Of a stretch of 34,436 nt of DNA, positions 1 to 34,436 are shown piece after piece (the first letter of the stretch is position 1; every line of letters starts with the position of its first letter). Under the pieces are notes generated by a model, which was not told the DNA's origin, ran no database searches, and saw only the letters and a program-made list of their open reading frames with translations. The stretch is from positions 1-34,436 of the forward strand of contig MEKT01000177.1 of the NCBI GenBank assembly GCA_001767435.1, in the 5' to 3' direction. Origin of the DNA: Acidobacteria bacterium RIFCSPLOWO2_02_FULL_65_29 (GTDB lineage Bacteria; Acidobacteriota; Vicinamibacteria; Vicinamibacterales; CAVVIG01). The position numbers and the translations under genes were made by a program.

Positions 1-50
1 CGGGAATATTTGAGGGAGGAGCAACGCAGCCAGCCGGGATGCCCCGCCCG
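1..50 (+). repeat. Truncated copy of interspersed repeat (core of the 14287-14446 element)
   Basis: These 50 bases match 14365-14414 at about 45 of 50 positions, including the shared stretch GAGGGAGGAGCAACGCAGCC. The second copy lies inside a MITE-like element with terminal inverted repeats. The sequence after position 50 no longer follows that element, and the left part lies outside the window, so this is an edge-truncated or diverged copy. Confidence 0.75.
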
Positions 51-82
51 GGAATTATGTCGCGAACCACTGGGACGGGACA

Positions 83-604
83 CTAGCCACGGGCACCGGC
101 AACCAGGCGCACATGGGCGACGTGGTGTTTGCCGTGCCACGCGTACAGCGCGAGCGCGGTATCGAGCGTCACGACGCCGAGCTCCGGATGCTTGTAAGCC
201 TTCTGAAACGCCGCGTCGGGCAGCGCCCGAAGAAACGTGACCCATCGCCGATGGAGGGCGTCGAGCAAATCGAGCGACATGCCGATCGGCGCGGTTCGGG
301 CATCGGGCAACTCCGCCCAGAGCGCCTCTTCGTACGTCTTGATCAGGGGCGTGTCTTCGGTGACGGCGAGCTTGAAACGGACGTACGCATTCATGTGGCT
401 CTCGGGCACGTGGTGCACCACCTGCCGGACCGTCCAGCCCCCTGCCCGGTAGGGCGTGTCGAGCTGCGCGTCGGTCAGTCCGGCGACCAGCGAGCGGAGC
501 GAGGCCGGCATCCGATCGATCTCGTCGACGTGCGCCGCACGGGCGCCGGCTTCGAGCGGCACCAAGGGGCGATGAAACTTTCCGATCGGGAACTGGCGAT
601 CCAT
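83..604 (-). CDS. DinB/YfiT-family putative metal-dependent hydrolase or transferase
   Basis: A 173-residue protein of the DinB four-helix fold, YfiT/BstA-like branch. The N-terminal motif with GKFHRP, a mid-protein VVHHV and a C-terminal HGKHHVAH supply the histidines that bind the divalent metal in this family. Known relatives are putative metal-dependent hydrolases or thiol (bacillithiol-type) S-transferases; the substrate here is unknown. The start is placed at the ATG at 604, six bases after a GGAG on the minus strand. A longer reading to 703 would only translate the tandem repeat in the spacer. It is divergent from a second DinB protein at 739. Confidence 0.82.
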   Translation of the reverse strand: MDRQFPIGKFHRPLVPLEAGARAAHVDEIDRMPASLRSLVAGLTDAQLDTPYRAGGWTVRQVVHHVPESHMNAYVRFKLAVTEDTPLIKTYEEALWAELPDARTAPIGMSLDLLDALHRRWVTFLRALPDAAFQKAYKHPELGVVTLDTALALYAWHGKHHVAHVRLVAGARG

Positions 605-626
605 ACGTTCTCCGTTCTTCGTGCGT

Positions 627-678
627 CGTTCGACGTTCTCACGTTCGACGTGCGACGTGCGACGTGCGACGTGCGTGA
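627..678. repeat. Heptamer tandem tract, unit CGACGTG
   Basis: Four near-perfect copies of a 7-nt unit (643-678) are preceded by degenerate copies from 627. The tract fills most of the spacer between the two divergent DinB genes, so it lies within the 5' leaders or promoters of both. A related but non-identical heptamer tract follows at 711-737. Confidence 0.85.
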
Positions 679-710
679 TAACGGCCCTGACAGATCGTAG
701 CATTGAGAGC

Positions 711-737
711 GTTCCCGAGTCCCGAGCCCCGAGTCTT
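711..737. repeat. Heptamer tandem tract, unit CCCGAGT
   Basis: Three copies of a CCCGAGT/CCCGAGC heptamer end two bases before the ATG at 739, in the place where a ribosome-binding site would be expected. The same heptamer family recurs at 21131-21158 and 24970-25099. Confidence 0.8.
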
Positions 738-738
738 C

Positions 739-1224
739 ATGAACGTTGCCCTGAACTTGCTGCTGCACCTCGTCGACGAGGGATTCGACCATCAGGCCTG
801 GCACGGCACCACGCTGCTGGGGTCGTTGCGGGGCGTCACGGCCACCCAGGCAGCGCGGCGACCCTCGCCTAACCGCCACAATATCTGGGAGCTCGCCGTG
901 CATGCGGCCTACTGGAAATACGCCGTCCGCCGCCGCCTGACAGGCGAGAAACGCGGGAGCTTCGCGTGCGCCGGGAGCAACTGGTTTGTCAGGCCTTCCG
1001 AGGATGTGAATCGCGAGCGGGCGTGGCGGGCCGACGTGCGCCTGCTCATCGACGAGCACCGGCGGCTGCGAGAGGCCATCGCCGTCCTGACGCCGCGCGA
1101 TCTGAAACAACCGATCGCGGGCAAGCCCTACTCGGCGGCGTATCTCATCCGCGGCATCGCCGCCCACGATCTGTACCACGCGGGGCAGATACAGCTGCTC
1201 AAGAAGTTAGAAGTCAGAAGTTAG
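739..1224 (+). CDS. DinB-family protein
   Basis: A 161-residue DinB_2-type four-helix protein. Motif ELAVHAAYWK in the first half and HDLYHAGQIQ near the C-terminus hold the three histidines expected to bind metal. The enzymatic role is unknown; family members include thiol-dependent transferases and putative hydrolases. ATG at 739 was chosen over the TTG at 703, because the extra residues would be encoded by a heptamer repeat. No clear ribosome-binding site is visible, because the repeat occupies that position. The last codons and the stop (1222-1224) lie in another heptamer tract, so the C-terminal LEVRS is repeat-encoded and probably not ancestral. Confidence 0.8.
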   Translation: MNVALNLLLHLVDEGFDHQAWHGTTLLGSLRGVTATQAARRPSPNRHNIWELAVHAAYWKYAVRRRLTGEKRGSFACAGSNWFVRPSEDVNRERAWRADVRLLIDEHRRLREAIAVLTPRDLKQPIAGKPYSAAYLIRGIAAHDLYHAGQIQLLKKLEVRS

Positions 1225-1241
1225 AAGTTAGAAGTTAGAAG
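1201..1241. repeat. Heptamer tandem tract, unit AGAAGTT
   Basis: Five to six copies of a 7-nt unit run across the 3' end of the DinB gene. One copy supplies its TAG stop. The tract then fills the short spacer to the convergent VOC gene. Confidence 0.88.
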
Positions 1242-1266
1242 GACACGCTAGAAACCCTCCGTTCGG

Positions 1267-2355
1267 CTACGCCGGGCACTGGTTGCCCAGGTACCCGCCG
1301 CCTCCGCAGTACGTCACGTCCTGCAGTTGAATCGGCAGGCCGTCGGGATCGGTGAAATACAGCTCCGGCGTCCCGCCTTCGATGCCGCCGCGGTTCGGCA
1401 AGCGGAGGCTGATGTAGTGCTTCATCGGGCCGGCCGGACCCGGCGTATCGCCGCGCGGGGTGATGCCGACCGTCTCCAGCGTCTTCAGCACCGCGTCGGG
1501 CGCGAACTTCTCCATGTTGACGCAGACGTGATTGATGCTGCCGGGCCGCGGCGGCGGTGGCGGCGTGCCGGGAGCGGCGCCGCGCGCGCCGCCCCCGCCG
1601 CCCGTGAACATGACGAACCCGATTGTGGGCCCGATGGCCAGGCCGAGCGAGGCGCCCTGCTTGGCGCGAATGCCGATCCCAAAGAGATTCTGATAGAACG
1701 CGTTCGAGCGATTGGCGTCGGCCCCGGCGTTCGTGAAGTGGCTGATGTCCTTGATGGCGAACAGGCCTTTTTTCGGCGACGGTTCGGGACTGGCAGGACA
1801 GACGTTGCCGAGCGTGCCCGCGCCCCCGCAGTACGACACGTCCTGAAGTTGCACGGCGATGCCGTCGGGATCCCCGAAAAAGAGATCCGGCGTGCCGTCC
1901 TTCGCGCCGCCCGCCTCCGGCCCGCGCATCCGGACGCGCACTTTCATCGCGCCCCCGGTGAGCGACGCCGGGCTGCCGAAGTCCGCGGGGCCAGCCGCGT
2001 CGGCCCTCGTCACGCCGTGCTGCGCGAGGATGCCGATGAGCCGATCCACGTTGAAGTTGTCGACCGAGAGACCCATGGTGCTGATGCTGGGCTTGTTCGC
2101 GCCGGCCGGGGCCAGCGCCATGAACTGGGGACCGCTGCCGATCCGAAGGATGACCGTTTGCCCGCGGCGCGCCTGAATCGGCGCGCCAAAGACCGTCTGA
2201 TAGAAATCGAGCGACCGCTTCACGTCGGACACGGCCAGCGTGAAGTTGTTGTAGCCCTTCAGAGAAATCTGCGGCTTGGCCTGCGCAAACACGCGCGGCG
2301 CGAGCGCAAGCGCCGGAAGCGTCGCGAGCAGTTCCCGACGAGTCATGTTGCGCAT
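1267..2355 (-). CDS. Tat-exported double VOC (glyoxalase/dioxygenase-fold) protein
   Basis: A 362-residue protein with a Tat-type signal (TRRELL, then a hydrophobic run ending in FAQA). It has two VOC-fold halves: roughly residues 30-190, beginning at FTLAVSDVKRSLDFYQ, and 205-362. Each half ends in the same block, DPDG followed by QLQDV and YCGG with a later Cys-Pro. The paired cysteines suggest disulfides in the periplasm. A run of glycines and prolines interrupts the second half. VOC proteins bind a metal and act on small organic substrates; the substrate is unknown. The start at 2355 has AAAGGTGAG about eight bases upstream. Reading on to 3036 would wrongly fuse it to a shadow of the next gene. 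Confidence 0.8.
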   Translation of the reverse strand: MRNMTRRELLATLPALALAPRVFAQAKPQISLKGYNNFTLAVSDVKRSLDFYQTVFGAPIQARRGQTVILRIGSGPQFMALAPAGANKPSISTMGLSVDNFNVDRLIGILAQHGVTRADAAGPADFGSPASLTGGAMKVRVRMRGPEAGGAKDGTPDLFFGDPDGIAVQLQDVSYCGGAGTLGNVCPASPEPSPKKGLFAIKDISHFTNAGADANRSNAFYQNLFGIGIRAKQGASLGLAIGPTIGFVMFTGGGGGARGAAPGTPPPPPRPGSINHVCVNMEKFAPDAVLKTLETVGITPRGDTPGPAGPMKHYISLRLPNRGGIEGGTPELYFTDPDGLPIQLQDVTYCGGGGYLGNQCPA

Positions 2356-2368
2356 CGCACTCACCTTT

Positions 2369-2419
2369 CGATTCTCAATTCTTAATTCTTGATGTTTCTT
2401 GGTTCTGAAATTCTCAATC
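2369..2419. repeat. Degenerate heptamer tract, unit like ATTCTTA
   Basis: An A+T-rich tract with about seven degenerate copies of a 7-nt unit occupies the whole spacer between the polyferredoxin stop and the VOC start. Its base composition contrasts strongly with the flanking genes. Confidence 0.7.
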
Positions 2420-3377
2420 AACGTGCCGCGGCCATCTTGTCGGCTTTCCTCAGAATGATGATCCAGTGCGGGCACTTCTTCTGGTCCATGTAGAGCCGCT
2501 CGCAGTCGTCGCAGCGCACGCACTCGCTCTTGACGATCGTGGGGCCCTGAATGGCGCCCCACTCGCAGGTCTTCTCGCAGATCTTGCACGTGTTGCACTC
2601 GGACCAGCGCTTGATCTTGAAGACGGTCAGGTTCGACAGCACTCCCAGCATGGCGCCGACCGGGCACAGGAACCGGCAGTACATGTTCCTCACGAAGACC
2701 GTCGCGACGAGCAGCAGGCCCAGGCCGGTCCAGAGCGCCGCGGTCTCGGTCGCGCTCGATCCCGAGCTCGTGCGCGCGAACAGCCAGAACGGCTCGACGT
2801 ACCGGTACACCATCAGGTTGTGCGTGATGAGGTAGTAGACGATCAAGCCGCCGAGCAGTCCGTACTTGATCCACGCGGCGCGCCGCTCGAGCCAGACCGG
2901 CGGCTCCACGCGGAGCTTCTTCGGGAGCGTGGCGTCCATCGCCTGCGTCAGCGCGCCGTAGGCGCAGATGCGCCCGCAGTACACGCGGCCCCAGAGCACC
3001 GTCGAGACCACGGTGAAGAGCGCGAAGATGTACCACATCACGTTATGTCTCGGGATCGGCAGGTTCCGGTCCATCACGCCGAAGATGTTCACGATGGAGA
3101 TGAGATTGCTCTTGTAGAACCCCATGTAGCCGACCGCCAGCGCGAAGGTGACGTACTTGAGGGGCACGCTCTTCTTGAAGAAACTGACCATCGCGAAGGC
3201 GAGGAACGCGGTCGTGAGGATCACGTCGGCGGCTTGCGGACGGAGGATGTCCTGCCAGGTGTCCTCCTGCTCCTCTTCGAAGCCCCAGGGATCGGCCGGC
3301 GTCTGCGCGTGCGCGACGGAGGGCGCGATGAATGCCACAATCGCGACGAACAACAGCGTCGCCGCGAGCCACCTCAC
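2418..3377 (-). CDS. NosR-like membrane polyferredoxin (4Fe-4S)
   Basis: A 319-residue inner-membrane protein. After a signal peptide or first helix (residues 1-25) come several transmembrane helices with two CxxxC loops (C134/C138 and C234/C238), as in the NosR/NapH/CcoG group. The C-terminal ferredoxin part has C261-C264-C267-C271 and C286-C289-C292-C302. The second cluster has the long spacing and the CxxCxxCxxLY...CP pattern of NosR/NirI C-termini. Its role is electron transfer between the quinone pool and periplasmic or flavin partners. It overlaps the FMN-binding gene by four bases (ATGA-type), so the two genes together look like a split NosR. No nosZ is visible nearby, so the electron acceptor is unknown. 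Confidence 0.85.
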   Translation of the reverse strand: MRWLAATLLFVAIVAFIAPSVAHAQTPADPWGFEEEQEDTWQDILRPQAADVILTTAFLAFAMVSFFKKSVPLKYVTFALAVGYMGFYKSNLISIVNIFGVMDRNLPIPRHNVMWYIFALFTVVSTVLWGRVYCGRICAYGALTQAMDATLPKKLRVEPPVWLERRAAWIKYGLLGGLIVYYLITHNLMVYRYVEPFWLFARTSSGSSATETAALWTGLGLLLVATVFVRNMYCRFLCPVGAMLGVLSNLTVFKIKRWSECNTCKICEKTCEWGAIQGPTIVKSECVRCDDCERLYMDQKKCPHWIIILRKADKMAAAR

Positions 3378-3913
3378 CGCTTCACCGCGTCGGGCGAGAG
3401 GAACTGACGCGCCATCACCCGGGCGCTGTCGCGAATCGCGCGCGTCGCGCTGTTGATGCTCAGCGAGGCGCGTGAGACGGCGTCGATATCGCCGCCCACC
3501 TTGAACGGCTCACGAATGCTCTTGCCCTTGAACTGCTCGGCGAAGGCGTCGGGCTCGACGGAGAAATAGCCGTACGGCTCCGAGTGATAGTCCACGACCA
3601 CGCCCGAGATGATGCCCGTCATGTCCATGCCGACGAGCACATGAATCGGACCGTGATACCCGTGCTCGTACGGCACCAGGTCTGTCGTCCAGAAGACGAG
3701 GCCGAGCGGTGTCGCCGCGGCGTTTCCGTGCGGGTCCGAGGCGTACGCGGTGAAATGCAGCGGCTCGCCCGTGAGCGGCGTGAAGAATCCGGCCTTCGGA
3801 AACAGCTTCTTCAGATGCCCGTCGGGCTTCGGGTTGGTGAACGTGCGCGTCGCGCCGAACACCACGATGCCGCCGCTGCACAGCAGCACGGCGAGCGCGG
3901 CAAGCTTCTTCAA
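3374..3913 (-). CDS. FMN-binding domain protein (NosR N-terminal-like)
   Basis: A 179-residue protein with an N-terminal membrane anchor or signal and an FMN-binding domain like those of RnfG and NosR. A central HGPIHVLVGMD block and a C-terminal DAVSRASLS stand where the family carries the Ser/Thr that is flavinylated by ApbE; here the motif has Arg-Ala-Ser rather than Gly-Ala-Thr. The start is the TTG at 3913, because GGGAGG lies five bases upstream and the hydrophobic segment begins there. Continuing to an upstream start at 4060 would translate the structured leader. It is the first gene of the FMN/polyferredoxin pair and probably passes electrons to or from it. Confidence 0.8.
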   Translation of the reverse strand: MKKLAALAVLLCSGGIVVFGATRTFTNPKPDGHLKKLFPKAGFFTPLTGEPLHFTAYASDPHGNAAATPLGLVFWTTDLVPYEHGYHGPIHVLVGMDMTGIISGVVVDYHSEPYGYFSVEPDAFAEQFKGKSIREPFKVGGDIDAVSRASLSINSATRAIRDSARVMARQFLSPDAVKR

Positions 3914-4024
3914 TGTGGCCTCCCTGGCGCGGCCGCCGGAGCGGCCGCGCAACTGGTAACGAAGCTTCACCGACCCAGGGGCCTCGTTTTTCTCGTCGGT
4001 TTCGAGCCGGAGCTTCGTTACCAG
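3914..4024 (-). promoter_or_regulatory. Structured leader upstream of the FMN-binding gene
   Basis: On the minus strand the leader can form two hairpins. The first is a perfect 14-bp stem (4011-4024 with 3953-3966) enclosing 44 nt that hold a further ACCGAC/GTCGGT pairing. The second is a 10-bp all-G/C stem (3927-3950) with a UCCG loop closed by C-G, i.e. a cUNCGg tetraloop, ending two bases before the GGGAGG ribosome-binding site. Such a fold could control access to the TTG start. Part of the upstream arm resembles 13457-13486, so the segment may be a dispersed repeat rather than a dedicated riboregulator. Confidence 0.5.
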
Positions 4025-4062
4025 GCGGAGATTATCCGTGCCGCCCGGCGAACGCGTCAAGG

Positions 4063-4146
4063 ATCAGCTGTCAGCTCAAGTCGACAGTTGACAGTTGACA
4101 GTTGACAGTTGACAGACTGTTAGCTGTTGACTGTTAACTGTCAACT
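4063..4146. repeat. Heptamer tandem tract with inverted continuation, unit GACAGTT
   Basis: Five direct copies of GACAGTT (4082-4116) are followed by copies of the reverse complement (about 4117-4146). Transcripts can therefore fold into a long hairpin. It lies 20 bases beyond the stop of the VWA gene on the minus strand and may end that transcript; there is no clear U-tract. Confidence 0.8.
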
Positions 4147-4166
4147 ACGGGCACTCCGGGAGCTGA

Positions 4167-5159
4167 TCATTGCTCCCGTGTCGCGAGATAGCTCCGGCGC
4201 GCGCGCGCCACGAGCCCCGCCCCCTTCACGCGCAGCGCCAGTCGGTGGGTCTTGCCGTCCAGGACCGCCGGCGTGAACCCGATGACGTACTGATGGTGCA
4301 GCTCGTCGGCGACGCGCTTGAAGGACGCCGCCAGATCGGTCGCCGACGTGACCTCGAAGTACCCGCCGCCCGTCTCGGCGGCAATCGTGGCGAGGCCAGG
4401 ATCGGGCCTGCCGACCGGCATGACCGGCGGGGTCGGTCCGCTCCCGCCACGCGATCCCCCACGCCCCCTGCGGGCGCCGCCTCGGGGGCCGGCCGCGCCG
4501 ATGCCTGTCGGCACGCGCTGCCCGTTGAAGCCGATCGCGTAGACCATCACGTTCTCTTCGTCGGCGCGCTTCATCACGTCCTTGAGCGTGCTGTTGTTCG
4601 TCCTGAAATTCATCGGGAAGTCGGTGCCGTCGGTGAACACCAGGATGACACGCCGCCCTTCCTCGTGCAGAAGCGCGGTGATGCCGACGTTCACCGCGTT
4701 CCACAGCGGCGTCGGGCCGCTCTCCTGCAGCTGAGTGCGCAGAATCCCGATGAGCTCGTCGCGATTCGATGTGAACGTACGCGGATCGACCTGGATGCGG
4801 TTCGAGAAGCTGCCGATCCGGGCCCGGTCGGCCGGCAGGAGCTCGGCGACGAACCGCTCGGCCGCCTCGCGCACGAGACCGAAGTTGCCTTCCATGCTTC
4901 CGCTTCTATCGAGCAGCATCACGACGGTGATCGGCTGGATCTCGGTGGCGAACACGGTGATGTCCCGCCGCTTGCCGTCATCGTCGATTTCGAAATCCTC
5001 GCGCGTCAGATCGGGAACGAGCCGCCCGCCCGGCTCCGTCACGGTGGCGTACACTGCCACTGTGCGGGTGCCGGTCTTGAACGTCGCCTGTCGGCCATCG
5101 GCGAATCCGTCGCCAAGCGCCAAGACGGCAAGAGCGGCGCCGAGTGCCCATCGCATCAT
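4167..5159 (-). CDS. Secreted VWFA-related protein (acidobacterial type)
   Basis: A 330-residue protein with a signal peptide, a short N-terminal beta domain (residues 30-75, with LVPDLTREDFEI) and a von Willebrand A domain whose MIDAS motif DRSGS is at residues 84-88. A Gly/Arg/Pro-rich insert around residues 225-245 precedes the end of the domain. The pattern fits the VWFA-related family that is expanded in Acidobacteria. The domain binds a metal ion and protein partners; the partner is unknown. Start ATG at 5159 has GGAAGAG upstream. The gene is single, and the strand changes after it. Confidence 0.85.
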   Translation of the reverse strand: MMRWALGAALAVLALGDGFADGRQATFKTGTRTVAVYATVTEPGGRLVPDLTREDFEIDDDGKRRDITVFATEIQPITVVMLLDRSGSMEGNFGLVREAAERFVAELLPADRARIGSFSNRIQVDPRTFTSNRDELIGILRTQLQESGPTPLWNAVNVGITALLHEEGRRVILVFTDGTDFPMNFRTNNSTLKDVMKRADEENVMVYAIGFNGQRVPTGIGAAGPRGGARRGRGGSRGGSGPTPPVMPVGRPDPGLATIAAETGGGYFEVTSATDLAASFKRVADELHHQYVIGFTPAVLDGKTHRLALRVKGAGLVARARRSYLATREQ

Positions 5160-5502
5160 GTCTTTACTCTTCCCTGTCCTCTTCGACCCCTCGATGAGCG
5201 GCAGGGTCGCGCAGATCCTGAAACCTGCACGCGCCCGCCGTAGCAGGACTGAAGTCCTGCACTACACAGCGCGCGCCTCAACCTCGAGCCGCCAGTACGC
5301 GTCTTGCGAAACATCTGTGGTAAGGTTCTTTAGTATACGCACGTCGTGCGATGGGAGTGCCGCTCGGCCGCGTCGTTTCATGGGGACGCTCGAGCATCCG
5401 TGCTGTCCGCAAGCGAGGTCGCCTCTCTCGACGTTTTCTCGACATTACTTAGCCGGATCCAGCCGCAGCCGCTGGTCTGCTGCTTGCATGAACGGGCCAC
5501 CC
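5160..5502. other. Intergenic region with a REP-like hairpin
   Basis: A 343-bp spacer between divergent genes with no convincing gene. It holds a palindromic hairpin at 5239-5264 (GCAGGACT / AGTCCTGC, with outer GTAG/CTAC) of the short extragenic type. A TTTAGTATAC block near 5330-5340 could be a -10 region for the downstream lipoprotein, but no matching -35 is clear. Confidence 0.5.
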
Positions 5503-5982
5503 ATGTGCAAACCGGATCGTCTGACACGAATTGTCCCGCGGCGCGCGTCGTGTGCGCTCGCCACCGTGGTCGCGGTCGCGTTGTCCATGGCGGGGTGCGG
5601 CGACGATAGCAGCCCCACCGCTCCCACGACCGCGCCGCCGACCACGCCGGTCGCAGCGCCGACGATCACCGAGACGTGGGACGGGACGGTACCCGTCGGC
5701 GGCTCGAGCTTCTATTCGTTCAGCATCGAGCAAAACGGCACGGTCGACCTCACGCTCGTCAGCGTGTCGGGAACGTCCGTGCCCCCAACAGTGTGGCTCG
5801 GCCTGGGCATAGGCACGCCGAGCGGGACCGAGTGCGTGACCACGACCAGCGTGAACACGGCGGCGGGAGCGTCGCCGCAACTGACCGGCACGTTCGGTCC
5901 CGGCGTGTTCTGCGCGAAGGTCTCGGACATCGGTAATCTGTTCGGTAGGGCGACCTTCACTCTGGTCATCGGGCATCCCTGA
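5503..5982 (+). CDS. Lipoprotein with one PPC-like beta domain
   Basis: A 159-residue lipoprotein: signal peptide ending in lipobox LSMAGC, a Thr/Pro-rich linker, then one beta-sandwich domain of the pre-peptidase C-terminal type. That domain runs from the WDGTVPVGGSSFYSF region to the end and has a Cys pair (GTEC and VFC) that can form a disulfide. Such small lipoproteins are common in Acidobacteria; their function is not established. ATG 5503 is preferred, and ATG 5488 is possible. The stop overlaps the start of the next gene (TGATG), showing translational coupling. Confidence 0.72.
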   Translation: MCKPDRLTRIVPRRASCALATVVAVALSMAGCGDDSSPTAPTTAPPTTPVAAPTITETWDGTVPVGGSSFYSFSIEQNGTVDLTLVSVSGTSVPPTVWLGLGIGTPSGTECVTTTSVNTAAGASPQLTGTFGPGVFCAKVSDIGNLFGRATFTLVIGHP

Positions 5983-6746
5983 TGCGACGCTCGACTCTCG
6001 TCGCGTTCGCGGCAGCCCTTGCCGCCGCCTGCGGCTCGACGCCCACCGAGCCTTCTTCGTCGACATCCATCGCCACGGCCGAGCTGTTCGTGGGCAGGCT
6101 GCCGGCGGCAGGCTCGCGGTTCTACGCGTTCTCGCCGAACACGGCAGGCTCGGTCAGTCTCATGCTCGCCAGCCTCACGCCGGAGGGGCGCCGGGCGGCC
6201 TCGACCGACATCGTCGGCCTGGCATTCGGAATCCCGCGCGGTACGGGCTGCAGCCACGATCGGTTCGTCGAGACACGGGCGGGGTTGACCGCGCAGCTCC
6301 TCGTCGCCCAAACGACAGCCGGCGTGCACTGCGTCGACGTGTACGATGTCGGCCGTCTGGCCGGCTCCATGAACTTTGCCGTCCGGATCGTGATGACGCC
6401 CGTTGCGGGCACGCCGCCGGAGGCGACGACGTCCGCCGGCAGCGATTCGTTTTCGACGAGCGTGCCGGCCCTCGGGTCGGCCACGCGCACGATCCCGGCG
6501 TCACAGGCCGGGACGATCACCGTCCACCTCACGAGCCTGTCGCCCACCGACGCCGTCATCGGCTTCGGTCTGGGCATCCCGCGCGCCGACGGCGGCGGCT
6601 GCTACCTCAGTACATCGACCGACGCGACGACCGGCGCGGCGCCGCTCGCGAGCCGCGTCGATCCGGGCACGTACTGCGTGCAGGTGTACGATTCGGGTCT
6701 TCTCAAGAGCCCCGCGACGTTCACGCTGACGACCTTGTACCCGTAA
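5982..6746 (+). CDS. Lipoprotein with two PPC-like beta domains
   Basis: A 254-residue paralogue of the preceding lipoprotein. The lipobox is ALAAAC, followed by a short Ser/Thr linker and two copies of the domain (about residues 30-135 and 150-254). Each copy shows the FxAFS or shape-equivalent start, an IPRxxGC block and a CVxVYD block, so each has its own Cys pair. The overlapping TGATG start means the two are made together. The single-domain plus double-domain arrangement suggests domain duplication after gene duplication. Role unknown; probably outer-membrane-anchored. Confidence 0.75.
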   Translation: MRRSTLVAFAAALAAACGSTPTEPSSSTSIATAELFVGRLPAAGSRFYAFSPNTAGSVSLMLASLTPEGRRAASTDIVGLAFGIPRGTGCSHDRFVETRAGLTAQLLVAQTTAGVHCVDVYDVGRLAGSMNFAVRIVMTPVAGTPPEATTSAGSDSFSTSVPALGSATRTIPASQAGTITVHLTSLSPTDAVIGFGLGIPRADGGGCYLSTSTDATTGAAPLASRVDPGTYCVQVYDSGLLKSPATFTLTTLYP

Positions 6747-6760
6747 GACTCGAGGCTCCG

Positions 6761-7753
6761 ATGGACACGTCGACGACTTACCTCGGGCTCCGCCTGGCAC
6801 ACCCATTCATGGCCGGCGCGTCCCCGCTCAGCGCGCACCTCGACAGCGTGAAGCGGCTCGAGGACGCGGGTGCCGCGGCGATCGTGCTCCATTCGCTTTT
6901 CGAGGAACAGATCACGTTGGCGGCTTCGGGGCGGATTCACCATCGCGACCCGCTCGACGCGGACTTCGCGGCCGCGCTGTCCGCATTCCCTTCGTCGGGC
7001 GAGTACCCGTTTTCGCCGGAGGAGCATCTGGACCACCTGCGCCGCGTCAAGAGCGCGGTCCGCATTCCGGTGATCGCATCGCTCAACGGCGCCACGGCCG
7101 AAGCATGGCTGCATTGGGCCGAACGGCTCCAGGAGGCAGGCGCCGACGCCCTCGAGGTGAATCACTACGCGGTCGTGACGGACCTCGCGCTGCCCGGCAT
7201 CGCCATTGAAACGCAGGTCCGCGACATCGTACTCGAGCTGAAGCGGATCCTGCGGATTCCCGTGGCCGTCAAGCTATCGCCGTTTTTCACCGCGTTTGCC
7301 AACGTGGCGCAGCAGCTCGACAAGGCGGGAGCGGACGGCCTCGTGATCTTCAACCGCTTCTACCAGCCGGACATCGACTTTCACTCGATGACGGTGGAGC
7401 CGCATCTCGAGCTCTCCAGGAGCGCGGAGCTGCTGCTCCGGCTGCGCTGGCTGGCGATTTTGCACGGACGCATCCGCGCGTCGCTCGCGGCGACCGGCGG
7501 CGTCGAAACCGCGAACGACGCGGTGAAAGCCGTGCTCGCCGGCGCACACGCCGTGCAGATGGTGTCGGCGCTGCTGCGTCACGGCCCGAGCTTTCTCGAG
7601 TCGGCCGTCGACGCCCTGAAGCGCTGGATGGAATGGCAGAAGGTCGCCTCGGTCGACGACATGCGGGGCAAAGTGAGCTTGCTGCATGCGGACGACCCGA
7701 GCGCGTTCGAGCGCGCGAACTACATCCGCACGCTCCACAGCTGGAACAAATAA
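6761..7753 (+). CDS. Dihydroorotate dehydrogenase-like FMN TIM-barrel protein
   Basis: A 330-residue beta/alpha barrel of the dihydroorotate dehydrogenase-like group. Visible are an N-terminal YLGLRLAHPFMAGASPLS, the central AVKLSPFF strand and the C-terminal phosphate/FMN-binding region SLAATGGVETANDAVKAVLA. Where true PyrD has NxSCPN with its catalytic Cys or Ser, this protein has EVNHYAVV, so pyrimidine synthesis is unlikely. Members of this group are often found near 2-oxoacid:ferredoxin oxidoreductases, which are not present here. GAGG precedes the ATG by about seven bases. Its last codons abut a heptamer repeat. Confidence 0.8.
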   Translation: MDTSTTYLGLRLAHPFMAGASPLSAHLDSVKRLEDAGAAAIVLHSLFEEQITLAASGRIHHRDPLDADFAAALSAFPSSGEYPFSPEEHLDHLRRVKSAVRIPVIASLNGATAEAWLHWAERLQEAGADALEVNHYAVVTDLALPGIAIETQVRDIVLELKRILRIPVAVKLSPFFTAFANVAQQLDKAGADGLVIFNRFYQPDIDFHSMTVEPHLELSRSAELLLRLRWLAILHGRIRASLAATGGVETANDAVKAVLAGAHAVQMVSALLRHGPSFLESAVDALKRWMEWQKVASVDDMRGKVSLLHADDPSAFERANYIRTLHSWNK

Positions 7754-7780
7754 CCCTCTGCCCTCTGCCCTTCACCCTCT
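7754..7780. repeat. Heptamer tract, unit CCCTCTG, filling a convergent spacer
   Basis: The spacer between the stops of two convergent genes consists entirely of about four copies of a 7-nt unit, and the stop codon of the minus-strand gene is formed at its edge. Confidence 0.75.
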
Positions 7781-8054
7781 ACGCCGCGCCCTTCTCCTCG
7801 TTCGGCTTGTCCTTGACGCGCTCGACCTCGAGCGTGCATTCCTTCAACATGGCCGCCACGGCCCCAATCGCCGCCAGAATCGGCGCCAGCACCGTGCCGA
7901 TCACGCCAACCGTCAACGGGAACTCGACGATGATCTGGTCGCCCTGCTTGATGACGACACGCCGGACGTTGCCTTCGTGGACGAGCTTCTTCACGGCATC
8001 CAGAAGCTGAGTGCCCGCTACCTTGAACGATTCCTTGAACGTCTGTTCAGACAT
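7779..8054 (-). CDS. DUF4342-family protein
   Basis: A 91-residue protein with the DUF4342 pattern: an N-terminal amphipathic part with KVAGTQLLDAVKKLVHEG, a basic strand NVRRVVIKQ, then one hydrophobic segment (about residues 50-72) and a charged tail. It is probably a small membrane-associated protein of unknown function. The start at 8054 is set by GGAG six bases upstream; five more codons upstream are less likely. It is convergent with the TIM-barrel gene. Confidence 0.8.
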   Translation of the reverse strand: MSEQTFKESFKVAGTQLLDAVKKLVHEGNVRRVVIKQGDQIIVEFPLTVGVIGTVLAPILAAIGAVAAMLKECTLEVERVKDKPNEEKGAA

Positions 8055-8074
8055 GTCGATCTCCTTCACTCAGA

Positions 8075-8464
8075 TTATCTCGCGAGCCGCATGTTCTTGA
8101 TGTACCGGTGGCACTGATAGCAGCTCATCGTGAGGGCGCCGAAGCGCATGGCGGCCAGGTCCAGGTCGCGGTCCTTGGCCGCCGCGGCCAGGTCTTCGGT
8201 GATGCGGAGAAACTCGTCGCTCTGGCGCCGGTACTCGGGCATCTTCAGCACGGTCCACGCCGGCGCGTTGGTCACCTGCGACAAGGCCACGCTCTCGCGC
8301 GCGAGCAGGTCGTAGTTGCTGGTCGTGAGCGCTTCGAGAATGCGCTGGGTATGCGCCAGCTTCTCCCGCATGAGGCGGCCCGTGCCCGGCGTCTGAGCGG
8401 GTGTGGCCGGCGCGAAGGTCGCGAACAGCACGACCAGGGTCGACACGCTGATGATCCGTCTCAT
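8075..8464 (-). CDS. Periplasmic c-type cytochrome, cytochrome c'/b562-like
   Basis: A 129-residue protein with a cleavable signal (residues 1-23) and a helical body ending in one heme c attachment site, CYQCH, at residues 115-119. A C-terminal CxxCH on a four-helix bundle is the arrangement of cytochrome c' and c-type b562 relatives. These carry electrons or bind small gases such as NO. Lying next to the FixL-like kinase, it may belong to an oxygen or nitric oxide response, but that is inference. The start ATG at 8464 is not backed by a strong ribosome-binding site. Confidence 0.75.
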   Translation of the reverse strand: MRRIISVSTLVVLFATFAPATPAQTPGTGRLMREKLAHTQRILEALTTSNYDLLARESVALSQVTNAPAWTVLKMPEYRRQSDEFLRITEDLAAAAKDRDLDLAAMRFGALTMSCYQCHRYIKNMRLAR

Positions 8465-8701
8465 GGTCTCGGCGGCTCCAATTCAGATTGCGTCATGTCT
8501 CATTATTTCATCAATCGTGTCTCCTCCGAGCAAGCCGCGTGCCCGGATGAGCGCTGCGGGGTTGGGGCTGGACCGTGGCCGGGAACCGGCAGGAGAACGA
8601 ACACCGGCGGGAAATTTCCGGCACGCGGGGATTATTTCGCGTCTGGCACGCCGGAACGTTCACATCGCACGTTCGATCGGTTCGTGCGATGATCGGCGGC
8701 G

Positions 8702-9826
8702 ATGCGTACCGAAGGCCCTGCGAATCCGCCCGAAGACGGTGCGCGCGTTCGCGCCGCCGTGCTGGCCCAGCAGACCAGCGAGGCCCGTTGGCGGGCGATT
8801 ATCGACTCGGCCGTGGACGGCATCATCGTGATCGACGCGTCTGGCCTCATCGAGTCGTTCAATCCGGCCGCCGAACGGCTGTTCGGCTACGCCGAGCGCG
8901 AGGTGCTGGGCAGAAACATCAAATTGCTGATGCCCTCGCCCGATCGCGAGGAGCACGACCACTACATCGGGCGGTACCTGCAGACCGGCCAGCAGAAGAT
9001 CATCGGGATTGGACGCGAGGTGACGGCGCTTCGCCGCGACGGCACCACGTTCCCCGTGCATCTCTCGGTCGGTGAGATCAAGGTCGGCAGTGAGCGACGC
9101 TTCACCGGCATCCTCCACGATCTGACGGCGCGCAACAAGCTCGCGGAGCAGCTGCGCGATCAGACCTCGCTCGCGAGGCTCGGAGAGATGGCCGCCGTCA
9201 TCGCGCATGAAGTGAAAAATCCGCTGACGGCCGTCCGCGGCGCCATCCAGGTGATCGGCGGCCGGCTGCCGGCGGGCAGCAAGGACGTGCCGATCATCGG
9301 GGAAATCCTGGCGCGCCTCGACGCACTGAACGACCTCATCAAGGAACTGCTGCTGTTCGCACGGCCGCAGCAGCCCAAGCTGGCCCCGATCGATCTTCGG
9401 TCGCTCCTGTGCCTGGTCGCCGACTTGCTGTCGAGGGATCCCGCGTATCCAGGCGTCCGCATCGAGACGAGCGGCGAGGCGCCGCCGATGTCGGGTGACG
9501 CCGAGCTCTTGAAGATCGTGTTCCAGAATCTGTTCATCAACGCTGCGCAGGCCATGCACGGCCACGGTCTGATCAGAGCCTCGATTCGGCTCGAGAACGA
9601 CTGGCTTCGCGTCGAGGTCGCCGACGAAGGGCCGGGCATTCCGCCCGACACGAGGCCCCTTCTCTTCCAGCCGTTCCACACGACCAAATCACGCGGAACG
9701 GGCCTGGGGCTGTCCACCGCGAAGCGATTCGTCGAGTTGCACGGCGGAACCATCACCGTGGACTGCCCGCCTGCGGGCGGCACAACCGTGCTGGTGCAAC
9801 TGCCAGCCAAGGGGGGGGCCGCATGA
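8702..9826 (+). CDS. PAS-domain histidine kinase, FixL-like oxygen sensor candidate
   Basis: A 374-residue kinase with no membrane segment. The PAS domain (about residues 30-145) aligns by eye with the FixL heme-PAS. His85 matches the proximal heme ligand (HDHYIGRY); Tyr88, Arg91 and Arg105 (IIGIGR) sit at the same distances as Tyr203, Arg206 and Arg220 from His200 in Bradyrhizobium FixL. FixL His214 is Lys here. The kinase part has H-box His169 (IAHEVKNPL), N-box around residues 276-280, DEGPGI and GTGLGL. It overlaps the universal stress gene by four bases. The cognate regulator is probably the NtrC-type protein at 12057-13436 or the lone receiver at 13756-14223. Confidence 0.85.
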   Translation: MRTEGPANPPEDGARVRAAVLAQQTSEARWRAIIDSAVDGIIVIDASGLIESFNPAAERLFGYAEREVLGRNIKLLMPSPDREEHDHYIGRYLQTGQQKIIGIGREVTALRRDGTTFPVHLSVGEIKVGSERRFTGILHDLTARNKLAEQLRDQTSLARLGEMAAVIAHEVKNPLTAVRGAIQVIGGRLPAGSKDVPIIGEILARLDALNDLIKELLLFARPQQPKLAPIDLRSLLCLVADLLSRDPAYPGVRIETSGEAPPMSGDAELLKIVFQNLFINAAQAMHGHGLIRASIRLENDWLRVEVADEGPGIPPDTRPLLFQPFHTTKSRGTGLGLSTAKRFVELHGGTITVDCPPAGGTTVLVQLPAKGGAA

Positions 9827-10788
9827 CACCCGTCTTGCGCCAGACGCAGACGTTTCGGACGATTCTCTGCCCCATCGATTTCTCGCCGCACTCGGCTCTG
9901 GCGCTGCGGCACGCGGTCGCGATGGCTCGCCGATCGAAGGGACACGTCACGGCGCTGTATGTCAACAACCCTCTGCTGATCGCCGCCGCAGCCGCAGCGG
10001 CTTACGACGAGCGCGCGCTGGTCCGGACGAGCGGCGCCGAGCTCAAACGGTTCGTCGTGCAATCGCTCGGCAAGAAGGACGCGCGTGGCGTCGAGCAGAT
10101 CGTCACGATTGGGGAGGCCGCGCGGGAAATCGGCAAGGCGGCCCGGCGTCTGTCGGCCGACCTGATCGTGGTCGGCACGCAGGGACTGAGCGGCGCCGGC
10201 AAGTTGTTCTTTGGGTCCACCACCCAGCGGGTCCTGCGCGAGGCGAAGGTGCCGATCCTGGCGGTCCCGCCTGGCGGACCGGGCGGACGGCCGTCCGCGT
10301 CGTGGCCCGGCATGCGCGTGCTCGCAGCGATCGATCTTGGCAGCGAGGCGCTGGCCGATGCACGCGCGGCCGCCGCGGTGGCCCACGGCGTCGGCGCCGA
10401 ACTGGTGCTCGCCCACGTCGTGCCGCCCGACCAGGCGCCGCGCTGGCTCACCTTGCGGCTCGGCGAACGCCGCCAACGGCGGCTGGCGCAGGCGCGGGCG
10501 ACGCTCGTTCGACTCGCGGCCGACGTGCGGAACGGCCTGCGGGTGGAGGCCCACGTGCGTCCCGGCGATCCGGCCGATCAGATTTCCTCGCTCGCCGCCG
10601 ACACACGCGCAGGGCTGGTGATCGTGGCGCTCAGGCGAGGCGAGGGCCTGTGGGGCGCCGCGCAAGGATCGATCACCTATCACGTCCTCTCCGGCGGCTG
10701 CACGGTTCCGATCCTCGCGCTGCCGGGACACGCGCGTCGATCGCGCCGCCCCGCCCCGATCCAACCGGATCCGTCGGCGTTTACCTAG
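9823..10788 (+). CDS. Universal stress protein with two UspA domains
   Basis: A 321-residue cytoplasmic protein with tandem UspA domains, about residues 10-148 and 160-305. The first has the nucleotide-binding pattern GTQGLSG...GS(T); the second has lost it (ALRRGEGLWG), so only one domain is likely to bind ATP. USPs respond to redox and starvation stress. The start overlaps the kinase stop (ATGA), so kinase and USP are made together. It ends in a TAG after which the same reading frame stays open directly into the MgtC-like gene. Confidence 0.85.
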   Translation: MTPVLRQTQTFRTILCPIDFSPHSALALRHAVAMARRSKGHVTALYVNNPLLIAAAAAAAYDERALVRTSGAELKRFVVQSLGKKDARGVEQIVTIGEAAREIGKAARRLSADLIVVGTQGLSGAGKLFFGSTTQRVLREAKVPILAVPPGGPGGRPSASWPGMRVLAAIDLGSEALADARAAAAVAHGVGAELVLAHVVPPDQAPRWLTLRLGERRQRRLAQARATLVRLAADVRNGLRVEAHVRPGDPADQISSLAADTRAGLVIVALRRGEGLWGAAQGSITYHVLSGGCTVPILALPGHARRSRRPAPIQPDPSAFT

Positions 10789-10800
10789 GCGGTCAGGACT

Positions 10801-12039
10801 CTGACCTCCATCCCTCTCGGCATCATCGTCGCCGTGCTCGGCGGCCTGGCCGTCGGCATCGAACGGCAGTGGTCGGGCCATGCCAGCGGCCCGGGCGCTC
10901 GCTTTGCTGGCGTACGCACGTTCGCGCTCCTGGGCGGCGCAGCCGGCACGTCGGGCTGGCTGTGGTCGCTCGACGCACAGGCGCTGGCCGTGGTGCTCCT
11001 CGCGGCGAGCGCCGGTCTGGTCGTCGCCGCATATGCCGCCGCCAGCCGCACCGACGTGGATGCGACGACCGAAGCGAGCGCGATCGTCGTGCTTGCCGCC
11101 GGCGTCGTCGCGGGCCTCGGCCATCTCGCGCTCGCCAGCGCCATCTCGGCCGCCACCAGTCTCATGCTGCTCGAAAAATCGCGCCTGCACGCGCTCGTGC
11201 GCCGGCTCGACGACGAGAGCCTGCGCGCCGCGCTCAGGTTCGCGGTGATGGCCGCCGTCGTCCTGCCCCTCCTACCGAGCGGACCGTACGGGCCGTGGGG
11301 AACGATTCGTCCGCGCGAGCTGTGGGTGCTGGTGCTGTTCTTCTCCGGGATCAGCTTCGCGAGCTTTCTGGCGCGCCGCGCCGTGGGCGCGCGTCACGGT
11401 TACCTGATTGCGGGGCTGCTCGGCGGCTTCATCTCGTCGACCAGCGTGACGCTGGGTTTCGCGCGAGCCAGCCGCGACGGCGTCCGTCTCGGCGTGTCCC
11501 TGGCGTACGGCGCCATCGCGGCGAGCACCGTGCTCTTCGTCCGTGTCGCCGTGGCAACCGCCGTGCTCAATCCCGCGTTGGCGCGAGGCCTCGTGTGGTA
11601 TCTGCTGCCGCCGTTTCTCGTCGGCGGACTGATCCTGGCCACGGGCCTGCGCCATGCGCGAGGCGAGACCGAAGGGCTCGAGCCGCCGGCCAATCCGCTG
11701 CAGATCCGTGCGGCCCTGCAGATGGCCGCGCTCTTTCAGGTCGTGCTCATCGCGGTCGAGCTGGCACGGCGCACATGGGGCGACACCGGCGTCGTGTTGT
11801 CGGGCGCCGTCCTCGGCTTGACCGACGTTGACGCGCTGACGATCTCGATGGCTCGCGGCGCACGCGCGGCGATCCCGCTCGACGTCGCCGCGCGCGGGCT
11901 CGCCACCGGCATCCTCGCCAACACCACGCTGAAGCTTGGGCTGGCCGCGGCGATCGGTGGCGCGCGGTTCAAGCAGCTGGTCGGCGGCACGCTGGCGGCG
12001 ATGGGGTTGATCCTCGCCACGCTTCTGGCATGGCGATAG
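10801..12039 (+). CDS. MgtC/SapB-DUF4010 family integral membrane protein
   Basis: About 412 residues with roughly ten hydrophobic helices. The N-terminal part carries the MgtC-like GGLAVGIERQW; the rest fits DUF4010. Function is not established; MgtC domains are linked to magnesium stress and ATP synthase control. The start is uncertain. No ATG lies before the conserved helix, GTG 10834 would cut that helix, and CTG 10801 restores it but has poor spacing to AGGA. The frame is continuous with the universal stress protein, separated only by its TAG at 10786-10788, so reinitiation or read-through is possible. Confidence 0.75.
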   Translation: MTSIPLGIIVAVLGGLAVGIERQWSGHASGPGARFAGVRTFALLGGAAGTSGWLWSLDAQALAVVLLAASAGLVVAAYAAASRTDVDATTEASAIVVLAAGVVAGLGHLALASAISAATSLMLLEKSRLHALVRRLDDESLRAALRFAVMAAVVLPLLPSGPYGPWGTIRPRELWVLVLFFSGISFASFLARRAVGARHGYLIAGLLGGFISSTSVTLGFARASRDGVRLGVSLAYGAIAASTVLFVRVAVATAVLNPALARGLVWYLLPPFLVGGLILATGLRHARGETEGLEPPANPLQIRAALQMAALFQVVLIAVELARRTWGDTGVVLSGAVLGLTDVDALTISMARGARAAIPLDVAARGLATGILANTTLKLGLAAAIGGARFKQLVGGTLAAMGLILATLLAWR

Positions 12040-12056
12040 CGCGAGACGGTGGCCCC

Positions 12057-13436
12057 TCAACCAGAGGCCGAGGACGCAGGCCTCTCGAGCTTGAATTTCT
12101 CGATCCGATACCGGATCTGATCACGGTTCAGGCCGAGCATCGCCGCGGCGCGCGTCTGGTTCCACCCGCTGCGCTCGAGCGCTTGCACGACGAGCGACCG
12201 TTCGAGGTCCTCGAGATCGATCCCGGTGGGCGGCAACTGTACGCGCTCGCTCAGCTTCGGTGCCTCGGCGCCCGCCACCGGGAAGTGCTCGAGCGTCAGC
12301 TCGTCGCCTTCCGTGAGCAGCATCGCGCGCTCGACCGCATTCCTCAGCTCGCGGACGTTGCCCGGCCACCCGAACGCCTTGAGCTTGGCCAACGCTTCTG
12401 GTGCGACGCGGTGCACGTGCTTGCGGAACTCCGAGTTGTACGCGTCGACGTAGTAGGTGACGAGCTGCGGAATGTCGTCGGCCCGCTGCCGGAGCGGGGG
12501 CAGCACGATCGGCAGCACGTTCAGACGATAGTACAGATCGTCGCGGAAGCGCCCCTGGCGCACTTCCTCTCCGAGATTCTTGTTGGTCGCCGCGATCACC
12601 CTCACGTCCACGCGCAGATCCAGCGCGCCGCCCACGCGCTTGAACGTCTTCTCTTCGAGAAATCGCAGCAGCTTGGCCTGGAGCGCCGGCACCATTTCGC
12701 CGATTTCGTCGAGAAACACCGTGCCGCCGTCGGCCGACTCGAGCAGCCCCCGCTTTTGTCGATCCGCCCCCGTGAACGCGCCACGCTCGTGCCCGAAGAG
12801 CTCGCTCTCGAGCAGCGTTTCGGGCAGCGCCGAGCACGTGATGTTCATGAACGGCTCGTGACTCCGTGCGCTCGCGTAGTGGATCACCTTGGCCGCGAGG
12901 TCCTTGCCCGTGCCGCTCTCGCCCATCAGCAGCACCGTCGAGGCAGGGCTCGTCGCGATCTTCTGGAGCAGCGCGCGCACGCCCACGATGGCCGCGCTTT
13001 CGCCGACGATCCGGTCGAGGCTGTAGGGCCGCGCCTGCGTCGCCCGTAACGTCCGCACTTCGCGCCTGAGCCGCGTCGTCTCGAGCGCTTTTTCGACGAG
13101 CAGCGCGATTTCGTCCACGTCGAATGGTTTGTTCGCGTAGTGGTACGCGCCCTGCTTCATGGCCTCGACCGCGGTGTCCACGTTCGAATACGCCGTCAGC
13201 AGGATCACCAGCGTGTCGGGATCGGCTTCCTTGATCCGTCGGAGCACGGCGAGTCCGTCCGAATCGGGCAGGCGGTAGTCGAGCAGCACGAGATCGACGC
13301 CTTCGCGCCGACGCTCGAGCGCCTCGGCGCCCGTTTCCGCCTCGAGCACGCGATAGCCTTCCTGCGTCAGTCGGCTGACGAGCGACCAGCGAATCAACCG
13401 CTCGTCGTCGACGACGAGGATCGTCGGAACCTGCAT
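12057..13436 (-). CDS. NtrC-family sigma-54-dependent response regulator
   Basis: A 459-residue regulator. The receiver domain (1-120) has the acidic pair D10-D11, phosphorylation site D53 and K103. The AAA+ domain has Walker A GESGTGK (172-178), the sigma-54 contact loop GAFTGA (219-224) and Walker B FLDEIGEM (241-248). A Fis-type helix-turn-helix covers about residues 415-450 ([20 protein letters not shown]). It activates sigma-54 promoters after phosphorylation. Start ATG 13436. The lone receiver at 13756-14223 lies upstream in the same direction, separated by a composite repeat. Kinase partner not proven; the FixL-like kinase 2.2 kb away is the nearest. Confidence 0.92.
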
Positions 13437-13516
13437 CAGGCTGTCTAGTATACCGGGCGGGTAGCGAAGCTTGGCCTCGAGCCGTCGAAGCGCTTTGATG
13501 TGCCGCCAAACTTTTG

Positions 13517-13751
13517 CTTAGCCCGTTCTGCTGGTCGACACGAGAATGTTTTACTCGTTCCGCATGGCGGGCGAGGCGCGCACGGCGCGCCTGCGACCCT
13601 TCGACGCTGCTCAGGGTCGACCTGAGTCGAGTCGAAGGTCGAGGGAGCGGCGCGGGGCGGAGGGGTCCCCGCCCTTCGACGAGCTCGGGGCGCCGTGAGC
13701 CTGCCGAACGGCGCAAGCGACCGAGCCGGGGTGTGGGGCGGAGCCCCACGT
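13517..13751 (+). mobile_element. Composite repeat: ~147-bp element carrying two inserted REP-like palindromes
   Basis: Apart from two insertions, this matches the inverted copy at 25577-25718 over its whole length. Insert 1 (13597-13642, 46 bp) and insert 2 (13673-13714, 42 bp) are both palindromes beginning CCTTCGAC, and both are missing from the other copy, where CTGCGA joins GGGAGC and CCCCGC joins AAGCGA directly. Insert 1 is flanked by CGA on both sides, a possible target duplication. The element ends in a GTGGGGC/GCCCCAC hairpin (13733-13749) four bases beyond the stop of the receiver gene. The spacer 13437-13755 holds no gene. Confidence 0.82.
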
Positions 13752-13755
13752 GAGC

Positions 13756-14223
13756 TTAAACAACCGGCGACCGCGGCTGCGAGACGAGCGCCGCGACATC
13801 GGCGACCTCGAACGGCTTGGTCACGACGTGGCTGGCGCCCAGATCGAGCGCGCGCTGGAGCACGTCTGGTGCGCCGAATGCGGTCATCAGAATCACCTGC
13901 GCGGCGGGCGTCAACGCTCGAAGGCGCGCGAGCAGGCCGAGATCGCTCGAGTCGGGCAGTCGCAGGTCCAGTAGAACGACGTCGAACGGATTCGGCGTCT
14001 CTGACACCGCTTGGAGTGCCGACCGGCCGTCGGCCGCCTCGACCGTTTCGCAGCCGCGGTCGACCAGCGTCTCGCTGAGCGACCACCGAATGAGCGGCTC
14101 GTCGTCGACGACCAGCACCCGCAGGGGCGGGATTTTCTCGACTACGGCGGAAAATTCCCGCTGCCCAGGCCTCGCATGTGGGCCTGTTTTCTGGCGATCG
14201 CGCGACTCTGGCTGGACTTCCAT
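13756..14223 (-). CDS. Single-domain response regulator (receiver)
   Basis: A 155-residue protein consisting of one receiver domain after about 33 poorly conserved residues. It has the acidic pair D40-D41, phosphorylation site D86 (VVLLDLRLPDS), Thr in LMTAF and K136 (TKPF). The stretch EPLIRWSLSETL parallels [12 protein letters not shown] of the NtrC-type regulator just downstream, so the two receivers look like close paralogues. No output domain is present, so it may be a phosphate sink or relay, or may bind a partner. The start is uncertain: ATG 14223 lacks a strong ribosome-binding site, and the domain itself begins near residue 34. Confidence 0.8.
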   Translation of the reverse strand: MEVQPESRDRQKTGPHARPGQREFSAVVEKIPPLRVLVVDDEPLIRWSLSETLVDRGCETVEAADGRSALQAVSETPNPFDVVLLDLRLPDSSDLGLLARLRALTPAAQVILMTAFGAPDVLQRALDLGASHVVTKPFEVADVAALVSQPRSPVV

Positions 14224-14286
14224 ACCTGGCGCTGAATCCCTTTCAAGAATCGCGCCGAATCGAAATGCTGACTTCTAAGTTCCTCA

Positions 14287-14446
14287 ACAGCCCGTGGTGA
14301 AAGTCTGGCGTCGCACCGAGACGGGCGAGGCGCCCCGCCGGCAAGGCGCGACGACCGAGAATACCGGGAGTATTTGAGGGAGGAGCAACGCAGCCGGCGG
14401 GGATGCATCGCCCGTCGAATGCAGTCAGACTTTCACCACGGGCTGT
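14287..14446. mobile_element. MITE-like element with 21-bp perfect terminal inverted repeats
   Basis: Positions 14287-14307 and 14426-14446 are exact reverse complements (ACAGCCCGTGGTGAAAGTCT plus one base). The 160-bp body has no coding capacity and contains the 50-bp core shared with window positions 1-50. Dinucleotide CA flanks both ends and may be a target duplication. The right end abuts the stop codon of the neighbouring minus-strand gene. No transposase is present, so it would move in trans. Confidence 0.78.
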
Positions 14447-15234
14447 CAAGGCGTGAGCACCGAGCGATTGATCCAGAGAATGTTGTCCCAGCTCAGCGCT
14501 TTCTCGGTGCCGTCGAACAGCTTCGCGTAGCTCCCGCCCGAGCCTTTGAAGGAGAACTCCTTCACACGATCGGGCGGGTTCGTCGTGACGTTCTTCAGGA
14601 TGTCGAGGACCTGCTCCTGGCGGGAGATCTGATAGACGCTCGGATTCTTCGCCGAGTAGAACTTCGTCTCGTTCGGGTTGCCCTTGTTGCCCACGCCCTT
14701 TTCGAACCTGATGTGCAGCTCGAGCCGCTCTCCGCTCGCCGCGGCAAACACCCAGTCCTGCGTGTCGACGGTTGGGCCGGCGCCCTTCGACGAAGTCGTG
14801 CGCTCGACCGAGTGCGTCGTGGCCAGCAGGTAGCTGCCGAACGGTCCCGGCACGTCCGCCGGATCCTCGGTCAACCCGCCGATGATGAGCTGCACGTTCG
14901 CCCCGGTGGCGTCTTTCACGGGCGCCGCCAGATACACCAGGCGATTGGAGCCTTTGCCGAGCGGCCGGCCGTCAGGCCCGTTGATCGTCACGCGATCGAT
15001 GAAAATCACGCGAAGGTTGCAGTCCTTCGCCGGCCCCTGGGTCGCCACGTTGGGCGTCCACCCGGGAGGCAGATACGGACTGAGCGCCGCCTCGGGCACG
15101 CGCACGTCCAGTTGGAACCTGGCCTCGCTGCTGTGCTCGATCATCGTCTGGGCCCTCGCGGCGCGCGGGACGCCGGCCATCACGACGGCCGCGACGAGGG
15201 CTGCGAGTACCGGGCGAGTGAGACGTCGTGACAT
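14446..15234 (-). CDS. Secreted protein of unknown function
   Basis: A 262-residue exported protein: signal peptide ending in ARAAR-AQ, then a mainly beta-rich body. The block VRVPEAALSPYLPPGW near the N-terminus recalls the opening of acetoacetate-decarboxylase-like (DUF2071-like) barrels, but this is only a weak resemblance and I do not assign a function. ATG 15234 has GGGAGG five bases upstream; reading to 15309 would translate a palindromic repeat. The stop codon lies at the right end of the MITE-like element, so the insertion may have set or trimmed the C-terminus. Confidence 0.7.
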   Translation of the reverse strand: MSRRLTRPVLAALVAAVVMAGVPRAARAQTMIEHSSEARFQLDVRVPEAALSPYLPPGWTPNVATQGPAKDCNLRVIFIDRVTINGPDGRPLGKGSNRLVYLAAPVKDATGANVQLIIGGLTEDPADVPGPFGSYLLATTHSVERTTSSKGAGPTVDTQDWVFAAASGERLELHIRFEKGVGNKGNPNETKFYSAKNPSVYQISRQEQVLDILKNVTTNPPDRVKEFSFKGSGGSYAKLFDGTEKALSWDNILWINRSVLTP

Positions 15235-15247
15235 GTAGCCTCCCAAC

Positions 15248-15282
15248 GGGGTCAGACTGGGGTCAGACCCCACTCCGACCCC
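15248..15282. repeat. 35-bp near-palindrome, copy 1
   Basis: A near-palindrome with core GGGGTCAGACCCC, in the 5' leader of the minus-strand secreted protein just upstream of its ribosome-binding site. It matches the perfect 35-bp palindrome at 15411-15445 at all but a few positions. Confidence 0.82.
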
Positions 15283-15318
15283 GCACCGATCAACGTCAAA
15301 CGATACCACCCCGGCCCG

Positions 15319-15341
15319 TATAATGGCGTATCAGCAAGGAG
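15319..15341 (+). promoter_or_regulatory. -10 box and ribosome-binding site of the serine hydrolase gene
   Basis: A perfect TATAAT (15319-15324) is followed by AAGGAG (15336-15341) eight bases before the ATG at 15350. No good -35 hexamer is visible at the usual distance. Confidence 0.6.
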
Positions 15342-15349
15342 CCTTCTGA

Positions 15350-16744
15350 ATGATTCCCCTGAAATTCAGGACTCTGATGGTCGTCTCGCTCGTCCTGGTG
15401 GTCCTCTTCGGGGGTCAGCGTGGGGTCAGACCCCACGCTGACCCCGGCTACGCCCTCGCGGCCCAGCAGGCCGCGCCGCGGCCGGCGCCCGCGAGGCCGG
15501 CGGCGACGACCGCGGCGGCGAACGCGACGCCCGAGAGCGTCGGCATCTCGACAGAGCGGCTCGGCCGCCTTCACGCCGGCATGCAGGCGATGGTCGATCG
15601 CCACGAGGCGGGCGGGATCGTCACGCTCGTCGCGCGCGAGGGCAAGGTCGTGGACCTGCACGCCTCGGGGTTTCAGGACGTCGAGAGCGGCAGGCCGATG
15701 GCGACCGACACGATCTTCCGCATCGCGTCGATGACCAAACCTATCACCAGCGTCGCGGTGATGATGTTGTACGAGGAAGGCAAGCTGCTGCTCACCGACC
15801 CGGTGTCGAAGTTCATCCCGGCATTCACGAGCATGCACGTGACGGGCGAAGGCGGGGCGCTCGTGCCGGCGCGGCGCGAGATCACGATTCGCGATCTGCT
15901 GTCGCACCGATCGGGCCTCTCGTACGGGTTCCTGAACGGCGGTCCTGTCGGCGACGCCTACCGTAAAGAAGGCGTGCCGGATGGATTGACGATGACACCG
16001 ATGACGCTCCAGGAAGGCATCGACAAGCTCGCGGCCCAGCCCCTGATGAGCCACCCGGGCGCGGCTTGGAACTACAGCCTCTCGATCGACGTGCTCGGGC
16101 GCGTCGTCGAAGTGGCGTCCGCCACCTCGTTCGACGTGTTTCTTCGCGACCGCATCTTCAAGCCGCTCGGCATGGCCGACACGAGCTTCGACGTGCCCGA
16201 CGCGAAGTGGCCGCGGCTGGCGACCGTCTACTCACCGAACGGCAGCCGTGGCATCCGGCCGATGAGGGATCCCGAGTCGTTCGGCAACACCCACATGTCG
16301 CCGGGGGCGTCGTACAAGGCACCCAAGAAGTATTTCTCCGGCGGCGCGGGTCTCACGTCGACCGCGCACGACTACGCCCGGTTCGCGCTCATGCTCGCCG
16401 GCGGCGGCGTGCTCGACGGCGTGCGCCTCCTCAGCCCGAAGACGATCGAGCTGATGACCGCCAGCCACACCGCCGACTTGCCGGGTGGCGGGTTGATCGG
16501 CAACGGCGCCAATTTTGGTCTGGGCTTCCGCGTGGTGACCGACGTGGCCACGACGCAGACGGCAGGATCGATCGGGATGTACGGCTGGAGCGGCATCTAC
16601 GGCACCACGTTCTGGGTCGATCCGAAGGAGCGGCTCGTCGCGATCCTGATGGTGCAGCGCTATCCAGGATCTCCCGTCGCCGCGGCGTTCCAGCCACTCG
16701 TCTACCAGACGCTGACCCAGAGTTTCTCGACCGCGACGCCATAA
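15350..16744 (+). CDS. Secreted serine hydrolase, class C beta-lactamase fold
   Basis: A 464-residue protein of the beta-lactamase/penicillin-binding esterase family. The active-site SMTK is at residues 127-130, and the second motif is Tyr-Ser-Leu at 242-244 (usually YxN). A Gly-Trp-Ser-Gly stretch near residue 410 stands where the KTG-like motif belongs. These proteins are usually esterases, D-amino-acid peptidases or beta-lactamases; the substrate is unknown. The signal peptide is odd: residues 21-33 (QRGVRPHADP region) are encoded by a 35-bp palindromic repeat, and removing them leaves a normal signal ending in YALA-AQ. Good -10 and ribosome-binding site support ATG 15350. Confidence 0.87.
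   Translation: MIPLKFRTLMVVSLVLVVLFGGQRGVRPHADPGYALAAQQAAPRPAPARPAATTAAANATPESVGISTERLGRLHAGMQAMVDRHEAGGIVTLVAREGKVVDLHASGFQDVESGRPMATDTIFRIASMTKPITSVAVMMLYEEGKLLLTDPVSKFIPAFTSMHVTGEGGALVPARREITIRDLLSHRSGLSYGFLNGGPVGDAYRKEGVPDGLTMTPMTLQEGIDKLAAQPLMSHPGAAWNYSLSIDVLGRVVEVASATSFDVFLRDRIFKPLGMADTSFDVPDAKWPRLATVYSPNGSRGIRPMRDPESFGNTHMSPGASYKAPKKYFSGGAGLTSTAHDYARFALMLAGGGVLDGVRLLSPKTIELMTASHTADLPGGGLIGNGANFGLGFRVVTDVATTQTAGSIGMYGWSGIYGTTFWVDPKERLVAILMVQRYPGSPVAAAFQPLVYQTLTQSFSTATP
15411..15445. repeat. Perfect 35-bp palindrome inside a signal-peptide coding region
   Basis: Two 17-bp arms are exact reverse complements around one central base (core GGGGTCAGACCCC). It is embedded in frame between the hydrophobic core and the cleavage site of the serine hydrolase. 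A related copy lies 163 bp upstream, at 15248-15282. Confidence 0.9.
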
Positions 16745-16788
16745 CGGCGCTGGCGCGTGAGCACCTTCATATCTGATTCGGAGGATCG

Positions 16789-18441
16789 ATGCGCCATTCC
16801 CCTTCAGCATTTGTCGTCGCCGTGTCGATGGCCGGCATCCGCACGCATGCCATGACACAACGCCTCCTCTCGGCTGCTGCGATGGCCGTGCTGATCGCCG
16901 CCGTGTTCAGGCCGGCGCCACTGACGGCTGCGCCTGCCGCCTCGTGTGCGAGCCTGGCCTCGACCGCGCTGCCGGACACGACAATTACGGCGACCGAAGA
17001 CGTCGCGGGGCCTTCCTTTACTCCGCCGGGCGGCGCCGCCCTCAGCAACCTGCCGCGCTTCTGCCGCGTCGCGGCCACGACGAAACCGGCCATCAAGTTC
17101 GAAGTCTGGCTGCCGCTGGCCAACTGGAACGGCAAGTTCCATGGCGTGGGCAACGGCGCCAACGCGGGCTCCATCGTGTACGGCGCGATGGCCACGGCCC
17201 TGCGGCGCGGCTACGCGACCGCCAGCACCGACACGGGGCACGCGACCACGAACCCGCGCGACGCCTCGTGGGCGGTCGGCCATCCCGAGCTCGTCGCCGA
17301 CTTCGGGTACCGGGCGATCCACGTAACGGCCGACAACGCCAAGCAGATCGTCCAGGCGTTCTACGGCCAGCGTGCGAGCCGGTCGTACTTCATGTCGTGC
17401 TCGACCGGCGGACGCCAGGCGTTGATGGAAGCACAGCGCTTCCCCGACGACTACGACGGCATCGTCGCGGGCGCGCCGGCCGCCAACTGGACGCGGTTTC
17501 AGACCGGAGGCCACCTCTGGATCGCGCTCGCGATGAACAAGGATCCCGAGAGCTACCTGCCCGCGGGGAAGCTCCCGCTGCTGGCCACCGCCGTGAACGC
17601 CGCCTGCGACTCGATCGACGGCATCGCCGACGGCGTGCTCGACGATCCGCGAAAGTGCGCATTCGATCCCGAAGTCCTGATGTGCCCTGGAAACAATGTC
17701 GGGAAGGATGCCGCGACGTGCCTGACGCCACAGCAGGTGCGAGCCGTCAAGGACGTCTGGTCCGGATCGCGTAACTCGTCAGGCCTGGTCTATCCCGGCT
17801 ACATGCCGGGGGCCGAAGCCGCCGGGGGATGGGCGGCATACACGACCGGCACTGGGCCGCTCACCGGCAACCATTGGGCGCAGGCCGAGAACGTGCTGAA
17901 GTACCTGGTGTTCGAGAACCCCACGTGGGACTTCCGGACGTTCGACTTCGACAAGGATCTGGCGTTCGCCGAGGCCAAGCTCGGGAAGACGTTCGACGCG
18001 TTCGATCCCGACCTCTCGCGCTTCCGCCAGCGCGGTGGCAAGCTGCTGCTGTACCACGGCTGGAACGATCCGTCGATTTCACCGCTGAACACGATCAACT
18101 ACTACGAGCGCGTCGTAACGTTCCTGCGGGGATCGAAGAGCCGGCAACAGGCCGAGACCGAGGCCCAGCAGTTCGTGCGGCTCTTCATGGCGCCGGGCAT
18201 GTTGCATTGCGGCGGAGGCCCTGGTCCCAACACGTTCGACATGCTGGCCGCTCTCGAGAACTGGGTCGAGCACAACCGCGCGCCCGACCGCGTGGTGGCG
18301 TCTCACGCGACGAGCGGCGTCCAGGATCGCACCAGGCCGTTGTGCGTCTATCCGAAGGTTGCGGTGCATACGGGCCGCGGCAGCACGGACGAAGCGGCGA
18401 ACTTCGTGTGTCAGATGCCCGGAGCGACCGCCAGCCGCTGA
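16789..18441 (+). CDS. Tannase/feruloyl esterase family protein
   Basis: A 550-residue secreted alpha/beta hydrolase. The nucleophile is Ser205 in MSCSTGGRQ, the acid Asp in HGWNDPSI and the base His in MLHCGGGPG. The Cys before the Ser and the Cys after the His form the CS-D-HC arrangement known for tannases and feruloyl esterases. Such enzymes cleave aromatic esters of plant polyphenols. A GGAGG four bases before ATG 16789 supports this start, although the inner ATG at 16852 would give a more normal signal peptide. It faces the PQQ/Rieske cluster, which could oxidise alcohols or aldehydes released from plant material (inference). Confidence 0.88.
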   Translation: MRHSPSAFVVAVSMAGIRTHAMTQRLLSAAAMAVLIAAVFRPAPLTAAPAASCASLASTALPDTTITATEDVAGPSFTPPGGAALSNLPRFCRVAATTKPAIKFEVWLPLANWNGKFHGVGNGANAGSIVYGAMATALRRGYATASTDTGHATTNPRDASWAVGHPELVADFGYRAIHVTADNAKQIVQAFYGQRASRSYFMSCSTGGRQALMEAQRFPDDYDGIVAGAPAANWTRFQTGGHLWIALAMNKDPESYLPAGKLPLLATAVNAACDSIDGIADGVLDDPRKCAFDPEVLMCPGNNVGKDAATCLTPQQVRAVKDVWSGSRNSSGLVYPGYMPGAEAAGGWAAYTTGTGPLTGNHWAQAENVLKYLVFENPTWDFRTFDFDKDLAFAEAKLGKTFDAFDPDLSRFRQRGGKLLLYHGWNDPSISPLNTINYYERVVTFLRGSKSRQQAETEAQQFVRLFMAPGMLHCGGGPGPNTFDMLAALENWVEHNRAPDRVVASHATSGVQDRTRPLCVYPKVAVHTGRGSTDEAANFVCQMPGATASR

Positions 18442-18490
18442 CGCACAACGATCAACGCATCCCTCTGCGAGCTTGCGGTAATCGTCGTGA

Positions 18491-20269
18491 CTACGGCAGC
18501 GCGAACACCCAGACCGACCCGCCTTCGGGCACCTCGGGATAGTTGCCGCGCGTCAGCGTGTTCAGGCGGGCCTGCATCGAACGAGAGTCCACGCCCCACC
18601 CCGATTGCACGGCAATGTACTGCTTGCCGTCGACGCTGAACGAGACCGGCGGTCCGAGAATGCCCGATGTGGTGGGGAATTCCCAGAGCACCTTCCCGTT
18701 TGCCGCATCGAAGGCGTGAAGCTTTCGATCGTTGGTGCCGCCGCTCCAGACGAGGCCGCCTCCCGTGGCCAGCATCGATCCCCAATTGGGCGACGTGGCG
18801 TAGGTGTGCGTCCACACTTTCTTGCCGGTGTCCACGTGCCATGCCTGCACTTCGCCGAAATGGTCGGCGCCGGGCGCGATCGACACCACCGAGGACGCGC
18901 CGACGAAGCGGTCCCCGGGCGTGTACTTGACCGGAGAGCCCGTGATCGTCGAGCACAGGTTCTCGTTGGCCGGAATGTAGATCATCCGCGTCTCGGGGCT
19001 GAAGGCAATCGGCGGCCAGTTCTTTCCGCCCCAGTGCGACGGGCAGATGCCGTCGGCCACCTTGCCGGTGCCCGGTGTCCGGGCCGGATCCACGTCCGGC
19101 CGGCCCGTTTTCGGATCGAGGCCACGGAACACGGTCTGCTTCACGTAGGGCATGCCCTGCACGAAGGTGATCGGGCCGCCGCTCCGTTCGAGAAACCACA
19201 GGTATCCGTTGCGGGCCACGTCGATCAGCCCTTTGATCGTGCGACCGTCGCGCCGATAGTCCACCAGGATCGGCGGCGACACCTCGTCCCAATCCCACGA
19301 ATCGTTCGGATGGTATTGATAGTGGCCCTTGATCGTGCCCGTGGTGACGTCGATCGCGATCGTCGACGCCGTGTAGAGGTTGTCACCGGGCCGTTGATCG
19401 CCCATCCACGGCCCACCGTTGCCGGTGCCCCAGAAGGACAGATGGGTGTCCGGATCGTAGTTCGCCGTCACCCACACCGACCCGCCGCCGGTTTTCCACT
19501 GGTCGCCCTGCGGCCACGTCTCGCTCCCGGGCTCGCCGGGCGCCGGGATCGTATAGACCCTCCACATTTCCTTGCCGGTCTCGATGTCGAATGCGGCGAC
19601 GAACCCCCGAATGCCTGTTTCGCCGCCCGACGCGCCGACCATCACCTTGCCGTCGGCCACGAGCGGCGCGAGCGACATGTAGTAGCCGCTCCGGTTGTCG
19701 GCGACCTCGCTCGTCCAGACTTCCCGTCCCGTCCTTGCGTCGAGCGCCACGAGCACGGCCTCGCTCGTGGCGAGCAATACCTTGTCGCCGTACAGCGCCA
19801 CGCCCCGATTCGTGCGATGAAGCGCAATCAGGTCTTCCGGTGACGTCCGTCGGTACCGCCAGAGCTGATGCCCAGTCTTCGCGTCGATGGCAATCACCTG
19901 GTTACCCGGCGTGGCGACGAACATGACGCCGTCGTTCACGATGGGCGGTGCTTCGTGGCCGCTGGTCGAGCCGGTCGAGAACGACCACACCGGCCGCAGC
20001 CGGGCGACGTTGCGCGTCGTGATCTGGTCGAGCGGGCTGTAGCCCCAGCCGTCGTAGGTGCGCCGGATCATCAGCCAGTCGCGCTCGTCCGGCTTCAGCA
20101 GGCGATCGGCGCCGACGGGCTTGTACGCCTGCAGAATGGCCGGCATCGGGATCGGAGGCGGGGTCGGCAGCGCCGGTATCGCGGGCTGCTGCGCCGCAAC
20201 AACCACGAGCGTCAGGCAAGAACCGAGCACGCTCGCAGCCACGCCGCCGATACGTCGCACATCGAACAT
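18491..20269 (-). CDS. PQQ-dependent alcohol dehydrogenase-type quinoprotein
   Basis: A 592-residue periplasmic eight-bladed propeller with several DAKTG-type blade repeats. Candidate PQQ/metal ligands are E217 (SGGETG), N284 (GTGNGG) and D326 (SWDWD). A second Asp, D328, sits two residues after D326, the position that marks lanthanide-dependent XoxF-type enzymes. The vicinal Cys pair before NRG in many family members is missing (ALHRTNRG). There is no heme c domain, so electrons must leave through a separate carrier. GAGGTG precedes ATG 20269. It is the last gene of a PQQ - Rieske - PQQ row on the minus strand. Confidence 0.85.
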   Translation of the reverse strand: MFDVRRIGGVAASVLGSCLTLVVVAAQQPAIPALPTPPPIPMPAILQAYKPVGADRLLKPDERDWLMIRRTYDGWGYSPLDQITTRNVARLRPVWSFSTGSTSGHEAPPIVNDGVMFVATPGNQVIAIDAKTGHQLWRYRRTSPEDLIALHRTNRGVALYGDKVLLATSEAVLVALDARTGREVWTSEVADNRSGYYMSLAPLVADGKVMVGASGGETGIRGFVAAFDIETGKEMWRVYTIPAPGEPGSETWPQGDQWKTGGGSVWVTANYDPDTHLSFWGTGNGGPWMGDQRPGDNLYTASTIAIDVTTGTIKGHYQYHPNDSWDWDEVSPPILVDYRRDGRTIKGLIDVARNGYLWFLERSGGPITFVQGMPYVKQTVFRGLDPKTGRPDVDPARTPGTGKVADGICPSHWGGKNWPPIAFSPETRMIYIPANENLCSTITGSPVKYTPGDRFVGASSVVSIAPGADHFGEVQAWHVDTGKKVWTHTYATSPNWGSMLATGGGLVWSGGTNDRKLHAFDAANGKVLWEFPTTSGILGPPVSFSVDGKQYIAVQSGWGVDSRSMQARLNTLTRGNYPEVPEGGSVWVFALP

Positions 20270-20296
20270 CACACACCTCGAAAAGAAACAGAATCA

Positions 20297-20472
20297 ACGA
20301 CGATCAACGCATCCCTCGACAGGCTCGGGATGCCCTGAGCTTGTCGCCCCTCGACGGTGCTCGGGACGACCCTGAGCCAGTCGAAGGGTCGAAGGGCAGA
20401 GACCGCGGAGCCCGCAGAGCAGACGTCAACCACGGAGGACACGAAGGGTTCACGCCCTGCGTTGATCGTCGT
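20297..20472. repeat. Composite spacer repeat bounded by a 15-bp inverted repeat
   Basis: ACGACGATCAACGCA at 20297-20311 is repeated inverted at 20458-20472. Between them lie two REP-like palindromes of the TCGAC...CCCTGAGC type (about 20315-20345 and 20347-20388) and a CGCGGAGC/CGCAGAG-type tract. Related copies of the 15-mer occur at 18446-18461 and 25815-25835. No gene is visible in this spacer. Confidence 0.7.
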
Positions 20473-20491
20473 GGCGGTCTTCACAACAATT

Positions 20492-21067
20492 TCAGACTGT
20501 CTCCACCCCGACGCGCGCCGTGAACGGCCGCGCGACCACCAGCCGGCCGTCGACCAGCGTGAGCGGCAGCGCCGGCAGGCTGCGTGGCGCGGGACCGTCG
20601 ACCACGCTCGCGGCGTCGCGCGGATCGAACGTCGACTGGTGGCACTCGCAAAACAGCATCTGTTCGACGGGCATCCAGCCGCCAACGTCGCACCCTTCGT
20701 GGGTGCAGGTGGCGGAGTACGCGACGACACCGCCGGCGGCCCGCGCGCGCGTGCCCGCGCCGAGCGCGTCCGCGTCGAGCCGGACGAGCAGCACGCGGTT
20801 CAATCGCGAGCCGCTTCGGACGATCCTCTCCTTGGGCTCCATCGCCCAGGCCATCGTCGGCGCCGAAGCCAGCGGAATATCGTCGGGCGTGAGCGGCTTC
20901 AGCGTCGAATCGTCGACGGTGACCAGCAGGTCGCCTTCCCTGGGCCGAGCCGATGCTTGATCGCCCTGGGCGATCGCGACAACCGGCGCAAGCGCGAGGC
21001 CCGCGCCAATGCCAACCGCGCCCTTCAGCACTGTCCGCCTGCCAACGCCCTGTGGCGCGTCCGCCAC
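20492..21067 (-). CDS. Tat-exported Rieske [2Fe-2S] protein
   Basis: A 191-residue protein with a Tat signal (GRRTVLKG at residues 9-16, then a hydrophobic stretch ending in AIAQ). The Rieske cluster ligands are C121/H123 and C140/H143, with C126 and C142 as the likely stabilising disulfide. It is expected to carry electrons in the periplasm at the membrane surface. Sitting between two PQQ dehydrogenases on the same strand, it is a good candidate for their electron partner (inference). GTG 21067 is chosen; a TTG at 21109 would add residues encoded by an octamer repeat. Confidence 0.82.
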   Translation of the reverse strand: MADAPQGVGRRTVLKGAVGIGAGLALAPVVAIAQGDQASARPREGDLLVTVDDSTLKPLTPDDIPLASAPTMAWAMEPKERIVRSGSRLNRVLLVRLDADALGAGTRARAAGGVVAYSATCTHEGCDVGGWMPVEQMLFCECHQSTFDPRDAASVVDGPAPRSLPALPLTLVDGRLVVARPFTARVGVETV

Positions 21068-21159
21068 GAAATCACGAAAGCATGAAAGAGAAACCTTTGT
21101 TGATCTCAAGTCTCTGCGGTCTCTGCGTCTCGAGTCCCGAGTCCCGAGCCCCGAGTCCC
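21064..21159. repeat. Mixed tandem tracts (octamer CACGAAAT/G and heptamer CCCGAGT)
   Basis: A CACGAAAT-CACGAAAG-CATGAAAG tract (21064-21090) is followed by a CTCTGCGG/CTCTGCGT tract and then four CCCGAGT-type heptamers (21131-21158). Together they fill the spacer between the Rieske gene and the stop of the upstream PQQ gene. Confidence 0.78.
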
Positions 21160-22940
21160 TACCGCTTCGGCAGCGCGAAGCTCAGAATCAAATCTCCACC
21201 CCGCCGGCCGCGCTCGCCTCCGCCCGATCCGACGGTGACGAATTGTTCGCCGTTCACCATGTACATCGCGGGTGACGAGAAGACGCCGGAGCCCGTGTTG
21301 AATTTCCAGAGCAGCTCGCCCGTCTTCGCGTGAAACGCCATGAAGTAGCCGGCCGTGTTGCTGCCGCTGCCCACGAACACCAGATCGCTCGAGGTGGCGA
21401 CGGAACCGGCCTGGCCGAAGCCGTCGTAGATCTTTTGCCAGATGAGCTCCCCCGTCGTCGGGTCGTAGGCGGAGAAGTACCCCTTTGGCGGCCGATCCGA
21501 ACCCGCCGGATCGTCGATCGCGTTGACGTAGAGATAGCCCGTGCGCGGACTGTAGGACAGGGGCCCGTAGTTCGCGCCCCCGCCCGTGCCCGGCGCGGCG
21601 ATCTGGTTCGGACCCGGCGGCGTGTACATCGGCACGAGTTTGCTTTTCGCCATCTCGTCGGCCGGGATGTCGACCGGAAACACCGGGCTGACGGGCACCA
21701 TCATCTTCCCAGCCGCGGTGAACGGAATCGGCTGCGTGGGCCAGGGCTGCTCGCCGGGACGGCTCGTCTCGGTTGGCACGGGGACTTCCTTGATGGGATG
21801 CACCGGCTGCCCCGTTTCGCGGTTCAGGATGTACAGAAAACCGTTCTTGCTCGCCTCGGCCAGCGCCTTCACGCGCTGCCCTCGCACCGTCATGTCGAAG
21901 AGAATCGGCTGGTTGCCGGAGTCGTAGTCCCAGACGTCGTGGTGCGTCTGCTGGAAGTACCACTTCAGCCTGCCGGTATCGAGCGTGAGCGCGATGAGGG
22001 AATCGGTGAAGAGGTTGATCCCGGCGCGCTTCGTGCTGTCGCCGAAGGGATTCCCCACGGCCACGTAGATGAGCCCGAGCTCCGGATCGATCGACGGCGT
22101 CTCCCAGATGCCGCCGCCGTTGCGCTCGCCGCCCACCCACGTCGGTCCGGCAATGTCCCAGCCCTGATCTTTTTCGTCCTGCGGAATCGTGTTGAAGTGC
22201 CAGAGGACCTTGCCCGTTTTCGCGTCGACCGCGAGCACGTGACCGCCGGGAATGTGGCTCTCGCTGCGCGTGCTGACGACGTAGAGGACGCCGTTGTGAA
22301 TCTGCGGCGCGGTCGTGAACCAGTAGCCGAGGCTGATGGCCGTTTTCACTTCGGGGAATCGCTGCTGGACCACGTCCAGGATCACGCTCGCCTGGCCATC
22401 CTTGCCGAACGTCGGGATGGGTTTGCCGGTCTTCGCATCGAGCGCGAACAGAAAGGATCCAGCCGAGGTGTAGACGACGCCGTCGGCGTAGCAGACGCCG
22501 CGATTGCGGAAGACGTAGCCTTCGCGCCGTCCTCCGCCGATGAGGTTCGTCACGTCGAACGACCAGAGGAGGTGGCCGTCGGCCGCGTTCACGGCATAGA
22601 CGCCGCCGCGTGGATCGGTCACGTACATCACTCCATCCACGATCACCGGCGTGGTCTGGTTGCTGACGCCGTCGATGATGCCGTATTGAAACAGCCAGCG
22701 CGGCGTGAGCGTGGTCACGTTGGATGGCGTGATCTGGTCCAGCGTGGAATACCGGCTGCCGGCCAGGTCGAGGTTGTGCAGGGGCCAGTTGACGGTGGCC
22801 GCCGCACCCGGACGAGCTGCCCCCTGGGCCCCCTGAGCCCTCTGAGCCCTCTGAGCAACGACACGCGGCGCCAGCGCGCTCGCCGTGAGCGCGGCCGATG
22901 CAACGAGACTCAGGGCAATCACCGATCGCGCAGACGCCAT
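21159..22940 (-). CDS. PQQ-dependent dehydrogenase, glucose-dehydrogenase-like propeller
   Basis: A 593-residue exported quinoprotein. The motif HHDVWDYD at 333-340 followed by QPILFD is typical of the membrane glucose/quinate dehydrogenase-like branch; blade repeats with DAKTGK are visible throughout. It lacks the N-terminal transmembrane domain of Gcd, so it is soluble or peripheral. Directly after the probable signal cleavage (VVA-Q, residue 29-30) the protein has four copies of Ala-Gln-Arg/Gly, encoded by a 9-nt tandem repeat. The start is ATG 22940, where the signal peptide begins. First gene of the PQQ - Rieske - PQQ row; substrate unknown. Confidence 0.85.
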   Translation of the reverse strand: MASARSVIALSLVASAALTASALAPRVVAQRAQRAQGAQGAARPGAAATVNWPLHNLDLAGSRYSTLDQITPSNVTTLTPRWLFQYGIIDGVSNQTTPVIVDGVMYVTDPRGGVYAVNAADGHLLWSFDVTNLIGGGRREGYVFRNRGVCYADGVVYTSAGSFLFALDAKTGKPIPTFGKDGQASVILDVVQQRFPEVKTAISLGYWFTTAPQIHNGVLYVVSTRSESHIPGGHVLAVDAKTGKVLWHFNTIPQDEKDQGWDIAGPTWVGGERNGGGIWETPSIDPELGLIYVAVGNPFGDSTKRAGINLFTDSLIALTLDTGRLKWYFQQTHHDVWDYDSGNQPILFDMTVRGQRVKALAEASKNGFLYILNRETGQPVHPIKEVPVPTETSRPGEQPWPTQPIPFTAAGKMMVPVSPVFPVDIPADEMAKSKLVPMYTPPGPNQIAAPGTGGGANYGPLSYSPRTGYLYVNAIDDPAGSDRPPKGYFSAYDPTTGELIWQKIYDGFGQAGSVATSSDLVFVGSGSNTAGYFMAFHAKTGELLWKFNTGSGVFSSPAMYMVNGEQFVTVGSGGGERGRRGGDLILSFALPKR

Positions 22941-23028
22941 AGCCTCGATCCCCCTGCGCAATTCTACATGCACCGCAGTCGCAGGGAACGACCCTTTCGA
23001 GGCCGTTCCCAGGTAGAATCGCGCCCCA

Positions 23029-23220
23029 TTGGACATTGAAGACCGCTTCTCCGTGGTGTGTCCCTACTGCGGCGAGCAGATGGAGATCTACGTCGAGCCG
23101 GACGTCAAGGGCAGCTTCGTCCAGGACTGCGAGGTGTGCTGCAACCCGTGGCGCGTGCGCGTCACCGGACGCGGTGAGCGACGGGCGGTCCATCTCATGC
23201 GCGCGGACGGGTCGGAGTAG
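23029..23220 (+). CDS. CPXCG-type cysteine-rich small protein
   Basis: A 63-residue protein of the Cys_rich_CPXG family: C11-P-Y-C14-G and a second cluster with C34, C37 and C38, the likely zinc ligands, followed by a basic beta strand (PWRVRVTG). Function unknown; probably a zinc-ribbon adaptor. The start is taken as the TTG at 23029, since the family begins a few residues before the first CPxCG. A TAGAAT box at 23014-23019 lies only nine bases upstream, which would fit a leaderless transcript. It is divergent from the PQQ gene. Confidence 0.8.
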   Translation: MDIEDRFSVVCPYCGEQMEIYVEPDVKGSFVQDCEVCCNPWRVRVTGRGERRAVHLMRADGSE

Positions 23221-23221
23221 G

Positions 23222-23256
23222 TCTAGTCGATAGTCGTTAGTCGTTAGTCGTCAGTC
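23222..23256. repeat. Heptamer tract, unit TAGTCGT
   Basis: Four to five copies of a 7-nt unit start one base after the stop codon of the CPXCG gene. Every copy contains TAG, but only some lie in any one frame. Confidence 0.88.
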
Positions 23257-23344
23257 CCGAAACTGGCGCCCCGAATCTTACGCCGTCACCCCGAAATACT
23301 GCGCCGTTGCACGCGAGTAACGCTTCCCGCCTCTCTAAGCCTGA

Positions 23345-23665
23345 TTAGGGGACAACTACACGAACGCTTTGCGCTCCTTCGAACGTACCGGTTGACGCAC
23401 GGTGAGGGTAGACCACGACGTTGTAGGTACCACGCTGCAACGCGTTGGCGATCAGGCTGAATGACGAACGCTCAAACTGTCCGCCATAGGTCTCCGCCAC
23501 GTCTGGCCGCGAGTCGCCGGAATCTGCCACGCCGAGAAAGGTGGGATCGCCACCGGCGACGGTGAATGGCTGCTGCACTATCGCGCCACTCGACGGCATG
23601 TCGATCGCCATGCGCATCGACGGCCCGACTCGCGCGGACCTGCCCTCGTCGTTTATGCCTCCCAT
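23345..23665 (-). pseudogene. C-terminal remnant of a surface/Ig-like domain protein
   Basis: The last ~95 residues of this reading frame, from MRMAIDMPSSGAIVQQPFTV to the end, resemble a beta-domain often found at the C-terminus of large secreted acidobacterial proteins. In those, a VxxWAYP block normally comes between the QQPF and FLGVA segments. Here that middle part is missing (VAGGDPTFLGVA), and no signal peptide or upstream protein exists. Upstream of 23665 the frame only mirrors the antitoxin gene. It is most likely a 5'-truncated and internally deleted relic. A short expressed protein cannot be excluded. Confidence 0.6.
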
Positions 23666-23695
23666 TGGTGTCAATATGTATGGTAAATATAGGGT

Positions 23696-23917
23696 ATGAC
23701 AAAAACGACCGTCTATCTTCCGCCCGAGCTCAAGCGAGCGTTGACGAGAGTCGCCAGGCAGCGCCGGTGCAGCGAAGCGGAGTTGCTGCGCGAAGCGGTG
23801 TCGCGGCTCGCCGGCGAAGCTGAGGCGCCAGCCCCCAAACTCCCGCTGTTCCGATCGACGGGGCCGTCGATCGCCGAGGACGTCGACGGCGCTCTGGAAG
23901 GCTTCGGCCTCCGGTGA
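23696..23917 (+). CDS. vapB: Ribbon-helix-helix antitoxin (VapB-like)
   Basis: A 73-residue protein. The N-terminal MTKTTVYLPPELKRAL strand and helix, with the following RCSEAELLREAV helix, form a ribbon-helix-helix DNA-binding domain. The C-terminal tail (LPLFRSTGP...) would cover the toxin. It overlaps the PIN-domain gene by four bases (GTGA), the usual antitoxin-first order. Expected role: neutralises the nuclease and represses its own promoter. The upstream TATGGTAAATATAGGGT sequence (about 23678-23694) is A+T-rich and may hold the promoter and operator. Confidence 0.88.
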   Translation: MTKTTVYLPPELKRALTRVARQRRCSEAELLREAVSRLAGEAEAPAPKLPLFRSTGPSIAEDVDGALEGFGLR

Positions 23918-24333
23918 TCGTGCTGGACACGGGCGGGCTTTACGCCGCGCTCGACGCCAACGAGGCGCTGCACGGCCGCACGGTCGCGGCACTCGTCGCC
24001 TCGACGCCTCCGCGCGTCATCTCACCGTGTGTTCTCGCGGAACTGGACTACTTGGTTGGCAGCCGAGTGGGCCACCAGGCGCAGATGGCCCTCGTCGACG
24101 AGGTCGCGCGCGGCGCCTACCAGCTCGATCTCTTCTCGTCCGAGGATGTCGGTCACGCCAAGCGAATCATGGAGCGTTACGCCGACCTTCGGATCGGATT
24201 GGCGGACGCGTCGGTCGTCGTTCTCGCCAACCGTCACAGAACGTTGGACCTCCTCTGCACGGACCAGCGCCACTTCAGGGCGCTCCGGGGCACAGGCGGC
24301 AGGCCGTTCCGACTGCTTCCTTTCGACGCTTGA
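23914..24333 (+). CDS. vapC: PIN-domain toxin ribonuclease (VapC-like)
   Basis: A 139-residue PIN-domain protein. The four acidic residues of the metal site are all present: D5 (VLDTGG), E43 (LAELD), D98 (GLADAS) and D117 (TDQRHF), so it should be active as a Mg-dependent ribonuclease. The start is a GTG overlapping the antitoxin stop. Known family targets are tRNAs or rRNA; the target here is unknown. The pair lies next to a broken surface-protein gene and dense repeats, a typical place for a mobile toxin-antitoxin module. Confidence 0.9.
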   Translation: MIVLDTGGLYAALDANEALHGRTVAALVASTPPRVISPCVLAELDYLVGSRVGHQAQMALVDEVARGAYQLDLFSSEDVGHAKRIMERYADLRIGLADASVVVLANRHRTLDLLCTDQRHFRALRGTGGRPFRLLPFDA

Positions 24334-24339
24334 GCGGGG

Positions 24340-24366
24340 TTCTAGCCCCTAGCCTCTAGCCTCCTC
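24340..24366. repeat. Heptamer tract, unit TAGCCTC
   Basis: Three to four copies of a 7-nt unit fill the spacer between the convergent VapC and HD genes. They extend into the HD gene, where one copy supplies its stop codon and last residues. Confidence 0.8.
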
Positions 24367-24949
24367 TGATCACTCCCGAGGCACAAAACTCGTCGACGAG
24401 CGAAAGCACGAACGGCCACAGCGCCGGCATCGTGGACGCGATGGGCGCCATCCGGTGGAGCACCTGCTCGCGTGTCACCTGGTGCGCGCTCCAGCTGCCG
24501 CCGCCCGAGTACGCGTTCTGGAGGAGCGGCTGCAGCCGGTCGATCGCGTTGGCGAAGCGCGCCTCGGCGGTGGCGTGCGCCTCGAATTCCTCCCAGAGCG
24601 CGCGAAGGTGCGACGCTTGATCGAACGGCAGCAGGCCGAAGATGCGATCGGCAGCCGCGCGTTCCCGTGCGTCTTTCGTTTCGTGCGCCGCCGCGTCGTA
24701 CGCGAACGTGTCGCCCGCGTCGATCTCCACCAGATCGTGGACGGCCATCATCTCGAACACCCGCGCATGGTCGACCGACGCCGGCATGTACTCGCGCGCG
24801 ATCATGGCGGCCAGGATCAGGTGCCACGAGTGCTCGGCGGAGTTCTCCTGGCGCGTTCCATCGACGAGCGGCGTGCGGCGCAGGATCTGTTTGAGCTTGT
24901 CGGCTTCGACGAGAAACGCGATCTGGCTGGCGAGGCGATCGTCCGGCAT
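24356..24949 (-). CDS. HD-domain phosphohydrolase (YfbR/HDDC2-like)
   Basis: A 197-residue HD-superfamily protein. The metal-binding residues are visible in NSAEHSWHL (His), VHDLVEIDAGD (His-Asp) and a later Asp. The length and the opening RLASQIAFLVEADKLKQI fit the 5'-deoxynucleotidase/HDDC2 group, which removes phosphate from deoxynucleoside monophosphates. ATG 24949 is chosen because a perfect TATAAT lies ten bases before it, which makes the alternative ATG at 24961 part of the promoter; the transcript would then be leaderless. The C-terminal residues are encoded by a heptamer repeat. Confidence 0.82.
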   Translation of the reverse strand: MPDDRLASQIAFLVEADKLKQILRRTPLVDGTRQENSAEHSWHLILAAMIAREYMPASVDHARVFEMMAVHDLVEIDAGDTFAYDAAAHETKDARERAAADRIFGLLPFDQASHLRALWEEFEAHATAEARFANAIDRLQPLLQNAYSGGGSWSAHQVTREQVLHRMAPIASTMPALWPFVLSLVDEFCASGVIRGG

Positions 24950-24959
24950 GTGTCGGGGC

Positions 24960-24965
24960 ATTATA
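24960..24965 (-). promoter_or_regulatory. -10 box of the HD gene, leaderless type
   Basis: A perfect TATAAT on the minus strand ends ten bases before ATG 24949, so transcription would start at or within a few bases of the start codon. No -35 is clear. Confidence 0.6.
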
Positions 24966-24969
24966 GCCA

Positions 24970-25099
24970 CGGGCATCCCAGCCCCGAGCCCGCCTCCCAA
25001 ACCCCGATTTCCGAACCCCGAATCCCGAGCCCCGAGTCCCCACCTCCGCTCGCCTGATCGCCAGGCGAGCTGCGGCGGGCGGGCCGAGTCCCGAGTCCA
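24970..25099. repeat. Heptamer tracts, unit CCCGAGT / CCCCGAA
   Basis: A long degenerate run of C-rich heptamers fills the spacer between the divergent HD and FKBP genes. It is broken by a CGCTCGCCTG/CAGGCGAGC hairpin around 25048-25070. Nothing else is seen in this spacer except the two promoters at its ends. Confidence 0.78.
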
Positions 25100-25101
25100 T
25101 G

Positions 25102-25107
25102 TAAAAT
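25102..25107 (+). promoter_or_regulatory. -10 box of the FKBP gene, leaderless type
   Basis: TAAAAT lies six bases before the GTG start at 25114, and no ribosome-binding site fits in between, as expected for a leaderless transcript. Confidence 0.5.
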
Positions 25108-25113
25108 GATCGT

Positions 25114-25566
25114 GTGACCCTGATCGATCGCAACCACTCTCTCGTTCGGATCGCGTCCTTGCTGTCGCTGTCCGTCCTGATGGCCGCTGGGTGCACGACC
25201 AACAAGAGCCCCTCGGCACCATCCATGTCGAGCGCCCCGTATTCGCAAACCGACCTCGTGGTCGGTACCGGCACTTTTGCGGCCGCCGGCAATCGAGTCA
25301 CGGTCAGCTATGCCGGCTGGCTCTACAACGCCAGCGGGCCCAACGGCAAGGGCACGCAGTTCGATGCGCAGCCGAGCTTTGCCTTCGTGTTGGGCGCCGG
25401 CGCCGTCATCCGGGGTTGGGACCAAGGCGTCCAGGGCATGCGGGTGGGCGGACAGCGCCGACTCGTCATTCCGCCCGAGCTCGCCTACGGCACGTCGGGC
25501 GCTGGAGGGGTGATTCCGCCGAACGCCACGCTGGTCTTCGACATCACCCTGCTCGCCGTACAGTAG
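25114..25566 (+). CDS. FKBP-type peptidyl-prolyl isomerase lipoprotein
   Basis: A 150-residue lipoprotein: signal with lipobox LMAAGC, a short Ser-rich linker, then a single FKBP domain (about residues 45-150). The family signature is clear in VTVSYAGWLYN, GAVIRGWDQGVQGMRVGGQRRLVIPPELAYG and the final strand ATLVFDITLL. It should speed proline isomerisation of periplasmic proteins. Start GTG 25114, placed by the reading frame and the -10 box just upstream. Its stop is followed after ten bases by the 142-bp repeat. Confidence 0.92.
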   Translation: MTLIDRNHSLVRIASLLSLSVLMAAGCTTNKSPSAPSMSSAPYSQTDLVVGTGTFAAAGNRVTVSYAGWLYNASGPNGKGTQFDAQPSFAFVLGAGAVIRGWDQGVQGMRVGGQRRLVIPPELAYGTSGAGGVIPPNATLVFDITLLAVQ

Positions 25567-25576
25567 ATCCAAAATA

Positions 25577-25718
25577 ACGTGGGGCTCCGCCCCACACCCC
25601 GGCTCGGTCGCTTGCGGGGACCCCTTCGCCCCGCGCCGCTCCCTCGCAGGCGCGCCGTGCGCGCCTTGCCCGTTATGCGAGAACAAAATTCTCGTTTCGA
25701 CTAGCATAACGGGCTAAG
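25577..25718 (-). repeat. ~142-bp interspersed repeat, uninterrupted copy
   Basis: This is the inverted partner of 13517-13751 without the two inserted palindromes. It has a GTGGGGC/GCCCCAC hairpin (25579-25595) next to the FKBP stop and, at the other end, a long imperfect hairpin (25668-25714) built from GCCCGTTATGC and its complement with inner CGAGAA/TTCTCG. In both copies the small hairpin is nearest to a stop codon, so it may act as a transcription end signal. Confidence 0.82.
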
Positions 25719-25751
25719 AGAGCGTTGGGGAAATTGACCGACGACGAAAAC

Positions 25752-25835
25752 CGCGGAGCACGCAGAGATCGCATATCAGCCCATTCTAGAGTCCCCGCGA
25801 GCTCTGCGAGCTCTGCGGTGATCGTCGTGTTCGTA
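25752..25835. repeat. CGCGGAGC/CGCAGAG- and GAGCTCTGC-type tracts
   Basis: CCGCGGAGCACGCAGAG (25751-25767) and a 9-nt tandem GAGCTCTGC (25800-25817) are followed by GATCGTCGTG, the same order of motifs as in the spacer 20297-20472. The spacer 25719-25845 holds no gene. Confidence 0.65.
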
Positions 25836-25845
25836 ATTCCGGAAC

Positions 25846-28110
25846 GTGCGTTCAAGTGTGACAGGTCGCGATAGACGGCGCGGCGTGAGACGAGGTGCAG
25901 CCGCCCTGATCGCGGTCGCCTGCCTGGGCGACACCGTGACGGGCGTATCCGGCGGCGAGCCGCAGGGCGGCCGCGGCGAACCAGCGGCCGCCGCGGCGCC
26001 CAATCCCATCGATTACGCCACCGTCCGCTTCGAGCGGGTCGTCCGCGCCGTGCGAGTCAGCGAGCCGATCGCCATCGACGGCAAGCTCAACGAGCCGGCG
26101 TGGCAGCATGCCGAGCCGGCAACCGATTTCACGCAGTGGAATCCTCATCCCGGCATGCCCGCGTCGTACGACACCGACGCGCGGTTCCTGTACGACGACC
26201 AGAACCTGTACGTCGGCATACGGTGTTGGGACCCCGAGCCGAGCCGCATGACCGTCAGCGGGCTCGAGCGCGAGTTCGCCAGCGGCAACCAGGACGGCGT
26301 CGGGCTGTTCTTCGACACCCTGCACGACGGCCAATCGGGCTTCTACTTCGCCACCAACCCGGTCGGCGCCCACCACGATTTCCAGTCGTCGGCCGACGAC
26401 GGATACCGCAACAACGACTGGGAAGGCGTCTGGGACGTCAAGGTGACGATTGACGAGTCGGGATGGTCGGCCGAATTCATCGTGCCGTTCAAGACCCTGC
26501 GCTTCTCGAGCGCGCCGCGCCAGGAATGGGGACTCAACCTGATGCGGCGGATCCGGCGCTTCAACGAGGACAGCCACTGGGCGCCGTTGCCGCGGCGCTA
26601 TCGCGTGGCCCGCGCCTCGATGGCGGGCACGCTGACCGGGCTGGAGGGCATTCACCAGGGGCGCAATCTCAAGATCAAGCCGTACGGGATCTCGAAGTCG
26701 TTCGATACGGCCTCCTCGAAGCGTTCGCAGGCTGTGGACGCCGGACTCGACGTCAAGTACGGGCTGACCGAGTCGATGACGGTCGACCTCGGCTACCGCA
26801 CGGACTTCTCGCAGGTCGAGGCGGACCAGCAGCAGATCAACCTGACCCGGTTCAATCTGTTCTTCCCGGAGAAACGCGAGTTCTTCCTCGAGAACTCGGG
26901 CATTTTCGGAATCGCGAGCGCCGCCGGATCCTCCGGGAGCGCGAGCGACAACGTCATCCCGTTCTTCAGCCGGCGAATCGGGCTGAGTGCGGACGGATCG
27001 CCCCTTCCGATCGAAGGAGGGGCCCGGTTGTCGGGCCGGACCGGCGCCTACGACGTCGGCCTGCTCGGCATGAGGACGGGTCGCGACGGCGACACCCCGG
27101 CAGACACCTTCCTTGTTGGGCGCATCCGCCGTACGTTCAGGGGCCAGTCCTCGGTGGGCGCGTACGTGACGTCACGCGGGTCGGATTCGGGGAGAGACAA
27201 CCGGCTGTACGGCGTCGACGCGTTTCTCCGGTTCGTCGAGAAGCTCGAGGTGTCGTCGTATCTCATGCGGACCGACACGCCGGCGCGCCACGGGCAGGAT
27301 CGCGCACAGCGCCTGGGCGTGGTCTGGCGTGACAACGACTGGACGGCGGGGGGCGAGTACGAAGAAGTCCAGGCGAACTTCAACCCCGAGGCCGGCTTTG
27401 TCCGCCGAACGGACACGGGGCATTATTCGACCGACCTGGTATGGCGTCCGAGACCCGCAAGCGGCGGGTGGATCAGAAACTACACGCTGGGCGCGAACGC
27501 AGACTACTATGCGGCGAGCGGCACCGGCGCGCTCGAAACCCGGCAGCAAGGCGTGACCACCGGATTGTCGCTTCAGAGCGGCGCAAGCCTGGCGGCCACG
27601 GCCCTCCGTACGTTCGATCGGCTCGACGCGCCCTTCGCGATCCGCCCCGGCGTCGTCATCCCGATCGGCGACTACGAGTACGACAGCCTCGCGCTCACCT
27701 ACAGCAGCGATCAGAGCCGGCCGATCGCGGGCAGCACGAGCGTGTCGACCGGCGAGTTCTGGAACGGCCGCAGCCGATCGGTGTCCGGCTCACTGAGCCT
27801 GAAACCGAATTATCACTTGGCCCTGGCGGTCAGCTACAGCCGCAGCGACGTCCGGCTGCCGGCGGGCGACTTCGTGACCACGCTCGTCGGGGCGCGTCTC
27901 CTGTACGGGTTCACGAGCAAGGTCTTCCTGCACTCGTTCCTGCAGTACAACGCGACGACGAACCAGTTCAGCGCCAACACGCGCTTCAACATCATCCATC
28001 GGCCCCTGAGCGATCTGTTCGTGGTCTACAACGAACGGCGCGACACGATTTCTGGTGCGCTCGTGGATCGCGGACTGATCGTCAAGCTCACGAACTTGTT
28101 TGACTTTTAG
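25846..28110 (+). CDS. CBM9-like/DUF5916 outer-membrane beta-barrel protein
   Basis: About 754 residues. After a signal region comes a carbohydrate-binding family 9-like domain (about residues 70-260, with AIDGKLNEPAWQ, LYDDQNLYVGIRC and NDWEGVWDVKVTI). It is followed by a DUF5916 region beginning at QADQQQINLTRFNLFFPEKR-like sequence and a C-terminal beta barrel. The last residue is Phe, as in outer-membrane proteins recognised by BamA. Such proteins are common in Acidobacteria and Bacteroidota; the ligand is unknown. The start is uncertain: GTG 25846, or GTG 25858 or 25885 closer to the hydrophobic segment. Confidence 0.82.
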   Translation: MRSSVTGRDRRRGVRRGAAALIAVACLGDTVTGVSGGEPQGGRGEPAAAAAPNPIDYATVRFERVVRAVRVSEPIAIDGKLNEPAWQHAEPATDFTQWNPHPGMPASYDTDARFLYDDQNLYVGIRCWDPEPSRMTVSGLEREFASGNQDGVGLFFDTLHDGQSGFYFATNPVGAHHDFQSSADDGYRNNDWEGVWDVKVTIDESGWSAEFIVPFKTLRFSSAPRQEWGLNLMRRIRRFNEDSHWAPLPRRYRVARASMAGTLTGLEGIHQGRNLKIKPYGISKSFDTASSKRSQAVDAGLDVKYGLTESMTVDLGYRTDFSQVEADQQQINLTRFNLFFPEKREFFLENSGIFGIASAAGSSGSASDNVIPFFSRRIGLSADGSPLPIEGGARLSGRTGAYDVGLLGMRTGRDGDTPADTFLVGRIRRTFRGQSSVGAYVTSRGSDSGRDNRLYGVDAFLRFVEKLEVSSYLMRTDTPARHGQDRAQRLGVVWRDNDWTAGGEYEEVQANFNPEAGFVRRTDTGHYSTDLVWRPRPASGGWIRNYTLGANADYYAASGTGALETRQQGVTTGLSLQSGASLAATALRTFDRLDAPFAIRPGVVIPIGDYEYDSLALTYSSDQSRPIAGSTSVSTGEFWNGRSRSVSGSLSLKPNYHLALAVSYSRSDVRLPAGDFVTTLVGARLLYGFTSKVFLHSFLQYNATTNQFSANTRFNIIHRPLSDLFVVYNERRDTISGALVDRGLIVKLTNLFDF

Positions 28111-28162
28111 GGTTCGTCCGGGAATATATTCCAGGACGAGTCCCGAGCAGGGAGGTGACCGC

Positions 28163-29527
28163 ATGCGCCCATTCACGTTCGCGACTGCCGGATGCCTGAG
28201 CCTCGCGGCGCTGTGGCTGACCGGTGCGTCGGCCCAGGCGCCTCGTCCCGCTGCCGGCGTCGCGCTCTTTGAAGGCGCCCGCCTCATCGCCGGCGACGGC
28301 GGCCCGCCAATCGACGACTCCGCGTTCCTCGTCGAGAACGCCCGGTTCACCCGTGTCGGACGACGAGGCGACGTGCAGGCGCCGGCCGGCGCGATCCGGG
28401 TCGACCTGACTGGCAAGACCGTCATTCCCGCGCTCATCGACGCCCACTCCCACATCGGGTACATGAAGCACCTGACGAGCGGAGCGCACAACTACACGCG
28501 CGAGAACATCCTCGACCACATGCACCGCTTCGCGTACTTCGGCGTCGCCGCCAGCCAGGCGATGGGGAGCGACTTCGGCGAGATGCCGTTCCAGCTCCGC
28601 GACGACATCCTGGCCGGGAAATATCCCGACGCCGCACGGTTCCTCACCGCGGGCCGCGGGCTCGCGCCGATCGCCGAAATTACCCCCGACAACATGCGGC
28701 AGGCGGCGTTTCCGGTCACGACGCCCGAAGGCGCGCGCGCGTCCGTCCAGGAGCTCGTGCCGCGCAGGGTGAAGCTGATCAAGACATGGGTGGACGACCG
28801 GGGCGGCGCCGTCAAGAAGCTCACTCCCGAGCTGTACGGCGCGATTATCGATGAAGCGCACAGAAACGCGCTCCGCGTGGCCGTTCACGCCACCGGGCTC
28901 GAGGACGCCAAGCAGCTGCTCCGCGCCGGCATCGACGTCTTCGCTCACATGATCGGTGACGTCGACGCTGAGCTCGTATCGCTGTTCAAGGAGCATCCGA
29001 ACACGGCCGTGCTGTCCGCGCTCGGCGGACCGCATCGCGCGGTCTACGCGCCGTGGCTGAATCCGGTGCACCCGCTCATCCTCGAGACCGTGCAGCCCGA
29101 CCAGATCAAGCGGCTGCAGGGCCGGTTTCCACAAAGAAATCCCGCCCAGCTGAAGCGGTCGACCGACGCATGGGATCGTCTCGCGCGCGGCATCGCGAGG
29201 CTGAGCGCCGCCGGCGTGAAGATCGGCATCGGCACCGACGGCGGCGGCCAGCAGGGCGACCAGTTCATCGGCTGGACGATGCACGCGGAGCTGGAGAACA
29301 TGGTGATGGCGGGCATGCCGCCGGCCAGGGTGCTTGTGGCCGCCACGCGGACCTCGGCCGAGATTCTCGGACAGGACGATCTCGGGACGGTGGCAGCCGG
29401 CAAGAGCGCGGACTTCGTGGTGCTCGACGCGAATCCGCTCGACGACATCACGAACACGAGGAGAATCTCGCGGGTCTATCTGCGAGGCCGGCAGGTCGAT
29501 CGCGCGAAGCTGCGCGCGAGCTTCTAA
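28163..29527 (+). CDS. Secreted amidohydrolase (imidazolonepropionase-like)
   Basis: A 454-residue exported metal-dependent hydrolase. Signal peptide residues 1-24; metal ligands H95 and H97 (DAHSHI), probable carboxylated Lys near 207 (LIKTWVD), H242 (VAVHATG), H262 (VFAHMIGD) and catalytic D359 (GIGTDGG). The end shows the usual KSADFVVLDANPLDD small beta domain. Related enzymes cleave cyclic amides, dipeptides or carbamates; the substrate is unknown. GGGAGGTGA lies just before ATG 28163. A TATATT box inside the palindrome GGAATATATTCC (about 28122-28133) could be its -10. Confidence 0.87.
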   Translation: MRPFTFATAGCLSLAALWLTGASAQAPRPAAGVALFEGARLIAGDGGPPIDDSAFLVENARFTRVGRRGDVQAPAGAIRVDLTGKTVIPALIDAHSHIGYMKHLTSGAHNYTRENILDHMHRFAYFGVAASQAMGSDFGEMPFQLRDDILAGKYPDAARFLTAGRGLAPIAEITPDNMRQAAFPVTTPEGARASVQELVPRRVKLIKTWVDDRGGAVKKLTPELYGAIIDEAHRNALRVAVHATGLEDAKQLLRAGIDVFAHMIGDVDAELVSLFKEHPNTAVLSALGGPHRAVYAPWLNPVHPLILETVQPDQIKRLQGRFPQRNPAQLKRSTDAWDRLARGIARLSAAGVKIGIGTDGGGQQGDQFIGWTMHAELENMVMAGMPPARVLVAATRTSAEILGQDDLGTVAAGKSADFVVLDANPLDDITNTRRISRVYLRGRQVDRAKLRASF

Positions 29528-29642
29528 TCTGATTACAGTTCTTTCCGACTACCCGCCATTCTCGTGTGACGCGCGCGGGTCACCAATCGAATCGGCCAAT
29601 GTTTCCGCCTGGCACGCCCGGTGCAATGAGCGATGCGCCGGA

Positions 29643-30347
29643 ATGGCTGACCGTCCTCGCGTCATCGTCGCGTTGCCGAACCTCAGCGAGTGCGCCGCCG
29701 TGGCCGACTGGCTCTCGGCCGAAGGCTTCGAGCCGCTGGCGCGATCGAGCTCGCGAGCCGCGTTCGACGAAATGCACGCCCTGCCGTTCGATCTGCTGAT
29801 AGCGGACGCGGCCTTTGCGTTCCGCGATGGACTGCACACGCGCGGCCGGGGCCGCGCGCGCAACCCGCTGACGCCCACCATCGTCATCGGCGGCACGACT
29901 CGGGCGTCGCGCGGCGAAGCCGTCACGCCGCAGATCATGTACCTGACGCGGCCGATCGAGCACGCGATGCTCGTCTGTTTCGTCTCGATGGCGTTCATGG
30001 ACAGCCGGCCGACGCGGCGCTCGGCGCGAAAACCCGCGAGCCAGTTCGATGCCTTCGTCAACGGCCTGCCCGCCCGTCTCCTCGACGTCAGCAACGAGGG
30101 GTTTCGGCTGGAAGTGCCGCCCGATCAGCGGTCGCCGCTGCCACCGTACTTCAACATCCGAATTCCTGTGGTGGGCGTCTCCGTCACCGCGCAGCGCGTG
30201 TGGACGCGGACCTCGCCGAGCCGCGCATCGGCGAGGTGGTACGGCGGCGCGCTGGCACAGAACCGGATCCCAGCCGAGCGGGCGTGGCGATCGTTTGTCG
30301 ACACGATTCCAGTTGTCGGCGGCGCCGTCGAATGCGTGAACAGCTGA
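29643..30347 (+). CDS. Pseudo-receiver plus PilZ domain protein
   Basis: A 234-residue cytoplasmic protein. Residues 5-115 have the outline of a receiver domain with a single Asp at 55 (LLIADAAF); the acidic pair is missing and the conserved Lys is replaced (TRPIE), so phosphorylation is doubtful. Residues 120-234 look like a PilZ domain, with RRSAR (125-129) and DVSNEG (148-153) matching the RxxxR and DxSxxG c-di-GMP-binding motifs. It may link c-di-GMP to a partner. ATG 29643 has only a weak ribosome-binding site. No neighbouring gene explains its target. Confidence 0.68.
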   Translation: MADRPRVIVALPNLSECAAVADWLSAEGFEPLARSSSRAAFDEMHALPFDLLIADAAFAFRDGLHTRGRGRARNPLTPTIVIGGTTRASRGEAVTPQIMYLTRPIEHAMLVCFVSMAFMDSRPTRRSARKPASQFDAFVNGLPARLLDVSNEGFRLEVPPDQRSPLPPYFNIRIPVVGVSVTAQRVWTRTSPSRASARWYGGALAQNRIPAERAWRSFVDTIPVVGGAVECVNS

Positions 30348-30416
30348 GCGCTGAACGTCTTCAACCTCGCAACTCGCCGCTTCCCGTGATGGAGAGTCAT
30401 CCCGTCCGCGAGGCCG

Positions 30417-30539
30417 TCATACCGAGTACACCGTCCTGCCCCCGACGACGGTCCGGACCACCTTGATATTCATGATGGCGTCTGGATCGACGTCGTGCGG
30501 CGCCTTCTCGAGCATTCCTCCAACACACCCCACAGCCAT
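30417..30539 (-). pseudogene. C-terminal remnant of an amidohydrolase
   Basis: A 40-residue reading frame whose second half, VDPDAIMNIKVVRTVVGG and the next few residues, matches the usual C-terminus of amidohydrolases of the YtcJ-like group. Nothing upstream encodes a catalytic domain, and the flank quickly turns into unrelated sequence, so this is a relic. It occupies the spacer 30348-30601, where no other gene is visible. Confidence 0.7.
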
Positions 30540-30601
30540 GAGGCGCCGCGAGCGTCGGAGCGCTAAGGTATCACAGCAAATCGAGCAGCAGCACCGAGGA
30601 G

Positions 30602-31457
30602 TCAGCCGACTTTGACCGCCATCAGCGTGAGGTCGTCGAACAGTTCGCGCGAGCCGCGGAACTGCTCGACGGCCTTTTCCACATGCAGCAGCACATCGTC
30701 AGGACTGGCCGCACCGACCGACTCGAGCAAGGCCTCGAGGCGATCGGCGCCAAACATCTCGTCCGTCTCGTTCTCGGCCTCGATGCACCTTCTTCTGCAG
30801 CTCGGCCGCGCTAAGCTCGATGCCCTGGACGATGCCGAGCATGCGCTGATTGACCTCGCGTGCGATGCGCTGGCGCTCGTCAGGCGTGAGCGATTCGGCA
30901 CGTCCTCTAGGCACGATCTCACGGTACAAGGCGCGCCGGATCTCGGTCAGATCGATCTGAAGATCGGTGGGCGGCTGATCGGCGGCACTTGGAACCGGCG
31001 GCGGGCCGGGCGCGGCTGTCGCGCCGCGATCGGCACCGCGGCCTCTGCGCCCGTTGCCGCGCTGGCGGGCCCCGCGATCTCCGCGGCCCCCCTGCAGCTG
31101 CACGTTGTCGAGCAAGATTGCGGCGGCGCCCAGGGCGTCGGCCACTCGCTGGTCGAACTGACTCGCCTCGAGAACGACAGGCGGTGCAGGCATCGCGGGA
31201 ACGGTCGCAACGACGATGGTCTTCGCGGCTGCGGGAGCGGGAGCAGACACGTCCATCAGGCGTTCGATTCGCTCACTGAGTTGCGTGGTGATGAGCTGCA
31301 TGCGCTGCCCGAGCTCGGTCGAGAGCCGATCGGCCTCGCGCGCAGCCACGTCGCGCGTCGCCTCGACATTGCTCGTGTACGAGTAGAACGTGACAGCGCC
31401 CAGCGGGACCACCGACAAGAGCAAGAAGGCGACGATCAGGCGCGTGCGCAGGGTCAC
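30602..31457 (-). pseudogene. RsbU/SpoIIE-type phosphatase, internally deleted and frameshifted
   Basis: The GTG at 31457 opens a frame with an N-terminal transmembrane helix, a coiled region and a Pro/Gly-rich part, running to AAELQKKVH. A different frame then continues from about 30790 with EAENETDEMFGADRLEALL to the stop at 30602, the typical C-terminal end of PP2C-like RsbU phosphatases (LFDDLTLMAVKV). The HAMP region and nearly the whole phosphatase core that should lie between are missing, and the join is out of frame. It overlaps the kinase relic by four bases (GTGA), so the two once formed an operon. Confidence 0.78.
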
Positions 31458-31887
31458 GGTGAGGCGGAGGCGAAAGAGCCGAGTGAGCCCGCCTTGCCAG
31501 GCTCAGGCCGATGCGTTTCCCACCATGCCCGCGCGAGCTCTAGGGTCCACTCGCCGCTGACAGGCACGGCCTCGAGCCGGCGCGCCAGTTCGCGCGCCGT
31601 CTGCGGCCGGTCCGACGGATCCTTGGCCAGGCACGCCAGCACGATCGCATCGAGCTCTTTTGGAATCGGCGGTGAGCGCAGACTCGCGATCACTTGCGCC
31701 TCGCGCTCGAACCGGCTCGCGGCTTCCGATCCGACGATCGACGCGCGGCCTGCGGACGAATGAGCTCGATCGCCGCCGGCCTCGCCAGCAGATCGCGCGG
31801 CAGCCCTGGCGAGCCCGGGGGTGACGCCGACGCGCGGTGTGCGTCTTCGGGACGAAGAAGAGTTGGGCCTCCGGTCTCCGTGTTCAT
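31454..31887 (-). pseudogene. Serine/threonine protein kinase, internally deleted and frameshifted
   Basis: From ATG 31887 the frame starts with a kinase N-terminal leader (LLRPEDAHR, PGLPRDLLARP) and jumps to AIELIRPQA, the beta-3 strand region. It then needs a frameshift near 31750 to reach SRFEREAQVIASLRSP (helix C), and jumps again to PIPKELDAIVLACLAKDPSDRP, the end of the kinase fold. The glycine loop and the HRD/DFG core are gone. At least two deletions and one frameshift are needed, so it is not functional as a kinase. It precedes the phosphatase relic. Confidence 0.78.
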
Positions 31888-31895
31888 CCGCGCCG

Positions 31896-31901
31896 ATTGT
31901 A
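31896..31901 (-). promoter_or_regulatory. -10 box of the kinase relic, leaderless type
   Basis: TACAAT on the minus strand lies eight bases before the ATG at 31887, the same geometry as at the HD and CPXCG genes. Confidence 0.45.
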
Positions 31902-31982
31902 CGTCGGGTCGGAAACGCCCGGCCCGTTTCGTCCCCGGCGATGTTTCGATTGCAGTTACAATTCCCCGCATGGAGGCTGTTC

Positions 31983-32513
31983 ATGAGATTCAAGGCGAAC
32001 AAGTTGGTCTCAATCGTCCTCGTTGGCTGTTTGATCGTGATCTGGCGAGCAAACACCGATCAGGATGTTGCCGTTGCGCAGGGGCGGAAAACCGTGGTGA
32101 TCACGCGCATCTTCACGGGGCCGGACGGCCTGGCCCACGCCGAAGACATTGAACTGAAGCTGACCGACCGCGGCGTGAGCGACATGCTGAAGGCCACTGG
32201 CGCTCAGTTCAGCGTCAGGCCGCCCACGGCCGGGGCGAATTCCCGTAACACGGCCGCCACTGCCCCGAACGACCCGGGATGGCACACGGGGCCGGCGCGA
32301 CAGTTTGTGATCACGCTGACGGGGAGCTCGGAAGTCGAAGTGTCAGGAGGCGTCCATGTCCTGGCCGGACCCGGACACATCAACTTGATTGAAGATACGA
32401 CCGGCAAGGGACACGTCACCAGAAACTTCGGCCCGGAGGATCGTATTGCGCTCACCATTCCGCTGGCGGACGGCGTGGTGATCGATGGCATCAGGAGGGC
32501 AAGAACCCGCTAG
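31983..32513 (+). CDS. Exported cupin-domain protein
   Basis: A 176-residue protein with an N-terminal hydrophobic signal or anchor (residues 8-22) and a C-terminal cupin barrel (about residues 105-176): RQFVITLTGSSEVEVSGG, then LAGPGHINLIEDTTGKGHVT. This pattern is frequent in small cupins that answer to organic ligands or metals; the ligand is unknown. GGAGG lies six bases before ATG 31983, and a TACAAT box (31956-31961) is a fair -10. The TAG stop sits in the loop of a hairpin (32505-32519). Confidence 0.78.
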   Translation: MRFKANKLVSIVLVGCLIVIWRANTDQDVAVAQGRKTVVITRIFTGPDGLAHAEDIELKLTDRGVSDMLKATGAQFSVRPPTAGANSRNTAATAPNDPGWHTGPARQFVITLTGSSEVEVSGGVHVLAGPGHINLIEDTTGKGHVTRNFGPEDRIALTIPLADGVVIDGIRRARTR

Positions 32514-32531
32514 GCGGGTCTAAAGACCCGC
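32505..32531 (+). terminator. Hairpin pair overlapping the cupin stop codon
   Basis: ACCCGC, then TAG, then GCGGGTC, then TAAA, then GACCCGC: the middle arm can pair with either neighbour. One form puts the stop codon in a three-base loop; the other makes a 7-bp stem downstream. There is no U-tract, so an intrinsic terminator is not certain; it may instead be a REP-like palindrome. Confidence 0.5.
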
Positions 32532-32592
32532 ACTGCATTCTGCCGCGCAGGCTCCTAGCGGCCTGTCCACGCACGAGGCGCTTTGCGCCAGA

Positions 32593-32766
32593 TCAGCTGT
32601 CGGCCTCTTCCAGGTCGCTCAACAAGTCGAAGATTTTGTCCGCTGAAGCCCTGAGCTCGCGGATGATCTCGCGATTGTCGGGATTCTCCTGGCGCGCGAG
32701 CGCGCGTCTCGCCTCGTCGATGTACCGGAGGCTCGTCGCCACCTGCTGGCGCTGAGCGTCCGTCAT
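32593..32766 (-). CDS. Small helical protein of unknown function
   Basis: A 57-residue acidic protein predicted to be two helices with heptad-like spacing (QVATSLRYIDEARRALARQ and IIRELRASADKIFDLLSDLEE). I do not recognise a family. The ATG at 32766 overlaps the end of another short frame (ATGA), but the 187 bases upstream (32767-32953) show no convincing gene: each frame holds only short, unrecognised pieces. No clear ribosome-binding site. Possibly a real small protein; evidence is base composition and helix pattern only. Confidence 0.5.
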   Translation of the reverse strand: MTDAQRQQVATSLRYIDEARRALARQENPDNREIIRELRASADKIFDLLSDLEEADS

Positions 32767-32953
32767 TCGAAACACTCGATGGCCCGACGGCAATTCCCCG
32801 CCGTCCAGCCGTCGTCCCGGGTCACGGTCTCGATGTCGTTCCCTGCCGGATTGGGCCATGGCTGATCGCGGCAGTCTTGCCAGCTGCGCGTTCTCCACAC
32901 GAATCGGTGAAGGGAATGTAGGCGAGGTCGCCCGCGCCGGGCTGGCCACACAC

Positions 32954-34117
32954 CTATTGATATTGCGGCATTGTCCGCTTTCCGTCCACGACAGGCGGAA
33001 AGTCCTTCGCCTCTGCATACGCTTCGGTGATGAAGCGATCCTTGCTCTGCTGCGTGTCGCCCATGGTCGTCTTGTCATACGGCGCGGTCAGGTTCGCGGC
33101 GAGCACTTCCTTCAACGACTTGCCTTGATCGCGCAGCGTTTTCACCTTGGCCATGATGTCCAGGACCATGGCGCGATAGGGCAGGAGATCCTGCTTCTTG
33201 ATCAATGTGCCATGGCCGGGGATGAGCGTCGTGTCGGGACCGGCCAACTCCTGGAAGAGGTCAACCGCCTCGACCATGCCCCTGAGCGAGCCGCCGTTGT
33301 TTTGATCGGCGAAGGGATAGCCGAAGTTGCGGTAGAAATCCTCGATGTAGATCACATTGGCGTTGCGGAAGCGCACGATGGTGTCGCCGGCGGTGTGGGA
33401 CGGCATCATCGGGATGAAGTCCACGATTTCGCCGTTCATATGGAAGGTCACCGCGGGCTGGCCCCGCGTGGCGGGGTTGTAGTTATAGGTCGCCACCGGA
33501 ACGCGGGCCATATCGAGCGCCGGGGCCGGCTGGCCGCCTCGGCCCGACTGGGCCGGGGCCTGCTGGACGCCTCGGGCCACCTGGCCGGCCGCGGCCGGCG
33601 GGGGGCCGCCGCGCTGAGGCGGACGCAGCATCTCGTTGCGCAGATTTTCCTGCGCGTAGATCAACGCCCCCTGCTGGGCGAAGAAGGCGTTGGCGCCGGT
33701 GTGATCGCCATGAATATGCGTGTTGACCAGGATCCTGATGGGCCCGTTGGTGAATGACCGGATCGCCGCCAGTGTCTTTTCGGCCACCTGTCTGTTCTCG
33801 GTATCCACCAGCAGGACGCCGTCCGGTCCGAAGAGCGCCATGGCCCTGCCGCCGGACGCGTCGGGGTGCGCCGCATCAAGGCCTTGCGAACCGTGCAGGA
33901 CAAAGAGATTCGGCGACATTTTTTCCGTCACCTTGATCTCGATCTTCTCCCACGGTGTCTGGTAGCCCTGAGGAAACGTGAACGGGCCCTTGGCCGTTGG
34001 GATGACGATGATGGGATATTCCGATCCCTGTGCCCAAGCCATCGTGGGAAGAGCCGCGATCGCGGCGACACCCAATAACAACAATGCGAGTGTTTTCATG
34101 AGTGCGAGTGTTTTCAT
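32954..34117 (-). CDS. Secreted metallo-beta-lactamase-fold hydrolase
   Basis: A 387-residue exported MBL-fold protein. The metal motif NTHIHGDHTGAN is at residues 132-143 (H134, H136, D138, H139), followed by MPSHTAGDT and IPGHGT. A Gly/Pro/Gln-rich insert around residues 165-200 interrupts the fold. Such proteins include lactonases and quinoprotein-relay-like hydrolases; the substrate is unknown. AAGGAG lies six bases before ATG 34117. A 15-bp direct repeat at 18-nt offset duplicates the start, so the protein begins MKTLALMKTLALLLL with a second possible ATG at 34099. Confidence 0.87.
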   Translation of the reverse strand: MKTLALMKTLALLLLGVAAIAALPTMAWAQGSEYPIIVIPTAKGPFTFPQGYQTPWEKIEIKVTEKMSPNLFVLHGSQGLDAAHPDASGGRAMALFGPDGVLLVDTENRQVAEKTLAAIRSFTNGPIRILVNTHIHGDHTGANAFFAQQGALIYAQENLRNEMLRPPQRGGPPPAAAGQVARGVQQAPAQSGRGGQPAPALDMARVPVATYNYNPATRGQPAVTFHMNGEIVDFIPMMPSHTAGDTIVRFRNANVIYIEDFYRNFGYPFADQNNGGSLRGMVEAVDLFQELAGPDTTLIPGHGTLIKKQDLLPYRAMVLDIMAKVKTLRDQGKSLKEVLAANLTAPYDKTTMGDTQQSKDRFITEAYAEAKDFPPVVDGKRTMPQYQ

Positions 34118-34272
34118 TGTCCGCTCCTTGTCTCGTGCTCGACCGACGTAGCGATTTCCCGCTGACTGTTGACGCGTGAAGCGCGTTTCCTCACTGCTCG
34201 TGATACACGAGTCGTGACCAAGTCTTGCACACTCGTCACTGTTCCCCAACCTGAATCTGGCATGTGGTGCTA

Positions 34273-34436
34273 TTACCGGCGGGGTTCCGGGCGGACATCT
34301 GGCCGTGGATCGGCGACGAACCCATCGCGGTTCGGCATCTTCACTTTCGGGAGGCTTGTCGCATCCATCACCCGGTCCTCCTCGATGATGCCGTTCAGGT
34401 TCAGCACGTAGGCAACCGCCGCGTACACCTCCGGCG
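34273..34436 (-). CDS. Cytochrome c, C-terminal part (partial)
   Basis: The last 53 residues of a protein that continues beyond the window. VYAAVAYVLNLNGII followed by SLPKVKMPNRDGFV is the end of a class I cytochrome c of the SoxD/sulfite-dehydrogenase-subunit type, where the Met in VKMPNRDGF is the heme ligand. The CxxCH site would lie outside the window. It reads toward the MBL gene on the same strand and may form a unit with it. Stop codon TAA at 34273-34275. Confidence 0.72.
   Translation of the reverse strand, partial: PEVYAAVAYVLNLNGIIEEDRVMDATSLPKVKMPNRDGFVADPRPDVRPEPRR

Follow-up and report, generated by a model that had tools for sequence, protein, structure and literature searches.

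Short palindromes that recur as hairpins in a bacterial genome are commonly classed as REPs, with RAYTs taken to be their movers, and optional hairpin modules are also a feature of the modular intergenic mosaic repeats BIME and pneumococcal BOX. The REP/RAYT systems (REPtrons) comprise a GTAG and a CGTC superfamily of 20-40-nt hairpins that occur in many copies, of which the CGTC REPs have no dedicated transposase and are characterised by an unpaired CGTC at one end, a stem of 8-9 bp, a loop of 4-5 nt and a CCA tail (PMC3733652, PMC8266576). Bacterial MITEs, such as QMITE1 of Coxiella, include copies from 39 bp upwards (PMC10969869). Rickettsia palindromic elements (RPEs) measure 105-150 bp and are found in frame inside protein genes as well as between genes (PMC10969869, PMC2229807), and the 168-bp YPAL of Yersinia makes target duplications of 3-26 bp in targets near dyad symmetry (PMC2229807).

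The stretch of DNA analysed here (34,436 nucleotides, referred to as the window), which belongs to an uncultivated lineage of Acidobacteriota, contains two palindromes inside one copy of a dispersed 142-bp intergenic repeat, and a second copy of that repeat that is empty at both points. We consider it probable that these inserts are almost fully palindromic, non-autonomous MITE-like units of about 40 bp, which are moved in trans and have been spread further by their host repeats. Like bacterial MITEs they are short, have inverted repeats, lie between direct repeats of the target, carry no gene and would be moved in trans; they differ in that the unit is the palindrome alone (39-43 bp), in the 3-bp duplication, and in that 100 of the 105 single arms in the own genome yielded no related IS. 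With RPEs they share the occurrence of palindromic repeats both between genes and in frame within them (here four open ORFs, one confirmed against 29 orthologues), but the present units are about 40 bp long with a clear 3-bp duplication, whereas RPEs are without an established target duplication; the two are set apart by size. YPAL is likewise palindromic and not A+T-rich, with target duplications and known empty and filled sites, yet it is much longer and its duplications vary in length. The REP superfamilies are also multi-copy hairpins, and the CGTC REPs likewise lack a dedicated transposase; in contrast to both, the palindromes described here have no GTAG or CGTC tag at their tips and no genomic Y1, and do have a target duplication. 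Finally, the optional hairpin modules recall BIME and BOX, but in the present case target duplications accompany the modules, which are found in several host repeats unrelated to one another.

The kinds of element concerned, MITEs, REPs, RPEs and YPAL, are already known (PMC10969869, PMC3733652, PMC2229807). The novelty lies in the combination: the unit is a bare palindrome of about 40 bp, its duplication has a fixed length of 3 bp, it is nested in three host repeats as well as in itself, there are in-frame insertions into genes, and a RAYT is lacking. A literature search by sequence strings and encoded peptides, with most subscription papers outside its scope, returned nothing relevant on the palindrome family. 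We know of no description of it.

Two copies of the 142-bp repeat

The filled copy lies on the minus strand at 13517-13751, with its head (ACGTGGGG) at 13751 and a tail hairpin near 13517; the empty copy lies on the plus strand at 25577-25718. Read from 13751 to 13517, the former is collinear with the latter save for two inserts, as the first-pass annotation had claimed, and the alignment consists of inverted matches of 40 nt (100%), 33 nt (97%) and 36 nt (92%). The insertion points, empty in the second copy, are site A (TTGCG^GGGAC) and site B (CTCG^CAGG). Comparison of empty and filled sites places a 39-bp palindrome (allele A2; CCGTTCGGCAGGCTCACGGCGCCCCGAGCTCGTCGAAGG on the minus strand) at 13673-13711, minus strand, between direct repeats that read CGC on the plus strand (13670-13672 and 13712-13714), and a 43-bp palindrome (allele B2; CCCTTCGACGCTGCTCAGGGTCGACCTGAGTCGAGTCGAAGGT on the plus strand) at 13597-13639, also assigned to the minus strand, between direct repeats CGA (13594-13596 and 13640-13642). 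The insert lengths of 46 and 42 bp given previously each include one copy of the 3-bp repeat; the palindromes alone measure 43 and 39 bp. The CGA reported on both sides of the first insert is indeed there, and the second insert is flanked in the same way by CGC.

That the inserts are not chance structures is evident from the remainder of the genome. The head of the 142-bp repeat occurs in about 91 copies (51 forward, 40 reverse; control 0), and a search for the palindrome family pattern returned 74 places (reversed control 0). Both lists were built by pattern searches, in which diverged copies may be missed, and the source genome (5.5 Mb in 239 contigs, 97% complete) is fragmented and has runs of N in some repeats (L096), as has a locus with the 142-bp repeat in a relative (L168).

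Three joints of the 142-bp copies are fixed. At site A there is either no palindrome or one of two alleles, A1 or A2; site B is likewise unoccupied or carries B1, B2 or a nested form, B3; and at site C some copies have a 54-bp module, which was tried as an insertion of the same kind and rejected, its overlap being only 1 bp. Sites A and B are both empty in 45 parsable copies, palindromes related to the two in the window sit at the same two points in others, and nearly all combinations of A and B alleles are found. Fusion alleles such as L065, which joins the left half of A1 to the right half of B1, indicate that palindromes recombine with one another. Since many copies have these alleles at the two fixed sites, in nearly all combinations, the pair at 13517-13751 was probably inherited with the composite repeat and not inserted at that locus.

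The 142-bp core was found in 21 of the 60 relatives, from many families. Its joints accept several kinds of module: in relatives, quite different hairpins, for instance CCCCAACGCG...CGCGTTGGGG, lie at or beside sites C and B (G011 L148, G014 L163; G038, G047, G028 L173, L184-L187), and G047 has 48-bp inserts at yet another point of the repeat. A head-to-tail tandem array of the repeat, with the site A palindrome in several successive units, is present in G028:C174 (L168). The repeat keeps a constant left end, but its right end breaks off at varying points between positions 90 and 142 (tail module, window 25668-25718), and the head hairpin shows paired variation between genomes (GTGGGG/CCCCAC, CCGGGG/CCCCGG, ATGGGG/CCCCAT). 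An identity of the tail hairpin as integron attC was rejected by inspection, its arms GTTATGC...GCATAAC being the reverse of the attC order. The head (ACGTGGGG, preceded by CTA or CTC, as at 13751 and 25577) adjoins stop codons genome-wide: among 42 copies with an upstream gene on the same strand, 36 start within 12 nt of the stop, where spacer lengths predict 6.6%, and 17 of 23 still do so when the 19 copies that contribute part of a TAA are set aside, figures that rest on crude gene calls by a simple codon model and are biased by the built-in TAA.

Insertion footprint

The footprint was read by aligning empty and filled sites from both sides, the overlap being the duplicated bases. At site A the overlap is exactly 3 bp for A1, for A2 and for a related palindrome in G028, a member of another family of the order. 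It is again exactly 3 bp at site B, where B1 has duplicated CGC and B2 TCG, triplets one base apart, and in two further host repeats (CGA and TGC), whereas it is 4 bp where one palindrome has entered another. In every comparison the inserted unit ends at the palindrome tips. When the same units were placed randomly in the window, an overlap of at least 3 arose in 6.8% (0.068 per independent target), and agreement of six independent target types by chance would be expected about once in ten million, by our own arithmetic from that figure. Moreover, a 3-mer direct repeat flanks the tips of 59 of 69 palindromes, against 27.9 when the right flanks were dealt out anew, a control that runs high because targets are shared. 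Because 65 of 70 palindromes fall in three repeat families, the independent insertions may be few, and their count is uncertain since the composite repeats multiply. A supposed opposite orientation of A1 and A2, considered as proof of independent insertion, did not withstand alignment.

Host repeats and nesting

The repeated, non-coding unit of about 39-43 bp has tips that form terminal inverted repeats CCYTTCGAC ... GTCGARGG (CCYTTCGACNNGCTCAGGG). When read with their flanks, 70 palindromes were divided over the 142-bp repeat (30), a third repeat (27), a second repeat (8) and other places (5). All three host repeats have empty copies. For the second repeat (CATGCCGAG...CGAGGCAT) locus L224 is an exact empty site. 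The third repeat occurs empty in the window at 25811-25829, plus strand (CTCTGC^GGTGATCGTCGTG), as read against filled copies elsewhere, which have the palindrome after CTCTGC with TGC duplicated. The window also has a filled copy (L244; 20312-20395, minus strand), in which an outer palindrome lies between TGC repeats and itself contains a second palindrome (20346-20387, minus strand) with GAC/CGAC duplicated on both sides. The earlier statement that repeats are nested thus extends to three unrelated repeat families and even to palindrome within palindrome.

Occupied and unoccupied sites, available for four kinds of repeat target and for a gene, reveal the insertion footprint of the palindromes, which would rank among the smallest mobile DNA with directly readable insertions.

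Insertion into genes and the direction of change

Short direct repeats that flank a hairpin also suit a deletion by slippage. Because such a deletion across the hairpin would leave the same footprint as an insertion, an orthologous locus was sought. Outside the repeats, four palindromes sit in ORFs that remain open through the palindrome, and one of these ORFs is polymerase-like, with the C-terminal domain of the Y family (PF11799, E 2.4e-4). The other three resemble genes for an esterase (C99:10592), a beta-propeller protein (C66:9731) and a WD40 protein (C21:20494). In the polymerase-like gene the palindrome adds 14 residues (GSTGSPRPERVEGR; 42 bp, i.e. 39 + 3), and it is absent from all 29 orthologous proteins that were retrieved from relatives and aligned (the closest about 80% identical). 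As judged by this alignment, which covers one gene, the palindrome in the polymerase-like gene is a derived insertion and its ancestral presence there is excluded. In-frame insertions of this kind would make the present bacteria a second group besides Rickettsia in which palindromes add peptides to proteins.

For the 142-bp repeat the argument is less firm. Of 92 copies of the core found in other genera, 73 have nothing at site B and the remainder mostly carry an unrelated hairpin there, so that empty is likely the older state at this site. The alternative is that the palindromes were ancestral at both sites and that the empty copies arose by gene conversion or by deletion between the 3-bp repeats through hairpin slippage. 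Related palindromes at site A in G028 and MELC01 and at site B in Ww172 are in line with such an origin, as is the identical footprint of a deletion, and the fusion alleles show that recombination between palindromes takes place. Nevertheless, the prevalence of empty site B in other genera, the use of triplets one base apart by different alleles, and the presence of the same palindrome family in an unrelated gene and in two further repeats make the ancestral reading unlikely.

The first-pass annotation had proposed that the palindromes are mobile, and evidence from beyond the window agrees: filled and empty copies exist in every type of target, with short duplications, and the insertion into the gene has no counterpart among the orthologues. 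It had also named the contrary outcome, an ancestral presence with loss from 25577-25718. The other copies speak against the ancestral part overall, but the same alleles recur at the same two sites in many copies, and the two palindromes need not have inserted into the copy at 13517-13751 itself.

A putative mobilising enzyme

The Pfam family PF01797 comprises the Y1 transposases, RAYTs included. It had no match in the source genome (97% complete, 3% unseen), whereas 5 of 14 control genomes were positive. The RAYT that the earlier annotation suggested looking for was accordingly not found, and the link to REP/RAYT that it had drawn is not supported, given this lack of Y1_Tnp, the missing tag and the target duplication. 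The GTAG tag was found beside none of 70 palindromes; CGTC lies beside a tip in two of them, and the stems are longer than the 8-9 bp of CGTC REPs. Elements of the IS200/IS605 type have neither terminal inverted repeats nor larger target duplications (PMC2817692), and the 3-bp duplication points to an enzyme other than a RAYT. Admittedly, the palindromes look like REPs moved by a RAYT (TnpAREP, a Y1 HUH transposase), being hairpins of about 40 nt in many, mostly intergenic copies, and 43 of the 60 relatives do have Y1 transposases. These transposases are not tied to the repeats among the relatives, and complete Y1-free genomes carry palindromes, for example G056 (100% complete, no PF01797, 19 palindromes). 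A RAYT as mover is therefore rejected for the source genome, and the REP/RAYT explanation, largely refuted, is now very improbable.

The search for an autonomous IS bounded by two arms covered 100 of the 105 single arms that the own genome has, and it found none. Among these arms, the one pair that faces inward a few kb apart, on contig C21, holds ordinary genes; by their look, its ORFs are dihydrodipicolinate-synthase-like, aminotransferase-like and transglycosylase-like. On the same contig (L256, G000:C21:9300-12800), the transglycosylase-like ORF 2402-3409 has a long tail of PEPVEG/PEPAEG-type repeats that look like translated palindromes of the family.

Interpretation

Two further explanations were weighed. 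Without any transposase, replication that switches templates at hairpins could produce the variants, given the microhomology at all junctions and the lack of a transposase among the searches. Yet in targets that are unrelated the units stop precisely at the palindrome tips, and those of one family reach unique coding DNA, which switching between local repeats would not give; we regard this explanation as rather improbable. The palindromes might also be functional RNA modules of the repeat (terminators or mRNA stabilisers) maintained by selection, and their hairpins are stable (-15 to -28 kcal/mol). Such a role, the least probable of the readings weighed, fits poorly with modules that are optional in nearly all combinations, with an orientation of the 142-bp repeat relative to the upstream gene that shows no preference (about 41 versus 43, by crude gene calls from a simple codon model), and with Rfam, which gave no match above threshold.

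In our preferred reading, that of a MITE-like unit, the palindrome integrates so that its tips directly abut the target, of which 3 bp are duplicated, as the empty and filled sites show. The favoured targets include defined positions within three other families of dispersed repeats, as well as the unit itself, and an insertion into a gene could stay in frame, four to five of the six frames of the unit being open. A transposase acting in trans, other than a Y1/RAYT enzyme, would make a 3-bp staggered cut and join the unit, and the palindromes in the 142-bp repeat would have travelled with it and been reshuffled between copies by recombination. Inverted repeats, a 3-bp duplication, many copies and the lack of a gene are what is seen of a MITE; the mobilising enzyme is what we infer. 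More tentatively, few complete mobile DNA units that integrate with a fixed target duplication may be shorter than these palindromes of about 40 bp, for which other repeats would serve as landing pads and a transposase not related to RAYTs as the mover; in Vicinamibacterales they may have given rise to repeats nested in several layers and to in-frame insertions in proteins. A complete mobile unit of this size, if true, would test the minimum of DNA that a transposase needs.

Distribution and other repeats in the window

Of the 60 relatives, 33 have the palindrome pattern. In a sample of 396 genomes of the phylum it occurs in 26 of 46 members of the order versus 7 of about 350 others, and these seven have one or two hits each, most of them unlike the palindrome.

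The window has other repeats as well. A 50-nt repeat occurs at 1-50 and 14365-14414 (90% identical), a palindromic repeat GGGGTCAGA...GACCCC is found twice (15248-15283 and 15411-15446), and short repeats of the CCGAGTCCCGAGCCC type lie at 714-754, 21123-21165 and 25004-25098.
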